Source of the DNA: Synechococcus sp. 8F6
GTDB taxonomy: Bacteria; Cyanobacteriota; Cyanobacteriia; PCC-6307; Cyanobiaceae
Direction: 5' to 3'
Assembly (NCBI RefSeq): GCF_002252665.1
Contig: NZ_NQKZ01000001.1
Coordinates: 248,001-312,000 of the forward strand
Length of the DNA stretch: 64,000 nucleotides
In this document: positions 1 through 64,000 of the stretch, in pieces
Position numbering within the stretch: the stretch's first letter is position 1
How the letters are laid out: the number at the start of each line of letters is the position of its first letter
The notes under the pieces: model-generated
Seen by the model: the letters and a program-made list of their open reading frames with translations, nothing else
Databases searched by the model: none
Told to the model about the DNA's origin: nothing
Translations under genes and position numbers: made by a program

Positions 1-153
1 ACCTAGCAGGCGGTTCTTGATGTGCTCGGGCCGCAGCGGTTCGGCCAGCAGCGGGTTGTCCTGCAGGTAGATCATCCCCACCGCCAGGAAGTTGGCGGCT
101 CGCCACCAGGCATCCAGGTGTTGCAGCTGCTCCGAGGTCAGGTCTTCAGCCAT
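1..153 (-). CDS. xfp: Phosphoketolase, N-terminal fragment (runs off window)
   Basis: Only the first 51 codons are inside the window; the gene continues to the left. The translation starts [20 protein letters not shown] and continues through [15 protein letters not shown] and [11 protein letters not shown], which match the opening of xylulose-5-phosphate/fructose-6-phosphate phosphoketolases. These thiamine-diphosphate enzymes split xylulose 5-phosphate (or fructose 6-phosphate) with phosphate to give acetyl phosphate, a carbon-saving bypass in cyanobacteria. The ATG at 153 is the natural start because the family motif begins a few residues later. It is divergent from the antiporter, with about 150 bases between them. 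The thiamine-binding and catalytic parts cannot be seen, so the identification rests on the N-terminal signature alone. Confidence 0.85.
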
Positions 154-301
154 GGCGTTTGCATGAATCCTGGATTCAGACCGTAGCGATGGCTGCCACA
201 GCCGAACCGCCCGCCCGGATAGAGATCTGCTCACGAACACGTTGAGCCTGGCCGCTTTAAGGTCGGCGCCTCAACGGCCCTGCCAAGCGCTCTCAGCCTC
301 C

Positions 302-1657
302 ATGGTGTTGCCAGCCCTGTTGCTTGAAATCGGTAGTCATCAGGCGGAGGTGGCCGAAACCCTGATTTCGGTTGGGGAATTCCTGGTGATCTTTGTGGCG
401 GCTCGCTTCCTGGCCGAGCTGATGGTGCGGGTTCAGCTGCCCACGATCCTGGGTGAGCTGGTGGCGGGTGTCCTGATCGGGGTGTCCGGTCTGCACCTGA
501 TCGTGCCGCCCGACACCCAGGTTCAGCTCAGCAGCTGGGGGCTGGGGTTGCTCAGCTCCCTAGCCGATATTTCGCCAGAAACGGTGCAGGCGATCTACGC
601 CGAAACCTTCCCCAACCTGGAGGCGGTTTCCCAGATCGGCCTGTTTGCCCTGCTGTTTCTCACAGGCCTGGAGAGCGAGCTCGACGAGCTGGTGGCGGTG
701 GGTGCCCAGGCCACCACCGTGGCGGTGACCGGCGTGGTGCTTCCCTTTGCCCTCGGCACCGGCGGCCTCTATTACCTCTTCCATGTGCCGCTGATTCCGT
801 CGATCTTTGCCGGGGCGGCGATGACCGCCACCAGCATCGGCATCACAGCGAGTGTGTTCGGCGAGCTGAAGTTTCTGCGCACCCGCGAAGGCCAGACCGT
901 GATCGGTGCCGCCGTGCTCGACGACATCCTCGGCATCGTGATCCTGGCGGTGGTGGTGAGCCTGGCGGGGGGGGAGGGCTTCAGCCTGGGGCCGATTCTC
1001 AAGTTGGTGGCGGCGGCTGGGGTGTTTGTGGCGGCGGCCCTGTTCCTGAGCCGCACCGCCGCGCCTGCTTTCGACTGGGTGCTCGACCAGCTCAAGGCCC
1101 CCGGCGAGGTGGTCGTGGCGGCCTTTGTGGCGTTGTCGTTGTGCTGCTTTGTGGCCCAGGCCATTGGCCTGGAGGCGGCCCTGGGGGCCTTCGCGGCGGG
1201 ATTGATCCTGAGTGGCTCGAAGCACACCCATGCCATCCAGGACACGGTCAAACCGCTGGTGGCGCTGTTTGCCACGATCTTCTTCGTGCTGATCGGTACG
1301 GGGATGGACCTGTCGGTGCTCAATCCGCTGGACCCTGCCAACCGGGAGGGCCTGGTGGTGGCGGCGTTCCTGCTCACCGTTGCCATCGTCGGCAAGGTGG
1401 CCGCCGGTTGGAGCTACGTCAGCAAGGAGAAGACCAACCGGTTGGTGGTGGGTCTGGGGATGATGCCCCGCGGTGAGGTGGGCCTGATTTTCCTGGGGCT
1501 CGGCACCCAGGCCGGTTTGCTGACCAAACCCCTGGAGGCCGCCATCCTGCTGATGGTGATCGGCACCACCTTCCTGGCGCCGATCCTGCTCAGAGTGGTG
1601 CTGGGTGGCAGTGCTGGAGGACCCGATCTTGACCCGCTTGCCGAAATCCCCACCTGA
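302..1657 (+). CDS. Cation:proton antiporter (CPA2 family, NapA/KefB-like)
   Basis: A 451-residue polytopic membrane protein with about a dozen hydrophobic segments. It carries the CPA2 features PTILGELVAGVLIGVSGLHL near the N-terminus, a LLFLTGLESELDEL segment, TATSIGITASVFGEL and the ion-binding-type AVLDDILGIVIL. The family exchanges Na+ or K+ for protons across the plasma membrane and sets ion and pH balance. No C-terminal TrkA/RCK domain is present, so it is a transporter core only. I chose the ATG at 302; a TTG at 242 in the same frame would add 20 residues. The next gene overlaps its 3' end. Ion specificity cannot be read from the sequence. Confidence 0.85.
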   Translation: MVLPALLLEIGSHQAEVAETLISVGEFLVIFVAARFLAELMVRVQLPTILGELVAGVLIGVSGLHLIVPPDTQVQLSSWGLGLLSSLADISPETVQAIYAETFPNLEAVSQIGLFALLFLTGLESELDELVAVGAQATTVAVTGVVLPFALGTGGLYYLFHVPLIPSIFAGAAMTATSIGITASVFGELKFLRTREGQTVIGAAVLDDILGIVILAVVVSLAGGEGFSLGPILKLVAAAGVFVAAALFLSRTAAPAFDWVLDQLKAPGEVVVAAFVALSLCCFVAQAIGLEAALGAFAAGLILSGSKHTHAIQDTVKPLVALFATIFFVLIGTGMDLSVLNPLDPANREGLVVAAFLLTVAIVGKVAAGWSYVSKEKTNRLVVGLGMMPRGEVGLIFLGLGTQAGLLTKPLEAAILLMVIGTTFLAPILLRVVLGGSAGGPDLDPLAEIPT

Positions 1658-2204
1658 GTCACCCTTGAGGCCCCCGGCCAACCCGCTGCGGCGCTGGGGC
1701 CTGAGCTGGGGCGGTTGGCTTGACAACCGCCATGGCGAATGGTGGCTGCTGGCCCAGTTGGGTCTGATCGCGGCCCACCTGCTGCCCCCCTGGCCGGCTC
1801 CGGGAGCCTGGGGCTATGCCTGGCCCCTGCCCCTGGCCCTTGTCGGCGCACTGCTGTTTGTGGTGGGGTTGGTGTTGGCGGCCCAGGCGTTCTGGGGGCT
1901 CGGAGCCAGCCTCACCCCCCTGCCCGATCCGATCCCGGGCGCCCCTCTGGTGAGCAGCGGCGCCTATGGCCGCTGCCGTCATCCCCTGTATCAAGCCGTG
2001 CTGCTGTGCTCGCTGGGGGTGACCCTGGCCCTGGGCAGCCTGTTGCATCTGGCCTTGCTGCTGGGCCTGGCAGCCGTGCTGGGCGGCAAGGCGCGCCGGG
2101 AGGAGCGGGCACTGGCGGCGGTTCACCCCGAGTACGCCGCCTACCGGGCCGCGACGCCCGCAATCATTCCCCGCCTTCCCTGGCTCGACTGGCGAGTGCT
2201 GTGA
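1605..2204 (+). CDS. Isoprenylcysteine carboxyl methyltransferase-like membrane protein
   Basis: About 199 residues with four hydrophobic segments. The C-terminal half has the ICMT/phospholipid-methyltransferase pattern: SSGAYGRCRHPLYQA, a hydrophobic pair, then REERALAAVHPEYAAYRA. In this superfamily the RHP and E-x-x-L...Y motifs bind S-adenosylmethionine, and members methylate lipids or small lipophilic acceptors in the membrane. Bacteria usually lack prenylated CaaX proteins, so the substrate is unknown. The start is uncertain: GTG at 1605 or 1611 and TTG at 1629 are in frame and all lie inside the end of the antiporter gene, suggesting translational coupling. The 3' end overlaps the opposing gene by 41 bases. 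Confidence 0.7.
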   Translation: MAVLEDPILTRLPKSPPESPLRPPANPLRRWGLSWGGWLDNRHGEWWLLAQLGLIAAHLLPPWPAPGAWGYAWPLPLALVGALLFVVGLVLAAQAFWGLGASLTPLPDPIPGAPLVSSGAYGRCRHPLYQAVLLCSLGVTLALGSLLHLALLLGLAAVLGGKARREERALAAVHPEYAAYRAATPAIIPRLPWLDWRVL

Positions 2205-2478
2205 ACAGCCCCCAGCCGGCGGCGATCAGGCCGAGGCTGCTGGCCCAGTCGGGGCCGAGGGCCCAGCTCAGGGCGAGGTCGGCCAGCACCCCGATGGCCA
2301 AGGCCAGCAGCAGGCTGCTGACCACAAGCGCCACCTGCTGAGCTGCTGCGGGCAGGGGACCTGCCGCCAGCGCCTCCTCCAGGCGTGCGAGGGGACCGCT
2401 CAACGGCAGATAGAGCGCCAGGGCCCAGAGGGCGATCCCCGGCAGGAAGGGAGTCCAGTCGGGGCTGGTGAGGGGCAA
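2164..2478 (-). CDS. Small membrane protein of unknown function
   Basis: I do not recognise this family. The translation has two clear hydrophobic stretches (around FLPGIALWALALYLPLSG and VALVVSSLLLALAIGVLADLAL), then a hydrophobic-to-basic C-terminus ending SRAREGGE. GC-rich third positions agree with a real gene. The frame extends to an ATG at 2526, but that codon overlaps the start of the divergent hydrolase gene; GTG at 2511 or TTG at 2478 leave room for a leader, so I give the shortest form (104 residues). The stop overlaps the 3' end of the methyltransferase-like gene. It may be an integral membrane accessory protein, but nothing in the sequence shows a role. Confidence 0.5.
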   Translation of the reverse strand: MPLTSPDWTPFLPGIALWALALYLPLSGPLARLEEALAAGPLPAAAQQVALVVSSLLLALAIGVLADLALSWALGPDWASSLGLIAAGWGLFTALASRAREGGE

Positions 2479-2524
2479 TGGCGCGCCGCGGTTCTCCCTA
2501 GCATCAACCACCCTGGCGCCGTGC

Positions 2525-3472
2525 ATGGTGGCTTCTGTGTCGAATCCGCAGCCCTGGAGCTATGCCGGCCATCCCGTGCATGCCGTGACGGCGGCCCCAG
2601 CCCAGCCCGAAGGGCCGGCGATCCTGCTGGTGCATGGCTTTGGCGCCTCCACCGACCACTGGCGCTACAACATTTCCGTGCTGGCCGAGCGCCACGAGGT
2701 GCACGCCATCGACCTGCTGGGCTTCGGCCGCAGCGCCAAGCCCGCCGCGCTGGCCTATGGCGGCGCCCTCTGGCGCGACCAGCTGGCCGCCTACGTGAGC
2801 GAGCGCATCGGCCGGCCCACGGTGCTGGTGGGCAATTCGCTCGGGGGTTTCTCGGCGTTGGCCGCCGGGGTGGCCCTCGGCAGGCAGGCTGCCGGGGTGG
2901 CGTTGCTCAATGCTGCCGGCCCGTTCAGCGATGAGCAGGCGCCGCCCAAGGGCTGGGGCGCGATCGCCCGCCAGACGATCGGGGGCGCCTTGCTGAAGAG
3001 CCCGGTGCTGCAGCGGCTGCTGTTTGAAAACCTGCGCCGGCCCGCCACGATCCGCCGCACCCTCAATCAGGTGTACATCGACAAGACCAACGTCGATGAC
3101 GCGCTGGTGGAGGCGATCCGCCGGCCCTCTCTGGATCCGGGCGCCTTTGGCGTGTTCCGCACCGTGTTCGACATTCCCCGCGGCCAGCCCCTCGATGAGC
3201 TGTTCGCCCAGCTGGGTTGCCCGCTGCTGCTGCTCTGGGGCATCCGCGATCCCTGGATCAACGCCGTAGGCCGCCGCGCCGCCTTCCAACGCCATGCACC
3301 GGCTGCCACCAGCGAGGTGGTGCTGGACGCGGGCCACTGCCCCCACGATGAGGTGCCTGGGCTGGTGAATGCGGCCCTGCTGGAGTGGATCGATGGGCTC
3401 AGTGCGGCGGCGGCTGCACCCCCGGCAGCCGACCTCGCGCCAGTAGCTGCTTCGGGTCGAACTGGCGCTTGA
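2525..3472 (+). CDS. Alpha/beta hydrolase
   Basis: A 315-residue single-domain alpha/beta hydrolase. The strand-loop GPAILLVHGFGASTDHWRYN gives the HGFG oxyanion-hole motif, VLVGNSLGGFSAL gives the nucleophile elbow G-N-S-L-G-G with the catalytic serine, LLLLWGIRDPWI contains the late-strand Asp, and DAGHCPHDEVP contains the catalytic His. Related cyanobacterial and chloroplast proteins act on lipid or pigment esters, but the substrate cannot be deduced here. The ATG at 2525 gives the usual length; a GTG at 2468 is less likely. The 3' end overlaps the opposing glcE-like gene by 74 bases. Confidence 0.85.
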   Translation: MVASVSNPQPWSYAGHPVHAVTAAPAQPEGPAILLVHGFGASTDHWRYNISVLAERHEVHAIDLLGFGRSAKPAALAYGGALWRDQLAAYVSERIGRPTVLVGNSLGGFSALAAGVALGRQAAGVALLNAAGPFSDEQAPPKGWGAIARQTIGGALLKSPVLQRLLFENLRRPATIRRTLNQVYIDKTNVDDALVEAIRRPSLDPGAFGVFRTVFDIPRGQPLDELFAQLGCPLLLLWGIRDPWINAVGRRAAFQRHAPAATSEVVLDAGHCPHDEVPGLVNAALLEWIDGLSAAAAAPPAADLAPVAASGRTGA

Positions 3473-4577
3473 TCGCCTCGATCATCGGCCGGGATGGGGC
3501 ATCCAGCCAGGCTGGGAGCTGGGCCCCAGCCGGCTGACGCAGCACGGTGAGATAGCCGCCCCAGCCCAGGCAGCTGCGCCGCAGTGCCTCCACTCGGTAG
3601 GCCGGCAGTTGGCCTGGCGCTGCCCAGGCGAAGCCGATCCCGCTGCCGGCACTGAGGCACACCGGCAGGCCGGCCAGCGCGGCTTCAGCCAGCAGGACGG
3701 GCGCCTGGCTGGGGCGCACGGCCAGGCGCAGCAACCAGTCGCAGGCCTCGGGTCCCGGGCCACGGCTTTTGGCCACGCGGGCATCGAGGTCGGCCGGCTC
3801 CATCGGCAGGGCGGCGATGCCAAAGGGGGTGGCTTTGGCGGCGATGCAGGTGATCTGCTCGTCGAGGGTGCGGGCGTTGATGCTGGCGAGGCTGATCAGC
3901 AGTCCGGTGTCGCCCCCTTGGGCGGGGCCGGCGCGCCACCAGTCGATTCGCTCCGGGCTGAGGCTTGAGCTCAGCAGCCAGCCACTCAGCTGCCCCAGGG
4001 CCTCCAGCGGGCCACTGAGCCACAGGCCCCGCCGCTGGGGCGGCAGCGGCAGGGTGCGCAGGGTGACGCTGGTGATCAGGCCCAGCGCGCCCCAGCTGCC
4101 GGTGAACAGGCGCATCAGGTCGTAGCCGGCCACGTTTTTCACCACCTTGCCGCCGGCCCGGGCGCGGGTGCCGTCGGCGCGGATCAGCTCGATGCCGATC
4201 AGCTGGTCGCGCACGCCCAGGTAACGCTGACGCAGGCCACCGGCCAAGCCTCGCGCCACCAGGCCGCCGAGGCTGCCGCTGGCTTCACCGGCGGGCCCGC
4301 TGCCCCAGGGCCAGTCGAGGGCCAGCCACTGCCCGTGGTGGGCCAGCTCCGCCTGCACCTCCACCAGTGGTGTGCCGGCCTGGGCCGTCACGGTGAAATC
4401 GCCAGGGCTGTGCTCGACGATGCCGCGCAAGCGGCCGCAGCTCACGGTTGTGCTGCCAGCGGCCACCGGCGGCCCCCAGCTGAGGCGGCTGCCCAGGCCG
4501 GCGGGTTGCCAGGGGGTGGCCTGCCGGTGCAGCGCTCGCACCAGCTCCTGCAGCTCGCTGGGCTCCGGAGTGATCAC
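3399..4577 (-). CDS. glcE: FAD-binding oxidoreductase, GlcE-like subunit
   Basis: 392 residues with a PCMH-type FAD-binding domain. VAAGSTTVSCGRLRGIVEH and FTVTAQAGTPLVEVQAEL form the FAD fold, followed by GSLGGLVARGLAGGLRQRY, VRDQLIGIELIRADGTRARAG, and GGKVVKNVAGYDLMRLFTGS, the last being very typical of GlcE. GlcE is the second flavin-type subunit of glycolate dehydrogenase (GlcDEF), which oxidises photorespiratory glycolate to glyoxylate at the membrane. A GlcF-like gene is 3.9 kb away on the same strand; no GlcD is in the window. GTG at 4577 is the start; the divergent kinase gene begins only 14 bases away, so the promoters must overlap coding sequence. A lactate or other hydroxyacid substrate is possible. 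Confidence 0.8.
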   Translation of the reverse strand: MITPEPSELQELVRALHRQATPWQPAGLGSRLSWGPPVAAGSTTVSCGRLRGIVEHSPGDFTVTAQAGTPLVEVQAELAHHGQWLALDWPWGSGPAGEASGSLGGLVARGLAGGLRQRYLGVRDQLIGIELIRADGTRARAGGKVVKNVAGYDLMRLFTGSWGALGLITSVTLRTLPLPPQRRGLWLSGPLEALGQLSGWLLSSSLSPERIDWWRAGPAQGGDTGLLISLASINARTLDEQITCIAAKATPFGIAALPMEPADLDARVAKSRGPGPEACDWLLRLAVRPSQAPVLLAEAALAGLPVCLSAGSGIGFAWAAPGQLPAYRVEALRRSCLGWGGYLTVLRQPAGAQLPAWLDAPSRPMIEAIKRQFDPKQLLARGRLPGVQPPPH

Positions 4578-4591
4578 GGCACGATGGTGCC

Positions 4592-5971
4592 ATGGCCGCT
4601 CCCACCAAAATCATCGTCATCGACGATGACCCCACCGGCTCCCAGACCGTGCACAGCTGTCCGCTGCTGCTGCGCTGGGACCCAGCCACCCTGGCGGCGG
4701 GGCTGAGGCACCCGTCGCCGCTGCTGTTTCTGCTGGCCAACACCCGGGGCCTGGCGCCCCAGCCGGCCGCCGATCGGGTGCGCGAAATCTGCCGGGCCCT
4801 GGCGGTGGCCCTGCCCGCTGCCGGCATCGCGCATTGGTGGCTGGTGAGCCGCGGCGATTCCACCCTGCGGGGCCATTTCCCCCTGGAGGTGGACGTGATC
4901 GCTGCTGAGCTGGGTCCGTTCGCCGCCACCCTGCTGATCCCGGCATTTCTGGATGGGGGGCGCACCACGGTGGGCGGGGTGCACCTCCTGAATGGCCAGC
5001 CCGTGCATGAAACGCCCTTCGCCAGGGATGGCTTGTTCGGCTATGGCAGCAGCGACCTGCCGGCCTGGGTGGAGGAGAAGAGCGGCGGCCGCATCCCCGC
5101 TGCGGACGTGCTCCGCCTCGAAGGCGCCGAGCTGGATCGGGCTGCTCAGGATGGGGGCCACGACCTGGCCCAGTGGCTGGACGGGCTGGAGAACCAGCCC
5201 GTGGTGGCCGTGGATGGGGAGCGGCCTGGGCAGCTGGCGGCCCTGGCCGGGGCCGTGCGCGCCGCGTCCAGGGCCGTGCTGTCCCAGTCGGCGGCGAGCT
5301 GGATCCAGGCTTTGGCGGCCCTGCCGCCTCAGCCCCGCGATGCGGCTGGTTTGGCGGGGTTGCGGCGCCGCGATCGCGATGGTGCGCCGCTGCCGGGTTT
5401 GGTGCTGGTGGGCTCCCACGTGCCCCTGGCTGATGCCCAGCTGGCTGCCCTGCTGGTGGAGCCGGTTTGCGGGCTGGTGGAGCTGGATGTGGCCAAAGTC
5501 CAGCGGGTGCTCGAGGGGCCGGCACCCGCGGAGCTGCTGGCTTCGCTGGAGCGGAGCTGGCTGGCGCAGCTGCAGGCCGTGCTGGCGGCGGGGCAGACGC
5601 CGGTGCTGGCCACCAGTCGCGGGGAGCTCGTGTGTGCTTCGCCTCAGGAGCGGCGCCGGCTTGGGGAGGCCCTGGCTGGGCTGATGGCGCGGTTGGCGGC
5701 GGCCCTCGCCCCCCGGCTTGGCTACGTGATCAGCAAGGGCGGCATCACCAGCCACACCCTGCTGGCCGATGGCCTTGCCTTAGCGGCGGTGGAGTTGCAG
5801 GGCCAGCTGCTGCCGGGGCTGTCGCTGGTGCTGACGCCCGCGGATGGGCCGGTGCCGGGGCTACCCGTGCTCACCTTTCCCGGCAACCTGGGCGAAGCGG
5901 ACACCCTGCGGCAGGCCTGGTGCTGGATGGAGGGGCAGGGCTCAACTTCCTGCTTGGGAGACGCGGATTAG
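4592..5971 (+). CDS. Four-carbon acid sugar kinase family protein (DUF1537)
   Basis: 459 residues. The N-terminal domain starts with KIIVIDDDPTGSQTVHSC, the substrate-binding signature of this kinase family, and contains VSRGDSTLRGHFPLEVD. The C-terminal domain has YVISKGGITSHTLLADGL and ends PVLTFPGNLGEADTLRQ, the nucleotide-binding side. Characterised members (OtnK, DtnK and related) phosphorylate four-carbon acid sugars such as erythronate or threonate. No partner dehydrogenase (PdxA2/LtnD) or aldolase (OtnC) is adjacent. The tight divergent pairing with the GlcE-like gene suggests a role near hydroxyacid metabolism, but that is inference. The 3' end overlaps the permease gene by 30 bases. 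Confidence 0.8.
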   Translation: MAAPTKIIVIDDDPTGSQTVHSCPLLLRWDPATLAAGLRHPSPLLFLLANTRGLAPQPAADRVREICRALAVALPAAGIAHWWLVSRGDSTLRGHFPLEVDVIAAELGPFAATLLIPAFLDGGRTTVGGVHLLNGQPVHETPFARDGLFGYGSSDLPAWVEEKSGGRIPAADVLRLEGAELDRAAQDGGHDLAQWLDGLENQPVVAVDGERPGQLAALAGAVRAASRAVLSQSAASWIQALAALPPQPRDAAGLAGLRRRDRDGAPLPGLVLVGSHVPLADAQLAALLVEPVCGLVELDVAKVQRVLEGPAPAELLASLERSWLAQLQAVLAAGQTPVLATSRGELVCASPQERRRLGEALAGLMARLAAALAPRLGYVISKGGITSHTLLADGLALAAVELQGQLLPGLSLVLTPADGPVPGLPVLTFPGNLGEADTLRQAWCWMEGQGSTSCLGDAD

Positions 5972-7306
5972 CCGGGAGGCTGCGTTGCCCAGGGCCACCA
6001 GCACCAGGGCAGCCAGGCTGTCGACCCAGTCGCCCAGGGCCGTGCCGACCAGATAGGCCAGCGACACCGCGGCGACCAGCAGGGGGGTGAGGGGGTAACC
6101 CCAGGTGCGGAAGGGGCGGGGCAGGTTGGGCTCCTGGCGGCGCAGGGCCAGCAGCGCGGCGATGCCCGCCAGCGGCAGGCTCACGTAGAGCACGGCACCC
6201 ATGGCCAGGAGCCGCTCGAACGAGCCGGCCAGCACCAGGGCCGCCGCCGCCGTGCTGGTGATCAGCAGGGCAACGGCCGGGGTGCCGCCCCCGTTCACCG
6301 CCGCCACAGCGCTGGGCAGCAGGCCATCACGGCTGAGGCCAAACAAAATCCGTGGCGCGGCCATCACCACGGTGTTGATCAGGCCCAGCAGCGACACAAG
6401 CGCGATGGCTGTGATCAGCACTGCCCCCAGCGGGCCGGCCAGGGCCAGGGCCGCGGCTGCGGCCGGCAGGCTGGAGTTGGCCAGCTGGGCGATCGGCAGC
6501 ACGTGCAGCAGGGCCAGGTTGATCAGCAGGTACAGCACGAGCACCGCCAGCACCCCGCCGATCAGGGAGCGGGGCAGATCACGCCCCGGTTCGCTGAATT
6601 CCTCGGCGAAATAGACCGGGCTGGCCCAGCCGTCGTAGGTGGTGATCACCGCCTGCAGGGCCAGCACCACGGCCAGGCTGAGGTTTCGCCAGCCCAGCGT
6701 CGTCATGGGTTCAGGGGTTGGCGGCGCGATGGGGGCCGCGGTGGGGATGGGCAGCAGGAAGCAGGCCGCCACGAGGGCCAGAAAGGCCACCGCCTTGGCC
6801 AGGCTGAGCAGTTCCTGGCTGGTGCTGCCGGCCCGCAGGCCCCGCAGCTGGATCAGGCTGAACAGCCCGATCGCCAGCAGGGCCAGTCCCTTGCTGATGC
6901 TGCCCTCCAGTGGCATCCCTGCCGGCAGCAGATCCGCCGGCAGGAGGGCCAGGCTGTAGTCGCCCACGGTGGTGGCCACCCAGGCCAGGCCGATGCAGTG
7001 GGCCAGCCAGTCGGTCCAGCCCACCAGGAATCCCACCTGCCGGCCGAAGGCCCGTTCCGCGTACACATACCAACCGCCGGCCTGAGGGAGCGCTGCCGCC
7101 AGCTCGGCGATGCACACCGCCCCCAGCAGGGCATAGACCCCTCCGGCCAGCCACACCGCCAGCACCAGGGCCGGGCTGGGCAGCTGGGCCGCCACCAGGC
7201 CAGGGGTGCGCAGGATGCCTGCCCCGATCGTGCCGCCCACGGCGCCGGCCAAGCCGAAGCCCAGGCCCAGGATGTCCAGCAGCCGGCCTGGGGCTGGCTG
7301 GCTCAT
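5942..7306 (-). CDS. APC-family amino acid permease
   Basis: 454 residues with about twelve transmembrane segments. The first carries GFGLAGAVGGTIGAGILRTPG, the glycine-rich helix-1 motif of the amino acid-polyamine-organocation family. GGWYVYAERAFGRQVGFLVGW matches helix 3. The family moves amino acids across the plasma membrane, usually with protons or by exchange. The ATG at 7306 is 10 bases after the stop of the glcF-like gene, and the frame upstream of it is a shadow of that gene. The genes icd, glcF-like and permease therefore form one run. Substrate unknown. Confidence 0.85.
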   Translation of the reverse strand: MSQPAPGRLLDILGLGFGLAGAVGGTIGAGILRTPGLVAAQLPSPALVLAVWLAGGVYALLGAVCIAELAAALPQAGGWYVYAERAFGRQVGFLVGWTDWLAHCIGLAWVATTVGDYSLALLPADLLPAGMPLEGSISKGLALLAIGLFSLIQLRGLRAGSTSQELLSLAKAVAFLALVAACFLLPIPTAAPIAPPTPEPMTTLGWRNLSLAVVLALQAVITTYDGWASPVYFAEEFSEPGRDLPRSLIGGVLAVLVLYLLINLALLHVLPIAQLANSSLPAAAAALALAGPLGAVLITAIALVSLLGLINTVVMAAPRILFGLSRDGLLPSAVAAVNGGGTPAVALLITSTAAAALVLAGSFERLLAMGAVLYVSLPLAGIAALLALRRQEPNLPRPFRTWGYPLTPLLVAAVSLAYLVGTALGDWVDSLAALVLVALGNAASRLIRVSQAGS

Positions 7307-7316
7307 CAGTGTTGGC

Positions 7317-8605
7317 TCAGGCACGCCCCGCCCGCCAGCTGCGCTGCAGCAGCTCGATCGGGTGCAGCACAGGCTGCGGGAAGTCGCCCTCGCCCAGGTG
7401 GCGGCGCAGTTGCAGGCTGCAGCCGATGTTGGCGCTGGCCACGAGCTCGGCGCCGGTGCCAGCCAGGTCGGCCGCCTTGATCCGGCCCAGCTCAGCGGCT
7501 TCCTCGGGCTGCACCAGGTTGTAGATGCCGGCACTGCCGCAGCACACCCCGGCCTCCATCGCCTCCCGCAGCTGGATGTGGGGGATGGCGGCCAGCAGCT
7601 GCCGCGGCTGCTCGCGGATGCCCTGGCCGTGCAGCATGTGGCAGGCGTCGTGGAATGCGATCTGCAGGGGGCGCTCCGCGCTGGCGGGGGTGCCGTCGGG
7701 GTGGTTCAGGGGTGCCAGGTGTGCCCGGAACGTCTCGCTTAGCCCCAGCTCAGCCAGGAATTGCTGGATGTCGGCCACCTGGCCGGCGAAGCCCGCCGCC
7801 GTGGGACTCTCCAGGATCGCGCCGTAGGCCTTGAGGGTGTGGCCGCAGCCGGAGGCCGCCACCAGCACCGCATCCAGAGGGCCCACGCCGGCGAAGCTCG
7901 CCATCAGGTCGGTGGCCAGCTCGCGTGTTTGCGCCAGTTCTCCCTGGTGGTGGGTGGCGGCGCCGCAGCAGCCCTGGCTCGGCGGGATCACAACCTCGAT
8001 GCCGTTGGCGCTGAGTACCTCCACCGCCGCCTCGTTCACAGCTGGATCAAACAGGCGCTGGACGCAGCCCAGCACCAGCCCCACCCGGGCGCGGCGTTCG
8101 CCCTGGGCCGGCACCACCTGGGGGAACGCCTCGCGGAAGGCCTCCGGCGCCAGCGGTGGCAGCAGTTGTTCCATCGCCTCCAGCTGGGGCCCGAGCAGCC
8201 GCAGAAGGCCACTGCGGCGCGCCAGGGCTTGCAACGGCGTGCCGGCGTAGGCCCGCAAGGGCGTGAGCGCCGCCCGCAGGCGGTTGGGGTAGGGCAGCAG
8301 GGCAAACAGCAGTTTGCGGAAGGCGCGCTCAACCGGCGTGCGCAGCTCCGGCGCATTGAGCTTGGGGCGGGTGGCTTCGATCAGCTGGTCGTAGCGCACC
8401 CCCGAGGGGCAAGCCGTGACACAGGCCAGGCAGCCCAGGCAGCTGTCGAAGTGCTTGGCCACGGTGGCATCGAGCTGCAGCTCTCCGGCTTCGATGGCCT
8501 TGAGGGCATGGATGCGCCCGCGGGGCGAATCCATTTCCGTGCCCAGTACCCGGTAGCTGGCGCAGGTGGGCAGGCAGAAGCCGCAGTGCACGCAGGGGTC
8601 GGTGT

Positions 8606-8609
<4 letters not shown>
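7317..8609 (-). CDS. glcF: GlcF-like iron-sulfur subunit (glycolate dehydrogenase type)
   Basis: 430 residues. The N-terminus holds two [4Fe-4S] motifs: [11 protein letters not shown] near residue 6 and [14 protein letters not shown] near residue 58. The C-terminal part holds two cysteine-rich CCG domains ([14 protein letters not shown] and [13 protein letters not shown]), as in GlcF, LutA and heterodisulfide reductase subunit D. GlcF passes electrons from the flavin subunits of glycolate dehydrogenase to the quinone pool. Its ATG overlaps the icd stop codon in an ATGA arrangement, so translation is probably coupled. The GlcE-like gene is on the same strand but separated by the permease and the opposing kinase. 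A GlcF-like subunit of another hydroxyacid dehydrogenase is the main alternative. Confidence 0.85.
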
Positions 8610-10051
<1,442 letters not shown>

Positions 10052-10135
10052 GGGCTTGTGCTGACCGGGGGCGGCGCGATCGGTGTGGCGAGCCTAGGTT
10101 TCGGGCATGCAGCGGTTCTGCTCAGGGGAAACGGC

Positions 10136-10624
10136 ATGAATGCCGCCGACCAGGTTCGATCGTTGGCCCAGGCCCAGGCGATCGCCTCGGTGGCGGCCCT
10201 GTTTCGGGCCCACTTCCCTGATGCCCGCGCCAATCTCACCCCCTGGCGCGACGACCCCCTCACCCGTGCCTTCGCCGAGCAGGACAGCCTGGATCTCTCC
10301 TTTCATCTGCCCGGTTGGAGTCCCCGCAGCCAGTGCCGCTCGTTTCTGGTGCAGTTGCGGCTCCAGCAGCCCCCGGGCTTGGTGGGGGGTTCAAGCTCGT
10401 TGGCGGGCTCAACCAGTGGCGAGCGGCCGCGGCTGCTGGGGGTGACCGTGCGGGGGCTCACCTATGAGAGTGAGCGCTGGCGGCTCGCCACCGTGGGCGA
10501 CTGGCAGCCCACCGGTAGCCATCTGCCCCAGGCCGAGGTGGCGCAGAAATTGCAGCAGTTCTGTCGGGAGTTGTTCGACCTGTTTGCCGACTCCACCGCT
10601 GCCGGACACTCCGAGGCGGCCTGA
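10136..10624 (+). CDS. Conserved-looking hypothetical protein
   Basis: A 162-residue soluble protein that I cannot place in a family. It reads MNAADQVRSLAQAQAIASVA, then FPDARANLTPWRDDPLTRAF, SLDLSFHLPGWSPRSQCRSFLVQLR, GVTVRGLTYESERWRLATVGDW, and a helical C-terminus VAQKLQQFCRELFDLF. It has no signal peptide, membrane span or cysteine cluster. The mixed beta pattern followed by a helix suggests a small alpha/beta fold. The ATG at 10136 follows a TAGGTT -10-like hexamer at 10095-10100. It lies between icd (divergent) and ho1, about 215 bases before ho1. Confidence 0.7.
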   Translation: MNAADQVRSLAQAQAIASVAALFRAHFPDARANLTPWRDDPLTRAFAEQDSLDLSFHLPGWSPRSQCRSFLVQLRLQQPPGLVGGSSSLAGSTSGERPRLLGVTVRGLTYESERWRLATVGDWQPTGSHLPQAEVAQKLQQFCRELFDLFADSTAAGHSEAA

Positions 10625-10839
10625 GCGCGCTTGCAGCCACGGGTGGCCCCATCGCTGTCGCTCTAGTCGTGCCGTTGTGAAACGCCGTGTTGAACAGGTG
10701 TCGAACGGCTCGCGAGCGAACCTCCCCCTGGGCAGCACGCGCCTGGCGAGCTGGCGGCGTAACCCTTCGCAACCTTGTTGCTCGCCTGGGCAAAGGCCCC
10801 GCCTAACTTGGCCCCTCGCCCGTGCAGCGCCCCCGACTG

Positions 10840-11553
10840 ATGGCTGTCGCCCTTGCTTCCCAACTGCGTGAAGGCACCAAAAAAGCCCACACGATGGCGG
10901 AGAACACCGGCTTCGTGAGCTGCTTCCTCAAGGGGGTGGTGGACAAGGCCAGCTACCGCACCTTGGTGGCCGATCTCTATTTCGTGTATTCAGCGATGGA
11001 GGAGGAGTTCGGCAAGCTCAAGGACCACCCCGTGGTGGGTCCAGTGGCTTTTGTCGAGCTCAACCGTCGCGAGAGCCTCGAGCAGGACCTGGCCTTCTAT
11101 TTCGGCCCGGATTGGCGCAGCGCAGTCAAGCCCACCCCCGGGGCTCAGCAGTACGTCGAGCGCCTGCACCAGGTGGCGCGGGAGTGTCCGGAGCTGCTGG
11201 TGGGCCACCACTACACCCGCTACATCGGTGATCTCTCCGGTGGTCAGATCCTCAAGAACATCGCCCAGAAGGCGATGAACCTGGGTGAACACGACGGCCT
11301 GCGCTTCTACGAATTCGACGCGATCCCCGACGAGAAGGCCTTCAAGACCAACTACCGCGCCACCCTGGATGCCCTGCCGATCGACCAGGTCATGGCCGAT
11401 CGCATTGTTGAGGAGGCGAACCACGCCTTCCACCTCAACATGACGATGTTCCAGGAGCTGGAGGGCAACCTGATCGCCGCCATCGGCAAGGTGCTGTTCG
11501 GCTTCCTCACCCGCCGTCAGCGCGCTGGCAGCACCGAAGCCGTCGCCGCCTGA
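10840..11553 (+). CDS. ho1: Heme oxygenase (biliverdin-producing)
   Basis: 237 residues. LREGTKKAHTMAENTGFVS near residues 9-27 carries the proximal heme ligand (His17), and YTRYIGDLSGGQILKNIAQKAM is the distal-helix glycine signature. The enzyme opens heme to biliverdin IX-alpha, releasing CO and iron, using reduced ferredoxin; biliverdin is the precursor of phycobilin chromophores. The ATG at 10840 gives the standard cyanobacterial length; a GTG 18 bases earlier is in frame. A TAACTT hexamer at 10804-10809 is a plausible -10 element. The 215 bases before the gene show no other coding feature I can support. No bilin reductase is in the window. Confidence 0.95.
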   Translation: MAVALASQLREGTKKAHTMAENTGFVSCFLKGVVDKASYRTLVADLYFVYSAMEEEFGKLKDHPVVGPVAFVELNRRESLEQDLAFYFGPDWRSAVKPTPGAQQYVERLHQVARECPELLVGHHYTRYIGDLSGGQILKNIAQKAMNLGEHDGLRFYEFDAIPDEKAFKTNYRATLDALPIDQVMADRIVEEANHAFHLNMTMFQELEGNLIAAIGKVLFGFLTRRQRAGSTEAVAA

Positions 11554-11560
11554 TCGCCCG

Positions 11561-12631
11561 TTGAGGCCCCTCCGCTTCCTGGTTCCCGGAACAACCGGCC
11601 GGTACCGCTGCGGGGGGTTGCTTGTGGAGCAGCAGACAGCCCGGCTGTTGGCCGACCTGGTGCCCACGGAGCTCGTCACCTACCGGCAGCGGGAGGAGGG
11701 TCTGCCATTCCTCAACGACCTGTTGCGGGCGGAGCCCCTGGGTGCCGCCGCCGCCAACCAGGCGCTTTGGATCGTCAGCTGGGGCTTTGATGTGCCCCGG
11801 CAGCTGCGGGCCCTGCGGGGCCGGCCGGCGGCCTATCACGCCCACAGCAGCGGCTATGGCTTTCGGCTGCCGCCTGGCGTGCCGGTGCTGGCGGTGAGCC
11901 GCAACACCTTGGGCTACTGGGGCCAGTGGGCCAGCCGCAATCCCTTGTTTCTGGTGCCCAATGCCCTGGGGGCCAGCTGGATCGCCAATGGCAATCGCCC
12001 CCACAACCGCCCCCCCCACAACCCCGGTGGCCGCACGATCGACGTGCTGGTGCAACGGCGCAAGTGCAGCGCCTACGTGCTGGAGCGGCTGGTGCCAGCC
12101 CTGCGGGCCCTGGGGCTGCGGGTGGAGGTGCAGGACGGCTGGGTGGAGGATCTGATGGGCTTGTTCAACAGCGCCACGGTGGTGCTCTACGACTCCGCCG
12201 ACCACTGGCGTTGCAGCGGTGTGAGCGAGGGATTCGGCCTGCCACCGGTCGAGGCGCTGGCCTGTGGCTGCGTGCTGTTCAGCAGCTTCAACCACGCCCT
12301 GGCCGACACGCTCGATCCCGGCGGCCTGGCCCACCAGATCGGGGCGGGCACCCTGGCTGCCGATGTGGCGCGGATCACGGCGGCTGTGGCTGATCCCGCG
12401 GCCTGGCTGCCGCCGCTGCGCCAGTTGGAGGAGCTGCTGGAGGAGCTCAGCGAACCGCGGCTGCGGGAGCGCTGGCGCCAGGCCCTCATCGCCATCAACG
12501 CCCATCTCGATCGCCTGCAGGCGGGAGAACCGCCGCTGCGAGCTCCCTCGCTGGCACGGTTGCGGCTGGAGCGCTGGCGGCAGCGGTTGGGCAAGCGGCT
12601 TCCCGCAGGACTGGCTCGCCGGCTTGCCTAG
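11561..12631 (+). CDS. Glycosyltransferase (GT4-like C-terminal domain)
   Basis: 356 residues from a TTG at 11561, 7 bases after ho1. The N-terminus FLVPGTTGRYRCGGLLVEQQ looks like a GT-B donor-site loop. The centre has SRNTLGYWG and a VPNAL-type linker, and the C-terminal half has TVVLYDSADHWRCSGVSEGFGLPPVEALACGCVLFSS, which is the E-G-F-G-L-P-x-x-E-A motif for nucleotide-sugar binding in family 4-like enzymes. The last 40 residues are basic. It probably adds a sugar to an envelope polysaccharide or glycolipid; donor and acceptor are unknown. It may be cotranscribed with ho1, although no shared role is evident. Confidence 0.75.
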   Translation: MRPLRFLVPGTTGRYRCGGLLVEQQTARLLADLVPTELVTYRQREEGLPFLNDLLRAEPLGAAAANQALWIVSWGFDVPRQLRALRGRPAAYHAHSSGYGFRLPPGVPVLAVSRNTLGYWGQWASRNPLFLVPNALGASWIANGNRPHNRPPHNPGGRTIDVLVQRRKCSAYVLERLVPALRALGLRVEVQDGWVEDLMGLFNSATVVLYDSADHWRCSGVSEGFGLPPVEALACGCVLFSSFNHALADTLDPGGLAHQIGAGTLAADVARITAAVADPAAWLPPLRQLEELLEELSEPRLRERWRQALIAINAHLDRLQAGEPPLRAPSLARLRLERWRQRLGKRLPAGLARRLA

Positions 12632-12641
12632 GGTCGGGCCC

Positions 12642-15059
12642 ATGAGTGCTTTCCTCGCCGGCCTGAATGACGCCCAGCGCAAGGCGGTGGACCACCACAC
12701 CGGCCCGCTGTTGGTGGTGGCCGGCGCCGGCAGCGGCAAGACGCGGGCCCTCACCCATCGCATCGCCCACCTGATCGGCCACCACGGCGCCGATCCCGCC
12801 CATCTGCTCGCCGTCACCTTCACCAACAAGGCGGCCCGCGAGATGAAGGAGCGGCTGGAGCTGCTGCTGGCCCAGAAGTTGGCCCAGAGCCAGTTCGGTC
12901 AGCCGTGGAGCACCTTGCCGGCGGTGGAGCAGCGCCAGCTGCGCTCGCGCATCTACCGCGAGGTGATCAAGGAGCTGTGGATCGGCACGTTCCACGCCCT
13001 GTTCGCGCGGCTGCTGCGCTTCGACATCGACAAGTTCAAGGATCCCGAGGGGCTCAGCTGGACCCGCCAGTTCTCGATCTACGACGAGAACGACGTGCAG
13101 AGCCTGATCAAGGAGATCGTGACCCAGGAGCTGCAGCTCGATCCCAAGCGCTTTGAGCCCAAGAAGGTGCGCTGGGCGATCAGCAACGCCAAGAACCAGG
13201 GCTGGATGCCCGAGCAGCTCGAAGCCGATGCCGGCGGTCAGCGGGGCCGGTTGATGGCGGAGACCTACCGGCGCTATCGGCGCGCCTTGGCGGCCAACAA
13301 CGCCCTCGACTTCGACGATCTGTTGCTCTTGCCGGTGCAGCTGCTGCGCCAGAATGAGCAGATCCGCGACTACTGGCACCGGCGTTTCCGCCACGTGCTC
13401 GTGGATGAATACCAGGACACCAACCGCACCCAGTACGACCTGATCAAGCTGTTGGTGACCAACGGTCGCGATCCGGCCGCCTACGACGACTGGGACGGGC
13501 GCTCGGTGTTTGTGGTGGGGGACGCCGACCAGAGCATCTACAGCTTCCGCGCCGCCGACTTCACGATCCTGATGGGGTTTCAGGACGACTTCGGCGATGG
13601 CGCCGCCGCCGAAGCCACCAGCACGATGGTGAAGCTGGAGGAGAACTACCGCTCCACCGCCACGATCCTGGAGGCGGCCAACGCCCTGATCGCCCACAAC
13701 TCCGAGCGCATCGACAAGGTGCTGCGGCCCACCCGCGGCGAAGGCGAGCTGATCTCCCTCACCCGCTGCGATGACGAGATCGCCGAGGCGGAAGCGGTGG
13801 TGCACCGCATGCGCATGCTGGAGGCTGCCCACCCCGATCTCAGCTGGGGCGACATGGCTGTGCTGTATCGCACCAATGCCCAGAGTCGGGCGATGGAGGA
13901 GTCGCTGGTGCGCTGGGGCATCCCCTACATCGTGGTGGGTGGGCTGCGCTTCTACGACCGGCGCGAGATCAAGGACGTGCTCGCCTACCTCAAGTTGCTG
14001 GTGAATCCGGCCGATACCGTCAGCCTGCTGCGGGTGCTCAACACCCCCAAGCGCGGCATCGGCAAAACCACGATCGAGCGGCTCACCGACGCCTCCAACC
14101 AGCTCGGCATTCCCCTTTGGGATGTGGTGAGCGATGCCGAGGCAGTGCGCTCCCTGGGGGGACGGTCGGCCAAGGGGCTGCTGCAGTTCTGCGAGCTGAT
14201 CAATGGCCTGCAGGCCTGCGCCCAGGACATCGCCCCCTCCGAACTCGTGCAGCGGGTGATGGAGCAGAGCGGCTACGTGGCGGAGCTGATCGCCGATGGC
14301 ACCGACGAAGCCGAAGATCGGCGCCGCAACCTCAACGAACTGGTGAACGCCGCCCTGCAATACCAGGAGGAAAACGAGGAGGGCTCCCTGGAGGATTTCC
14401 TGGCTTCGGCGGCCCTCGCCAGCGACGCCGATTCGAAAGATACCGAGCAGGACCGGGTGACGCTGATGACCCTGCACGCCAGCAAGGGCCTGGAGTTTCC
14501 GGTGGTGTTCCTGGTGGGCATGGAGCAGGGCCTGTTCCCCAGCTACCGCTCCCTCGACGATCCCGCCTCCCTGGAGGAGGAGCGGCGGCTCTGCTACGTG
14601 GGCATCACCCGTGCCAAGGAGCGCCTGTTTCTTTCCCATGCCAGCGAGCGGCGCCTGTGGGGTGGCATGCGCGAGCCGGCGGTGCCCTCGGTGTTTCTCT
14701 CGGAGCTGCCCGAGGAGCTGGTGCAGGGTTACATCCCTCGCAGCGGCGGCGCGGCGATCCGGCGTGAGCAGCGGCTGGATCGCCTCACCCGCGTGGATCG
14801 TGAGGAGAGCCGGCGGGTGGCCGGTGGTGGCGAGGCTGGTGCCCCCAGCAACTCGGTGCGCCGCCGCGGGGCGGCGGTGCCCGGCCGCAACTGGGCGGTG
14901 GGTGACCGACTGTGTCACGTGGCTTTCGGCGAGGGGCGGGTGACGCACCTGTTCGGTAGCGGCGAGAAGATCTCGCTGGCGGTGAAGTTCGAAGGAATGG
15001 GACCGAAGATCCTCGATCCCCGCCTGGCGCCGATTCAGCCGCTTGGCGAGCCCACCTGA
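12642..15059 (+). CDS. pcrA: UvrD/PcrA-family DNA helicase (SF1A)
   Basis: 805 residues. LNDAQRKAVDHHTGPLLVVAGAGSGKTRAL contains the Q motif and Walker A near residues 8-37. LLAVTFTNKAAREMKERL is motif Ia, VLVDEYQDTNRTQYDL is motif II, VGDADQSIYSFRAAD is motif III, LEENYRS is motif IV, LMTLHASKGLEFPVVFLVGM is motif V and RRLCYVGITRAKERLFL is motif VI. The C-terminal tail (GDRLCHVAFGEGRVTHLFGS) is the Tudor-like domain seen in PcrA/UvrD that contacts RNA polymerase. The protein unwinds DNA 3' to 5' in repair and replication-fork clearing. The ATG at 12642 is 10 bases after the glycosyltransferase stop. Confidence 0.95.
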   Translation: MSAFLAGLNDAQRKAVDHHTGPLLVVAGAGSGKTRALTHRIAHLIGHHGADPAHLLAVTFTNKAAREMKERLELLLAQKLAQSQFGQPWSTLPAVEQRQLRSRIYREVIKELWIGTFHALFARLLRFDIDKFKDPEGLSWTRQFSIYDENDVQSLIKEIVTQELQLDPKRFEPKKVRWAISNAKNQGWMPEQLEADAGGQRGRLMAETYRRYRRALAANNALDFDDLLLLPVQLLRQNEQIRDYWHRRFRHVLVDEYQDTNRTQYDLIKLLVTNGRDPAAYDDWDGRSVFVVGDADQSIYSFRAADFTILMGFQDDFGDGAAAEATSTMVKLEENYRSTATILEAANALIAHNSERIDKVLRPTRGEGELISLTRCDDEIAEAEAVVHRMRMLEAAHPDLSWGDMAVLYRTNAQSRAMEESLVRWGIPYIVVGGLRFYDRREIKDVLAYLKLLVNPADTVSLLRVLNTPKRGIGKTTIERLTDASNQLGIPLWDVVSDAEAVRSLGGRSAKGLLQFCELINGLQACAQDIAPSELVQRVMEQSGYVAELIADGTDEAEDRRRNLNELVNAALQYQEENEEGSLEDFLASAALASDADSKDTEQDRVTLMTLHASKGLEFPVVFLVGMEQGLFPSYRSLDDPASLEEERRLCYVGITRAKERLFLSHASERRLWGGMREPAVPSVFLSELPEELVQGYIPRSGGAAIRREQRLDRLTRVDREESRRVAGGGEAGAPSNSVRRRGAAVPGRNWAVGDRLCHVAFGEGRVTHLFGSGEKISLAVKFEGMGPKILDPRLAPIQPLGEPT

Positions 15060-15109
15060 GCCGCAGCGGGGGCGGCGCTGCTGCCGGAAAGTCGGCGGTC
15101 GTACTCTCT

Positions 15110-15131
15110 GATATCACGAAGACGTGATATC
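15110..15131. promoter_or_regulatory. Perfect 9-base inverted repeat, operator-like
   Basis: GATATCACG (15110-15118) and CGTGATATC (15123-15131) are exact reverse complements around the 4-base spacer AAGA. The element lies between pcrA and a glycosyltransferase gene. It is AT-rich and has no T-run after it, so it is more like a protein-binding site than an intrinsic terminator. A short RNA hairpin is an alternative. Its regulator is unknown. Confidence 0.45.
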
Positions 15132-15196
15132 TTGAAATCCCTATAGCCATGTTCTGGTCCGTGCTCCCTGCGGGCCGTCGCTCTGCCGCCTTGCCG

Positions 15197-15907
15197 ATGT
15201 CTTCTCCAGTGCCCGTCCCGGTGTTTGTGGGCTACGACCCCCATGAACGGGCGGCGGTGAATGTGCTGATCGATAGCCTTTACCAGCACAGCAGCCTGCC
15301 GCTGGCGATCACGCCAATCGTGGCCTCCCAGTTGACTGACGTATTCACCCGGGAGCGCAATCCCCAGCAGAGCACCGAGTTTTCGTTTACTCGTTTTCTG
15401 GTCCCCTATCTGATGGGCTATCAGGGGTGGGCGGTGTTCATGGACTGCGACATGTTGTGTCGCGGCGATCTCGCCGAACTGTGGGCCTGCAGGGATGATC
15501 GCCATGCGCTGATGGTGGTGAAGCACAGCCACGAGCCGGAGGAAACAGTGAAATTCCTCGGGGCTGTGCAGACCCGCTACGCCCGCAAGAACTGGAGCTC
15601 CCTGATGCTCTTCAACTGTTCGCGCTGCACCGCGCTCACGCCGGACTACGTGAACACCGCTACGGGGCTGTTCCTGCACCGCTTTGAGTGGCTGGATGAC
15701 GACGCGATCGGCGCGCTACCGGCCCAGCGCTGGAACCATCTGATCGATGTTCAGGAGGCGCCGATGCTGGCGCCGGAGCAAGGCGGGCCGCTGCTGGTGC
15801 ACTGGACCAAGGGAGGGCCCTGGTTCCGTGACTATCGCCACGCCGGGGCGGCGCTGGCGGCCGAGTGGTTCGCATCACGTGACGCCGCTTTCCGCCTCTG
15901 GGACTGA
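15197..15907 (+). CDS. Glycosyltransferase with DxD motif (GT-A, GT8-like)
   Basis: 236 residues from the ATG at 15197. VPVFVGYDPHERAAVNVLIDS opens a GT-A nucleotide-sugar fold. FSFTRFLVPYLMGYQGWAVFMDCDMLCRGDLAEL carries Asp-Cys-Asp, the metal/nucleotide-binding DxD motif. SSLMLFNCSRC and the late LLVHWTKGGPW are typical of small GT8-like enzymes; the HWT-GGP ending supplies a further metal ligand. An in-frame ATG at 15149 would add 16 residues but no typical sequence. It is probably involved in polysaccharide or LPS sugar addition. An inverted repeat lies about 70 bases before the start, so it may be regulated separately from pcrA. Confidence 0.75.
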   Translation: MSSPVPVPVFVGYDPHERAAVNVLIDSLYQHSSLPLAITPIVASQLTDVFTRERNPQQSTEFSFTRFLVPYLMGYQGWAVFMDCDMLCRGDLAELWACRDDRHALMVVKHSHEPEETVKFLGAVQTRYARKNWSSLMLFNCSRCTALTPDYVNTATGLFLHRFEWLDDDAIGALPAQRWNHLIDVQEAPMLAPEQGGPLLVHWTKGGPWFRDYRHAGAALAAEWFASRDAAFRLWD

Positions 15908-15959
15908 TTCGCCACGCGCTGGTGTGGCACGCTCCCGGGGTGCCTGCCATGACAGCACC

Positions 15960-17180
15960 ATGGATATTCCGGGCCTTCCCCCCAGCCTGCTGCGCCAGCT
16001 CGCTGCCGCCGCCGCGGATTGCCGGGTTGCGCTGGTGGGTGGGGCCGTGCGGGATCTCCTGCTGCACCGGGTTCACAACGACCCCTGGCGGGGGTTGCCC
16101 GATCTGGATCTAGTGGTGGAGGGACAGGCCAGTGCGTTTGTGAGCCGGTTGGCACAGAGGTTGCCGGCCGCGGCCTTGCTTGCGGCCCGGGAGCATGGCG
16201 CGTTCGGCACCGTGGAGCTGGAGGTGGTGATTGACGGACAGCCGGTGCTCCTCGATGTGGCCTCCGCCCGCGCTGAGACCTATCCGGTGCCCGCAGAGAA
16301 TCCCCGAGTGACCCTCGGTGGCCTGGAGGATGACCTGGCCCGCCGCGACTTCAGCATCAACGCCATGGCCCTCGATCTGGGCAGTGGCCAGCTGCTGGAT
16401 CCCCATGGGGGGCAGCTGGATTTGCAGCAGCGCCGACTGCGCTTGCTCCATGCCGCCAGCATCCTTGACGATCCCACCCGCCTGGTGCGCGGCGCCCGTT
16501 ACGCCGCCAGGCTCGGGCTGGAGCTGGAGCCCGCTAGCGCCGCGCAGGCCCGCGCCACCCTGGCGGCCTGGCCCTGGGGCTGGCGGCTAGGGGATCCGCC
16601 GGGTCAGGCTCCGGCGGCCCTGGGCACCCGGCTGCGGATGGAGCTGGAGCTGTTGTTGGAGCGGGAGCCCTGGTTGGCGGCGCTCACGGCCTTGCAGCGC
16701 TGGGGCGCGCTGGCGTTGCTGGATCCGGCCCTGCAGGCCGATGGGACGTGGCCGCGGCGGCTGCGCTGGGCCGAGCGGCTGGGGCTGCCTCCGCTGGCGG
16801 CACTGGTGGCCGCTGCACGCGATCCGCTGGCGCTAGCGGAGCGGCTGCAGCTGCCCCATCGCCAGCATCGGTTGCTGGTGCAGTGGCTGGAGCTGCGGCG
16901 CCGGCTGCAGGAGCGGCAGGGGGAGGACCTGCCGGTGTTGGCAGAACACTGGTGTGCCCTGCTGGAGGCCCCGGGCTGCAGCCCTGACGCGGTGGCCCTG
17001 GCCCTTGCCTGCGGCATCGGCCCGCGCCGACCCCTGCTGCGCTGGTGGCTGCGTTGGCGCCAGGTCAAGGCCGCGTCGACCGCCGCAGACCTGTTGGCAG
17101 CTGGCCTGCGGCCAGGGCCTGAGCTGGGCCAGAAGCTGCGGGAGCTGCGGGCCGAGCGGCTGCGGCTGGAGCGGCTTTAG
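15960..17180 (+). CDS. cca: CCA tRNA nucleotidyltransferase / poly(A) polymerase family
   Basis: 406 residues, class II nucleotidyltransferase. VALVGGAVRDLLLHR is the nucleotide-binding helix start, LPDLDLVVEG gives the paired metal-binding aspartates, DDLARRDFSINAMALDL matches motif B, and ILDDPTRLVRGARYAARLGLEL matches the R-A-x-R-F-A-like motif. The enzyme adds or repairs the 3' CCA of tRNA. This is needed here: the tRNA at 61697-61769 does not encode CCA. Some cyanobacteria divide CC- and A-adding between two enzymes, so this could be one of a pair. The ATG at 15960 directly precedes the conserved domain; kdsB follows 9 bases after the stop. Confidence 0.85.
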   Translation: MDIPGLPPSLLRQLAAAAADCRVALVGGAVRDLLLHRVHNDPWRGLPDLDLVVEGQASAFVSRLAQRLPAAALLAAREHGAFGTVELEVVIDGQPVLLDVASARAETYPVPAENPRVTLGGLEDDLARRDFSINAMALDLGSGQLLDPHGGQLDLQQRRLRLLHAASILDDPTRLVRGARYAARLGLELEPASAAQARATLAAWPWGWRLGDPPGQAPAALGTRLRMELELLLEREPWLAALTALQRWGALALLDPALQADGTWPRRLRWAERLGLPPLAALVAAARDPLALAERLQLPHRQHRLLVQWLELRRRLQERQGEDLPVLAEHWCALLEAPGCSPDAVALALACGIGPRRPLLRWWLRWRQVKAASTAADLLAAGLRPGPELGQKLRELRAERLRLERL

Positions 17181-17189
17181 CGTGAATAC

Positions 17190-17984
17190 ATGACCGATCC
17201 GGTGCGTGATCCTTGCGTTGTGGTGGCCGTGCCGGCCCGCCTGGCATCAGCGCGGCTGCCGGGCAAGGTGCTGGCCGACATCGCCGGCAAACCGATGCTC
17301 CAGCACGTGCTCGAGCGCTGCAGCCAGGCCAAGGGCGTGGCGGCGGTGGTGGTGTGCACCGACAGTGATCAGGTGCGCGCTGACGCCGAAGCCTGGGGGT
17401 TTCCGGTGCTGATGACCTCCCCGGATTGCAGCTCGGGCAGTGAGCGCCTGGCCAGTGTGGTGAAGGAGTTGGTGGCCGCCGCGGGTGGTTGGTCTTTGGA
17501 CCCTGCGCTCTCGGACACGCTGGTGATCAATGTGCAGGGGGATCAGCCCCTGCTGGATCCAGGGATCATTGAGGCGATGGTGGCTCAGTTTGTGGCGCTG
17601 CAGCGGCCGCCGGTGCTGACGCCGGTGTATCCGCTCACGGCCGACAAGCTGCACGATCCCAACGTGGTGAAGGTGTTGCGGGCCCGTGACGGCCGGGCCA
17701 TCACCTTCTCCCGCAGTGCTCTGCCCCACCTGCGCGGCGTGCCGCCGGAGCAGTGGGCCGACCACACCACCTACTGGGGCCATGTGGGCCTCTACGGCTA
17801 CCGGGCCGATGTGCTGGCCAGCTGGACGGCGCTGCCCGTCTCCCCCCTCGAGCAGCTGGAGAAACTGGAGCAGCTGCGGCTGATCGATGCCGGCATTCCC
17901 CTGCTCACCTTCGCGGTGGATCAGGACTGCCTCTCGGTGGACACCCCGGAGCAGCTGGAGCAGGCCCGGGCCCTGGCGCCTTAG
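17190..17984 (+). CDS. kdsB: 3-deoxy-manno-octulosonate cytidylyltransferase
   Basis: 264 residues, normal for KdsB. VVVAVPARLASARLPGKVLADIAGKPMLQHV is the CTP-binding signature, VVVCTDSDQVRADAEAWGFPVLMTS is a standard second block, and LVINVQGDQPLLDPGIIEAMV contains the substrate-contacting QGD(E)P motif. Also present is YWGHVGLYGYRADVLASW. It activates Kdo as CMP-Kdo for transfer to lipid A in the cytoplasm. It is convergent with kdsC, sharing 4 bases, and the kdsD-kdsA-kdsC operon faces it, so all CMP-Kdo steps lie together. The ATG at 17190 is clear. Confidence 0.93.
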   Translation: MTDPVRDPCVVVAVPARLASARLPGKVLADIAGKPMLQHVLERCSQAKGVAAVVVCTDSDQVRADAEAWGFPVLMTSPDCSSGSERLASVVKELVAAAGGWSLDPALSDTLVINVQGDQPLLDPGIIEAMVAQFVALQRPPVLTPVYPLTADKLHDPNVVKVLRARDGRAITFSRSALPHLRGVPPEQWADHTTYWGHVGLYGYRADVLASWTALPVSPLEQLEKLEQLRLIDAGIPLLTFAVDQDCLSVDTPEQLEQARALAP

Positions 17985-18550
17985 GCGTTGCCGTCCCGCC
18001 AGCCCTCCCGGTTGAGCTCTCGCCACAGCCCCCGCTGCTGCAGCAGCGACTCCGCCAGCTCGCGCACGGCGCCATCGCCCCCCCGGCACCGCAGCACCCA
18101 GTCGGCCTGGCGCCGCAGGCCCGCGGCCCCATCGGCGGGGCTGATCAGCAGGCCTGTGGCGGGGCGCACCGTGAGGTCGTTGAGGTCGTCGCCGATGAAG
18201 GCGGTGTGCTCCCGCTCCAGCTGAAGCGTGGCCTGGAGTTGGCGCAGGGCGCTGAGTTTGTCGCCCACCCCCACCAGGCAGTGGCTCACCTGCAGGTGCC
18301 GGGCCCGCTGCTCGATCGCACCGCTGCGGCCGCCACTGAGAAAGGCCACCTCGATGCCAGCCCGCTGCAGCATCCGGATCGCCAGGCCGTCGCGCACGTC
18401 GAAGCGCTTCACCACCCGGCCCTGCTCGTCGTAGTGCAGCCCCCCGTCGGTGAGCACGCCATCCACATCGCACACCAGCAGTTGGATCTGGCGCAGGCGG
18501 GGGCTGAGCAGGCGCCGTTGCAGGCGAAACCGCAAACCAAGCCGGCTCAC
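17981..18550 (-). CDS. kdsC: Kdo-8-phosphate phosphatase (HAD family)
   Basis: 189 residues from a GTG at 18550 that overlaps the kdsA stop (GTGA). [21 protein letters not shown] is the HAD motif I with the nucleophile Asp. [29 protein letters not shown] matches KdsC motif II, and [20 protein letters not shown] is motif IV. The small capless C-subclass form fits KdsC, which removes phosphate from Kdo 8-phosphate. It is the last gene of the kdsD-kdsA-kdsC run. A longer upstream frame is only a shadow of kdsA. Confidence 0.9.
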
Positions 18551-19377
18551 AGCGTGCTCACCGCCAGGCCATCGGCCACCGCTGCGCGGATGGCCAGCAG
18601 CTGGCGCAGCAGGGCCTCCAGGCGATGCAGCGGCACCATGTTGGGTCCGTCGCTGAGGGCTTTGTCCGGGTTGGGATGCACCTCCAGGAACAAGCCATCC
18701 ACGCCCACCGCAACCGCTGCTCTGGCGAGGGGTGCCACGAATTCCCGCTGGCCGCCCGAGGTGGTGCCCTGGCCGCCGGGCTGCTGCACCGCGTGGGTGG
18801 CATCGAAGATCACCGGGCAACCCAGGGCCTGCATCTGGGGGATGCCGCGGTAATCCACCACCAGGGTGTTGTAGCCAAAGCTGCTGCCACGCTCGGTGAG
18901 CCAGAGGTGGCCGCTGGCGGGATCCAGCCCGCATTCGGTGAGCTTGTTCACCACCTGGACCATGTCCCAGGGCGCCAGGAATTGCCCCTTTTTCACATTC
19001 ACCACCTTGTTGGTGCCGGCCACGGCCTTGGCCGCGGCCTCCAGCAGGTCGGTCTGGCGGCAGAGAAAGGCCGGGATCTGCAGCACGTCCACCGCCTGGG
19101 CGGCGGCGGCGGCCTGGTGGCTTTCGTGGATGTCGGTGAGCACCGGCAGGCCGAAGGTCTGCCCCACCTCCTGCAGGATCGCCAGGCCCTCCTCGGGGCC
19201 GGGCCCGCGAAACGATTTGCCGGAGCTGCGGTTGGCCTTGTCGAAGCTGGCCTTAAACACGTAGCGGATGCCGAGGCGATCGGTGATCGCTTTCACCTGC
19301 TCGGCCACCTGCAGCACCAGATCGCGACTTTCGATCACGCAGGGGCCGGCGATCAGGGTGAAGGGGATGGCCGTCAT
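18547..19377 (-). CDS. kdsA: 3-deoxy-8-phosphooctulonate synthase
   Basis: 276 residues, the family length. [21 protein letters not shown] begins the barrel, [22 protein letters not shown] is the phosphoenolpyruvate/arabinose 5-phosphate binding signature, and [14 protein letters not shown] and [15 protein letters not shown] are typical of Kds[13 protein letters not shown] carries a conserved histidine. It condenses arabinose 5-phosphate with phosphoenolpyruvate to Kdo 8-phosphate. The stretch VVNVKKGQ has Asn where metal-dependent KdsA enzymes have Cys, suggesting the metal-independent type. It overlaps both kdsD (ATGA) and kdsC (GTGA). Confidence 0.95.
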
Positions 19378-20405
19378 GGGCGCTCAGCGGCGGTGCTGGT
19401 GGTGAACCCAGCCTGCACCAGATCGTGCAGCCGCAGCAGACCCAGCAGCTGGCGGGGCCGGGTTGGATCCACCACCGGCAGCACCGAAATCGCCTGGCGG
19501 GGATTGCGCTCCATCAGCTCCAGCGCCGCGATGGCCAGGGTGTTTGGCGCCACCGTGATCGGGTTGGCGGTCGCCATGGCGCCGGCTCGCAGGGCAGCCC
19601 AGTGCTCGGGAGCATGGCGTTGCAGGGTGCGGCGAAGATCGCCATCGGTGATCAGCCCGGCCAGCTCGGCGGGGTTGTGAGCCGCCTGCACCCAGGCGGC
19701 GCCAAGGCTGCCCTTGCCGTTGCTGCCCTCGGTGAGCCGGCCGATCACCTCCGCTAGGGGGGCTTCGGGTGAGAGGCCCGCCAGATCGCTGGCCGGCACC
19801 ATCAGATCGGCCACGGTGAGGGTGAGCTGGCGGCCGAGGGAGCCGGCGGGATGGTTGATGGCGAAGTCTTCCGGCGAGATGCCAGCCCGCTCCATCCACA
19901 CCGCCGCCAGGGCATCCCCGATCGCCATCGCCACCGCCGTGCTGGCGGTGGGGGCCAGGTTCAGCGGGCACACCTCCCGATCCACCGCCCCATCGAGCAC
20001 CACGTCGCAGCCCAGCGCCAGGCTGGACGCCAGGCGACCCACCAGGGCGATGCGGGCGGTGCCGCGGCGGCGCAGGTGAGGAAGGATGGCCAGCAGCTCT
20101 TCGGTTTCGCCGCTGTTGGAGAGCAGCAGGGCCACGTCGTCGGAGGCGACGATGCCCAGGTCGCCATGCAGGGCGTCGACCGGGTTGAGAAACACGGCCG
20201 TCAGGCCGATCGAGGAGAAGGTGGCGGCGATCTTGCGGGCAACGATGCCGCTTTTGCCCACCCCCGTCAGCACCAGCTTGGCGCGGCGCTGCCGGCAGCC
20301 CTCCAGCAGCTCCAGGGCGGCTTCCACCTGCTCGCTGCTGAGGCGCTGGGCGACGGCGGCAATGGCAGCAGCCTCTTCCTCCAGGCAGCGGGTGAGGGCA
20401 GACAA
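19374..20405 (-). CDS. kdsD: Arabinose-5-phosphate isomerase (KpsF/GutQ family)
   Basis: 343 residues: an N-terminal SIS sugar-isomerase domain ([44 protein letters not shown]) followed by a pair of CBS domains ([55 protein letters not shown]). It converts ribulose 5-phosphate to arabinose 5-phosphate, the first Kdo-specific step. The annotated start is TTG at 20405; no ATG fits in that frame nearby, and the frame remains open a little upstream. It is the promoter-proximal gene of the kds operon, about 55 bases after the selD-fusion stop, so readthrough from galE-selD is possible. Confidence 0.92.
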
Positions 20406-20459
20406 CAGGCGGGGATCAGCAGTGAAGCCATTCTCCCTGCCGGGTCGCTGTGGCGGTGC

Positions 20460-22562
20460 TCAGGTGTGCACCTGGCCGATCACGGCGGCCTGGGGGAAGC
20501 CCGCCTGCTGCAGCGCCCTGAGGGCGGCCTGGCATTGATCGGCGGGAATCGCTGCCAGGAGGGGGCCGCAGGTCTGGGGATCGATCAACAAGCCCTGCTG
20601 CGCCGCGCTGGCTATTCCCTGCAGCTGCACCCGTTCCCCCAATAGGGCCAGGGCGCTGGCGTTGGAGGGGGCCAGGCTGCTGGCCCAGCCCTGCTCCAGC
20701 AGCTGCAGCGCCCCGGGCAGGGCTGGGATCGCGGCAGCCTTCAGCGTCGCGCGGCAGGGGTCGGGGCTGGCGGCCAGCATCTCGCCCAGGTGGCCCAGCA
20801 GCCCGAAGCCGGTCACGTCGGTGCAGGCCCGGCAGCCGTGGCGGGCCAGGAGCTCCACCAGGGCCGCCTGGCTCTGCTGCATCTGGAGCAGGGCGGCGTC
20901 GATCCACTGGGGCGCGGCGGCCCCGGCCATGGCGGCGGCAAACAGCACGCCGCTGCCGATCGGCCGGCTCAGCAGCAGGCCATCGCCCGGGCGCAACGGC
21001 CCCTTGCCCCAGGGTTCACCGGCGCCAGTGCGGCCATTCACGCTCAGCACCAGGCTCAGACCACCCCCTGCGGGCTCTGGCTGGTTTTGGGTGTCGCGGG
21101 CCTCCAGGGTGTGGCCGCCGATCAGCCGGGCCCCCAGCGGCGCCAGCACCGATTGGATCCCCGCCAGGGTGTCGCTGAGCAGGTCGGCCTGCACTGGAGC
21201 CGCCAGCTCGGGCAGGGTGACCACCGCCTGCACGCTCTCCACCCGGGCGCCGCAGGCCCAGAGGTCGCTGCAGGCGTGCAGGGTGGTGAGCCGGGCATTG
21301 AGCCAGGCGTCAGCCACCAGGGCCGGGAAGCCATCCACGCTCTGCAGCAGCAGCGTCCCATCCGGCGTGGGGCCGATCACGGCGGCGTCTTCGGCGCTCG
21401 CCGGTGTGCCGCCGCCCAGGCTGTTGCGTGCCAGGGCGTCCTGCAGTGGGCTGGCGGCCAGCTTGGCGGCGCAGCCCCGGCAGGCCATCGGCTCGGCCCC
21501 GTTGCGATCCATGGCCTTCAGGCGGCTGAAGCGAGCCATGAACTGCTGATCGAGGTGGTGCTTCCAGCGCCAGAGCAGGGGGCTCGGCCCGAAGGCCCAG
21601 GGGCCCCAGAAGGCCACGGCTTGGGGCTGCCGCATCAGGCTGCCGCCATCCCCCAGCAGTTGCAGGGCCCAGCGCTGGGGCCGCCAGGGCCGCAGCGGCC
21701 GACCCGCCACTGCGGCGGCCAGGTTGCGGGCCAGGGTCGGGGCGCAGCGCACGGCCCAGACGCCGGCGGGAGGGCGTGGGTGGCCTGTGATGACGCCGCA
21801 GTCGCCGCTGGCAAACAGCCTGGGGTGGCCCTGCACCCGCAGGCTCGCTTCGGTGAGCAGCCGCCCATGGGCGTCGCAGGGCAGTCCACTGGCGGCCAGC
21901 CAACGGGGCCCGCGGCTGCCGGTGCAGGCCAGGTCGGCCGCCGCACCTGCGGGGCTGTTCGTCTCAACGGTGATGCCTGCGCCCTGGAGCAGCCGTTCGC
22001 CGAGCCGGTTGGCCGCTGCCGAGCCCAGATGCAAGGCGTGCCCCCGCAACAGCAGCTCGGGTTGCAGCCCCCGGCCCCGCAGGGCCAAGGCCACCTCCAC
22101 GGCCGCCGCGCCACCGCCCCGGATGCGCAGAGAGCCCTGCTCCTGCTGGGCGCACCACTGCAGGAAGGGCTCCAGGGGCTTGACGGCCACCGCCGCGTGC
22201 TCGCTGTCGACGGTTTCCGCCCCCACATCGAGGCTGAGCCAGTCCCAGCGCAGGCTGGGCCGGCCCTCCAGCTGCAGCTCCCGTGCCTGGACATCGAGGC
22301 CCGTGATCTCTGCCTGCACGAAGGTCACCTTGGCCAGCCGGCAGAGGCGACGCAGGTCGATGCTGCAGGCCTGGGTGTCGTAGAGGCCGGCCACCAGCCC
22401 CGGCACCATGCCCGAATACAGGGCGGTGCTGCACCGACTCACCAGCGTGATCTGGGCTGGTGGGCGCAGACTGGGCCGGCGCCTGGCCATGCCCCACATT
22501 CGCAGCAGCAGCGCATGGCTATGGCCGCCACCGGCCAGCACCAGTCGGGCATCAGCCGCCAT
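20460..22562 (-). CDS. selD: FAD-dependent oxidoreductase fused to selenide, water dikinase
   Basis: 700 residues. Residues 1-350 form a pyridine nucleotide-disulfide/NDH-2-like oxidoreductase: LVLAGGGHSHALLLRMWG is the FAD fold and HPRLFASGDCGVI the second FAD motif. Residues about 355-700 are SelD: CRGCAAK at 361-367 retains the catalytic Cys and Lys, EDAAVIGPTPDGTLLLQSVD binds ATP-magnesium, and ACTDVTGFGLLGHLGEML and DPQTCGPLL are standard. SelD makes selenophosphate from selenide and ATP for selenouridine or selenocysteine. The catalytic position is Cys, so no selenocysteine insertion is needed to make the enzyme. The ATG at 22562 overlaps the end of galE by 11 bases. The oxidoreductase may deliver reduced selenium, but that is inference. 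Confidence 0.9.
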   Translation of the reverse strand: MAADARLVLAGGGHSHALLLRMWGMARRRPSLRPPAQITLVSRCSTALYSGMVPGLVAGLYDTQACSIDLRRLCRLAKVTFVQAEITGLDVQARELQLEGRPSLRWDWLSLDVGAETVDSEHAAVAVKPLEPFLQWCAQQEQGSLRIRGGGAAAVEVALALRGRGLQPELLLRGHALHLGSAAANRLGERLLQGAGITVETNSPAGAAADLACTGSRGPRWLAASGLPCDAHGRLLTEASLRVQGHPRLFASGDCGVITGHPRPPAGVWAVRCAPTLARNLAAAVAGRPLRPWRPQRWALQLLGDGGSLMRQPQAVAFWGPWAFGPSPLLWRWKHHLDQQFMARFSRLKAMDRNGAEPMACRGCAAKLAASPLQDALARNSLGGGTPASAEDAAVIGPTPDGTLLLQSVDGFPALVADAWLNARLTTLHACSDLWACGARVESVQAVVTLPELAAPVQADLLSDTLAGIQSVLAPLGARLIGGHTLEARDTQNQPEPAGGGLSLVLSVNGRTGAGEPWGKGPLRPGDGLLLSRPIGSGVLFAAAMAGAAAPQWIDAALLQMQQSQAALVELLARHGCRACTDVTGFGLLGHLGEMLAASPDPCRATLKAAAIPALPGALQLLEQGWASSLAPSNASALALLGERVQLQGIASAAQQGLLIDPQTCGPLLAAIPADQCQAALRALQQAGFPQAAVIGQVHT

Positions 22563-23604
22563 AGCCCTGGGGGTTGGCCTGCTGCCAGCACCAGCCGTCG
22601 CGGCACATGTCGGACAGGCTGCGGCGGGTGCGCCACCCAAGCCGCTCGGCGGCCAGGGCCGGATCGGCCACCGTGCTGGCGGCGTCGCCATCACGCCGCG
22701 GCACCACGCTGTAGGGCACCGGGCGGCCACTGGCCGCTTCGAAGGCGTGTACCACCTCCAGCACGGAGTGACCCACCCCGCTGCCCAGGTTGAGGGTGAG
22801 CAGCTGGGGTGGCTCCGCCAGCAGCACATCGAGGGCGGCCCGGTGGCCGTCGGCCAGGTCCATCACGTGGATGTAGTCGCGGATGCCGCTGCCATCGGGG
22901 GTGGGCCAATCGCCGCCGAACACCTGCAGCCGCTCGCGCCGCCCCACCGCCACCTGGCTCACGAATGGGAACAGGTTGTTGGGGATGCCGCTGGGGTCTT
23001 CGCCGATCCGCCCGCTGGGGTGGGCTCCGACGGGGTTGAAGTAGCGCAGCCGGGCGATGCGCCAGCCGGGCTCACTGGCGGCCAGATCGGCCAGCAGCTG
23101 CTCCACGGCGGCTTTGCTGTGGCCGTAGGGATTGATCGGCTGAATCGGCGCTGTCTCCGGGATCGGCACCGCCTCGGGGTAGCCATAGAGAGTGGCGCTG
23201 CTGCTGAACACCAGGGTGCGGCAGCCGCGGGCCTGCATGGTCGCCAGCAATTGCCGCGAGCCCGCCAGGTTCACATCCCAATAGCGCAGCGGTTCGCGCA
23301 CCGATTCCCCCACCGCCTTGAGCCCGGCGAAGTGGATCACAGCCGCGATGGGCTGGTCGCCGGGGGCGGCGGCGAAGGCCCGCTCCAAATCCCCAGTGGA
23401 ACGGATGTCGCCCTCCACCACCGTGAGCCGGCCGGCTGCCTCAGGGCCGGCCAGCTGCTGCACCCGCCGCAGCGCTTCTGGGGAGCTGTTGGTAAATTTG
23501 TCGAGTACCACCAGGCTGTGGCCGGCCTCCAGCAGCACCAGGGCGGTGTGGCTACCGATGAAGCCGGCGCCTCCCGTGATCAGCAGTTGGGCCAAGCGGG
23601 GCAT
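22552..23604 (-). CDS. galE: UDP-glucose 4-epimerase
   Basis: 350 residues, an extended short-chain dehydrogenase. QLLITGGAGFIGSHTALVLLE is the NAD fold, AVIHFAGLKAVGESVREPLRYWD and LVFSSSATLYGYPE are GalE hallmarks, and INPYGHSKAAVEQLLAD carries the catalytic Tyr-x-x-x-Lys. RIARLRYFNPVGAHPSGRIGEDP is the sugar-binding loop. It interconverts UDP-glucose and UDP-galactose in the cytoplasm. It is divergent from ugd with a 45-base gap and overlaps the selD-fusion start by 11 bases. It has the normal length and all active-site residues. Confidence 0.95.
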   Translation of the reverse strand: MPRLAQLLITGGAGFIGSHTALVLLEAGHSLVVLDKFTNSSPEALRRVQQLAGPEAAGRLTVVEGDIRSTGDLERAFAAAPGDQPIAAVIHFAGLKAVGESVREPLRYWDVNLAGSRQLLATMQARGCRTLVFSSSATLYGYPEAVPIPETAPIQPINPYGHSKAAVEQLLADLAASEPGWRIARLRYFNPVGAHPSGRIGEDPSGIPNNLFPFVSQVAVGRRERLQVFGGDWPTPDGSGIRDYIHVMDLADGHRAALDVLLAEPPQLLTLNLGSGVGHSVLEVVHAFEAASGRPVPYSVVPRRDGDAASTVADPALAAERLGWRTRRSLSDMCRDGWCWQQANPQGYGG

Positions 23605-23617
23605 CCCGTGCTTCAGG

Positions 23618-23634
23618 GATAGTCTCTCGCTATC
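23618..23634. promoter_or_regulatory. Short dyad in the galE/ugd divergent promoter region
   Basis: GATAG (23618-23622) and CTATC (23630-23634) are inverted repeats with a 7-base spacer, centred in the 45 bases between galE and ugd. TAGTCT at 23620-23625 could serve as the -10 box for ugd, 24 bases before its ATG. The dyad could hold overlapping divergent promoters or an operator. Five-base arms may also arise by chance. Confidence 0.3.
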
Positions 23635-23649
23635 GGCCTGCCGCGTTCC

Positions 23650-25047
23650 ATGGCGTCATCAACCATTCGCAGCATTTGCTGTATCGGCGCGGGCTATGTG
23701 GGCGGTCCGACGATGGCGGTGATTGCTGATCGTTGCCCGCAGATCCAGGTGAGCGTGGTGGATCTCAATGCCGAGCGCATCGCCGCCTGGAACGATCCCG
23801 ATCTCAGCCAGCTGCCGGTCTACGAGCCGGGTCTGGATGCGGTGGTGGGCCGCTGCCGTGGCCGCAATCTGCACTTCTCCACGGCGGTGGAGGCGGCGAT
23901 CGCCGCGGCCGACATGGTGTTCCTGTCGGTGAACACGCCCACCAAGACCAAGGGTTTGGGCGCTGGTCAGGCCAGCGATCTCAAGTGGGTGGAGGCCAGC
24001 GCCCGCACGGTGGCCCAGGCGGCCCGGGGTCACACGATCGTGGTGGAGAAGAGCACCCTGCCCGTGCGCACCGCAGCGGCGGTGAAGGCGATCCTGGATG
24101 CGGGCCCGGCGGGCAAGAGCTTTGCGGTGCTCTCCAACCCCGAGTTTCTGGCGGAGGGCACGGCGATCGGTGATCTGGAGGGTCCCGATCGGGTGCTGAT
24201 CGGTGGCGAGGATGCCGAGGCGATCGAGGCCCTGGCAGGGATCTATGGCCAGTGGGTGGCCCCCCAGAAGATCCTGCGCACCAACCTCTGGAGCAGCGAG
24301 CTCTCCAAGCTCACGGCCAATGCCTTTCTGGCCCAGCGGATCAGCTCGATCAACAGCATTGCGGCCATCTGCGAAGCCACGGGTGCCGATGTGCGCGAGG
24401 TGGCCAAAGCGATCGGTGCCGACAGCCGTATTGGCGCGAAGTTTCTGCAGGCGGGCCCTGGTTTTGGTGGCAGCTGCTTCCAGAAAGACATCCTCAACCT
24501 GGTGTATCTCTGCCGCCACTACGGCCTAGAGGAGGTGGCGGCCTACTGGGAGCAGGTGGTGCTGCTCAACACCTGGCAGCAGCACCGCATCGCCAAGCTG
24601 GTGGTGAACAAGCTGTTTGGCACGGTGACGGGGAAACGGATCGGGGTGCTGGGCTTTGCCTTCAAGGCCGACACCAACGACACGCGCGAATCGCCGGCGA
24701 TCCGCATCTGCCGGGATCTGTTGGAGGAGGGGGCGGTACTGGCGATCATTGACCCCAAGGTGAGCGAGCGGCAGATGGCGCGCGACCTGGGTCAGCCGGC
24801 TGGCGCGGCAACCGGCGATCACACAGCCGAGGGGAGCTGGCACCCGGTGAGCGATGTGCAGCAGGCGGCCAGCGGAGCCGATGCCCTGCTGCTGCTCACC
24901 GAATGGCAGCAATTCGCAGCGATCGATTGGCCAGCGGTGGCGACGGGGATGCGACAGCCGGCCTGGCTGTTTGATGCCCGGGCTAAGGCGGACGCCAGCG
25001 CCGCCCGGGCGGCGGGTCTCAACGTCTGGACCGTGGGGGAGGGCTGA
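23650..25047 (+). CDS. ugd: UDP-glucose 6-dehydrogenase, eukaryotic-type
   Basis: 465 residues. IRSICCIGAGYVGGPTMAVIA, VFLSVNTPTKTKGLGAG, VEKSTLPVRTAAAV, NPEFLAEGTAIGDL and SSELSKLTANAFLAQRISSI resemble animal and plant UDP-glucose dehydrogenases more than common bacterial Ugd. FGGSCFQKDILNLVYLC contains the catalytic cysteine, and LGFAFKADTNDTRESPAI is the C-terminal domain signature. The enzyme oxidises UDP-glucose twice, with NAD, to UDP-glucuronate. uxs starts 3 bases after its stop, and an epimerase follows, so the product feeds UDP-xylose and probably UDP-galacturonate. The ATG at 23650 is well supported. Confidence 0.93.
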   Translation: MASSTIRSICCIGAGYVGGPTMAVIADRCPQIQVSVVDLNAERIAAWNDPDLSQLPVYEPGLDAVVGRCRGRNLHFSTAVEAAIAAADMVFLSVNTPTKTKGLGAGQASDLKWVEASARTVAQAARGHTIVVEKSTLPVRTAAAVKAILDAGPAGKSFAVLSNPEFLAEGTAIGDLEGPDRVLIGGEDAEAIEALAGIYGQWVAPQKILRTNLWSSELSKLTANAFLAQRISSINSIAAICEATGADVREVAKAIGADSRIGAKFLQAGPGFGGSCFQKDILNLVYLCRHYGLEEVAAYWEQVVLLNTWQQHRIAKLVVNKLFGTVTGKRIGVLGFAFKADTNDTRESPAIRICRDLLEEGAVLAIIDPKVSERQMARDLGQPAGAATGDHTAEGSWHPVSDVQQAASGADALLLLTEWQQFAAIDWPAVATGMRQPAWLFDARAKADASAARAAGLNVWTVGEG

Positions 25048-25050
25048 GCG

Positions 25051-25992
25051 ATGCCGGCTTCGATCACGCGCAACCTGGTCACCGGCGGCGCCGGCTTCGT
25101 CGGCTCTCACCTCGTCGATCGCCTCATGCAGGCCGGTGAGGAGGTGATCTGCCTCGACAACTTCTTCACCGGCCGCAAAGCGAACATCGCCCAATGGATC
25201 GGCCATCCGCGCTTTGAGCTGATCCGCCACGACGTCACCGAGCCGATCAAGGTGGAGGTGGACCGGATCTGGCACCTGGCCTGCCCGGCATCTCCGGTGC
25301 ACTACCAGTTCAACCCGATCAAGACCGCCAAAACCAGCTTCCTGGGCACCTACAACATGCTGGGCCTGGCCCGCCGCGTTGGTGCCCGGCTGCTGCTCGC
25401 CAGCACTTCCGAGGTGTATGGCGATCCGGAGGTGCATCCCCAGCCCGAGAGCTACCGGGGCTGCGTCAACACCATCGGCCTGCGCAGCTGCTACGACGAG
25501 GGCAAGCGCATTGCCGAAACGCTCTGCTTCGACTACCGGCGCATGCATGGCACCGAGATTCGCGTGGCGCGGATCTTCAACACCTATGGCCCGCGCATGC
25601 TCCCCGACGACGGTCGGGTGGTGAGCAACTTCATCGTGCAGGCGTTGCGGGGCGAACCGCTCACCCTCTATGGCGACGGCAGCCAGACCCGCAGTTTTTG
25701 CTATGTGGATGACTTGGTGGAGGGCTTGATCCGGCTGATGAATGGCAGCCACACCGGCCCGATCAACATCGGCAACCCGCGAGAGTTCACGATCCGCCAG
25801 CTGGCCGAGCTGGTTCGCGCCCGCATCAATCCCGACCTGCCGTTGACCTGTGAACCGCTGCCGGCCGACGACCCGCTGCAGCGGCAACCGGTGATCGAGC
25901 TGGCCCAGCAGGAGCTGGGCTGGCAGCCCACGGTGCCGCTGGAGCAGGGCCTGGACCCCACGATCGCCTACTTCCGCGAGGCGATCGGCTGA
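25051..25992 (+). CDS. uxs: UDP-glucuronate decarboxylase (UDP-xylose synthase)
   Basis: 313 residues. [20 protein letters not shown] is the NAD fold. [41 protein letters not shown] and [19 protein letters not shown] are distinctive for UXS, the last holding the Tyr-x-x-x-Lys pair. [22 protein letters not shown] follows. The enzyme converts UDP-glucuronate to UDP-xylose. It has the soluble bacterial length without the N-terminal membrane anchor of many eukaryotic forms. The ATG is 3 bases after the ugd stop, indicating coupled expression with its substrate supplier. A decarboxylase stopping at the 4-keto-pentose is a less likely alternative. Confidence 0.92.
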
Positions 25993-26115
25993 ATGTCCAA
26001 GGCCCCGTTCCGCAAGCTGCTCTCCCTGATTCCGTACTGGTTGTACAGAATCCGGCACAGGACGCCGTGGAGCTTGCTGGCCGTTCCCCCCGCAGGTCCG
26101 GAGCCCCTTCCATGA
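25993..26115 (+). CDS. Possible 40-residue cationic small protein
   Basis: An open frame begins with the ATG immediately after the uxs stop (TGA then ATG) and ends with a TGA overlapping the next gene's ATG (ATGA). The predicted peptide starts MSKAPFRKLLSLIPYWLYRI and continues RHRTPWSLLAVPPAG; it is basic with an aromatic hydrophobic patch, and might associate with membrane. I recognise no family. The seamless junctions on both sides and mostly G/C third positions in the first half support a gene. The alternative is a 119-base leader for the epimerase gene that is open by chance. Confidence 0.35.
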   Translation: MSKAPFRKLLSLIPYWLYRIRHRTPWSLLAVPPAGPEPLP

Positions 26116-27152
26116 CTATTTTCTTGACTGGTGCTGCCGGCTTCATCGGTGCAGCCGTGTGCGAGCGCTTGTTGGCTCGCGGCGAGCGGGTGGTGGGGTT
26201 CGACAACTTCAATCCCTATTACGACCCCGCCCTGAAACGGGCCCGGATTGCCCAGCTCCAGGCCACGGCGGCCACCACGGGCACCTCCGGCACCCCCTTG
26301 GCGCTGATCGAAGCCGATCTGGAGGATCGGGCTGCAGTGGAATCGGCCTTCGCGCAGCACAAGCCCACCACAGTGATTCACTTGGCGGCCCAGGCAGGGG
26401 TGCGCTACTCGATCGAAAACCCGGCCGCCTACATCCAGGCCAATCTGGTGGGCTTCGGCCACATCCTCGAGGGCTGCCGGCACCACGGCATTGAGCATCT
26501 CGTCTATGCCTCCAGCAGCTCGGTGTATGGCGGCAACACCAACCTGCCGTTTGCCGAGCATCAGCCGGTCAACCATCCGGTGAGCCTCTATGCGGCCACC
26601 AAGAAAGCCAATGAGCTGATGGCCCACACCTACAGCCACCTCTACGGGCTGCCCGCCACCGGCCTGCGTTTCTTCACGGTGTACGGCCCCTGGGGCCGGC
26701 CCGACATGGCACCGATGCTGTTTGCCAAGGCGATCCTGGCGGGGGAGCCGATCCGGGTGTTCAACCAGGGGCGCATGCGCCGCGATTTCACCTTCATCGA
26801 CGACATCGTGGCCGGGGTGATCGCGTGTGCCGACAAGCCGGCCACGGCCAATCCCGCCTTCGATGCCGCGGTGCCCGACCCAGCCACCAGCTGGGCGCCC
26901 CACCGCCTGTTCAACATCGGCAACAGCGAGCCGGTGGAGCTGCTGCGCTTCATCGAGCTGCTGGAGCAGGCTCTGGGCCGGCCGGCGATCCAGGATCTGC
27001 AGCCAATGCAGCCCGGCGATGTGGAGGCCACCGCCGCCGACACGGCCCTTTTGGAGGCCTGGGTGGGTTTTCGGCCTTCGACGCCGATCGCCGTGGGCGT
27101 GGAGCGCTTCGCCCGCTGGTACCTCGCCAGCAACGCCGCCACTTACTCCTGA
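26112..27152 (+). CDS. UDP-glucuronate 4-epimerase-like SDR enzyme
   Basis: 346 residues. MTIFLTGAAGFIGAAVCERLL is the NAD fold; VVGFDNFNPYYDPALKRARI is the variable loop characteristic of UDP-glucuronate epimerases (CapI/GAE type). HLAAQAGVRYSIENPAAYIQ, YASSSSVYGGNTNLPF and YAATKKANELMAHTY (Tyr-x-x-x-Lys) follow, then FFTVYGPWGRPDMAP. It probably interconverts UDP-glucuronate and UDP-galacturonate, using product of the ugd gene two positions upstream. The ATG at 26112 was chosen because the fold begins at once; a GTG-type start at 26067 in frame would add 15 residues. WbpP-like UDP-N-acetylglucosamine epimerase is a less likely alternative. Confidence 0.88.
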   Translation: MTIFLTGAAGFIGAAVCERLLARGERVVGFDNFNPYYDPALKRARIAQLQATAATTGTSGTPLALIEADLEDRAAVESAFAQHKPTTVIHLAAQAGVRYSIENPAAYIQANLVGFGHILEGCRHHGIEHLVYASSSSVYGGNTNLPFAEHQPVNHPVSLYAATKKANELMAHTYSHLYGLPATGLRFFTVYGPWGRPDMAPMLFAKAILAGEPIRVFNQGRMRRDFTFIDDIVAGVIACADKPATANPAFDAAVPDPATSWAPHRLFNIGNSEPVELLRFIELLEQALGRPAIQDLQPMQPGDVEATAADTALLEAWVGFRPSTPIAVGVERFARWYLASNAATYS

Positions 27153-27191
27153 GCGCCGGCAGGCAGACTCACCCCACTTGCTCCTTTCGCC

Positions 27192-28484
27192 TTGGCGTCG
27201 CTGCAGAGCCTGCGTGGCATGGTCGATCTGCTGCCGGAGCAGATCGGCCTGTGGCAGCACGTGGAAGCCACGGCCCGGGAGCAGTTCCGCCGCGCGGGGA
27301 TCGCCGAGATCCGCACGCCGCTGCTGGAGGTCACCGAGTTGTTTGCCCGCGGCATCGGCGAGGCCACCGATGTGGTGGGCAAGGAGATGTACACCTTTCT
27401 CGATCGCGGTGAGCGCAGCTGCACCCTGCGGCCGGAGGGCACCGCATCGGTGGTGCGGGCGGCGATCCAGCACGGTCTGCTGAGCCAGGGGCCGCAGCGG
27501 CTCTGGTATGGCGGGCCGATGTTCCGCTACGAGCGCCCCCAGGCGGGCCGCCAGCGCCAGTTCCACCAGATCGGCCTGGAGCTGCTGGGCTTTGCCGATG
27601 CCTGCAGCGATGCGGAGGCCATCGCCGTGGCCTGGGATCTGCTGGCCGCGCTGGGCGTGGGTGGCCTGGCCCTGGAGCTCAATTCCCTCGGCAGCGCTGA
27701 GGATCGGGCCCGCTACCGCGAGCTGCTGGTGGCTTGGCTTGAGCAGCGGCGCGAGCTGCTCGATGCCGATTCCCAGGCGCGTATCCACAGCAACCCCCTG
27801 AGGGTGCTGGATTCCAAACACCCAGGCACCCAGGCGCTGCTGGCGGAGGCCCCCAGCCTGGCGTCAGCCCTCAGCGACGACAGCCAGGCCCGCTTCGCCG
27901 CCGTGCAGCAGGCCCTCGCAGCCTTGGAGATCCCCTTTGTGCTCAACCCCCGCCTGGTGCGGGGCCTCGACTACTACAGCCACACCGCCTTCGAGATCAC
28001 CAGCAGCCAGCTGGGCGCCCAGGCCACCGTGTGTGGCGGCGGCCGTTACGACGGCCTGGTGCAGCAGCTGGGCGGCCCAGTCACTCCCGCGATCGGTTGG
28101 GCCCTCGGTATGGAGCGGCTGGTGCTGCTGCTCAGCCAGCTCGAGCGGCCGCTGGCGGCCGCTCCGGCGTTGGATCTTTATGTGGTGAGTCGCGGCGAGG
28201 CGGCGACCACGCAGGCGCTGGCGCTGGCGCGGCTCTGCCGCCAGGCTGGCTTGGCGGTGGAGCGCGATGCCAGTGGCGCGGCCTTTGGCAAGCAGTTCAA
28301 GCGGGCCGACCGCTCCGGAGCCCGCTGGGCGGCGGTGATCGGTGAGCAGGAGGCGGCTGATGGCCTGGTGGGGCTCAAGGATCTGCGCGCCGCAGCTAGC
28401 GACCAGGAGGGCGCCCAGGCCGATCAGCGGCTCAGCCCCGCGGCCCTGCTCCAGGCGCTGCAGGCTGCCCTGAAGGGGCCATGA
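27192..28484 (+). CDS. hisS: Histidyl-tRNA synthetase
   Basis: 430 residues, class II synthetase. [19 protein letters not shown] opens the catalytic core. Motif 2 is around [45 protein letters not shown] is the histidine-binding HisA-type motif, and [15 protein letters not shown] with [16 protein letters not shown] is motif 3. The C-terminal anticodon domain follows ([20 protein letters not shown]). It charges tRNA-His in the cytoplasm. The start is a TTG at 27192, 39 bases after the epimerase stop; no ATG precedes the conserved domain in frame. Confidence 0.95.
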
Positions 28485-28575
28485 CGCCGCAGGACCTGTC
28501 CACCACAGCCAGCCACTCCAGGGTGTTGGGCCTTTGACTGCCCATACCACTGAGCGCGGAGCAGTTTCGGCCCTG

Positions 28576-29409
28576 ATGGGTGATCCGACCCTCGCGATCA
28601 TTGCCGGTGAGGGCGCGCTGCCGAGGATGCTCTCGCAGGCCCTCGCCCGGGCGGGCCGCTCCCACATCGCCTGCTACCCCCATGGGTTGGAGGTGGATGT
28701 ACCAGCGGCGGAGGAATTCTTCTTCGAGCGCTCGATCGCTTTCATCAAGTCGCTGCAGCAGCGGGGCATCGAGCAGATCGTGATGGTGGGCAAGTTTGTG
28801 CGGCCGCGCTCGCTCAACCTGCTGCGCTTCGAGGGTTCCACCTTGATGGCCGCTCCGCGCATCCTGGCCTCGCTGCGCAACGGCGATGACGCCTCCCTGC
28901 GGGCCCTGGCCCAGATCATCGAGGAGCACGGTTTGCGGGTGGTGGGCATCGAGGATGTGGCGCCGAACCTGCTGCCGGAGCCCGGGCTCTACGCCAGCAC
29001 CGTGCCCAGCGACATGGACCGGGCTGATGTGGAGCGCGCCGCTTACATCGTGGAGGCCATCTCCCAGGTGGATGTGGGGCAGGGAGCGGTGGTGGCCAAG
29101 GGGCTGTGCCTGGCCACCGAAGCCCTGCCGGGCACGGACGCCATGCTCGAGTGGGTGGCGGCCACGCGCACCGATCGGCCGGATACGGGCCGCTCCGGCG
29201 TGCTCTACAAGGCCCCCAAGCTCAACCAGGACAGGCGCATGGACCTCCCCGGCATCGGTCCCACCACCGTGGCCAAGGCCGCGGCGGCGGGCCTGGCCGG
29301 CATCGCCTGGGAAGCGCGCAGCGCCCTGTTGCTCGATGCGGAGCAAACGATGGCGGATGCCGAGCGGCTGGGGCTGTTTCTGTGGTCGCGGGAGTCGGAT
29401 CCGGGCTAG
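28576..29409 (+). CDS. lpxI: UDP-2,3-diacylglucosamine diphosphatase LpxI
   Basis: 277 residues. LAIIAGEGALPRMLSQALARAG is the N-terminal LpxI fold. IEQIVMVGKFVRPRSLNLLRFE, DDASLRALAQIIEEHGLRVVGIEDVAPNLL, QGAVVAKGLCLATEALPGTDAML and APKLNQDRRMDLPGIGPTTV match the C-terminal DUF1009 domain with its catalytic Asp. LpxI hydrolyses UDP-2,3-diacylglucosamine to lipid X, the step before LpxB, and replaces LpxH in many non-gammaproteobacterial lineages. LpxB and LpxK lie 23 kb downstream. The ATG at 28576 fits the family N-terminus; a TTG at 28534 would add 14 residues. Confidence 0.92.
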   Translation: MGDPTLAIIAGEGALPRMLSQALARAGRSHIACYPHGLEVDVPAAEEFFFERSIAFIKSLQQRGIEQIVMVGKFVRPRSLNLLRFEGSTLMAAPRILASLRNGDDASLRALAQIIEEHGLRVVGIEDVAPNLLPEPGLYASTVPSDMDRADVERAAYIVEAISQVDVGQGAVVAKGLCLATEALPGTDAMLEWVAATRTDRPDTGRSGVLYKAPKLNQDRRMDLPGIGPTTVAKAAAAGLAGIAWEARSALLLDAEQTMADAERLGLFLWSRESDPG

Positions 29410-29438
29410 TGGGCTAGTGGTCCCGGCAGTGGCCTTCC

Positions 29439-30041
29439 TCAGCTCCCTGCCTGCTCCAGCACGCCTTTGCTGCTCGGCACGGCGCCGGCGCGGCGTGGAT
29501 CCACTTCCACGGCCAGGCGCAGCGCCCGCGCAAACGCCTTGAAGCAGGCCTCCACGATGTGGTGGGAGTTCACCCCATCCAGCTGGCGGATGTGCAGGGT
29601 GAGGCCACTGTTGTTGGCCACGGCCACGAAGAACTCCTTCACCAGCTCCGTGTCGTAGCTGCCGATCTTCTGGGCCGGGATCTGCAGCCCGTAGCTGAGG
29701 TGGGGCCGGCCGGAGCAGTCGAGCGCCACCTGCACCAGCGCTTCATCGAGGGGCGCCACGAAGTGGCCGAAGCGGTGGATGCCGCGCCGGTCGCCCAAGG
29801 CCTGGGCCAGGGCCTGGCCCACGGCGATGCCCACGTCTTCGTTGGTGTGGTGGTCGTCGATGTGGGTGTCACCCCTGGCGCTGATCTCCAGGTCCACCAG
29901 GCCGTGGCTGGCCAGCTGGTGGAGCATGTGGTCGAGAAACGGCACGCCGGTGTTCACCGTGCAGCGGCCGCTGCCGTCGAGCCCCAGCGTCACGCGCACG
30001 TCGGTTTCGCCGGTGACGCGGTGGATGGTGCCGGTGCGCAT
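29439..30041 (-). CDS. hisB: Imidazoleglycerol-phosphate dehydratase
   Basis: 200 residues, the monofunctional IGPD form. [45 protein letters not shown] and [22 protein letters not shown] contain the paired-histidine manganese-binding motifs. It catalyses the sixth step of histidine synthesis. The ATG at 30041 is preferred; the frame stays open upstream, but that part has no family resemblance. Convergent with lpxI, with about 30 bases between the stops. All catalytic histidines are present. Confidence 0.95.
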
Positions 30042-30110
30042 GGGACAACCGCGCCTGCGGGCGCCTGAGCAAGATGTACCGATCATGCCGAAGCCAGGCC
30101 CTTCGCCGCC

Positions 30111-30159
30111 AAGCATCTTGATGCCATGATGTCTTAGGCGTAAGCACTTTGATGCCATG
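30111..30159. repeat. Two imperfect 18-base direct repeats before vapB
   Basis: AAGCATCTTGATGCCATG (30111-30128) recurs as AAGCACTTTGATGCCATG (30142-30159), 16 of 18 identical, with a 31-base offset, about three helical turns. The second copy includes the vapB start codon. The arrangement fits an autoregulatory operator bound by the VapB ribbon-helix-helix protein, though a small duplication is also possible. Confidence 0.55.
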
Positions 30160-30423
30160 CGCACCACGCTCACCATTGACGACCGCCTGCTCCGCCAGCT
30201 GCGTCAGAAGGCGCTCGACAGCGGCAGGCCTTTCAAGCAGGTGGTCAACGAGGTCCTCCAGGCCGGTCTCAACGCGCCTCCGGTGGGTATGCGGGAGCCC
30301 TATCGCTGCCCCACGTTTTCCATCGGTGCCCTGGCTCCAGGGGTGGATCTCACCAGGGCCAATCAACTGGCGGCAGCCCTGGAGGATGAACTCCTGATCG
30401 AGAAACTGCGGCAGGGCCGGTGA
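30157..30423 (+). CDS. vapB: VapB-type antitoxin (ribbon-helix-helix)
   Basis: 88 residues. [20 protein letters not shown] and [16 protein letters not shown] form the ribbon-helix-helix DNA-binding domain; the C-terminal half ([23 protein letters not shown]) is the helical tail that would cap the toxin's active site. It neutralises the adjacent VapC and, with it, represses the operon. The toxin GTG overlaps its stop (GTGA), giving coupled translation. An 18-base direct repeat spans its start. The third-position composition does not look foreign by eye. Confidence 0.88.
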
Positions 30424-30848
30424 TCCTGATCGACACCAACCTGTGGCTGTATGCCGCCCTGCAGGAGAGTTCCCAGCACCAGCAAGCCAAGGCCTGGCTG
30501 GAGGCCAGCTTCAACGGCGATGAAGCGATTGCCCTGCCCTGGAGTGTGGTGTTGGCCGTGCTGCGGATCAGCACCCAGAGCCGGTTGATGCAATCGCCGC
30601 TCACTGCCGTCCAGGCCCTGGAGCTGGTTGAGGGCTGGCGGCAGCATGCCCTGGTGGCGGAGCTGCAGCCGGGCCCGAGCCATTGGAGTGTGCTGCGATT
30701 GCTGCTCGAGGAGGCTGGAACGGCCGGCAATCTCACCAGCGATGCCCATCTGGCCGCCTTGGCCATTGAGCACAACTGCACGCTCTGCTCGGCCGACAGC
30801 GACTTCCTCCGCTTTCCAGGCCTGCGCTACCGCAATCCGTTGCGCTGA
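30420..30848 (+). CDS. vapC: VapC-type toxin, PIN-domain ribonuclease
   Basis: 142 residues. [14 protein letters not shown] has the first catalytic Asp; LPWSVVLAVLRISTQSRLM is typical of this VapC subfamily; GNLTSDAHLAALAIEH and LCSADSDFLRFPGLRYRNPL provide the remaining acidic metal ligands. PIN toxins cut RNA, often tRNA, after the antitoxin is degraded. The gene starts with GTG at 30420, overlapping vapB. It lies between hisB and fabI, and its stop is 10 bases from the opposing fabI stop. It looks intact. Confidence 0.88.
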   Translation: MILIDTNLWLYAALQESSQHQQAKAWLEASFNGDEAIALPWSVVLAVLRISTQSRLMQSPLTAVQALELVEGWRQHALVAELQPGPSHWSVLRLLLEEAGTAGNLTSDAHLAALAIEHNCTLCSADSDFLRFPGLRYRNPLR

Positions 30849-30858
30849 GGCCCAGCCC

Positions 30859-31641
30859 TCACATGCCGGTGATGCAGTAGCCGGCGTCCACGTAGATCAC
30901 CTGGCCGGTGATGCCGGAGGCCAGCGGGCTGGCCAGGAAGGCGGCGGTGCTGCCCACCTCCTCCTGGGTGACCGTGCGCTGCAGGGGAGCCTTGGCCTCC
31001 ACGTTGTGGATCATGTCGAGGATGCCGCCGATGGCGCTGCTGGCCAGGGTGCGGATCGGGCCGGCGCTGATCGCATTGACGCGCACCTGCTTCTCGGGGC
31101 CTAGCTCGGCGGCCAGGTAGCGCACCGAGGCCTCCAAGGCCGCCTTGGCCACGCCCATCACGTTGTAGTTGGGGATGGCCCGCTCAGCCCCCAGATAGCT
31201 GAGCGTGATCACGCTGCCTCCTTCGTTGAACAGGGGCTTAGCCCAGCGGCACAGCGGCGCCAGGGAGTAGGCGCTCACCTCCAGGGCCCGGGCGAAGCCC
31301 TCGGGGCTGATGGCGGAGTAGTCGCCGATCAGTTCGTCCTTGCCGGCAAAGGCCAGGCAGTGCACCAGCACATCGATCGAACCCCACTGCTGCTTCACCC
31401 GGTTGAACACGGCCTCGATCTGGGCCGGCTCCTGCACGTTGAGGGGCTCAAACAGGGTGGGTGCAAGCGGAGCGGTGAGTTCGCGCACCTTGGCTTCGAA
31501 GCGGCCCTTCTCATCGGGCAGGTAGGTGACGCCCAGCTCTGCGCCGGCGGCATGCAGCTGTTGGGTGATGCCCCAGGCGATCGACTTGTTGTTGGCAATA
31601 CCCGTGACCAGGGCCTTCTTGCCGCGCAGATCGAGGAGCAT
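30859..31641 (-). CDS. fabI: Enoyl-[acyl-carrier-protein] reductase (NADH)
   Basis: 260 residues, the FabI family. MLDLRGKKALVTGIANNKSIAWGI is the NAD fold with the typical GIANN-SIAWG signature, VLVHCLAFAGKDEL follows, and IPNYNVMGVAKAALEASVRYLA has the Tyr-x6-Lys catalytic pair. INAISAGPIRTLASSAIGG is the substrate loop. It performs the last reduction in each fatty acid elongation cycle. The ATG at 31641 is 26 bases from the divergent photolyase-like gene, so the two promoters must overlap. Confidence 0.95.
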   Translation of the reverse strand: MLLDLRGKKALVTGIANNKSIAWGITQQLHAAGAELGVTYLPDEKGRFEAKVRELTAPLAPTLFEPLNVQEPAQIEAVFNRVKQQWGSIDVLVHCLAFAGKDELIGDYSAISPEGFARALEVSAYSLAPLCRWAKPLFNEGGSVITLSYLGAERAIPNYNVMGVAKAALEASVRYLAAELGPEKQVRVNAISAGPIRTLASSAIGGILDMIHNVEAKAPLQRTVTQEEVGSTAAFLASPLASGITGQVIYVDAGYCITGM

Positions 31642-31667
31642 GGGAGAAATGGCCAGGAGCCGAAGTG

Positions 31668-32522
31668 ATGCGATCGGGGGATTCTCTCCCACCCGGGGAT
31701 CTGCCCCGCCAGTTCGCCAGCCGCGCCGAGCTGGAAACCACCCTGCGGCAGCTGTTTCCTGAGGCCCCTGGCGGGTTGAGCCCGATCCCAGGTGGGCGCC
31801 GGGCGGCTGAAACGGCGCTCGCCGCCATCGATCCGCTGGCCTATGGCCGTAGCCGCAACCACCTCGATGGGGCTGTAACGCGCCTCTCGCCCTGGATCCG
31901 CCACGACGTGCTCAGCCTGGTGGAGGTGCGCGAGGCGGTGTTTGCCTGGCTGGAGCGCAGCGGCCAGCCTCCGGCAGCGGCCCAAAAATTAATCAATGAG
32001 CTGGGTTGGCGCGACTATTGGCAACGGCTCTGGCGCCAGCTGGGCGATGGCATCTGGCATGACCGCGAACCGCTCAAGACCGGCCATGCCCCCGAGCGCT
32101 ACGCCGCCGCGCTGCCGGCCGACCTGCTCGAGGCCCGCACCGGCCTGGCCTGCATCGACGGCTTCGCCCACGAGCTGCACGCCACCGGCTGGCTGCACAA
32201 CCATGCCCGGATGTGGCTGGCCAGCTACGTGGTGCATTGGCGCCGGGTGCGCTGGCAGGCCGGCGCCCGTTGGTTTCTGCAACACCTGCTCGATGGCGAC
32301 CCCGCCAGCAACAACCTCAGCTGGCAGTGGGTGGCCAGCAGCTTCAGCAGCAAGCCCTACCTGTTCAACCGCGACAACCTGGAGCGCTTCAGCTCCGGGC
32401 GCTACTGCCGCACCTGCGTTGCCGCCACAGACGGCACCTGCCCGTTTGACGCCAGCTACGAGCAGCTGCAGGCCCAGTTGCTGGCGGTCGAATCGGGTTC
32501 TGAATCGGAGATCGCGCCGTGA
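31668..32522 (+). CDS. Photolyase/cryptochrome-like FAD-binding domain protein lacking the N-terminal domain
   Basis: 284 residues that align only with the helical FAD-binding half of photolyases. INELGWRDYWQRLW, ELHATGWLHNHARMWLASYVV and LLDGDPASNNLSWQWVASSF correspond to the FAD-cradle motifs W-R-E/D-F/Y, W-M-H-N-x-x-R-M and D-x-x-x-N-N-x-x-W-Q-W. Cysteines at 162, 247, 250 and 258 have nearly the spacing of the four [4Fe-4S] ligands in iron-sulfur bacterial photolyases (PhrB/CryB). The ATG at 31668 follows an AGGAGC ribosome site. The next gene, which overlaps by 4 bases, encodes a photolyase N-terminal-like domain. Repair or signalling roles are both possible. Confidence 0.8.
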   Translation: MRSGDSLPPGDLPRQFASRAELETTLRQLFPEAPGGLSPIPGGRRAAETALAAIDPLAYGRSRNHLDGAVTRLSPWIRHDVLSLVEVREAVFAWLERSGQPPAAAQKLINELGWRDYWQRLWRQLGDGIWHDREPLKTGHAPERYAAALPADLLEARTGLACIDGFAHELHATGWLHNHARMWLASYVVHWRRVRWQAGARWFLQHLLDGDPASNNLSWQWVASSFSSKPYLFNRDNLERFSSGRYCRTCVAATDGTCPFDASYEQLQAQLLAVESGSESEIAP

Positions 32523-32980
32523 ATCCCGTGCTCTGGATTCATGGCGAGGCCCTGGGGCCGGCCAATCCAGCTCTGCTGGCCCATCCGGGGGCGCCGGCGG
32601 TGTTTGTGTTTGATCGGCAGCTGATCGCCCAGGCGGGCCTCAGCCTCAAGCGCCTGGGCTTTCTGTATGAGTGCCTGCTGGAGCTGCCGGTGACCCTGCG
32701 CCACGGCGATGTGGCCGAGGAGGTGCTGGCCTTCGCCCGTCGCCATGGGGCCGATGGCGTGGTGACCAGCGCTGGCGTGGATCCGCGTTTCGCCCTGCTG
32801 TGTGATCGGATCGCCGCCCAGCTGCCGCTGCAGGTGCTGGAGCCCGAGCCCTTCGTGGCGTTGCCGGAGCCGGTCGATCTACGCCGTTTCAGTCGCTACT
32901 GGCGCCGGGCTGAGCCGGTGCTGTGGGCGCGGACTGAAGCAGGCGCTCCTCCTGCTCGAGCACGGCGTTGGGATCGCTGA
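32519..32980 (+). CDS. Photolyase N-terminal alpha/beta-domain-like protein, separate gene
   Basis: 153 residues from a GTG at 32519 overlapping the previous stop (GTGA). VLWIHGEALGPANPALLAH, APAVFVFDRQLI, GFLYECLLELPVTLRHGDVAEEVLAFARRHGADGVVTS and the final PVDLRRFSRYWRRAEPVLW follow the order of the antenna/alpha-beta domain of photolyases. The usual R-x-D-L-R sequence after the first strand is missing. The pair thus encodes a photolyase in two pieces, FAD half first. The 3' end overlaps an opposing lipoprotein gene by 92 bases; the last 25 residues, basic and Ala-rich, may be non-homologous. A chromophore-binding or partner role is inference. Confidence 0.7.
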   Translation: MNPVLWIHGEALGPANPALLAHPGAPAVFVFDRQLIAQAGLSLKRLGFLYECLLELPVTLRHGDVAEEVLAFARRHGADGVVTSAGVDPRFALLCDRIAAQLPLQVLEPEPFVALPEPVDLRRFSRYWRRAEPVLWARTEAGAPPARARRWDR

Positions 32981-33458
32981 GCAGGTCGGGCTCCTCCAGC
33001 AGCGGATAGGTCTCCGGCTTGACCTCGCCGGCATTGCGGGGGGGCTCCACCCAGCTGAAGCTGCTGCGGGGTGCCCGCGCACGGCAGAGGGCTTCGCTCT
33101 GCTGGCGCAGGGCGCGGTGCACATCGGCGCGGGCCACGGCCTCGAAGAACTCCTGACGCGGGGCCAGGCCCGAGCTGAACGGCGCCGTGCCGTTGCCGTT
33201 GAAGAGCCGGGCCGTATCGACGCTCCAGCGGGGCTGGCAGCGGCCGCTCTGGTGGGTGTCGGTGTCGAGCCAGATGTGCAGGCCGTAGCCATCGGGTTGG
33301 CTCACCACGGCCAGGCCGTCGTGGGGCACCACCCGCTGCAGGGGGTAGATCGCCCAGCTCGCGTGGCGGTGGGCCGGCACGCAGGCGCTCAGCAGGGCAG
33401 CGCCGAGGGCGATGGCAAGGGCAGGACGTCTCCGGAATGGGGTCAAAATTGCTGGCAC
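32889..33458 (-). CDS. Predicted lipoprotein of unknown function
   Basis: 189 residues. MPAILTPFRRRPALAIALGA then ALLSAC is a lipoprotein signal: basic n-region, hydrophobic core and lipobox L-S-A-C with Cys26. After it the protein has WAIYPLQRVVPHDGLAVVSQ, YGLHIWLDTDTHQSGRCQP and an acidic, Pro-rich C-terminus (LLEEPDLLSDPNAVLEQEE). I recognise no domain. It should be anchored to the plasma or outer membrane. The GTG at 33458 is used because the signal begins there. The divergent thioredoxin-fold gene starts 20 bases away. The C-terminal 30 residues are encoded opposite the photolyase N-domain gene. Confidence 0.7.
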   Translation of the reverse strand: MPAILTPFRRRPALAIALGAALLSACVPAHRHASWAIYPLQRVVPHDGLAVVSQPDGYGLHIWLDTDTHQSGRCQPRWSVDTARLFNGNGTAPFSSGLAPRQEFFEAVARADVHRALRQQSEALCRARAPRSSFSWVEPPRNAGEVKPETYPLLEEPDLLSDPNAVLEQEERLLQSAPTAPAQPGASSD

Positions 33459-33478
33459 ATGGCGGAGCCGCAGGAATC

Positions 33479-34096
33479 ATGGCCCTCACCCCCTCCACGA
33501 TGCTGCCGCTGGGCACACCGTTGCCGCTCGAGTTGATCCGCTCTGAACTGGCCGCCGGCAGCACCCAGCAGGTGAGCGGCAGCCCTCTGGATCTTCAGGC
33601 GCTGGCGGGTCGGCCGGTGCTGGTGCTGTTTCTCTGTGCCCACTGTCCGTTTGTGAAGCAGATCGAGCCGGAGCTGACCCGGCTGGCGGGCGAGCACGCG
33701 GGAGGCGCGGGCGTCTCCGGGTTGCAGCTGATCGGCATCTCCAGCAACAGCACCCTCACCCATCCCCAGGACGGCCCAGAGGGTCTGCGGGCTCAGGCCG
33801 CTGCCCATCACTGGAGCTTCCCGTACCTGTTCGACGCCGACCAGGCCCTGGCCCGGGCTTTTCAGGCCGCCTGCACGCCCGATCTGTTTCTGTTTGGCGC
33901 CGACCATCGCCTCGCCTATCGCGGCCAGTTGGACGACAGCCGACCTGGCAATGACCTGCCTTGCAATGGCCGCGACCTGCGGGCTGCCATCGCCGCCGTG
34001 CTGGCCGGCGATCCGGTGCCTGGGGAGCAGCGGCCGGCCATCGGCTGCAACATCAAGTGGCATCCCGAGCGCGGGCCGGTGGTGCGGGCGACTTAA
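33479..34096 (+). CDS. Thioredoxin-fold redoxin (AhpC/TSA-like)
   Basis: 205 residues. GRPVLVLFLCAHCPFVKQIEPELTRLA contains a C-x-x-C pair at the start of the first helix; LQLIGISSNSTLTHPQDGPEGLRAQA is typical of redoxin-domain proteins; FDADQALARAFQAACTPDLFLF includes the cis-Pro region; PAIGCNIKWHPE at the C-terminus has a further conserved-looking Cys. The family includes peroxiredoxin-like proteins and thiol oxidoreductases; most close relatives are uncharacterised. There is no signal peptide, so it should be cytoplasmic. The ATG at 33479 has the family start; the frame upstream is not homologous. Confidence 0.8.
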   Translation: MALTPSTMLPLGTPLPLELIRSELAAGSTQQVSGSPLDLQALAGRPVLVLFLCAHCPFVKQIEPELTRLAGEHAGGAGVSGLQLIGISSNSTLTHPQDGPEGLRAQAAAHHWSFPYLFDADQALARAFQAACTPDLFLFGADHRLAYRGQLDDSRPGNDLPCNGRDLRAAIAAVLAGDPVPGEQRPAIGCNIKWHPERGPVVRAT

Positions 34097-34105
34097 GTTG
34101 CTCCG

Positions 34106-35314
34106 ATGCAAGTGCCTCCGTTCAGCCTCAGCGAGCAGATCCATGAGCTGGGTGCGGCTCTCGATCAGGCCGTTCTGGAGGTGTTGCGCAGTGGTCAGTA
34201 CATCGGTGGCGCCACGATTGGCCGCTTTGAAGATGACTTCGCCAGGGCCTGTGGCGTGCCCCACGCCATCGGCTGCAACAGCGGCACCGATGCCCTGATT
34301 CTGGCCCTGCGCGGCCTGGGCATCGGCCCCGGGGATGAGGTGATCACGGCCTCGTTCAGCTTTTTTGCCACCGCCGAAGCGATCAGCGCCGTGGGCGCCA
34401 CGCCGGTGTTTGTGGATGTGGAGGAGAGCAGCTACCTGATCGATCTCGATCAGCTCGAAGCGGCCATCAACCCCGCTACCAAGGCGCTGCTGCCGGTGCA
34501 CCTGTTCGGCCGCCCGGTGGATATGGAGCGGGTGTGCGCCATCGCCGAGCGCCATGGCCTCCGGGTGATCGAAGATTGCGCCCAGGCCACCGGGGCCAGC
34601 TGGGCCGGTCGGCCGGTGGGCAGCTGGGGCGATGCCGGCTGCTTCAGCTTTTTCCCCACCAAGAACCTCGGCGCCGCCGGCGATGGCGGGGCGGTCACCT
34701 GCCGCGATGCCGGCCTGGCCCAGGCCATCCGCGAGCTGGCCGTGCATGGCATGCCGCGCCGCTACCTGCACACAGCCCTGGGCTACAACAGCCGCCTCGA
34801 TTCCATCCAGGCTGCCGTTCTCAACGTCAAGCTGCCCCACCTGCCGCGCTGGGTGGAGCGCCGCGGCGCCATCGCCCGCCACTACCGCGATCACCTGGTG
34901 GCCCTGGGTGGGGTGGCGTTGCCGGAAGCCGGACCCGCCGGCCACAGCTGGAACCAGTTCGTGCTGCGCGTGCCCCAATGCCCCGGCGCCCGCGCCTGCG
35001 AAGGGGCTTCTGCGGCCTGCGTGCCCTCCCCTGATAGTGCCAGTTTTGGCCTGCCCGAGGCCTGCTGCCGCGACTGGCTCAAGCAGCAGCTGCAGGATGC
35101 CGGCGTCAGCACGATCATTTACTACCCCATCCCGATCCACCGTCAGCCGGCCTACGCCGATCTGGGTTATGGCGCGGGATCCCTGCCGATCACCGAACGC
35201 CTCTGCACGGAGGTGCTCAGCCTGCCGATCTTCCCCGAGCTCACCGACGAGCAGCAGCAGCGGGTGATCGCGGTGCTGCGCAGCGTCGTGGCTCAGCCCT
35301 TGATCGTGGCGTAG
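34106..35314 (+). CDS. DegT/DnrJ/EryC1/StrS-family PLP aminotransferase
   Basis: 402 residues. VLRSGQYIGGATIGRFEDDFA, CNSGTDALILALRGLGIGPGDEVI, LLPVHLFGRPVDMERV and VIEDCAQATGASWAGRPVGS are family blocks. CFSFFPTKNLGAAGDGGAV contains the PLP lysine (Lys186). FPELTDEQQQRVI closes the protein. The family aminates keto-sugars of nucleotide sugars for surface polysaccharides. An unusual insertion around residues 291-321 contains five cysteines (292, 298, 305, 320, 321), which family members usually lack. Its ATG is 9 bases after the redoxin stop. The 3' end overlaps the opposing photolyase gene by 22 bases. Confidence 0.88.
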   Translation: MQVPPFSLSEQIHELGAALDQAVLEVLRSGQYIGGATIGRFEDDFARACGVPHAIGCNSGTDALILALRGLGIGPGDEVITASFSFFATAEAISAVGATPVFVDVEESSYLIDLDQLEAAINPATKALLPVHLFGRPVDMERVCAIAERHGLRVIEDCAQATGASWAGRPVGSWGDAGCFSFFPTKNLGAAGDGGAVTCRDAGLAQAIRELAVHGMPRRYLHTALGYNSRLDSIQAAVLNVKLPHLPRWVERRGAIARHYRDHLVALGGVALPEAGPAGHSWNQFVLRVPQCPGARACEGASAACVPSPDSASFGLPEACCRDWLKQQLQDAGVSTIIYYPIPIHRQPAYADLGYGAGSLPITERLCTEVLSLPIFPELTDEQQQRVIAVLRSVVAQPLIVA

Positions 35315-36753
35315 AGGGCCTTGAAGCGGGCCTGCTGGAGTTTGTGGTTCACCAGGGGTGCTGGGTAGCCGCGGCGTTCCAGCGGTGCAATCTCGCCGCT
35401 GATCAGGTCGCGGCTGCTCACGTGCTTGAGCTCCGGCAGCCAGGTGCGGATGTAGCTGGCGTCAGCATCGAACTTGGCCGCCTGGGTGGCCGGGTTGAAG
35501 ATGCGCAGGGGTTTGGGGTCCATGCCGCTGCTGGCGCTCCACTGCCAGCCGCCGTTGTTGGCGGCCAGGTCGCCATCCACCAGGCGTGCCATGAAGGCCG
35601 CCTCGCCCCAGCGCCAGTCGCAGATCAGGTCCTTCACCAGGAAGGAGGCCACGATCATGCGGCAGCGGTTGTGCATCCAGCCGCTTTCGTTGAGCTGGCG
35701 CATGGCGGCGTCGATGATCGGCATCCCGGTGAGACCGTCGCGCCAGGCCTCAAACCAGGCGTCGTTGTTGTCCCAGGGGAAGGCGCGCCATTGGGGCCGG
35801 TAGGGGCCGCCTGCCAACTCCGGGAAGTGAAACAGCGCCTGTTGGTAAAACTCGCGCCAGGCCAGCTCCTGCTCCCACACCTGAATCGACTGGCGCTCCT
35901 CCTCGCTGCGGGCCAGCGGACGGGCCTGCTGGGCGGCGGCCCAGGCCTGGCGCGGGCTGAGCGTGCCGAACTTGAGGGCGGCGCTGAGGCCTGAGGTGCC
36001 TGCCTCGCCGGGGATGTTGCGGCCTGGTTCGTAGCTCAGCAGGGGAGTCTGGCGGCCATCCCCAATGCAGAAGGCCTGGAGCTGCTGCTGGGCAGCGTGT
36101 TCGCCGGGGCGGCAGGGGCAGAGTTCGGCGCCGGAGAAGCCGTGCTCCAGCTCGGGGCTCACCAGTGGCAGCCCTTTGAGCTGGGTGGTCTCGCAATCCA
36201 TCAGGGCGCTCGGCGCCGGCAGGGGATCCAGGCCACCCGAGGCGGCCGAACCCAGGGCGCTGGCTTGCTCCACCTGGCCGCGCCAGTTGCGCCAGAAGGG
36301 CCCGTAGACCCGGTAAGGGTCGCCGCTGCCGGTTTTAAGGGCCTCGGGGGGGATCAACAGCTGGTCCCAGTCGGCAAGCACCTTGCGGCCATCCGCCTGC
36401 AGGGCCCGTGCCACCCGCCGGTCGCGCTCGCGCCCGAACGGCTCCACGTCCCGGTTCCAGGCCACCACTTCGGCGCCCAGGCCAGCGGCCAGGCGGGGTA
36501 ATAGCTCGGCGGGGTCGCCGTTCAGGATCACCAGCCTGCTGCCGGCCTGCTGCCAGGCCTGCTGCAGCTCCCGCAGGCTCTCAGACAGAAACCACAGCCG
36601 CGCCGGGGCCATGCTGGGGTCCGTGAGGATGGCGGGATCCAACACGAACACCCCCGTCACCGCTGGAGTGGCGGCGGCGGCCGCCGCCAGGCCCCGGTTG
36701 TCGGCCAGGCGCAGATCGCGGCGATGCCAGAACAGCCAGCGCTCCGGAGCCAT
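35293..36753 (-). CDS. phrA: Deoxyribodipyrimidine photolyase (class I CPD type)
   Basis: 486 residues, full length. LFWHRRDLRLADNRGLAAA is the N-terminal antenna-domain start with R-R-D-L-R, RLVILNGDPAELLPRLA and VVAWNRDVEPFGRERD continue it. The FAD half includes GTSGLSAALKFGTLSPR, WEQELAWREFYQQALFHFP, AMRQLNESGWMHNRCRMIVASFLVKDL and LVDGDLAANNGGWQWSASSGMD. It repairs cyclobutane pyrimidine dimers with blue light; cyanobacterial members often carry a deazaflavin antenna. It shares one base with the Nudix stop (TGATG), so the two are coupled. It is a useful comparison for the split pair at 31668-32980. Confidence 0.94.
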   Translation of the reverse strand: MAPERWLFWHRRDLRLADNRGLAAAAAATPAVTGVFVLDPAILTDPSMAPARLWFLSESLRELQQAWQQAGSRLVILNGDPAELLPRLAAGLGAEVVAWNRDVEPFGRERDRRVARALQADGRKVLADWDQLLIPPEALKTGSGDPYRVYGPFWRNWRGQVEQASALGSAASGGLDPLPAPSALMDCETTQLKGLPLVSPELEHGFSGAELCPCRPGEHAAQQQLQAFCIGDGRQTPLLSYEPGRNIPGEAGTSGLSAALKFGTLSPRQAWAAAQQARPLARSEEERQSIQVWEQELAWREFYQQALFHFPELAGGPYRPQWRAFPWDNNDAWFEAWRDGLTGMPIIDAAMRQLNESGWMHNRCRMIVASFLVKDLICDWRWGEAAFMARLVDGDLAANNGGWQWSASSGMDPKPLRIFNPATQAAKFDADASYIRTWLPELKHVSSRDLISGEIAPLERRGYPAPLVNHKLQQARFKALYATIKG

Positions 36754-37313
36754 CAGATCCCCAGCAGTTGCTTGGCCCGCAGCCAGGCGGTGACGCTCTT
36801 GCCATCCAGATATTCGTCGCCGCTGGCCAGGGCCCCATCCAGCTCGCCGGGTTCCATCAGCAGCACCTCCAGGTCCTCGTCGTCGTCGCCGGCGGGGGGC
36901 TCGGCCAGGGGGCTGAGGTCGCGGGCCAGGAACAGGTGAATCACCTCATCGGAGTAGCCCGGGCAGGGCAACATCGCCCCCAGGGGATCCCAGCGGCTGG
37001 CGCTGTAGCCGGCCTCCTCCTGGAGTTCTCGTTGCATGGTGCTGAGCGGGTCTTCGCCGTCATCGAGGGTGCCGGCAGGAAATTCCAGCAGGCGGGTGGC
37101 CACGGCGAAGCGGTATTGGCGCAGCACCACCACGCGGCCGTCTTCGAGCATGGGCACCGCCAGGGAGGCGCCGGGGTGGCGGATCAGGCCGAAGCTGCCC
37201 ACCAGGCCCATCGGCAGCTCGACGCGGTTGACCTCAAAGCGGATCTTGCGGGCGTCCAGGGCGGCAGTGGTTTCCAGGTGGCGCGCAGGCTCGGGAGCGG
37301 GGAGGGGAGCCAT
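36753..37313 (-). CDS. Nudix hydrolase (ADP-sugar pyrophosphatase type)
   Basis: 186 residues. The exact Nudix box is GTLDDGEDPLSTMQRELQEE followed by AGY, fitting G-x5-E-x7-R-E-U-x-E-E-x-G-U. LAVPMLEDGRVVVLRQYRFAVATRLLEFPAG upstream and LPCPGYSDEVIHLFLARDL downstream are typical of ADP-ribose pyrophosphatase relatives. It would hydrolyse ADP-ribose or another nucleoside diphosphate sugar. The stop overlaps the photolyase start by one base, forming an operon. Upstream lies the Phd/PIN module on the opposite strand, so its own promoter region faces the toxin-antitoxin operator. Confidence 0.9.
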   Translation of the reverse strand: MAPLPAPEPARHLETTAALDARKIRFEVNRVELPMGLVGSFGLIRHPGASLAVPMLEDGRVVVLRQYRFAVATRLLEFPAGTLDDGEDPLSTMQRELQEEAGYSASRWDPLGAMLPCPGYSDEVIHLFLARDLSPLAEPPAGDDDEDLEVLLMEPGELDGALASGDEYLDGKSVTAWLRAKQLLGI

Positions 37314-37441
37314 GGGCGAGCGGTGGCTGCAGCAGTACCATCAGCATCGCGCAGGGATGGCTTTGGCCGCCTGTGTTGGTGGGTCACGCTTGCGCCATCC
37401 CGGCCAGAGCCGGATCTGACCTGTCTTTCTCTCTGTCTGAA

Positions 37442-37465
37442 ATGTGGTCACACTTGTGACTACAT
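37442..37465. promoter_or_regulatory. 24-base near-perfect dyad upstream of Phd/PIN module
   Basis: The arms ATGTGGTCACA (37442-37452) and TGTGACTACAT (37455-37465) are inverted copies with one mismatch, separated by CT. The inner GTCACA-CT-TGTGAC is perfect. It lies 35 bases before the antitoxin ATG and in the 187-base gap shared with the divergent Nudix gene. It is a good candidate operator for antitoxin-toxin autoregulation. It is not a CRP-type site, because the TGTGA/TCACA halves face the wrong way. Confidence 0.6.
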
Positions 37466-37500
37466 GGCTAACACTCTGAACAAGCGGTTCCTGGTAGCCC

Positions 37501-37731
37501 ATGGATGCACCGGTTAGGGATGAACTGGTTAGGGATGAACTGGTTAGGGATGAACTGGTTAGGGATGAACTGGTTAGGGAAGTACTGGTTCAAGTCAGCC
37601 TGCGGGATGCCAAGGCCCAGCTCTCGCGCTTGGCGGATGCGGCCCACCAGGGTGCAACCGTGGTGCTCACCAAGCACGGCCGGCCCTGGGCGCGGTTGAT
37701 GCCTTTGGAGGCTGGCCCGGCGCCTGGTTGA
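37501..37731 (+). CDS. Phd/YefM-type antitoxin with repeated N-terminus
   Basis: 76 residues. VLVQVSLRDAKAQLSRLADA and QGATVVLTKHGRPWARLMPL form the Phd/YefM fold found in antitoxins paired with PIN toxins. Before it, MDAP is followed by four copies of VRDEL and a degenerate VREVL, encoded by a perfect 15-base tandem repeat. Typical Phd antitoxins begin almost directly at the V-x-V-S/N-x-x-x-A-K stretch, so the repeat is an extra tail, or the true start is a GTT/GTA-rich region downstream with no good codon. It should bind the dyad at 37442-37465 and neutralise the PIN protein encoded 6 bases downstream. Confidence 0.75.
   Translation: MDAPVRDELVRDELVRDELVRDELVREVLVQVSLRDAKAQLSRLADAAHQGATVVLTKHGRPWARLMPLEAGPAPG
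37512..37586 (+). repeat. 15-base tandem repeat, four perfect copies plus one degenerate
   Basis: The unit GGTTAGGGATGAACT occurs perfectly at 37512-37526, 37527-37541, 37542-37556 and 37557-37571, then as GGTTAGGGAAGTACT at 37572-37586. It encodes VRDEL repeats in the antitoxin frame. The unit has no in-frame stop in at least two forward frames and one reverse frame, and each copy contains AGGGATG, an out-of-frame ATG behind a purine run. Exact identity suggests recent slippage expansion. Confidence 0.9.
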
Positions 37732-37737
37732 CCGACC

Positions 37738-38175
37738 ATGACACCGCGACCGCAGGCTTCAGGCTTTCTGCTCGATACCCATGCGCTGCAGTGGTGGTGG
37801 TGTTCGCCCCGATTGCTTTCGGAGCCCGTGCGGGAGGTGCTGCGCGATCCCGCCCAGCGGGTGGTGGTGAGTGCGGCCAGTTGGTTTGAGTTGGCGGAGG
37901 CCCATCGGGCAGGTCAGCTGCCGGGTTTGGAGGTGGCCCTGGAGCGCTTTCCCCAGTTGCTGGAGGCCGATGGCCTGGGTTACCTGCCGGTGTGGCCCAA
38001 TCACCTGCAACGGGCTGGCAGGGCTGCCCGTCCTCGAGATGCCCACTACCAGGCTGATCCAGGGTCTGTGGATCGGGTGGATGCCCTGTTGGTGGCCCAG
38101 GCCGAGCTGGAGAACCTGCTGCTGATCAGCCTGGACGCGGGTCTGCTTCGGCTGGGGGCTCGTCTGTTCTGGTGA
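37738..38175 (+). CDS. PIN-domain toxin (VapC-like) partner of Phd antitoxin
   Basis: 145 residues. GFLLDTHALQWWWCSPRLLS carries the L-L-D-T-H-A-L-x-W-W signature with the first catalytic Asp; QRVVVSAASWFELAEAHRAGQL includes the conserved Glu; [36 protein letters not shown] contains the late acidic residues. The usual H-R-D-P-F-D-R segment reads RPRDAHYQADPGSVDRVDAL, so it is longer than the common form. PIN toxins cleave RNA. ATG at 37738, 6 bases after the antitoxin. The last 50 bases overlap the 3' end of folK on the other strand. Confidence 0.85.
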   Translation: MTPRPQASGFLLDTHALQWWWCSPRLLSEPVREVLRDPAQRVVVSAASWFELAEAHRAGQLPGLEVALERFPQLLEADGLGYLPVWPNHLQRAGRAARPRDAHYQADPGSVDRVDALLVAQAELENLLLISLDAGLLRLGARLFW

Positions 38176-38788
38176 GCCAAGCGGCTCCCAGCTGCTCGGG
38201 CCAGCCGGTTCGGCCAGCCAGGGCGATCGCTGTGCAGTTGGGGCCTGGGGCCGTGGCTTCCAGGGCCGCACCCAGGGCCGCCAGTGGGGCCAGCACGAAG
38301 TCCCGTTCCTGCCAGCGGGGATGGGGCAGCTGCAAGCGGGGGGTGTGGCAGCGCAGATCCCCCCACCAGAGCAGGTCGAGGTCGAGGCTGCGGGGTCCCC
38401 AGCGTTCCTGGCGCTCCCGGCCGAAGTGTTGCTCCAGTTCCTGCAAGTGCCCCAGCAGGTCCTCGGCAGCATCTGCGGTGGCCTCTGGGGCGGCGTCGGC
38501 AGTCACGCTTGCGCCCTCCACCAGCACGACGGCATTGACGTAGTTGGGTTGGCCGGGGGGGCCACCCACAGCTTGGGTTTCAAACAGCGGAGACCAGCGG
38601 AAGGCAGTCGTCTCTCCTGGGCGCCGCAGATCCTGGCTCCATCCCCGCACGCTCGCTTCCAGCAAAGGCCGCACCGCGATCAGGGTGGCGATTGGGTTGC
38701 CGCAGCGGCTGGGCAGGTTGGCGCCGAGGGCGATGGCCAGGCTCGGCGTGGCACCGCCGCCGGTCTGATCAGCGAGACTGGCGCGCAC
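38126..38788 (-). CDS. folK: HPPK: 6-hydroxymethyl-7,8-dihydropterin pyrophosphokinase
   Basis: 220 residues from a GTG at 38788; an ATG at 38836 in frame would overlap the chlD start. [20 protein letters not shown] is the S-L-G-S-N-like start of [24 protein letters not shown] is the pterin-binding part; [18 protein letters not shown] and [19 protein letters not shown] are the classic R-W-G-P-R-x-L-D-L-D and P-H-P-R-x-x-x-R-x-F-V motifs. It transfers pyrophosphate from ATP to the dihydropterin in folate synthesis. Its C-terminal tail ([15 protein letters not shown]) is encoded opposite the toxin gene end and may have been altered by that module's insertion. Confidence 0.9.
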
Positions 38789-38811
38789 GTGAATCGGCTC
38801 TGGGCCCCTCC

Positions 38812-40932
38812 ATGGTTGCAAGCGAATCGGTTGCAAGCGGATCGCCCACCACCAGTGATGCCGCGGCCCGTGCCTTCCCCCTGGCGGCGATCACCGGCCA
38901 CGGCACCCTCAAGCTGGCCCTGCTGCTGGCTGCGGTCGATCCCGGCCTGGGCGGGGTCGTGATCGCCGGAGGGCGTGGCACCGGCAAGTCGGTGCTGGCC
39001 AGGGGTTTGCACGCCCTGCTGCCGCCGATCGATGTGCTCGATGTGGGCGGTACGGCCCTCAACATCGATCCCCAGCGCCCCGACGACTGGGACGCCGCCA
39101 CCTGTGCACGCCTCACCGAGCTGGGCGCCGACCCCACCGGCGCCGATGCCAACGCCCTGCTGCCCACCACAGTGGTACCGGCGCCGTTCGTGCAGGTGCC
39201 TCTGGGCATCACCGAAGACCGGCTGGTGGGCTCCGTGGATGTGACCGCCTCGCTGGCCAGCGGCCAGGCGGTGTTCCAGCCGGGCTTGCTGGCGGAAGCC
39301 CACCGGGGCGTGCTCTATGTGGACGAGCTCAACCTGCTCGACGACAACATCACCAACCTGCTCCTGGCGGCGGTGGGCTCGGGCGAAAACCGGATCGAGC
39401 GGGAGGGCCTGAGCCTGTCGCACCCCTGCCGCTGCCTCCTGATCGCCACCTACAACCCCGAGGAGGGGGCCGTGCGCGATCACCTGCTGGATCGCTTCGC
39501 CATCGCGCTGTCAGCCAACCAGGTGCTGGAGCTGGATCAGCGGGTGGAGATCACCCGCAGCGCCATGGCCCAGGCCGAATCGAGCCAGGCCTTCCGGCAG
39601 AAGTGGCAGGACGACACCGATGCCCTGGCCACCCAGCTGCTGCTGGCGCGTCAGTGGCTGCCCGATGTGCAGATCTCCCGCGAGCAGATGGCCTACCTGG
39701 TGAACGAGGCCCTGCGGGGCGGCGTGGAGGGACACCGCAGTGAGCTCTATGCGGTGCGGGTGGCCAGGGCCCATGCGGCCCTCAGCGGCCGCGATCGGGT
39801 CGAGGCCGACGACCTCCAGGTGGCGGTGCGGCTGGTGATCGCGCCGCGGGCGCTGCAGCTGCCGCCCCCCGATCCCGATCAGCCGATGGAGCCGCCGCCA
39901 CCCCCCCCACCGCAGGGCGAGCAGCCGCCGGAGGATCCGGAGCCGCCCGAAAACGAGCAGAATCCGGACGAATCAGACCAGGACGACACCGAGGACGAAC
40001 AAGAGGACGACACCCCCGAAGACCAGGCGCCTCCCCAGGTGCCGGAGGAGTTCCTGCTGGATCCCGAGGCCATCGCCATCGACCCCGACCTGCTGCTGTT
40101 CTCCTCGGCCAAGGCCAAGACCGGCGGTAGCGGCAGCCGGGCGGTGGTGTTTAGCGATTCGCGCGGCCGCTACGTCAAGCCGATGCTGCCGAGGGGCCCG
40201 GTGAAGCGCATCGCTGTGGATGCCACGCTTCGGGCTGCGGCGCCTTATCAGAAATCCCGCCGTGAGCGCGAACCGCACCGCACCGTGATCGTCCAGGACG
40301 GCGACCTGCGGGCCAAGCAGCTGCAGCGCAAGGCTGGTGCCCTGGTGATCTTCCTGGTGGATGCCAGCGGCTCGATGGCCCTCAACCGCATGCAGAGCGC
40401 CAAGGGGGCCGTGATCCGGTTGCTCACCGAGGCCTATGAAAACCGTGATGAGGTGGCCTTGATCCCCTTCCGCGGTGAGCAGGCCGAGGTGCTGCTGCCC
40501 CCCACCCGTTCGATCACCGCCGCCCGCCGGCGGCTGGAATCCATGCCCTGTGGCGGTGGTTCACCCCTGGCCCACGGCCTTTCCCAGGCCGCCCGCGTGG
40601 GGGCCAACGCTCTGGCCACCGGTGATCTGGGCCAGGTGGTCGTGGTGGCGATCACCGATGGCCGCGGCAACGTGCCCCTCAGCCGCTCCCTGGGGCAACC
40701 CCAGCTGGAGGGCGAGGAGCCGGTGGACCTCAAGGAGGAGGTGAAGCAGGTGGCCAGCAAGTACCGGGCCCTGGGCATCAAGCTGCTGGTGATCGACACC
40801 GAGCGCAAGTTCATCGGCAGCGGCATGGGCAAAGACCTGGCCGAGGCCGCCGGTGGCAAATACGTGCAACTGCCCAAGGCCAGCGATCAGGCCATCGCCG
40901 CCATCGCCATGGAGGCGATCAGCGGGGTGTAG
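38812..40932 (+). CDS. chlD: Magnesium chelatase subunit D
   Basis: 706 residues. The N-terminal AAA+ domain has [20 protein letters not shown] as P-loop, [20 protein letters not shown] as Walker B and [22 protein letters not shown] as sensor region. A proline- and acid-rich linker follows around residues 345-405. The C-terminal von Willebrand A domain has [21 protein letters not shown], the MIDAS metal site. With ChlI and ChlH it inserts magnesium into protoporphyrin IX, the first step specific to chlorophyll. The ATG at 38812 is 23 bases from the divergent folK start. The stop overlaps the opposing mlaD-like gene by 14 bases. Confidence 0.96.
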
Positions 40933-41842
40933 TGGCCTTCTCTCGTGCCGCTTTGTCGCGGGCGGCACCGGTCTGGGCGGGGTAGAGCTCTTCGAAGAAT
41001 TTGCCCAGCCCCACGGCCACGCTGCGGATGCCGTCCATGAAGCGGGGGTCGTCGGTCAGCTTGGTCACATCACCGCCCACGGCATTCCATTTGGCGGTGA
41101 GCTGCTCGGCATTGCTGACGGTGGACTGGAGCTCGTGCAGGGTTTTCGGGTTGTCGAGGGCTGCGATCAGGTGGCGCAGGTGGGCCGTGCTGCTGTTCAG
41201 GTTGGTGATCGTGGGGTGGGCCGCTTTTACCGTTGCCTCCAGCTCCCGGGCCAGGGCCTGGCCGTCCTTCATGAAGGCGGAGGTGTCCTTGGCGGTGCGC
41301 TCGAAGCTGCCGGTGGCTGTCGACACCTTGCTCAGCAGCTGCATCTGGTCGGCTTCCACCAGCAGCTTGTGCATCAGGCTGGTCACGCTCGTGAGACTCG
41401 GCCCCTGCAATCCTGTGATGGTCGCGCCATTGCACAGGGCCAGGCTGGGATTGCAGTCTTTGGAGCGCGGATTCGGGGCGCTCGGAGGCATCGGTTTGCC
41501 GCTGCTGATCAAGGACACTTGAGCGTCCCCGCCCAAGAGGGAAGCCTCGCCGATCTGGGCGAAGGCCGGTCGAGCCAGCTTGAGGTCGGGATGGTTGATT
41601 TCCAGCTCGGCAATTACGGCCTGCGGGGTGACCCGCACCGTCCTCACGCTGCCTACCAGCACCCCTCGATAGACCACCGGAGAGCGCTCGGCCAACCCCG
41701 CGGCTTCATCGAAGTTGGCCTTCACGGTCCAGTTCTGACGTCCCAGGGAGATGCCGCGCAGCCAGAAGGACAGTCCCATGGCACTGCCAATGGCCGCCAG
41801 CAGGGAGAAGCCGACAATCGCCTCACGAATACTGCGGCGCAT
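40919..41842 (-). CDS. MlaD/Mce-family lipid-transport protein
   Basis: 307 residues. [25 protein letters not shown] is a single N-terminal membrane anchor. [39 protein letters not shown] is the MlaD/MCE beta-barrel signature. The rest is mainly helical ([40 protein letters not shown]). MCE proteins form rings through which phospholipids pass between membranes. The ATPase gene ends 4 bases upstream on the same strand; the permease (MlaE-like) is not in the window. It should sit in the periplasm tethered to the plasma membrane. Confidence 0.85.
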
Positions 41843-41846
41843 GGAC

Positions 41847-42674
41847 CTAGGACTCCGCCGGCTGCATCGGTCCGCGCAGGCTACCGCTCCTGAACTGCAC
41901 TACGTAAGGATCGCTGCAATGGCGGTAGTCCTCAACCGTGCCACTCCAGCGAAACTGTCCGTCGTAGAGCAGCACCACCCGCTCGGCCGAGCGTTCGATG
42001 GTGCTGTGCACATGGCTGACCACCACCGATGTGGCCTGGGCCACATCGGTGGTGCAAACGATCAGGTCTTCAATCCTGGTGCAGGCCACCGGATCGAGGC
42101 CGGCGGTGGGTTCATCGAACAACAGCAGCGGCATCTGATCGCTGGCTTTGCGCGGATCGTTGATCAGGGCCCTAGCAAAGCTGACCCGTTTCTGCATGCC
42201 GCCGCTGAGCTCCCCGGGCAGTTGCTCTTCGGTGCCATGCAGCCCCACGGCGTCAAGGGCAGCGCCCACCCGGTTGCGAATCTCCCGCTCGCTGAGGCGG
42301 CCGAAGCGGTAGAGCAGGAAGCCGACGTTTTCGCGCACGGTCAGGGATCCCAGCAGAGCGGGGTTCTGAAACACCAGGCGCACATCCGGAGGGTTGCGCT
42401 GATCGAGGCGCAGGTAGGTCTGGGGAACGCCGTAGAGCCTGAGCTCGCCGCTGCTGGGCAACTGCAACCCGGCCAGCAGACGCAGGATCGTGGATTTACC
42501 GGCTCCGGAAGGGCCCACCACCACCAGGCGTTCTCCCGGCGCGATCTGCAGGTTCACCCCGTCCAGCACCCGTCGGCTGCCCCAGCGCACGCTGAGGTTG
42601 TCCATCACAGCCAGCGGCGGGGCCTGGAGCGGTGCTGAGGAAGCCAGGGGTGGCGCGGCAAAGCTGGATCCCAT
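41847..42674 (-). CDS. ABC transporter ATPase, MlaF-like
   Basis: 275 residues. VVVGPSGAGKSTILRLLAGL is Walker A, GELSGGMQKRVSFARALI is the ABC signature with the Mla-type S-G-G-M, and LLLFDEPTAGLDPVACTRI is Walker B. VRLVFQNPALLGSLTVRENVGFLLYR is the Q-loop region. It would power lipid movement by the MCE complex with the next gene (4-base gap). The ATG at 42674 was chosen over the much longer upstream frame, which has no homology. The promoter region is shared with the divergent YvcK-like gene. Confidence 0.88.
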   Translation of the reverse strand: MGSSFAAPPLASSAPLQAPPLAVMDNLSVRWGSRRVLDGVNLQIAPGERLVVVGPSGAGKSTILRLLAGLQLPSSGELRLYGVPQTYLRLDQRNPPDVRLVFQNPALLGSLTVRENVGFLLYRFGRLSEREIRNRVGAALDAVGLHGTEEQLPGELSGGMQKRVSFARALINDPRKASDQMPLLLFDEPTAGLDPVACTRIEDLIVCTTDVAQATSVVVSHVHSTIERSAERVVLLYDGQFRWSGTVEDYRHCSDPYVVQFRSGSLRGPMQPAES

Positions 42675-42843
42675 CCTGACCCTTTGCGCCCGCGAACAGC
42701 CTCCGTAAAGTTCAGCCAGTTGCGGCAGCGTCCTCCCTCGCCCTTTGCCCCCCCCCGCTCCAGCCTCCCGATTGCGGCCCTCCCGCCGACCGCTGCCGAA
42801 ACCGGGCTGGTTGGGCCGCGGCGATCTGCGCCAGAAGGATCTG

Positions 42844-44163
42844 ATGAGCCGCTCCAGGCGGGCGGCCCGCTGGTTGCAGCCCGGGTTGGTGGTGAAGCGT
42901 TGGGTGTTCACTTCCGGCCTGGGCTTGCTGGTGGCCCTGTTGGGTGCGGCGGTGTGGGCCGATCTGCAGCCGATTTACTGGATGCTCTCGAGCATTCAGT
43001 GGCTGCTGGCGCAGGTCACCGGGGTGCTGCCCCGCAAAATCACCGGGCCCCTGGTGCTGCTGGTTGGCGCCGTCTTGATCTGGCTCGGCCAGAGCCGCAG
43101 TTTTGGCTCGATCCAACAGGCCCTGGCCCCGGAAAAGGACACCTTGTTAGTGGATGCCCTGCTGGCCCAGCGGCGCCTCAACCGGGGGCCCAACATCGTG
43201 GCGATTGGGGGTGGCACCGGGCTTTCCACCCTGCTCAGCGGCCTGAAGCGCTACAGCAGCAACCTCACCGCCATCGTCACGGTGGCGGATGACGGAGGCA
43301 GCAGTGGGGTGCTGCGCCGGGAGCTCGGGGTGCAGCCGCCCGGCGACATCCGCAACTGCCTGGCCGCCCTGGCCAGGGAGGAGCCTCTGCTCACGCGTTT
43401 GTTCCAATACCGCTTCAAGGCTGGCAGCGGGCTGGAGGGGCACAGCTTCGGCAATCTGTTTCTCTCGGCATTGACGGCGATCACCGGCAACCTGGAGTCG
43501 GCGATCACGGCCAGCAGCCGGGTGCTGGCTGTGCAGGGGCAGGTGGTGCCCGCCACCAATGCCGACGTGCGCCTCTGGGCGGAGCTCGAAAACGGTGAGC
43601 GCATTGAAGGTGAATCGAAGATTGGCCATGCCGCCAGCCCGATCGTGCGGTTGGGTTGCATCCCGGAGCGGCCCCCAGCCCTGCCCAGGGCCCTGGAGGC
43701 CATTGCCAACGCCGATCTGATCGTGCTGGGCCCCGGCAGCCTTTACACCTCGCTGCTGCCCAACCTGTTGGTGCCCGCATTGGTCGAGGCCATCCGCCGC
43801 AGCAAGGCCCCCCGCCTCTACATCTGCAATCTGATGACCCAACCCGGTGAAACCGATGGGCTCGACGTGGAGGGGCATGTGCGGGCCATCGAGGCCCAGC
43901 TCGCCAGCCTCGGCGTGGATGAACGCCTGTTCACGGCGGTGTTGGCCCAGGAGGATCTGGGTGATTCCGCCCTCGTGGCCCACTACCGCCATCAGGGGGC
44001 CGAGCCCGTGACCTGCGACGCGCGCCAGCTGCGCCGCCAGGGGTACGACGTCACCCTGGCCCCACTTCAGGGGGCCAAGCCCACCGCCACCCTGCGCCAC
44101 GACCCCCGTAGCGTTGCCCTGGCGGTGATGCGCTTCTTCCGCAAGCACCAGCGCGGCGCCTGA
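42844..44163 (+). CDS. YvcK/CofD-like protein with N-terminal membrane segment
   Basis: 439 residues. One or two hydrophobic segments come first (VFTSGLGLLVALLGAAVWADL; ITGPLVLLVGAVLIWLGQ). The YvcK domain follows: NIVAIGGGTGLSTLLSGLKRYS, AIVTVADDGGSSGVLRREL, PPGDIRNCLAALA and LIVLGPGSLYTSLLPNLL. YvcK proteins bind UDP-sugars and affect envelope synthesis and carbon balance; the related CofD transfers lactyl phosphate in F420 synthesis. Membrane-anchored versions are common in cyanobacteria. The ATG at 42844 precedes the first hydrophobic segment; a TTG at 42745 in frame would add 33 basic, Pro-rich residues. Confidence 0.85.
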   Translation: MSRSRRAARWLQPGLVVKRWVFTSGLGLLVALLGAAVWADLQPIYWMLSSIQWLLAQVTGVLPRKITGPLVLLVGAVLIWLGQSRSFGSIQQALAPEKDTLLVDALLAQRRLNRGPNIVAIGGGTGLSTLLSGLKRYSSNLTAIVTVADDGGSSGVLRRELGVQPPGDIRNCLAALAREEPLLTRLFQYRFKAGSGLEGHSFGNLFLSALTAITGNLESAITASSRVLAVQGQVVPATNADVRLWAELENGERIEGESKIGHAASPIVRLGCIPERPPALPRALEAIANADLIVLGPGSLYTSLLPNLLVPALVEAIRRSKAPRLYICNLMTQPGETDGLDVEGHVRAIEAQLASLGVDERLFTAVLAQEDLGDSALVAHYRHQGAEPVTCDARQLRRQGYDVTLAPLQGAKPTATLRHDPRSVALAVMRFFRKHQRGA

Positions 44164-44173
44164 ACAAACGCCT

Positions 44174-44749
44174 TCAGTAAGCGTCCTGCATTTCGTAAAA
44201 GTCGGGCTGCACGTAGTCCTTGCGCAGCGGGAAGCCCTTCCAGTCTTCGGGCATCAGCAAGCGCTTGGGGTGGGGGTGGCCGGCGAATTGGATGCCGTAC
44301 ATGTCGAAGGTTTCCCGTTCCTGCCAGTCGGCGCCACGAAACAGCCCGTAGAGGGTGGGAATGGTGAGCTCGCCGTTGCGCTCCAGGAACACCTTGAGCC
44401 GCACCTCTTCAGGGCTTTGATCGGCAGCCACCACGCCGGCGCTGGAGTGATCGGCCAGGGCTGCCAGTTTCACCAGGTGGTAGAAGCACACCAGCCGGCC
44501 GCCCGGCCCTTCGTCGTAGCCGCCCTGGCATTGCAAGTAGTCGAAGCCCTGGGTTTTGAGGGCGGTGGCGATCACGGGCAGAAACGCCGCTTCCACCCCG
44601 ATCATCTCGACGCCCAGGTGGTCGCTGCCGAGGGCCAGCTGCTCAAAACCCTGGCTGGCCAGCCACTGGCCCACGGGGCCCGGTGTTGGGCTGTCAAGCG
44701 CTCCGCTGTCGCTGGCGTCGGTCTGGGGGGTGGGGGTGTCTGCAGGCAT
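44174..44749 (-). CDS. ndhJ: NDH-1 subunit J
   Basis: 191 residues, the 30-kDa NuoC-like subunit. [19 protein letters not shown] and [43 protein letters not shown] are family signatures, the latter the most conserved block. It belongs to the peripheral arm of photosynthetic NDH-1, which takes electrons from ferredoxin to plastoquinone. It is the last gene of ndhC-ndhK-ndhJ, 11 bases after ndhK. The first 35 residues are acidic and Pro-rich and not conserved. It is convergent with the YvcK-like gene, 10 bases apart. Confidence 0.95.
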
Positions 44750-44760
44750 GGCGGGCGCGC

Positions 44761-45498
44761 TCAGGCGTTGGCTTGGGCAGGGATGGCGGTTGCCGGGGCG
44801 GGCATGGGCAGGGCGCTGGCAGCCGCCAGGGCCTGCTTCTGGGTTTCGGCCGCCAGATACTGACCGTTAACGATGGGGGCCACGGCCTTCATCTGGTGGG
44901 AGACGGTGCAGTAACGGTGTATCTGCTGCACGTTGCCACGCTCGGCCAGGGCCTCATTGCCCACCTTCTTGCGCAGCTTGATCACAGCATCGAAGATCGC
45001 CTCAGGCCGCGGCGGGCAGCCGGGCAGGTAGAGGTCCACCGGGATCAGCTTGTCCACGCCGCGCACGGCTGTGGTGGAGTCGGCGGAAAACATGCCGCCG
45101 GTGATCGTGCAGGCCCCCATGGCGATCACATACTTGGGCTCCGGCATCTGTTCGTAGAGACGCACCAGGGCTGGCCCCATCTTCATCGTCACGGTGCCTG
45201 CCACGATCAGCAGGTCGGCTTGGCGCGGGCTGGAGCGCGGCACCAGGCCGAAGCGGTCGAAGTCGAAGCGAGAGCCGAGCAGCGCCGCAAATTCGATGAA
45301 GCAGCAAGCGGTGCCGTAGAGCAGCGGCCAGAGGCTGCTGAGCCGAGACCAGTTGTGCAGATCGTCGAGGGTGGTGAGGATCACGTTCTCGGACAGATCC
45401 GAGGTGACCGTGGGAGCACCCACCGGATTGCAGCTGGCAGCGCGCAGATCCTTGAGGGCGTCGATGGAGAGGCTTTCGATTGATGGGGTGTTGGTCAC
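44761..45498 (-). CDS. ndhK: NDH-1 subunit K (N2 iron-sulfur cluster)
   Basis: 245 residues. [20 protein letters not shown] gives two cysteines of the N2 [4Fe-4S] cluster, [17 protein letters not shown] the third and [15 protein letters not shown] the fourth. [22 protein letters not shown] is characteristic. The cluster passes electrons to plastoquinone in NDH-1. The GTG at 45498 gives the normal N-terminus and starts 4 bases after the ndhC stop; the frame upstream is a shadow of ndhC. The C-terminal 30 residues are Ala/Pro-rich. Confidence 0.96.
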
Positions 45499-45502
45499 GG
45501 GA

Positions 45503-45865
45503 TCAGCTCCACTCGAGGGCGCCCTTGCGCCAGGCATAGGCCAGCGCCACCACCAGGATGGCAATAAAGACGAGGGCTTCGATGAAGGCCAGCAGGCCGA
45601 GCCGGTGGAACGCCACGGCCCAGGGATACAGGAACACGGTCTCAACGTCGAAGATGACGAAGACCAGGGCAAACATGTAGTAGCGGATGTTGAACTGAAT
45701 CCAAGCGCCGCCGATCGGCTCCATGCCGGACTCATAGGTGAGCTCCCGCTCGCCCATGCGGCTCTTCGGCGAGAGCAGCTTGTTGGCCACCAACGCCAAC
45801 ACGGGCACCACTGCTGAGATCAGCAGGAAGCCCAGAAAGGCGTCGTAGCCGGAGAGCACAAACAC
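45503..45865 (-). CDS. ndhC: NDH-1 subunit C (membrane subunit)
   Basis: 120 residues with three transmembrane helices, the standard size. [67 protein letters not shown] and [23 protein letters not shown] match NdhC/NuoA. It is part of the plastoquinone-binding junction of NDH-1. The GTG at 45865 was chosen because the first helix follows at once. First gene of the ndhC-K-J operon, divergent from rubA with an 85-base gap. Confidence 0.95.
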
Positions 45866-45950
45866 GCGAGCCAGGCCAAGCTGTGGCGCAGTCTGGCATC
45901 CGCGCCCGCAGCCCCGTCGATAAACTGCCCCCACCACCTGAGGCCCAGGG

Positions 45951-46415
45951 ATGAGCTCCACGTCCACACCTGAGCTCACGCCTGAGCCCCCACCCGAGCC
46001 CGCAACCGAGCCCACACCCGAGGCCCAGAGCGAAACCGGTGGCGCAGCGGAGCCAGATCCGGTGGCCAAAGTTGATTCGGCCACCGAGCTGGACGTTGAT
46101 CCAGCCACCCACCGTTTCGAGTGCCGCAGCTGCGGTTTCGTTTATGACCCGGCTGAAGGGGTGCGCAAGCTCGCGATTGAGCCCGGCACGCCCTTTGTGG
46201 AGCTGGATCCGATCGCGTTCCGCTGCCCGGTGTGCCGCAGTCGGGTCGGGGCCTTCAAGGACATTGGCCCGCGCAACAAGCCCAGTGGCTTCGAGGAGAA
46301 CCTCAATTTCGGCCTGGGCGTCAACCGGCTCACCCCCGGCCAGAAGAATGTGTTGATCTTCGGGGGCTTTGCTTTGGCTTTCGCCTTCTTCCTCTCCCTC
46401 TACTCCCTGCGCTGA
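45951..46415 (+). CDS. rubA: Membrane-anchored rubredoxin (photosystem assembly)
   Basis: 154 residues. [12 protein letters not shown] and [13 protein letters not shown] provide the four iron ligands, Cys58, Cys61, Cys92 and Cys95. A C-terminal membrane helix spans about residues 133-151. Cyanobacterial and chloroplast RubA is required for photosystem assembly. The first 50 residues are unusually rich in Pro, Glu and Thr and appear to be a disordered tail longer than in many homologs. The ycf48 ATG overlaps the stop (TGATG), and psbEFLJ follows. Confidence 0.93.
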
Positions 46416-47437
46416 TGACTGGCTCACCCTTGCCCCGTCTGCTCCAGGCCGTGCTGCGGCCCCTGCTCAGCCTGGTGCTGGTGGTGGGCCTTGGCTTCGG
46501 TCTCTCCGGTTGTGTCACCACGGGATTGCCCGTGGCCGCGTCCAGCCCTTGGCAGCCGGTGCCCTTGGCCACCAAGGCCAACCCTCTCGATGTGGCCTTC
46601 ACCGACGACCGCCATGGCTTCCTGGTGGGCAGCAACCGTCTGATTCTGGAAACCAACGACGGCGGTGCCAGTTGGGAGGAGCGGGCCCTGGATCTGCCGG
46701 AGGAGGAAAACTTCCGTCTGATCAGCATCGACTTCCGCGGCGACGAGGGTTGGATCGCCGGTCAGCCCGGGCTGCTGCTCCACACCACCGACGGTGGTCA
46801 GAACTGGAGCCGCCTGTTTCTCGACACCAAGCTGCCCGGTGAGCCTTACCTGATCACGGCTCTGGGCATCAATCAGGCAGAGCTGGCCACCAATGTTGGT
46901 GCCGTTTATGAAACCCGTGATGGCGGCACCAACTGGCAGTCCGAGGTGGAGGATGCCGCCGGTGCCGTGCGGGAGCTGCGCCGCTTCAACGATGGCCGCT
47001 ACGTGAGCGTCAGCAGCCTGGGCAATTTCTTTTCCACCTGGGATCCCGGTCAGGGCACCTGGCAACCCCACCAGCGCATGAGCAGCCAGCGGCTGCAGTC
47101 GATGGGCTTCCAGCCCGATGGCTCGCTGTGGATGCTGGCCCGCGGCGCCCAGATCCGTTTCAATCCCGACGCCAGCAATGTGGAGGACTGGGGCAAGGCC
47201 GTGATCCCCATCACCAACGGCTACGGCTACCTCGACATGGCCTGGGCGCCTGATGGCTCGATCTGGACCGGTGGCGGCAGCGGCACCCTGCTGGTGTCCG
47301 GCGACGGTGGCAAGAGCTGGCAGAAGGACCCAGTGGGCGCCCAGCAGCCCTCCAACTTCACTCGCATCAGCTTCAGTCCCGATGGCAAGGGCTTCGTGCT
47401 GGGCGAGCGGGGCTCCCTGCTGCGCTGGGTGGGCTGA
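46415..47437 (+). CDS. ycf48: Photosystem II assembly factor Ycf48 (HCF136)
   Basis: 340 residues. A lipoprotein signal (LSLVLVVGLGFGLSGC, Cys33) directs it to the lumen side of the membrane. Seven-bladed propeller repeats follow with recurrent motifs: DVAFTDDRHGFLVGSNRLILETNDGGASWEE, EGWIAGQPGLLLHTTDGGQNWSR, NVGAVYETRDGGTNWQS and SGTLLVSGDGGKSWQKD. Ycf48 binds precursor D1 and assists reaction centre assembly. It shares one base with rubA, and psbE starts 111 bases later. Confidence 0.95.
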   Translation: MTGSPLPRLLQAVLRPLLSLVLVVGLGFGLSGCVTTGLPVAASSPWQPVPLATKANPLDVAFTDDRHGFLVGSNRLILETNDGGASWEERALDLPEEENFRLISIDFRGDEGWIAGQPGLLLHTTDGGQNWSRLFLDTKLPGEPYLITALGINQAELATNVGAVYETRDGGTNWQSEVEDAAGAVRELRRFNDGRYVSVSSLGNFFSTWDPGQGTWQPHQRMSSQRLQSMGFQPDGSLWMLARGAQIRFNPDASNVEDWGKAVIPITNGYGYLDMAWAPDGSIWTGGGSGTLLVSGDGGKSWQKDPVGAQQPSNFTRISFSPDGKGFVLGERGSLLRWVG

Positions 47438-47519
47438 GGCCGATGGCCTGCCGCCTGCTCGGTCGCCAACTTCTGTAACCAAGCGCGCTTCCGCCTCCCA
47501 TCAACCCAAGCCCGACCCC

Positions 47520-47525
47520 TAGGAT
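47520..47525 (+). promoter_or_regulatory. Putative -10 element of the psbEFLJ operon
   Basis: TAGGAT fits TA-N3-T and lies 23 bases before the psbE ATG in the 111-base gap after ycf48. The preceding CCC is shared with other candidates in this window. I see no convincing -35 box. Confidence 0.35.
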
Positions 47526-47548
47526 CTCTGGTCTGAACGCTTGTCGCT

Positions 47549-47797
47549 ATGGCTGCCGGCTCAACAGGAGAACGCCCGTTCTTCGAAATCATCACGAGCA
47601 TTCGTTACTGGGTGATCCATGCGGTCACCCTGCCCTCCATTTTCTTGGCCGGCTTTCTGTTCGTGTCCACGGGCCTGGCTTATGACGCCTTTGGCACGCC
47701 CCGCCCCGATGCCTACTTCCAGGCCCAAGAAAGCAAGGCTCCAGTCGTGAGCCAGCGCTATGAGGGCAAGAGCCAGCTTGATCTGCGCCTGCAATAA
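47549..47797 (+). CDS. psbE: Cytochrome b559 alpha subunit
   Basis: 82 residues, exact family length. [47 protein letters not shown] includes the heme-ligand His in the membrane helix (RYWVIH). With PsbF it binds the b559 heme in photosystem II and is essential for assembly. It leads the psbE-psbF-psbL-psbJ operon. Confidence 0.98.
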
Positions 47798-47800
47798 GCC

Positions 47801-47938
47801 ATGACCCAGACACCCATTTCCACCACGCCGCGCAACTACCCGATCTTCACGGTCCGGTGGTTGTCGGTTCATGCTCTCGGCATCCCCACGGTCTTCTTCC
47901 TGGGCGCCCTGGCGGCCATGCAATTCGTTCGCCGCTGA
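47801..47938 (+). CDS. psbF: Cytochrome b559 beta subunit
   Basis: 45 residues, starting 3 bases after psb[21 protein letters not shown] carries the heme-ligand His, followed by the rest of the helix, [14 protein letters not shown]. It pairs with PsbE to bind the cytochrome b559 heme. Confidence 0.98.
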
Positions 47939-47959
47939 GCCGGTCACTCCCCATCAGCC

Positions 47960-48079
47960 ATGCAACGCTCCCCCAATCCCAACAACCTGCCGGTTGAACT
48001 CAACCGCACCAGTTTGTTTCTCGGGCTGCTGTTCGTGTTCACGATCGGCATTCTGTTTTCGAGCTACTTCTTCAACTAA
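47960..48079 (+). CDS. psbL: Photosystem II protein L
   Basis: 39 residues: [20 protein letters not shown] then a single membrane helix ending FSSYFFN. Near the quinone A site and the dimer interface of photosystem II. Lies 21 bases after psbF. Identified from the distinctive N-P-N[11 protein letters not shown] motif and its position. Confidence 0.97.
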
Positions 48080-48109
48080 GTCCTCTTCACGTCACCAGGA
48101 GAGCCCCCG

Positions 48110-48310
48110 ATGAGCGGCAAGAAATCCAACCTGCCTGACGGCCGGATTCCGGATCGCCTTCCCGACGGTCGCCCGGCTGTGGCCTGGCGCTCCCGCTGGA
48201 CCGAAGGGGTGTTGCCCCTGTGGCTCGTGGCCACCGCCGGCGGCATGGCTGTGATCTTTGTGGTGGGTCTGTTCTTCTACGGCTCCTACGTGGGTGTCGG
48301 TTCCGCCTGA
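48110..48310 (+). CDS. psbJ: Photosystem II protein J
   Basis: 66 residues. [22 protein letters not shown] is followed by a helix with [18 protein letters not shown], the PsbJ signature. It takes part in plastoquinone exchange and electron flow in photosystem II. A GGAG-containing site lies 10 bases before the ATG. Last gene of the operon; a hairpin with a T-run follows within 65 bases. Confidence 0.97.
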
Positions 48311-48335
48311 GTCCGGGCAGGTTTGTTTAGGGGTG

Positions 48336-48375
48336 CCCCCGTTGGCTCGTCTTGTGGCGGCCTTCGGGGGTTTTT
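48336..48375 (+). terminator. Intrinsic terminator after psbEFLJ
   Basis: CCCCCG (48336-48341) pairs with CGGGGG (48365-48370); further inner pairing GGC/GCC extends the stem after a two-base bulge on each side. TTTTT follows at 48371-48375. The T-run ends one base before an ATG (48377) of the next open frame, so it may act as a partial terminator or attenuator for the downstream lipid A operon. Confidence 0.6.
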
Positions 48376-48376
48376 G

Positions 48377-49090
48377 ATGGAACGGCTCTGCGGAGCGTGG
48401 TACTGCGAAGACGCTGGGGTCACCGGTTTGGCGAAGAAGCGAACCCTGCTCAACAATCGGCTCCTGGCCACGGTCGCGGGGTTCCTTCTCAATGCCTATG
48501 GGGAGGTGTTTCGCCTCAGCTCACGGATCCAGATCCAGGCCCATCCCGAGGTGGATCGGCTGGTCAAGGAGCAGGGCATCGCCGTGATTTACGCCCTCTG
48601 GCATCGCCATGCCTTTTTTGTGCCGCTGTTGCGCAGCTATGGCGGCAGGTCTATGGCGGTGCTGCTGAGCACCCATCGGGATGCCCAGATCGTTGCGGTG
48701 GCGGTGCGGCTGCGGGGCCTCGCGGTGGTGTCCGGCTCATCGACCCGCGGCGGCCTCAAGGCCTACCGCCTGCTGCGGCGCTTGCTGGAGCAGCGCCAGT
48801 CGGTCTGCATCACACCGGACGGGCCCAAGGGGCCGCCGGAGTCGGTGAAGAGCGGGGTGATCCACTTGGCCCAGCAATCGGGCTGCGCGATCGTGCCGGT
48901 GTCGGTGTTCTGTTCCCGCGCCCATCGGCTGCGCTCCTGGGATCGCTCGGTGTTGCCCCTGCCCTTCGCGCGGGTGGTGCTGCAGTTGGGCGAGCCTCTA
49001 TTTCCGCCATCGGGCTTGGCGGAGGGGCAGGCCCTGTTGGCGGGGCGGTTGCACGCGACCGCTGCGCTGGTCGGTGAGGGATCGCCATGA
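48377..49090 (+). CDS. Lysophospholipid acyltransferase-like protein (DUF374)
   Basis: 237 residues from the ATG at 48377, or 220 from a TTG at 48428, which would lie clear of the terminator. VIYALWHRHAFFVPLLRSYGGR contains the H-x4-like catalytic region, GSSTRGGLKAYRLLRRLLEQ is typical of DUF374, and VCITPDGPKGPPESVKSGVIHLAQQSGCAIVPVSV is the acceptor-binding P-D-G-P-K-G-P motif. DUF374 proteins are acyltransferase relatives often next to waaA, and are thought to acylate lipid A or a precursor. The stop overlaps the waaA start by 4 bases. Confidence 0.85.
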   Translation: MERLCGAWYCEDAGVTGLAKKRTLLNNRLLATVAGFLLNAYGEVFRLSSRIQIQAHPEVDRLVKEQGIAVIYALWHRHAFFVPLLRSYGGRSMAVLLSTHRDAQIVAVAVRLRGLAVVSGSSTRGGLKAYRLLRRLLEQRQSVCITPDGPKGPPESVKSGVIHLAQQSGCAIVPVSVFCSRAHRLRSWDRSVLPLPFARVVLQLGEPLFPPSGLAEGQALLAGRLHATAALVGEGSP

Positions 49091-50334
49091 CTGGTCGCGG
49101 CTGGTTGCTGCTTGGCGGTTATCGGCTGCTGGCCCTGGCGCTCACCCCCGTCTGGCTGGCCCTGTTGCTGATGCGGCTGGTGCAGGGCAAGGAGGATCCA
49201 CGGCGGCTGGTCGAGCGCCTGGGCTGGCCGACGCGGCGGCGGCCTCCGGGGCCCTTAGTGTGGTTTCACTGCGCCAGCGTCGGCGAGCTCAACAGCCTGC
49301 TGCCGGTCTTGCGGCAGCTGGGCCCCCTGCCGGTTGTGTTGGTCACCACGGTGACGCGCACCTCGGCGGCCCTCGCGGCCCGGGTGTTGCCCGCCAGGGT
49401 GATCCACCAATACGTGCCCATCGACCACTGGCTGGCGATGCTGCTGTTTCGCAGCTATTGGCGCCCCCGGCTTGGCGTGCTGGCGGAGGCGGAGCTCTGG
49501 CCTGAGCTCATGCTGGCGATGCCCCATCTCCTGTTGATCAACGCCCGCATGAGCGAGCGCTCCTATCAGCGCCACCGCCGCCATCCCTGGTATGCCGCGT
49601 GGTTGCTGGCTGCTGTGGAGATGTGCCTGGCCCAATCGCAGGCTGATGCGGAGCGGTTTAGGCGCCTGGGTGTTTGCGATGCCCGTGCCCTGGGATCCAC
49701 CAAGCTCGATGCCGAACCGCTGCCGGTTAATGCGGTCCATCTGAGCCGATTGCGCCAGGCTTTTGCCGGCCGCCTGGTGTTGCTGCTGGCCAGCAGTCAC
49801 CCCGGCGAAGAGCAGCAGTGGTTGGAGGCGTGGGCTGGCTGCGACGCTGCGGCCCGGCCCGTGGCGCTGCTGCTGGCACCACGCCATCCCCAGCGGGCCC
49901 TCGGGGTGCGAGAGCAGGCTGCCGCCTTGGGGTTCACGGTGGCCCTGTGGAGTGAGCTGTTGGCAGGAGCGACCCCGCTCCACCCGGATGTGGTGGTGGC
50001 GGATGTGATCGGGGAGATGGGCGTCTGGATTCGTGCGGCGACTGTGGTGGTGATGGGCGGCAGTTTCCATCCGATGGGCAGGCCCCACGGCGGCCAGAAT
50101 CCCCTCGAACCCGTTGCCCTGGGGCGCCCGGTGTTGTGTGGCCCTGATATGGCCAATTTTTCCGATCTGATCGAGCCGTTGATCGAGGCCGGTTGCTTGC
50201 AGCAGCACCCCGACATGGCAACGACCTTGGCGGCGGCCTTGGCACTGCTTGCGTCGGCGCCGCGGCCTGTTCGCCCCCAGCTGCGGGGGCCGTCCCAGCT
50301 GGTGGCGTCGTTGGTACGGGATCGATGCCGCTGA
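49087..50334 (+). CDS. waaA: Kdo transferase (lipid A 3-deoxy-octulosonate transferase)
   Basis: 415 residues, GT30 family. The N-terminal anchor GYRLLALALTPVWLALLLMRL precedes LVWFHCASVGELNSLLPVL, where the catalytic Glu lies, and RPRLGVLAEAELWPELML. The C-terminal domain has LASSHPGEEQQWLEAW, VVVADVIGEMGVWIRAATVVVMGGSF and GGQNPLEPVALGRPVLCGPDMANF, the CMP-Kdo-binding part. It adds Kdo from CMP-Kdo to a lipid A precursor at the inner face of the plasma membrane. Overlaps the acyltransferase gene (4 bases) and lpxK (10 bases). Confidence 0.92.
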   Translation: MTGRGWLLLGGYRLLALALTPVWLALLLMRLVQGKEDPRRLVERLGWPTRRRPPGPLVWFHCASVGELNSLLPVLRQLGPLPVVLVTTVTRTSAALAARVLPARVIHQYVPIDHWLAMLLFRSYWRPRLGVLAEAELWPELMLAMPHLLLINARMSERSYQRHRRHPWYAAWLLAAVEMCLAQSQADAERFRRLGVCDARALGSTKLDAEPLPVNAVHLSRLRQAFAGRLVLLLASSHPGEEQQWLEAWAGCDAAARPVALLLAPRHPQRALGVREQAAALGFTVALWSELLAGATPLHPDVVVADVIGEMGVWIRAATVVVMGGSFHPMGRPHGGQNPLEPVALGRPVLCGPDMANFSDLIEPLIEAGCLQQHPDMATTLAAALALLASAPRPVRPQLRGPSQLVASLVRDRCR

Positions 50335-51359
50335 CCACTCCCCGTTTCTGGTATCAAAGCCGCCGCGGTTGGCAGGCCTGGTTGCTGTTGCCGCTGGGTT
50401 GGCTCTACGGCGCCGCCGTCGGGCTGCACCGCCGCAGCACCCGCTCCTGGCGGTGCGGTGTGCCGGTGCTCTCGATTGGCAATCTCACCCTGGGGGGAAC
50501 GGGCAAGACGCCGCTCGGGATCGCCCTGGCCGAGGGACTGGCCGCGCGTGGCTGGCGGGTGGCGGTGTTGCTGCGGGGGTACGGAGCCCGGCGCCGCCAG
50601 GCGTGTTTGGTCACCGCCGCCAGTCGCTTCGAAGAGGTGGGCGATGAGGCCCTCGAATACCGACAGAGCCTGGGCGAAGACGTGGTGTGGGTGGGCTCCA
50701 ACCGCCGTCAGAGCGCCAAGCTGGCCGTGGCGGCCGGCGCCGATTTGATCCTGCTCGACGATGGCCTGCAGCATTGGCCTCTGGCCCGGGATCTTGATGT
50801 CTCGGTGCTGGATGCCCGCCACGGCCTTGGCAACCGTTGGGTGTTTCCGGCGGGGCCCCTGCGCGAGCCGCTCCGCCAGTTGGCCCGGGCCGATGTGTTG
50901 GTGCTCACCGGGTCTGCTGCCCCGGTGGCCTCGCCGGCTGCGTCGCAGCTTGGCCCACCAGGCGGTTGGCCTGCGGGTAAACCCTGGTTTGCGGTGCGCT
51001 TCTGCCTGGAGCCGCCGGCCCATCTGTTGGACTCCCGTCTGCTGGCCTTCTGCGGCATCGGGTTGCCGGAGAAATTCTTTGCGGCCCTGCGGGCCTGCGG
51101 CCTGCAGGTGGTGGCCACGGAATCCTTCCCAGATCACCACGTCTATGCTGAATCAGATCTGCAGCGCCTGTTGGATTTGGCCCACGCCAATGGCGCCCGC
51201 TTGGTCACCACGGTCAAGGATGGGCAACGATTGCCGCCCCGTTTCCGCGATGGCGTGAGCCTTGTGCCTTTGAGGGTTGAGCCGGCCAGCCTCGAGCCGT
51301 TGCTGCTTTGGCTCGATCGACGCCTAGCACCCCTCGCCGGGCGGTTGCACCATGGTTGA
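50325..51359 (+). CDS. lpxK: Tetraacyldisaccharide 4'-kinase
   Basis: 344 residues. VPVLSIGNLTLGGTGKTPLGIALAEGL is the P-loop, LLRGYGARRRQACLV follows, LILLDDGLQHWPLARDLDVSVLDA is the conserved D-D-G-x-Q-H catalytic region, and GNRWVFPAGPLREPLRQLARAD is typical. LLAFCGIGLPEKFFAALRACG starts the C-terminal lobe. It phosphorylates the 4' position of the lipid A disaccharide at the membrane. The ATG at 50325 overlaps waaA by 10 bases; lpxB overlaps its end by 8. Confidence 0.93.
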   Translation: MPLTTPRFWYQSRRGWQAWLLLPLGWLYGAAVGLHRRSTRSWRCGVPVLSIGNLTLGGTGKTPLGIALAEGLAARGWRVAVLLRGYGARRRQACLVTAASRFEEVGDEALEYRQSLGEDVVWVGSNRRQSAKLAVAAGADLILLDDGLQHWPLARDLDVSVLDARHGLGNRWVFPAGPLREPLRQLARADVLVLTGSAAPVASPAASQLGPPGGWPAGKPWFAVRFCLEPPAHLLDSRLLAFCGIGLPEKFFAALRACGLQVVATESFPDHHVYAESDLQRLLDLAHANGARLVTTVKDGQRLPPRFRDGVSLVPLRVEPASLEPLLLWLDRRLAPLAGRLHHG

Positions 51360-52485
51360 GGTGGTCCCGAAGCGGGTCTTGCTTGTGGCTGGAGAGGCCT
51401 CCGGCGACCTCCACGGAGGTTTTCTGGTTCAGGAGTTGCAGCGCCAGTTGCCTGGTGTGGAGATTGCCGGTGTCGGCGGCGATCACCTGCGCGCCCGTGG
51501 CATCGACATCCTGGCGGATGTGCGCCTGCTCTCGGCAGCAGGATTGGTGGAGATCATCAGCAGCCTGCGCCGTCACCACCGGGTGATGGAGCTGCTCAAG
51601 CACCAGATGGACCATCAGCGCCCGGATGTGGTGGTGTTGATCGATTACCCGGGCTTCAATCTGTTTGTGGCCAAGGAAGCCAAGAAGCGCGGCATCCCAG
51701 TGTTTTTCTACATCGCGCCCCAGGTGTGGGCGTGGGGCAAAGGCCGCGCCAAAAAGATGGAGCGGTTGATCGAGCGCCTGGCCGTGATCTTCCCGTTTGA
51801 AGAGGCGATCTTCAATGCCCATGGCCGGGATTTCGCCCGCTATGTCGGCCATCCGCTGGTGGATGAGCTGCATGTCAGCGGCACCCGCGAGCAGATTCGC
51901 CATCGCCATGGCCTCGCGCCCGATCAGTCCCTGCTGGTGTTGATGCCTGGCAGCCGGCGGGCCGAGGTGCGGCTGCTGCTGCCTGCGATGCTGCAGGCCG
52001 CCCAGCAGCTCAAACGCGACGGTTGGCAGGTGGTGCTGCTCAAGGCTTCCACGATCGATCGCTCCTATCTGGAGCAGGTCAGTGGCAACCGGGCGCTGCC
52101 TGTTCCCTTGATCGAGGCAGATGCCTACAACCTGCTGCATGCCGCCGATGCTGGCGTGATCGCTTCTGGCACAGCGACCCTGGAGGCGGCTTTGCTGGGC
52201 TGCCCCCATGTGATTCTCTATCGCTTCTCGCTGCTCACCTATCTGATTGCCAAACTTGTTATTGGCCGGCGCATTCTTGGCTTGCCTAATGTGATCCTCG
52301 GCCGCCAGCTCTTCCCGGAGCTGATTCAACGCGATGTCACGGCAGCCAACATTGTCCGGTCGGTGCAGCGCATTCGGGATGATCGGGTGTTGTTTGAGCA
52401 GGCCGTGAAGGAGCTGCAGGCTGCGATGGGGTCTCCCGGGGCATCTCGCAGAGCGGCTGCGGAGTTGGTGGATTTGATGCGATGA
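51352..52485 (+). CDS. lpxB: Lipid-A-disaccharide synthase
   Basis: 377 residues, GT19. RVLLVAGEASGDLHGGFLVQEL, VVLIDYPGFNLFVAKEAKKRGIPVFFYIAPQVWAWGKGRAKKM, FPFEEAIFNAHG, YVGHPLVDEL and LMPGSRRAEVRLLLPAML are all LpxB hallmarks; HAADAGVIASGTATLEAALLGCPHVI is the nucleotide-binding site. It joins lipid X to UDP-2,3-diacylglucosamine to make the lipid A disaccharide. Lipid X would come from the LpxI encoded at 28576. Overlaps lpxK by 8 and the exporter gene by 4 bases. Confidence 0.95.
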   Translation: MVEVVPKRVLLVAGEASGDLHGGFLVQELQRQLPGVEIAGVGGDHLRARGIDILADVRLLSAAGLVEIISSLRRHHRVMELLKHQMDHQRPDVVVLIDYPGFNLFVAKEAKKRGIPVFFYIAPQVWAWGKGRAKKMERLIERLAVIFPFEEAIFNAHGRDFARYVGHPLVDELHVSGTREQIRHRHGLAPDQSLLVLMPGSRRAEVRLLLPAMLQAAQQLKRDGWQVVLLKASTIDRSYLEQVSGNRALPVPLIEADAYNLLHAADAGVIASGTATLEAALLGCPHVILYRFSLLTYLIAKLVIGRRILGLPNVILGRQLFPELIQRDVTAANIVRSVQRIRDDRVLFEQAVKELQAAMGSPGASRRAAAELVDLMR

Positions 52486-54230
52486 AGACGGGAATCTATG
52501 CGCGTTTGGCGGCCTATGGGCGCCGCCATCTGTGGCCAGCCTTTTCTTTGGCCCTGTTCTTTAATTTTCTCTATGGTGCCTCCACGGGCTTTGTGCCCCT
52601 GGTGATTCGCTATCTGTTTGATGATATTTTGCCGTCAAGTGATCGCGACCGTCTGTATATGGCGCCGGTTGTGATTGTGGTGGTGATTCTGCTTAGAGCG
52701 GTTTCCCAGTATTTGGGCTCCTATCTCACCGAATGCGTTGGTCAGTCGATTACGGCCGATCTGCGTCACGATCTTGCTGAGCGCGTTCTCGGTCTGCCCC
52801 AGTCTTACGTGGATCGCAATCCTTCAACGGTTTTGGTGTCGCGGGTTCTCACCGATGTGACGCTCGTCAAAACCGGAATTGTGGATGGCTTTTCATCGGT
52901 GTTCAAGGACGGCCTAACCCTGACCGTGTTGGTTTCCGTTGCCTTTTATCAGGACTGGTTCTTGTCGTTGATTGCATTCATTTTGTTTCCTGTTGCGATT
53001 GCTCCGATTCTCAATTCGTCTAAAAAAGTAAGGCGCCACTCCAGTCAAGGGCAGCTCAGTTTGGCGCGTTTGGCCTCCTTTTTGCAGGAGTCGGTGGTTG
53101 GGTTGCGCGTTGTCAAAATCTTTGGCATGCAGGCCTACGAGCTGGAGCGCTTTGATGAGGAAAATCAATCAGTGTTGCGGGCTGCTCTCAAGACCACGCG
53201 TGCCAAGCTGGCCAATCAGCCCTTGATGGAAATCCTGGGCGCGATGGGGTTCAGCGCGGTGCTGGTATACGGCGGTGAAAATGTGATCGCAGGCACCCGA
53301 ACGACGGGTAACTTCTTCGCCTTCCTCACTTCTCTCTACTTGTGCTATGCCCCCTTTAAGGGGATTGCCCGTTCCAATTCCACCCTGCAGCAGGGTGTCT
53401 CGGCGGCTAAGGATCTCTTTGGCATTTTGGATACCCAGCCTGATCCCCAGGAGACTGCGCAGCCCTGTGAGCTGCGTGGTGTCTCGCAAGGAGTCAAGGC
53501 TGCCCATGTGTGCTTTGGTTATGACGATGAGCGGGTGATTGATGATCTCAATTTGGAGGTTCCCTGTGGGCGCACGGTGGCACTGGTGGGCTCGAGTGGC
53601 GGCGGTAAAAGTACAATCATCGATCTGTTCTGCCGATTTTATGATCCCTGTTCGGGGGTGATCAGCATTGATGGAGTTGACCTTCGGGATCTATCACTTC
53701 AGTCGTTGCGCCGCTTGATTTCGGTGGTGGACCAGAACACGTTTCTATTTAACGATACGGTTGCCAGCAACATTGCCTATGGGTTGGCGACTGCTTCTGC
53801 GGACCAGATTGAGCAGGCTGCTCGGGCGGCCAATGCCCACGATTTTATTTCCCAGCTACCGGATGGTTATGCCACGGTGATCGGTGAAAACGGCACCATG
53901 CTGTCGGGTGGTCAGCGCCAGCGGATTGCGGTTGCCCGCGCCCTGATCAAAAACGCACCTATTCTGTTCCTTGATGAAGCCACTTCCGCGCTCGATTCGG
54001 CTTCGGAGCAGGTGGTGCAGCAGGCCTTGGATCGGCTGATGGCCAATCGCACCACTTTGGTGGTGGCCCACCGTCTATCCACGGTGGTGAATGCCGATTG
54101 CATCTGCGTCATTTCTGCCGGACGCGTTGTTGAGTCGGGCAGCCACGCCGAGCTGCTGGCTCGCGGTGGATGCTATGCCGACCTATTTTTGACTCAATTC
54201 GCTAGCGCTGAAGCGGGATCTCCTGGATGA
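52482..54230 (+). CDS. msbA: MsbA-like lipid ABC exporter (fused membrane and ATPase domains)
   Basis: 582 residues. Six membrane helices fill residues 1-310 (ALFFNFLYGASTGFVPLVI, VVIVVVILLRAVSQYLGSYL and others). The ATPase has VALVGSSGGGKSTIIDLFCR (Walker A), MLSGGQRQRIAVARALI (signature) and ILFLDEATSALDSASEQVV (Walker B). Following waaA-lpxK-lpxB with 4-base overlaps on both sides, it most likely flips lipid A from the inner to outer leaflet. Two 60-base stretches counted by eye (52561-52620, 52981-53040) are 48% and 42% GC, against 73% at 50821-50880, so codon use is unlike its neighbours. Another lipid or peptide substrate is possible. Confidence 0.85.
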   Translation: MKTGIYARLAAYGRRHLWPAFSLALFFNFLYGASTGFVPLVIRYLFDDILPSSDRDRLYMAPVVIVVVILLRAVSQYLGSYLTECVGQSITADLRHDLAERVLGLPQSYVDRNPSTVLVSRVLTDVTLVKTGIVDGFSSVFKDGLTLTVLVSVAFYQDWFLSLIAFILFPVAIAPILNSSKKVRRHSSQGQLSLARLASFLQESVVGLRVVKIFGMQAYELERFDEENQSVLRAALKTTRAKLANQPLMEILGAMGFSAVLVYGGENVIAGTRTTGNFFAFLTSLYLCYAPFKGIARSNSTLQQGVSAAKDLFGILDTQPDPQETAQPCELRGVSQGVKAAHVCFGYDDERVIDDLNLEVPCGRTVALVGSSGGGKSTIIDLFCRFYDPCSGVISIDGVDLRDLSLQSLRRLISVVDQNTFLFNDTVASNIAYGLATASADQIEQAARAANAHDFISQLPDGYATVIGENGTMLSGGQRQRIAVARALIKNAPILFLDEATSALDSASEQVVQQALDRLMANRTTLVVAHRLSTVVNADCICVISAGRVVESGSHAELLARGGCYADLFLTQFASAEAGSPG

Positions 54231-55777
54231 CCACCACCACCTCCCCGCAGCCGACAGGCCATCAGGCCGCCTACGCCCGTCACGACTGGTCCAGCGCCTT
54301 TCGCAACGTGGGAGTTGAACTCACGGATGTGCCTCTGGTTGCAGCGCGGGGCAGCATTCCCGCTGACCTAGCTGGCACCCTCTACCGCAACGGGCCCGGA
54401 CGCTTGGAGCGAGGTGGCCGCTGGGTGCATCATCCCTTCGATGGCGACGGGATGATTGCAGCATTTCGGTTTGATGCCGGACAGGCCTATCTGACCAATC
54501 GTTTTGTTCGCACCGAAGGTTGGTTGGCTGAAGAGGATGCCGGCAAGTTTGTCTACCGGGGGGTGTTCGGCACCCAGAAACCCGGCGGCCCTCTGCCCAA
54601 TGCTTTCGATCTGCGGCTCAAGAACATCGCCAACACCCATGTGGTGCAGCTCGGCGATCAGCTGCTGGCGCTTTGGGAAGCGGCTGAGCCCCATGCCCTC
54701 GATCCCCGCAGCCTGGAGACCCGGGAACTGTCGCGACTGTCCGGGGTGCTCAAGCCCGGTGAGGCGTTCAGCGCCCATCCCCATTTTGATCCCGGGCACC
54801 ATGGCGAACCCCGCATGGTCACCTTTGGCGTTAAGGCGGGACCCACCAGCACCATCCGGCTGATGGAGTTTGCGACAGAGGATCAGCCCGGTGGCGTGCG
54901 GGCTGGTGATCTAGTGGCGGACAGCCGCCACAGCTTTAAAGGCTTCGCCTTCCTCCACGATTTCGCCATCACCCCCAGTTGGGCGGTGTTCCTGCAGAAC
55001 GCTGTGGCGTTCAACCCCCTGCCGTTCGTGCTCGGTCAGAAGGGTGCGGCCCAATGTCTGGCGTCCAAGCCCGGTGAAGCGGGTCAATTTTGGTTGGTGC
55101 CGCGCCAAGGCGGCCACCATGCCGGTGCCAGCCCGGTTCTGGTGCCAGCACCCGAGGGGTTTGTGTTTCACCACCTCAATGCTTTCGAAGATGCGGCGAC
55201 CGGCGAGGTGGTGGTGGATTCGATCTACTACGACGATTTCCCGTCGATCGGCCCCGAGGTGGATTTTCGTGAGATCGACTTTGGTGCGATTCCAGAAGGA
55301 CAGCTGCGGCGTTGCCGGATTGATCCCCGCACCGGTGCCGTGCAGAGCGAGTGGCTGGAGCAGCGCTGCTGTGAGTTCGCCATGGTGAACCCCGCACGCC
55401 AGGGACTGGAGGCCCGTTTTGCCTGGATGGCGGTGGCCGAGCGGGAGCGGGGCAACGATCCCCTGCAGGCCATTGAGAAGCTTGATCTGCACACCGGCGA
55501 GCGGCTGGTCTGGAGTGCGGCCCCCCGCGGGTTCGTTACGGAGCCGGTGATGGTGCCCCGCTCTGCCCCTGCCGAAGAGCACTCCGCCGAAGAGCACTCT
55601 GCCGAAGAGCACTCTGTCGAAGACAGTGGTTGGGTGCTGGTGCCGGTGTGGAACGGCGCCCGCTGCGCCACGGATCTGGTCATCCTCAACGCTGCCGATA
55701 TGAGCGAACAGGCGGTGCTGGAGTTGCCCCTGGCCATTCCCTACGGCCTGCACGGCAGTTGGGCCCCCGGCGGCTGA
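54227..55777 (+). CDS. Carotenoid cleavage oxygenase
   Basis: 516 residues. GTLYRNGPGRLERGGRWVHHPFDGDGMIAAFRF is the N-terminal family block. The four iron-binding histidines are within SAHPHFDP, FLHDFAITPSW, FVFHHLNAFED and PYGLHGSWAPGG. The family uses nonheme iron and oxygen to cut carotenoids or apocarotenoids, giving retinal-like aldehydes. A tandem S-A-E-E-H repeat forms an extra loop near residues 449-465. Its ATG overlaps the MsbA-like stop by 4 bases, so it is coupled to the lipid A operon, which is unexpected. Confidence 0.9.
   Translation: MTTTTSPQPTGHQAAYARHDWSSAFRNVGVELTDVPLVAARGSIPADLAGTLYRNGPGRLERGGRWVHHPFDGDGMIAAFRFDAGQAYLTNRFVRTEGWLAEEDAGKFVYRGVFGTQKPGGPLPNAFDLRLKNIANTHVVQLGDQLLALWEAAEPHALDPRSLETRELSRLSGVLKPGEAFSAHPHFDPGHHGEPRMVTFGVKAGPTSTIRLMEFATEDQPGGVRAGDLVADSRHSFKGFAFLHDFAITPSWAVFLQNAVAFNPLPFVLGQKGAAQCLASKPGEAGQFWLVPRQGGHHAGASPVLVPAPEGFVFHHLNAFEDAATGEVVVDSIYYDDFPSIGPEVDFREIDFGAIPEGQLRRCRIDPRTGAVQSEWLEQRCCEFAMVNPARQGLEARFAWMAVAERERGNDPLQAIEKLDLHTGERLVWSAAPRGFVTEPVMVPRSAPAEEHSAEEHSAEEHSVEDSGWVLVPVWNGARCATDLVILNAADMSEQAVLELPLAIPYGLHGSWAPGG
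55571..55615 (+). repeat. 15-base tandem repeat within carotenoid oxygenase gene
   Basis: GCCGAAGAGCACTCC (55571-55585) is followed by two copies of GCCGAAGAGCACTCT (55586-55600, 55601-55615) and then a diverged copy. It encodes A-E-E-H-S repeats. The insert lies in a surface region between family blocks, so it should not disturb the iron site. Near-identity suggests recent expansion by slippage. Confidence 0.85.
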
Positions 55778-56374
55778 TCAGCGCCCGAGCAGTTGTCGCA
55801 GGGCCGGTTCGAGTTGGGCAAAGGCCCGGCCCCGGTGGCCCAGCTTGGCTTTGAGGTTTGACGGCATCTCCGCAAAGGTGAGGCCTGCTTCCGGCACCAG
55901 GAACACCGGGTCGTAGCCGAATCCTCCCGTGCCCCGCGGCGCCTCGAGAATCACCCCCGGGCAGCGGCCTTCCACCTCCAGGCGGATGGTGCCGTTCGGG
56001 TCGGCCAGGGCCAGGGCGGCGGCGAAATGGGCCTGGCGGCTGGGGTTGCTGCTGCTGGCCTGGGCCTGCTCCAGTTCGCGCAGCAGCCGGGCAATGCGGG
56101 CGCTGTCGCTGTCGGCGTAGCGGGCGGAGTGCACGCCGGGGGCGCCGCCCAGGGCGTCGACGCTGAGACCGGAGTCGTCGGCCAGGGCCCACGCGCCGCT
56201 CGCTCTGGCAACGGCACTGGCCTTGAGGCGCGCGTTCTCGGCAAAGGTGGCGCCCGTTTCCTCCACCTCCAGCCCATCGGGCTGGGGTTGGATCTCCAGG
56301 CCCAGGCCAGCCAGCAAGTGGCCGAATTCACGCACTTTGCCGGCGTTGCCGCTGGCGATCACCAAACGGGTCAT
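55778..56374 (-). CDS. rdgB: RdgB/HAM1 noncanonical purine NTP pyrophosphatase
   Basis: 198 residues. LVIASGNAGKVREFGHLLAG is the start signature (S-x-N-x-x-K-x-x-E). GATFAENARLKASAVA and ADDSGLSVDALGGAPGVHSARYA are the metal and base-recognition sites; GTGGFGYDPVF and LKAKLGHRGRAF complete the family. It removes ITP, dITP and XTP from the nucleotide pool. ATG at 56374, 3 bases after the phosphohexomutase stop: an operon. Its stop abuts the carotenoid oxygenase stop on the other strand. Confidence 0.95.
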   Translation of the reverse strand: MTRLVIASGNAGKVREFGHLLAGLGLEIQPQPDGLEVEETGATFAENARLKASAVARASGAWALADDSGLSVDALGGAPGVHSARYADSDSARIARLLRELEQAQASSSNPSRQAHFAAALALADPNGTIRLEVEGRCPGVILEAPRGTGGFGYDPVFLVPEAGLTFAEMPSNLKAKLGHRGRAFAQLEPALRQLLGR

Positions 56375-56377
56375 GGC

Positions 56378-57847
56378 TCAGGCCGCCTCCGCCTGCGCCC
56401 GAGCCCAGCCCAGCACCTCAGCCACGCGGGCCTCACTGGGGGCTTCGCAGTAGAGGCGCAGCAGCGGCTCGGTGCCGGAAAAGCGCAGCATCAGCCAGTG
56501 GCTGGGGCCCAGGCGCAGCTTCACGCCATCGGTGGTGATCACCTCCAGCACGGGGCTGCCGGCGACCGCGCTGGGGGGTGCGGCGGCCAGCTTGGCCTCC
56601 AGTCGCCGCCGGGCTTCCATATCGGGCAAGCGCAGGTCGAGCCGGTTGTAGGCGGCGGCACCGCCGCAGCGCTGCTGCAGGGCATCGATCCGCTCGCCCA
56701 GGGGCACCCCACCCTCCACAAGCGCTTCGATCAGCAGCAGGGCCGCGAAGGGTGCATCGCGCTCGGGCAGGTGCATGCCGAAGCCCACACCGCCTGATTC
56801 CTCGCCGCCCACCAGCACCTCGCTCGCCAGCATTTCGGCGGCGATGTATTTGAAGCCCACGGGCTTCTCCAGCACCCGGCGGCCCAGGCCTTCGGCCACC
56901 AGCTGCATCAGGTCGGAGCCGCTCACGGTTTTGACCACAGAGCCCGGCAGCTGGCGGGCCCGGGCCAGGTGGTCGATGAACAGGGGCATCAGCAGCTGGG
57001 TGCTGCAGAAGCGGCCGCGCTCATCCACCGCGGCGATGCGGTCGCCGTCGCCGTCGAACACGATCCCCACCGCTGGTCGGCCAGCGGCCGTGCTGGCCTG
57101 CACCGCGGCGATCAACTCGCCTAGGTAGGGGGCGAGGGGTTCGGGTGGGTTGCCCCCAAACAACGGATCCCGCTGCGCCCGAATTTCGCGGATGGCACCA
57201 CTCGCCGTGGCCCGCTCGCCCAGCAGGGCCGGCAGCACCCCGGCCGCCGAGCCGTGCATTGGGTCGACGATCACCGTCAGCCCCAGGCGCTCGAGCCCTT
57301 CGGCCAGGGCAGCGGTGTCCACCTTGGCCTGGAGCCCTGCCACGTAAGCGTTCAGGGCCGCAAGCCGCCGCACCTCACCCGGAATCGGCACACTGATGCC
57401 GCCGGCGGCCAGCCGGGTTTCGACGCGGTGGGTGAAGTCGCCCTCCACCGAGCCGCCGAAGGGGCCCTTGATCTTCAGACCCAGCCATTCCGGTGGGTTG
57501 TGGCTGGCGGTGATCACCAGGGCGCCGAGGGCCTGGCGTTGCACCACTGCCCAACTGGAGGCCGGTGTGGGGGTGGGGGTGTCGCAGAGCAGGGGTTCGA
57601 GGCCACAGCCCCGCACGGCGCTGCAGATCGCTTCGGCCAGTTCAGGGGCCAGGAAGCGGCGGTCGTAGCCGATCACCACTTCGCGGCTCTCCAGGCCCTG
57701 CGGGGCGGAATGAGCCAGCTCCTGGGCCGAGGCCGCAGCCACCGGCAGCAGGCGCTCCATGGTGATGTCGACCCCGAGGATGCCGCGCCAGCCATCGGTG
57801 CCGAAGGCGATCGGACTGGCCGCCAGGGGCAGGGGGGCTGAGGCCAT
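56378..57847 (-). CDS. Phosphoglucomutase/phosphomannomutase family protein
   Basis: 489 residues, four-domain alpha-D-phosphohexomutase. IAFGTDGWRGILGVD is domain 1 start, GALVITASHNPPEWLGLKIKG contains the phosphoserine, VGIVFDGDGDRIAAVD is the metal site, LVGGEESGGVGFGMHLPERD is the sugar-binding loop and LMLRFSGTEPLLRLYCEAP the phosphate site. It interconverts hexose 1- and 6-phosphates. Glucose 1-phosphate supply for UDP-glucose is an attractive link to galE/ugd, but glucosamine or mannose specificity cannot be excluded. Start ATG at 57847. Confidence 0.88.
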   Translation of the reverse strand: MASAPLPLAASPIAFGTDGWRGILGVDITMERLLPVAAASAQELAHSAPQGLESREVVIGYDRRFLAPELAEAICSAVRGCGLEPLLCDTPTPTPASSWAVVQRQALGALVITASHNPPEWLGLKIKGPFGGSVEGDFTHRVETRLAAGGISVPIPGEVRRLAALNAYVAGLQAKVDTAALAEGLERLGLTVIVDPMHGSAAGVLPALLGERATASGAIREIRAQRDPLFGGNPPEPLAPYLGELIAAVQASTAAGRPAVGIVFDGDGDRIAAVDERGRFCSTQLLMPLFIDHLARARQLPGSVVKTVSGSDLMQLVAEGLGRRVLEKPVGFKYIAAEMLASEVLVGGEESGGVGFGMHLPERDAPFAALLLIEALVEGGVPLGERIDALQQRCGGAAAYNRLDLRLPDMEARRRLEAKLAAAPPSAVAGSPVLEVITTDGVKLRLGPSHWLMLRFSGTEPLLRLYCEAPSEARVAEVLGWARAQAEAA

Positions 57848-57920
57848 GGGGGCGGAAACGCCGAGCTGGGTCGATTCTGCTGTGCCGCCGGCGCTCCAGC
57901 CCTAGCGTTTGCGCTGGTGG

Positions 57921-59417
57921 ATGCTCTCCTTGACGCCCCAGCCCCCAACGTCGCAGCCCCTGACGCCAGCTCCCCTGACCGATCGCCTGCTGCGCAGCTG
58001 GTTGCGCTGCCGGCGTCGTGCCTGGCTCGATCGGTTTGGCGAGCCAGGAGAGCGTCAGTGGAATGCCCACCGCGCCCTGGCCCTGAGCGACCAGCTGCGC
58101 AGTTTTCAAACCCTGCTCCCCCAGCGCCCCGGCCATGGCGAGGCGGCCTGCGCCGACGGGGCGCCTGGGGTGGTGGGCTTGCGTCTGCGGGGACGCGGCC
58201 CCCAGGGACTGCAGGTCGAATCCCATCCAGCCCTGCTGGAGCGCATTGAGGGCCAGAGCCGTTGGGGCGAGTTTGCCTACCGGCCGGTGCTGGCCCGTCA
58301 GGGGCGGCGGTTGACCCGCGAAGCCCGGGTGGTGCTGGCCCTGTGGGGGCGCTTGTTGGCCGAGCACCAGCAGGCGCCGGTGCCCCATGGCCTGGTGCTG
58401 GCGGGTGAGGGCCGGGTCCTGCAGCGGGAGCGCCTGGCCCTCGGTGGTGGCCTGCAGCACCAGCTCGATGAAAGCCTGCAGCGCTTGGCCGCCGACCTCG
58501 ACCCGGCCACGCCCCCTCCGCTGGTGAGTGATCGCAAGAAGTGCACCCTGTGCAGCTGGCGGGGTCTCTGCGATCAGGAGGCCGCAGCGATGGGACACCT
58601 CAGCGAGGTGAGCGGCATCGGTGGCAAGCGCCGCGAGATGTTGCTGGAGCAGGGGGTGACCAGCCTGGCGGCCCTGGCAGGCCGGGACCCGGAGCAGCTG
58701 GCCGAGGCGCTCTCCGTGTATGGCGAGCAACACCGCGAGATTGCCGCTGAGCTGGTGGACCAGGCCCGGGTGCAGGCCTCAGGAATCCCCGAGCCGCTGG
58801 GGGAGGGGTCGGCCTTGCCTGAGCTCGCCGGTGCCCCTGGGGTGTTGCTCTACGACATCGAATCCGATCCCGATGCCCGCGATGATTTCCTGCACGGCTT
58901 CCTGGTGCTGGAGCGCGATGGGGCCGGCGGTTGGAACGAGGCCAGGGCCCGGTATCAGCCGCTGCTGGCCCTGCAGGAGCACGGCGAGCAGCGGCTGTGG
59001 CAGCGCCTGCAGCGGTTGCTCGTGCGCTACCCCGGTTGGCCGGTGCTGCACTACGGCGAAACCGAGGTGATTGGACTGGTGCGCCTGGCCCAGCGCCAGG
59101 GGGCCACTGAGGCCGAGGTGCAGCAGTTGCGCGGGCGGATGCTGGACGTGCATGCCCGACTGCGCCGCCACTGGCGGCTGCCGGTGAGCAGCTATGGGCT
59201 CAAGGCGGTGGCTGGTTGGCTGGGCTTTGCCTGGAGCCAGAAGGGCGTTGATGGGGCCCGCTGCCTGCTCTGGTGGCGCCAGTGGCGGCACTGGCACCGG
59301 GACGCCGGACGCCGGGGCCAGGCCAGTCGCCACCAGCTGCAGCGGATTTTTCTCTACAACCGCGACGACAGCCTGGCCACCTGGGCGGTGGTGCGCTGGT
59401 TGTTGGCCCAGGACTGA
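57921..59417 (+). CDS. RecB-like putative nuclease (TM0106 family)
   Basis: 498 residues. The N-terminal part, LLRSWLRCRRRAWLDRFGEP, opens a RecB/PD-(D/E)xK-like domain with Cys near residue 30. SDRKKCTLCSWRGLCDQEAAAM supplies three more cysteines, together resembling the iron-sulfur staple of Cas4/AddB nucleases. LSEVSGIGGKRREMLLEQGV is a helix-hairpin-helix-like segment. The C-terminal half, GVLLYDIESDPDARDDFLHGFLVLE and LHYGETEVIGLVRL, is a predicted RNase H-like fold. No CRISPR array or cas gene is nearby. ATG at 57921 preferred over TTG at 57909. The biological role is unknown. Confidence 0.8.
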   Translation: MLSLTPQPPTSQPLTPAPLTDRLLRSWLRCRRRAWLDRFGEPGERQWNAHRALALSDQLRSFQTLLPQRPGHGEAACADGAPGVVGLRLRGRGPQGLQVESHPALLERIEGQSRWGEFAYRPVLARQGRRLTREARVVLALWGRLLAEHQQAPVPHGLVLAGEGRVLQRERLALGGGLQHQLDESLQRLAADLDPATPPPLVSDRKKCTLCSWRGLCDQEAAAMGHLSEVSGIGGKRREMLLEQGVTSLAALAGRDPEQLAEALSVYGEQHREIAAELVDQARVQASGIPEPLGEGSALPELAGAPGVLLYDIESDPDARDDFLHGFLVLERDGAGGWNEARARYQPLLALQEHGEQRLWQRLQRLLVRYPGWPVLHYGETEVIGLVRLAQRQGATEAEVQQLRGRMLDVHARLRRHWRLPVSSYGLKAVAGWLGFAWSQKGVDGARCLLWWRQWRHWHRDAGRRGQASRHQLQRIFLYNRDDSLATWAVVRWLLAQD

Positions 59418-59435
59418 CGCTGGAGAGCTGACGCG

Positions 59436-60413
59436 TCAGCCCTGACGGCCGGCCCCGACGGGCGGATCCACGAAGGCCGGTGGTTTCGATAGGTGCAGCG
59501 CCGGGGCCTGGGAGCCCTCACCGGCACGGAGCTCGGAATCCTGCAGGGCCTGGCGACGCACCAGGGCCAACCCGATCCACATCCCATCCTCAAGGGCCAG
59601 GGCCGAGGTGATCTGGCCCGCCCGGCTGCTGCCGGAAGTGCCGGAAGAGCCGTTGTTGGCTCCCTCCAGCCGGAACAGGGCCGCGCCCTGGGCCGGCGCC
59701 GCTGCGGACCCCTCGGGCGCGGGCCCGTGCCAGCGCCGCAGCTGCTGTTTGACCCCGTCGTAGGTGGCGAGCTTGGCCAGGGTTTCCTGGCCCACATAGC
59801 AGCCCTTGCTCAGGCTCACCCGATCGGCCAGCCCCGCTTCAAAGGGGTTGGTGTCGTCGTTGATTTCCCCTGGGGCAGCCGGCCAGCCCTGCTGGAGGCG
59901 CCAGCGCTCCTGCTCCAGGGCGGTGAGTGGGGTGCGCTCGGCTAGCCACGGGGGCAGCTCGGCCTCCGCCAGCAGCACCACCTGCCGGCCCAGTAGCCAG
60001 CCGCTGCCGTTCTCCAGAGCCTGCCACTGGCCAGCTGGGGCCTGGGGCAGGGCCGCGAGGGCGTCACCCAGCGGTGTGATCCAGCGCGCTGGTGTCACGG
60101 GGCCCAGCCGCACCTGATCGGCGGGGAACAGCACCCGGTCGAGACTGTGCCAAACGGATTCGGCATCGCCGCTGCTCAGCAGCAGCCAGGCACCGCTGTC
60201 ATCCACCAGCACTTCGGCCAGGGCCCGCAGGCGGCCGGTGGCGGTGATGCAGCAGGTGGGGATCCAGCTGCCGGGCGTGCTGCTTTCGATGGCGGCACTG
60301 GTTTGGCCATGCAGGAAGCGTCGTGTGTCGGCTCCACCGAGCCGAATCAGGTTGGTGGCTTGCTCCCAGCGGCGCGGCCCGGCTGGTTGCCAACTCCAGG
60401 GGTCGGGGCTCAT
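59436..60413 (-). CDS. ygfZ: YgfZ/GcvT-domain folate-binding protein
   Basis: 325 residues. [21 protein letters not shown] starts the GcvT-like folate-binding fold, and [28 protein letters not shown] contains the diagnostic K-G-C-Y-x-G-Q-E motif with its cysteine. YgfZ (IBA57 family) assists iron-sulfur cluster insertion into some enzymes. The ATG overlaps the pyrE stop (ATGA). The C-terminal barrel contains a low-complexity Gly/Ser stretch. An aminomethyltransferase role is excluded by the motif and short length. Confidence 0.9.
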
Positions 60414-61048
60414 GACGCGGCCTGGCTGGCGGCGATGGCCAAAGCGGCAGCGGCCACCTCCTCCAGCAGAAACAGGCTGCGCAGCTCCAGGCCGGCGGCG
60501 GCCATGGCTTCCAGGCCCCCTTCCTGGCGATCCACGATCGTGACCACCCGTTCCACCCGAAAGCCCGCCTCCCGGAGCTGGTGCACGGCCTTGAGCGAGG
60601 AGCCGCCGGTGGTCACCACATCCTCCAGAACGGTGATGGCGCTCCCGGGTTCCGGCAGCGGACCCTCCAGCCAGGCGCCGGTGCCGTGGCCCTTGGCCTC
60701 CTTGCGCACGATCAGGGCATCGAGCCCGCGGCCCCCCAGGGCGGCCCGCATCGCCACGGCGCTCACCAGCGGGTCGGCCCCGAGGGTGAGGCCGGCCACG
60801 GCCCGGGCCTCCGGCTCCACCTGCTCCAGCATCAAGGCCCCCAGCAGGGCTAGCCCGGTGCTGCTGAGGCTGACGGGCTTGCAGTTGACGTAGTGGTGAC
60901 TGGTGCGTCCCGACGCCAGGGTGAAGCTGCCGTGGCGATAGGCCTTGGTGGCGAGTAGAGGCAGCAGCGCCATCCGCATCTCGGCGGGTGAGGCCGCCAG
61001 GGAAGTGGCAGCCGGGGAAACGGTCGACAAGAGCTGGTGCAGACGCAA
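60410..61048 (-). CDS. pyrE: Orotate phosphoribosyltransferase
   Basis: 212 residues. [27 protein letters not shown] is the substrate-binding start, [17 protein letters not shown] the next block, [19 protein letters not shown] the catalytic flexible loop with Lys, and [23 protein letters not shown] the PRPP-binding loop. It makes OMP from orotate and PRPP in pyrimidine synthesis. The start is a TTG at 61048; internal ATGs near residue 24 would still keep the core. Coupled to ygfZ by a 4-base overlap. Confidence 0.94.
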
Positions 61049-61105
61049 TTGGTTGTCTAGTTTGCGGCCAACATGACGACAACCGCTGCTGGGATGACTT
61101 AATCC

Positions 61106-61669
61106 ATGGCGAACATCTCTCTCACCAAGATCATTCGGGCTGCGGCTGCCAGCTCGGCAGTGGCTGCTGTGCTGATCGCTCCAGCCTGGGCGGGGCCGGT
61201 GGTGTGCACCACCACCCTTGAGGCCCCTGTGGTTGGTGGCCGGCCGAGGGGTGGCGATGCCACGGGGCCGGTGGAGGTGACCCGCTGCGGCGTGGTGCAG
61301 ACCACGCCCGAACTGATGGAGAGGCGGTTTTACAGCTACACCGCGCCCTACGCCCGCGGCGTCAGCCTCACCAACCAGATCACCGATTTGTTCGGAATTG
61401 CCATGGGGGGTGGCGATGGAACCAAGGTGATGGGCTTCGGCTTCCCCGACCAGACGATCATCTGGGACGGCACCGCCGTGGAGAACACCTATCAGGTGCT
61501 GCTGGAGCAGCAGAGCGACCCCATGCCTTGGCGCACGGGAGATGTGTCCAATGGCTATTCCGGCAGCCTCGGATCCGGCGCTGGTGGTTCGGGGGGTGCG
61601 GCTGCCCAGGGCACTGGCTGGCAGGACGGGGGCGCGAGCTACGGCGCGCCGGTGCGGGGCCTCTGGTAA
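61106..61669 (+). CDS. Secreted protein of unknown function
   Basis: 187 residues. [20 protein letters not shown] then AVLIAPAWA is a Sec signal with cleavage expected after A-W-A (residue 29). The mature part has [61 protein letters not shown] and [24 protein letters not shown], then a Gly/Ser-rich C-terminus. Two cysteines (in VVCTT and TRCGV) could form a disulfide. I recognise no domain; the ordered middle part looks conserved rather than random. It should be periplasmic or exported. Divergent from pyrE by 57 bases. Confidence 0.75.
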
Positions 61670-61696
61670 GTCTGGGTGAACGGGCTTCGGCCCATG

Positions 61697-61769
61697 GGGG
61701 GTCTAGCAATCTGGTGAATGCAGCGAACTCATAATTCGCCTTAGCCGGGTTCGATCCCCGGGACCCCCA
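61697..61769 (+). tRNA. tRNA with CAU anticodon (Met elongator or Ile2)
   Basis: A 73-base cloverleaf folds by hand: acceptor GGGGGTC with GACCCCC, D arm GCA/TGC, anticodon stem GCGAA/TTCGC with loop CTCATAA (anticodon CAT), variable loop CTTAG, T stem CCGGG/CCCGG with loop TTCGATC, and discriminator A at 61769. The first pair G-C rules out the typical initiator. CCA is not encoded. Deciding between elongator methionine and lysidine-modified isoleucine tRNA needs comparison with the genome's other CAU tRNAs. Confidence 0.93.
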
Positions 61770-61829
61770 TCCATCACCCATCCCGACAGCCAGCCCGATT
61801 CGGTGGCTGCTTCTATCCTCGGCTCATTG

Positions 61830-63182
61830 ATGGCTCCCCTGGTGGGGCTTCCCGTGATCCAACTCCTGGCGTTGGCCATCCTGCTGGCCCTGCTGGCGTT
61901 CTTTGCCGCTGGGGAATTCGCCCTGATTCGCCTGCGGCCAAGCCGGGTGCAGCAGTTGCAGGAGTCTGGCGAGCCCGGGGCCCAGGCCGTGGCGAAATTG
62001 CAGCATCGGCTGCGGCGGGTGCTCGTGGCCACCCAGTTGGGTGCGGCCCTGGCCCTGGTCGCCCTGGGTTGGGCGGGGCGCGGTCTGGCCGAGCGCTTGG
62101 GGGTCTGGCTGGGAAGCCAGAACGGGATGGGTACCGCTCCCCAGGGATGGCTGGATGCGGGCGTTTTTCTGCTGTTGGTGTTGCTGGCAACCGTGCTGGG
62201 CGGGCTGCTGCCCAAGGCCTGGGTGTTGCACCGGCCGGAGGTCTCAGCCCTGCGGCTGGCACCCCTGCTGGATTCCGTGATCCGTAGCCTGGCCCCGCTG
62301 CTGTCGTTGCTGGAGCGCTTCAGCGGCACCCTGTTGCGTCTGTTGGGGCTTCCCCGCAACTGGGATGAGCTGGTGCCGGTGCTCTCCGCCGGAGAGCTCG
62401 AAACCCTGATTGAAACCGGCAGTGTCACGGGTCTGATGCCCGATGAACGCAACATCCTGGAGGGGGTGTTTTCGTTGCGCGACACCCTGGTGCGTGAAGT
62501 GATGGTGCCGCGCTCCGGCATGGTCACCCTGCCGCTGGATGTGAGCTTTGCGGAGCTGATGCGGGAAGTGCACGACACGGCCCATGCCCGCTTTCCGGTG
62601 ATCGGCAGCTCCCTTGACGACGTGCGTGGCCTGCTGGACCTGCGGCGTCTGGCCGATCCGATGGCCCGGGGCCTGCTTAGTGCCGACACGCCCCTGGCCC
62701 CTTACATCACCCCGGTGGCCCGGGTGCAGGAGAGCACCCCCCTGGCCGAGCTGTTGCCGCTGATTCGCAGTGGTCAGCCCCTGCTGGTGGTGGTGGACGA
62801 GCACGGCGGCACCGAGGGCCTGGTGACCGTGGTCGACCTCACCAGTGAGATCGTTGGAGATGAGGACGATTCCCTCGAGGCGGCTCAGGATCTGCAGCAA
62901 CTGGGCGAGGGCTGCTGGTCGGTGGCGGGTGATCTCGAGATCTTTGAACTCAACCGGCAGCTGGGCCTGCAGTTGCCCGAGGCGGAAGGCCATCACACCC
63001 TGGCGGGCTTCCTGTTGGAGCGTCTCCAGCACATCCCTGCCCCGGGCGAGGGCCTGCGCTGGAAGGGGCATCAGTTTCGGGTGTTGGCCATGGATGGGCC
63101 CCGCATCGAACGGGTGCAGATCGAGCGCCCGGTGGCGGAGCCGATCCCTGATAATGCGCCCAGCCGTGAGCCCCAGCCATGA
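61830..63182 (+). CDS. CNNM/CorC-family transporter-like protein (DUF21-CBS-CorC)
   Basis: 450 residues from ATG at 61830; an in-frame GTG at 61803 adds 9. The N-terminal DUF21 membrane domain starts IQLLALAILLALLAFFAAGEFALIRLRPSRVQQL and has three or four helices (VFLLLVLLATVLGGLLPKAWVL). A CBS pair follows: REVMVPRSGMVTLPLD and ARFPVIGSSLDDVRGLLDLR, then LLVVVDEHGGTEGLVTVVDLTSEIVGDEDD. The C-terminus is the CorC_HlyC domain (AEGHHTLAGFLLERLQHIP). Family members export magnesium or sodium. The tRNA gene ends 60 bases upstream; the next gene overlaps by 4 bases. Confidence 0.88.
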   Translation: MAPLVGLPVIQLLALAILLALLAFFAAGEFALIRLRPSRVQQLQESGEPGAQAVAKLQHRLRRVLVATQLGAALALVALGWAGRGLAERLGVWLGSQNGMGTAPQGWLDAGVFLLLVLLATVLGGLLPKAWVLHRPEVSALRLAPLLDSVIRSLAPLLSLLERFSGTLLRLLGLPRNWDELVPVLSAGELETLIETGSVTGLMPDERNILEGVFSLRDTLVREVMVPRSGMVTLPLDVSFAELMREVHDTAHARFPVIGSSLDDVRGLLDLRRLADPMARGLLSADTPLAPYITPVARVQESTPLAELLPLIRSGQPLLVVVDEHGGTEGLVTVVDLTSEIVGDEDDSLEAAQDLQQLGEGCWSVAGDLEIFELNRQLGLQLPEAEGHHTLAGFLLERLQHIPAPGEGLRWKGHQFRVLAMDGPRIERVQIERPVAEPIPDNAPSREPQP

Positions 63183-64000
63183 ACCCTGTGCGCGTGGGTG
63201 TCATCGGCATCGGCAACATGGGCTGGCACCACGCCCGGGTGCTGAGCCTGATCAAGGATGCCCAGTTGGTCGGCGTGGCCGACCCGGATGCGGTCCGCGG
63301 TGAGCTGGCGACCCAGCAGTTCGGCTGTCGCTGGTTCCCGTCCTATGAGGCGATGCTGCCGGAGGTGGACGCGGTCTGCATTGCCGTGCCCACCCTGCTG
63401 CATCACCGGGTGGGCCTGGCCTGCCTCAAGGCGGGCGTGCACGTGCTGATCGAGAAGCCGATTGCCGCCAGCCAGGAGGAAGCCTCGGAGTTGATCCAGG
63501 CGGCCGAAGCGGCCGGGCGGCTGCTGCAGGTGGGCCACATTGAGCGGTTCAACCCCGCCTTCCGCGAGTTGGTGAAGGTGGTGGCCAATGAGGAGGTGGT
63601 GGTGCTGGAGGCCCGGCGCCACAGTCCCAACGCCGATCGGGCCAACGACGTGTCGGTGGTGCTCGACCTGATGATCCACGACATCGATCTGGTGCTGGAA
63701 CTGGCCGGGGCCCCGGTGATTCGGTTGGCGGCCGCCGGCGGGCGCAGCGCTGAAGGTCCGATCGATTACGTCAACGCCACCCTGGCCTTTGCCAACGGGG
63801 TGGTGGCGAGCCTCACGGCCAGCAAGATGGCCCACCGCAAGATCCGCAGCCTCTCGGCCCACTGCCGGAGCAGCCTGGTGGAAACCGACTTTCTCAACCG
63901 CACCCTGCACATTCACCGCCGTGCCCATGAATCGGTGAGCGCCGACCATGGCGAGTTGGTGTATCGCTCCGATGGCGTGATCGAGGAGGTGAGCACCACG
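63179..64000 (+). CDS. Gfo/Idh/MocA-family oxidoreductase, partial (runs off window)
   Basis: The first 274 codons are inside the window and the frame is still open at 64000. VRVGVIGIGNMGWHHARVLS is the NAD-binding fold, VDAVCIAVPTLLHHRVGLACLKAGVHVLIEKPIAAS contains the E-K-P catalytic Lys motif, and VLDLMIHDIDLVLELAG has the D-x-x-x-H pair of the active site. These enzymes oxidise sugars or nucleotide sugars, or reduce biliverdin in some cyanobacteria; the typical length is 330-370. The ATG overlaps the CorC-like stop (ATGA). Specificity cannot be deduced. Confidence 0.9.
   Translation, partial: MNPVRVGVIGIGNMGWHHARVLSLIKDAQLVGVADPDAVRGELATQQFGCRWFPSYEAMLPEVDAVCIAVPTLLHHRVGLACLKAGVHVLIEKPIAASQEEASELIQAAEAAGRLLQVGHIERFNPAFRELVKVVANEEVVVLEARRHSPNADRANDVSVVLDLMIHDIDLVLELAGAPVIRLAAAGGRSAEGPIDYVNATLAFANGVVASLTASKMAHRKIRSLSAHCRSSLVETDFLNRTLHIHRRAHESVSADHGELVYRSDGVIEEVSTT

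Follow-up and report, generated by a model that had tools for sequence, protein, structure and literature searches.

Two halves of a photolyase on separate genes in swapped order: Phr4 and Phr5 as probable subunits of an inverted-order Fe–S photolyase

The window analysed here, a 64,000-nucleotide stretch of the Synechococcus sp. 8F6 genome, carries two overlapping genes which encode the two halves of a photolyase in reverse order, the FAD-binding half (gene A) first and an antenna-type half (gene B) second. The question raised by this locus is whether the two products work as one enzyme and, if so, on which DNA lesion. The preliminary description implied that such a split pair was novel; the pair is already known as phr4/phr5 of Haney et al. 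2022 (mBio, PMC9426592), who also reported a fused form (phr6), the four Fe–S cysteines and a nearby phr3. The same two genes, order, cysteines and nearness to phr3 are shared by the window and the Phr4/Phr5/Phr6 system of marine Synechococcus/Cyanobium (PMC9426592): the FAD-domain gene is followed by the antenna-domain gene, and Phr4 contains the four cysteines. Haney et al. reported a constant spacing of the genes, left a heterodimer and a +1 frameshift product undistinguished, and proposed (6-4) repair from the Fe–S cysteines and a UV-C-only phenotype (PMC9426592). A literature search found no later paper on phr4/phr5. From the comparisons presented below, A and B are probably the subunits Phr4 and Phr5 of an inverted-order Fe–S photolyase, made as separate polypeptides but forming one enzyme, with CPD a likelier substrate than the (6-4) product. 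The features of the locus are the following:

31668–32522, + strand: gene A (phr4), ATG start, 284 aa, FAD-binding helical half of photolyase.
32151–32153, + strand: codon of Cys162, candidate for the first Fe–S ligand, found in 148/149 A homologues and aligned with a Cys of the PhrB-like protein of the same genome.
32196–32213, + strand: HNHARM motif (H177–M182), putative lesion site of the class I/NewPHL type, with Asn and Met in place of the His residues of (6-4) photolyases.
32406–32441, + strand: Cys247-x2-Cys250-x7-Cys258, candidates for the other three Fe–S ligands, found in 148/149 homologues in a YCxxC...CPF context.
32507–32510, + strand: GGAG, possible ribosome-binding site of B as judged from sequence, 8 nt before its GTG.
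32519–32980, + strand: gene B (phr5), GTG start, 153 aa, free-standing photolyase antenna (Rossmann) domain.
35293–36753, − strand: full-length class I 8-HDF-type photolyase (phr3), PF00875 and PF03441, TIGR03556; context, outside the pair.

Residue numbers refer to the 284-aa form of A; the alignment of 149 A-type sequences counts one higher. The ATG start of A is conserved in the genus, and translation could instead begin at the GTG at 31665, 3 nt upstream. The earlier assignment of A to the FAD half of a photolyase is borne out: it matches PF03441, the photolyase FAD domain (E 7.3e-23), and the solved class I photolyases 1tez/1owl (E 1.7e-19), and both W-L-H-N-x-A-R-M and D-x-x-x-N-N-x-x-W-Q-W are present. 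Looking at the C-terminus, 93 of 126 non-fused A proteins carry a net-basic tail (e.g. SWQRGKKGKK, ARPKR; L031, L087, L121 and L074 are among the examples), which may provide extra DNA binding. The tail of window A (32480–32522) is acidic instead (VESGSESEIAP).

Concerning B, the window protein matches PF00875 weakly, under the curated cut-off (E 0.0053), and 32 of the 47 B homologues in the alignment match it at E <= 0.01. The B profile aligns with class I antenna domains (hhalign: Prob 97, E 1.3e-10), and the best PDB matches of the AlphaFold2 model of B (pLDDT 86.3) are photolyases (E 1.5e-5, TM by query about 0.5–0.6). Because of the profile match, the PF00875 hits among homologues and the structural matches of the predicted model, B is a genuine free-standing antenna-type domain, homologous to the antenna domains of photolyases. 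The preliminary description had taken it for an N-terminal antenna-like half and had named, as a test, an alignment in which B proves unrelated to photolyases; the test was run, and B is related to them. The absence of R-x-D-L-R, also noted before, is real: the loop is replaced, with LWIHGEALGPANPAL standing where class I shows the pattern LWFRRDLRLxDNPAL, and the R-R-D-L-R position reads H-G-E-A-L. FVFD, HGDVAEEVL and YWRR are all found in B as described, except that YWRR is not at the extreme end but is followed by about 25 further residues.

The way in which the two domains may fit together is seen in a natural fusion. For the 439-residue fusion L064 of Synechococcus HJ21-Hayes, a model was built from an alignment of fusions plus separate A and B rows, the separate rows carrying no pairing information (pLDDT 93.1). 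The pTM is 0.91 over the 439 residues, and therefore the mutual placement of the A and B domains in this fusion is predicted confidently; the value applies to the fusion and is no prediction of a heterodimer of window A and B. In Foldseek the model matches class I photolyases and PhrB.

The cyanobacterial survey covered 386 genomes, with a threshold of E <= 1e-50 for A, strong matches for B and a comparison of the two lists by hand. A is present in 82 genomes, strong B in 83 and both in 81, in agreement with the co-occurrence for which the preliminary description had proposed to look. The A-only genome (G141) contains a 451-aa protein of a different kind, non-orthologous and without the cysteines. 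As for the two genomes with B only, B lies at a contig edge in one (G061), and in the other (G465, L209) it is broken by a frameshift and A is gone, which we read as joint decay of the pair. In a narrower set of 119 relatives, 31 genomes have an A orthologue; all of these also have B, and one more B was found at a contig edge. Seen in dozens of genomes, the pairing is far more than chance. Outside cyanobacteria, where the coverage is limited to named loci, A next to B is seen in MAGs labelled Chloroflexi (L093, L111, L142) and Acidobacteria/Bryobacterales (L109, L110, L112, L124), labels which can be wrong; Deinococcus plasmids contain A and B fused or adjacent, and in Deinococcus QL22 the two genes are split and overlap by 4 nt. 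This wider, often unlinked distribution of phr4/phr5 is new here. A viral origin of the pair was considered and rejected: a pattern scan of IMG/VR viral contigs gave no homologue of A or B, and the phage matches are distant ordinary photolyases (28–32% identity).

In the window, the start of B overlaps the stop codon of A by 4 nt (GTGA), the preceding GGAG could act as B's own ribosome site, and the constant seven G-C spacer at the junction, stated by Haney et al. for their strains, is absent. Whereas the published Phr4/Phr5 junction is constant, the junction across our set is variable and often missing. Among 52 neighbouring pairs, the frame of B relative to A is +2 in 31, 0 in 13 and +1 in 8, and the likely start of B (its own ATG) lies −4 to +410 nt from the A stop. 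At least 11 genomes have A and B far apart on one contig (G100, G113, G287, G326, G338, G162, G174, G336, G199, G417 and G275), with a separation of at least 0.5 Mb in, for example, the first four; 13 further named loci have no B within flanks of at least 3 kb on each side of A. Natural A–linker–B fusions are found in many loci, with linkers of 28–62 residues. A quick tree of 119 A sequences, with many weak forks, requires at least 6 changes of the fused state and at least 9 of the unlinked state; well-supported branches force three of each.

These junctions bear on the suggestion of Haney et al. (PMC9426592) that A and B give one Phr6-like protein by programmed ribosomal frameshifting. The natural fusions speak for such a product; we nevertheless regard it as very improbable, since the junctions fall in all three frames over the range given above and many pairs are unlinked, while B has its own start and possible ribosome site. 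Window B, in frame +2, would require a −1 (or +2) shift and is out of reach of the +1 shift proposed. The three-frame variable junctions, the many unlinked pairs and the repeated changes of fusion therefore favour two interacting polypeptides over recoding. This evidence, which indicates two separate, co-retained subunits, is new here. Repeated fusion, and co-retention when unlinked, are classical evidence, on account of which the A and B proteins probably act together; the unlinked, co-retained genes show functional linkage, which does not imply physical contact. A two-subunit flavoprotein, as the preliminary description had suggested from the presence of a partner gene, is the best reading, and two checks that might have refuted it supported it instead: A and B co-occur, and B is related to photolyases.

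Of the 149 distinct A-type sequences, 148, among them that of the window, have all four cysteines, which align with those of the PhrB-like protein of the same genome (L218). Their surroundings are ACMD and YCKGC...GCPFNA in L218, and ACID and YCRTC...TCPFDA in window A. The spacing in window A is 85 from the first to the second, with 2 residues between the second and third and 7 between the third and fourth; in FeS-BCPs it is 86–89, 2 and 12–15 residues (PMC3204975). The match of Cys 162, 247, 250 and 258 to Fe–S ligands, claimed earlier, holds for positions and context but not for the last spacing. The four residues correspond to C169, C254, C257 and C263 of RS9916 Phr4 (PMC9426592), and they fit a 4Fe–4S cluster as in PhrB (PMC3204975) and the V. 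cholerae (6-4) photolyase (PMC9852545). The lone exception (L208, G322) is a divergent A/B pair which has lost all four cysteines and kept B; it offers a natural test of what the Fe–S cluster is for.

To our knowledge, the Fe–S photolyases of known lesion specificity, the FeS-BCPs, repair (6-4) products. This counts against reading A/B as a CPD photolyase, as does the class I Trp position at window residue 108, which is Leu in 135/149 A sequences and so speaks against a standard class I mode. The proposal of Haney et al. that A/B is a (6-4) photolyase draws on the match of the four cysteines to PhrB, a (6-4) enzyme, and on a phr4 mutant which is sensitive to UV-C and not to UV-B, UV-C giving a higher (6-4):CPD ratio (PMC9426592). 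The lesion site points the other way. At the positions of Asn and Met in CPD I enzymes, the active site of (6-4) photolyases has two His, and the Glu of CPD enzymes is replaced by Gln; of these, PhrB retains one His as well as the Gln (PMC3204975). Window A has Asn and Met at the two His positions, a criterion by which the FeS-BCPs themselves keep one of two. Across the 149 A sequences, the first His of the motif is invariant (149/149), the catalytic His of (6-4) enzymes is Asn in 149/149, the second is Met (137) or Leu (12), and the CPD-type Glu is kept in 142, with Gln in 7. In the Drosophila (6-4) enzyme, H365N abolishes and H369M strongly reduces repair (PMC9852545). The FeS-BCP hallmarks HH, Gln in place of Glu and a PF04244 N-domain are replaced in the window pair by HN, Glu and PF03441/PF00875, and A keeps Trp residues which are absent from PhrB-type proteins.

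A (6-4) photolyase is thus an unlikely reading of A/B. CPD repair seems likelier, because the lesion-contact residues are of the CPD type and Asn occupies, in every relative, the position where (6-4) enzymes need His; except for the one class I Trp, the residues of A appear compatible with CPD repair. The (6-4) role suggested in the preliminary description finds no support here, since the 149 relatives are uniformly or almost uniformly CPD-like at the residues which separate the two types. This argument from the active site, which differs from the prediction published for Phr4/Phr5, is new here.

Compared with class I CPD photolyases (E. coli, A. nidulans 1owl), both domains of A/B are homologous and most lesion and FAD residues agree; the differences are the opposite order on separate genes, the added Fe–S cysteines, the replaced R-x-D-L-R loop in B and the mostly Leu position in A. 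The photolyases of known mechanism are, as far as we know, single chains in which the antenna domain mostly comes first. FeS-BCP/PhrB (6-4) photolyases have the four Cys at the same positions in similar local sequence, but they carry HH and Gln, lack the Trp residues in question and have the antenna domain covalently N-terminal, in contrast to the PF03441 domain and the class I-type Asn, Met, Glu and Trp residues of A.

A third comparison is with the NewPHL or short photolyase-like (SPL) class, cited in PMC9426592 and reportedly described by Emmerich et al. in 2020, with the FAD domain first and an extra domain second; Phr7 of Prochlorococcus belongs to it. NewPHL proteins are known as single-strand CPD photolyases. 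They share with A the FAD-domain-first order and the H-N-H-A-R-M-W motif, but are one chain without the Fe–S cysteines, whereas the window has the same order of parts on two genes. Because of the common motif, single-strand CPD repair by A is plausible. In a tree of all photolyase types, with very long branches and poorly resolved deep forks, NewPHL and Phr7 form their own long branch (100/100) and the A-type sequences lie outside that clade. The NewPHL C-terminal Z-domain was considered as a relative of B: the two are alike by eye, and no sequence relation is detectable in shallow alignments (hhalign Prob < 3).

The genome contains other photolyases. The normal one reported previously, 2.3 kb from the pair, is confirmed as phr3; its TIGR03556 score of 652.7 bits is under the model's strict cut-off. 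The PF04244 gene of this genome is located elsewhere, not at the A/B pair. The PhrB-like protein L218 (own genome, C84) would be the better (6-4) candidate, because it keeps the four Fe–S cysteines and the HH motif. Upstream of A, the probable start of fabI (minus strand) lies about 26 nt from the A start (plus strand; 31640–31670), and therefore divergent promoters must overlap coding sequence. Between hisB and fabI (30157–30848, + strand), an 88-aa antitoxin-like ORF overlaps by 4 nt a PIN-domain gene (PF01850, E 7.9e-13), a probable VapBC-type pair.

Taken as a two-subunit photolyase, the system could work as follows. A and B would be made as separate polypeptides, in the window probably through coupled translation at the GTGA overlap, and would assemble into one enzyme: A would bind FAD and probably a 4Fe–4S cluster and carry out the repair chemistry, and B, a separately translated antenna-type Rossmann domain, would dock on A like the N-terminal domain of ordinary photolyases. 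Blue/UV-A light would excite the reduced FAD, which would pass an electron to the pyrimidine dimer and so split it. The lesion would more likely be a CPD than a (6-4) product, and single-stranded DNA might be preferred, as it is by the related NewPHL class. The A/B complex, its bound cluster, its CPD specificity and any chromophore in B are parts of this scheme that we infer.

The published phenotypes bear on whether light is used at all. In the native host, UV-C survival of the phr4 mutant is 20–30 times lower, and the phr4/phr5 region protects E. coli from UV-C, with no significant effect of light compared with dark (PMC9426592); the latter is odd for a photolyase and counts against a two-subunit photolyase. 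It would suit a light-independent role in DNA damage, for example lesion binding which aids excision repair, with the Fe–S cluster sensing DNA. We consider this improbable: the flavin and lesion sites are invariant or nearly so, a conservation not required for binding alone, and the right antenna chromophore may be missing in E. coli. The same observation, together with the several other photolyases in the genome, could suggest a cryptochrome-like light sensor instead of a repair enzyme. The chances of this also seem small, as the UV survival phenotype argues for repair (PMC9426592) and no signalling domain was seen fused to A or B. The CPD-contact motif is also invariant, as is the Asn at window residue 215, the one located at flavin N5 in photolyases.

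Returning to the two-subunit photolyase, a stronger form of it is that A/B is an obligate two-subunit Fe–S CPD photolyase with a trans-acting antenna domain, often encoded at a distance and hardly ever found without its partner. We put this forward tentatively, our confidence falling somewhat short of even. With a CPD-type active site beside Fe–S cysteines, two properties so far linked come apart, and the published guess of the substrate is called into question. If the proposal is true, an Fe–S cluster would be no mark of (6-4) specificity, and a photolyase could function with its antenna and catalytic halves as separate proteins. As the halves are separate and in swapped order, it is possible to combine, exchange or omit subunits, which would allow a direct test of what the antenna contributes.
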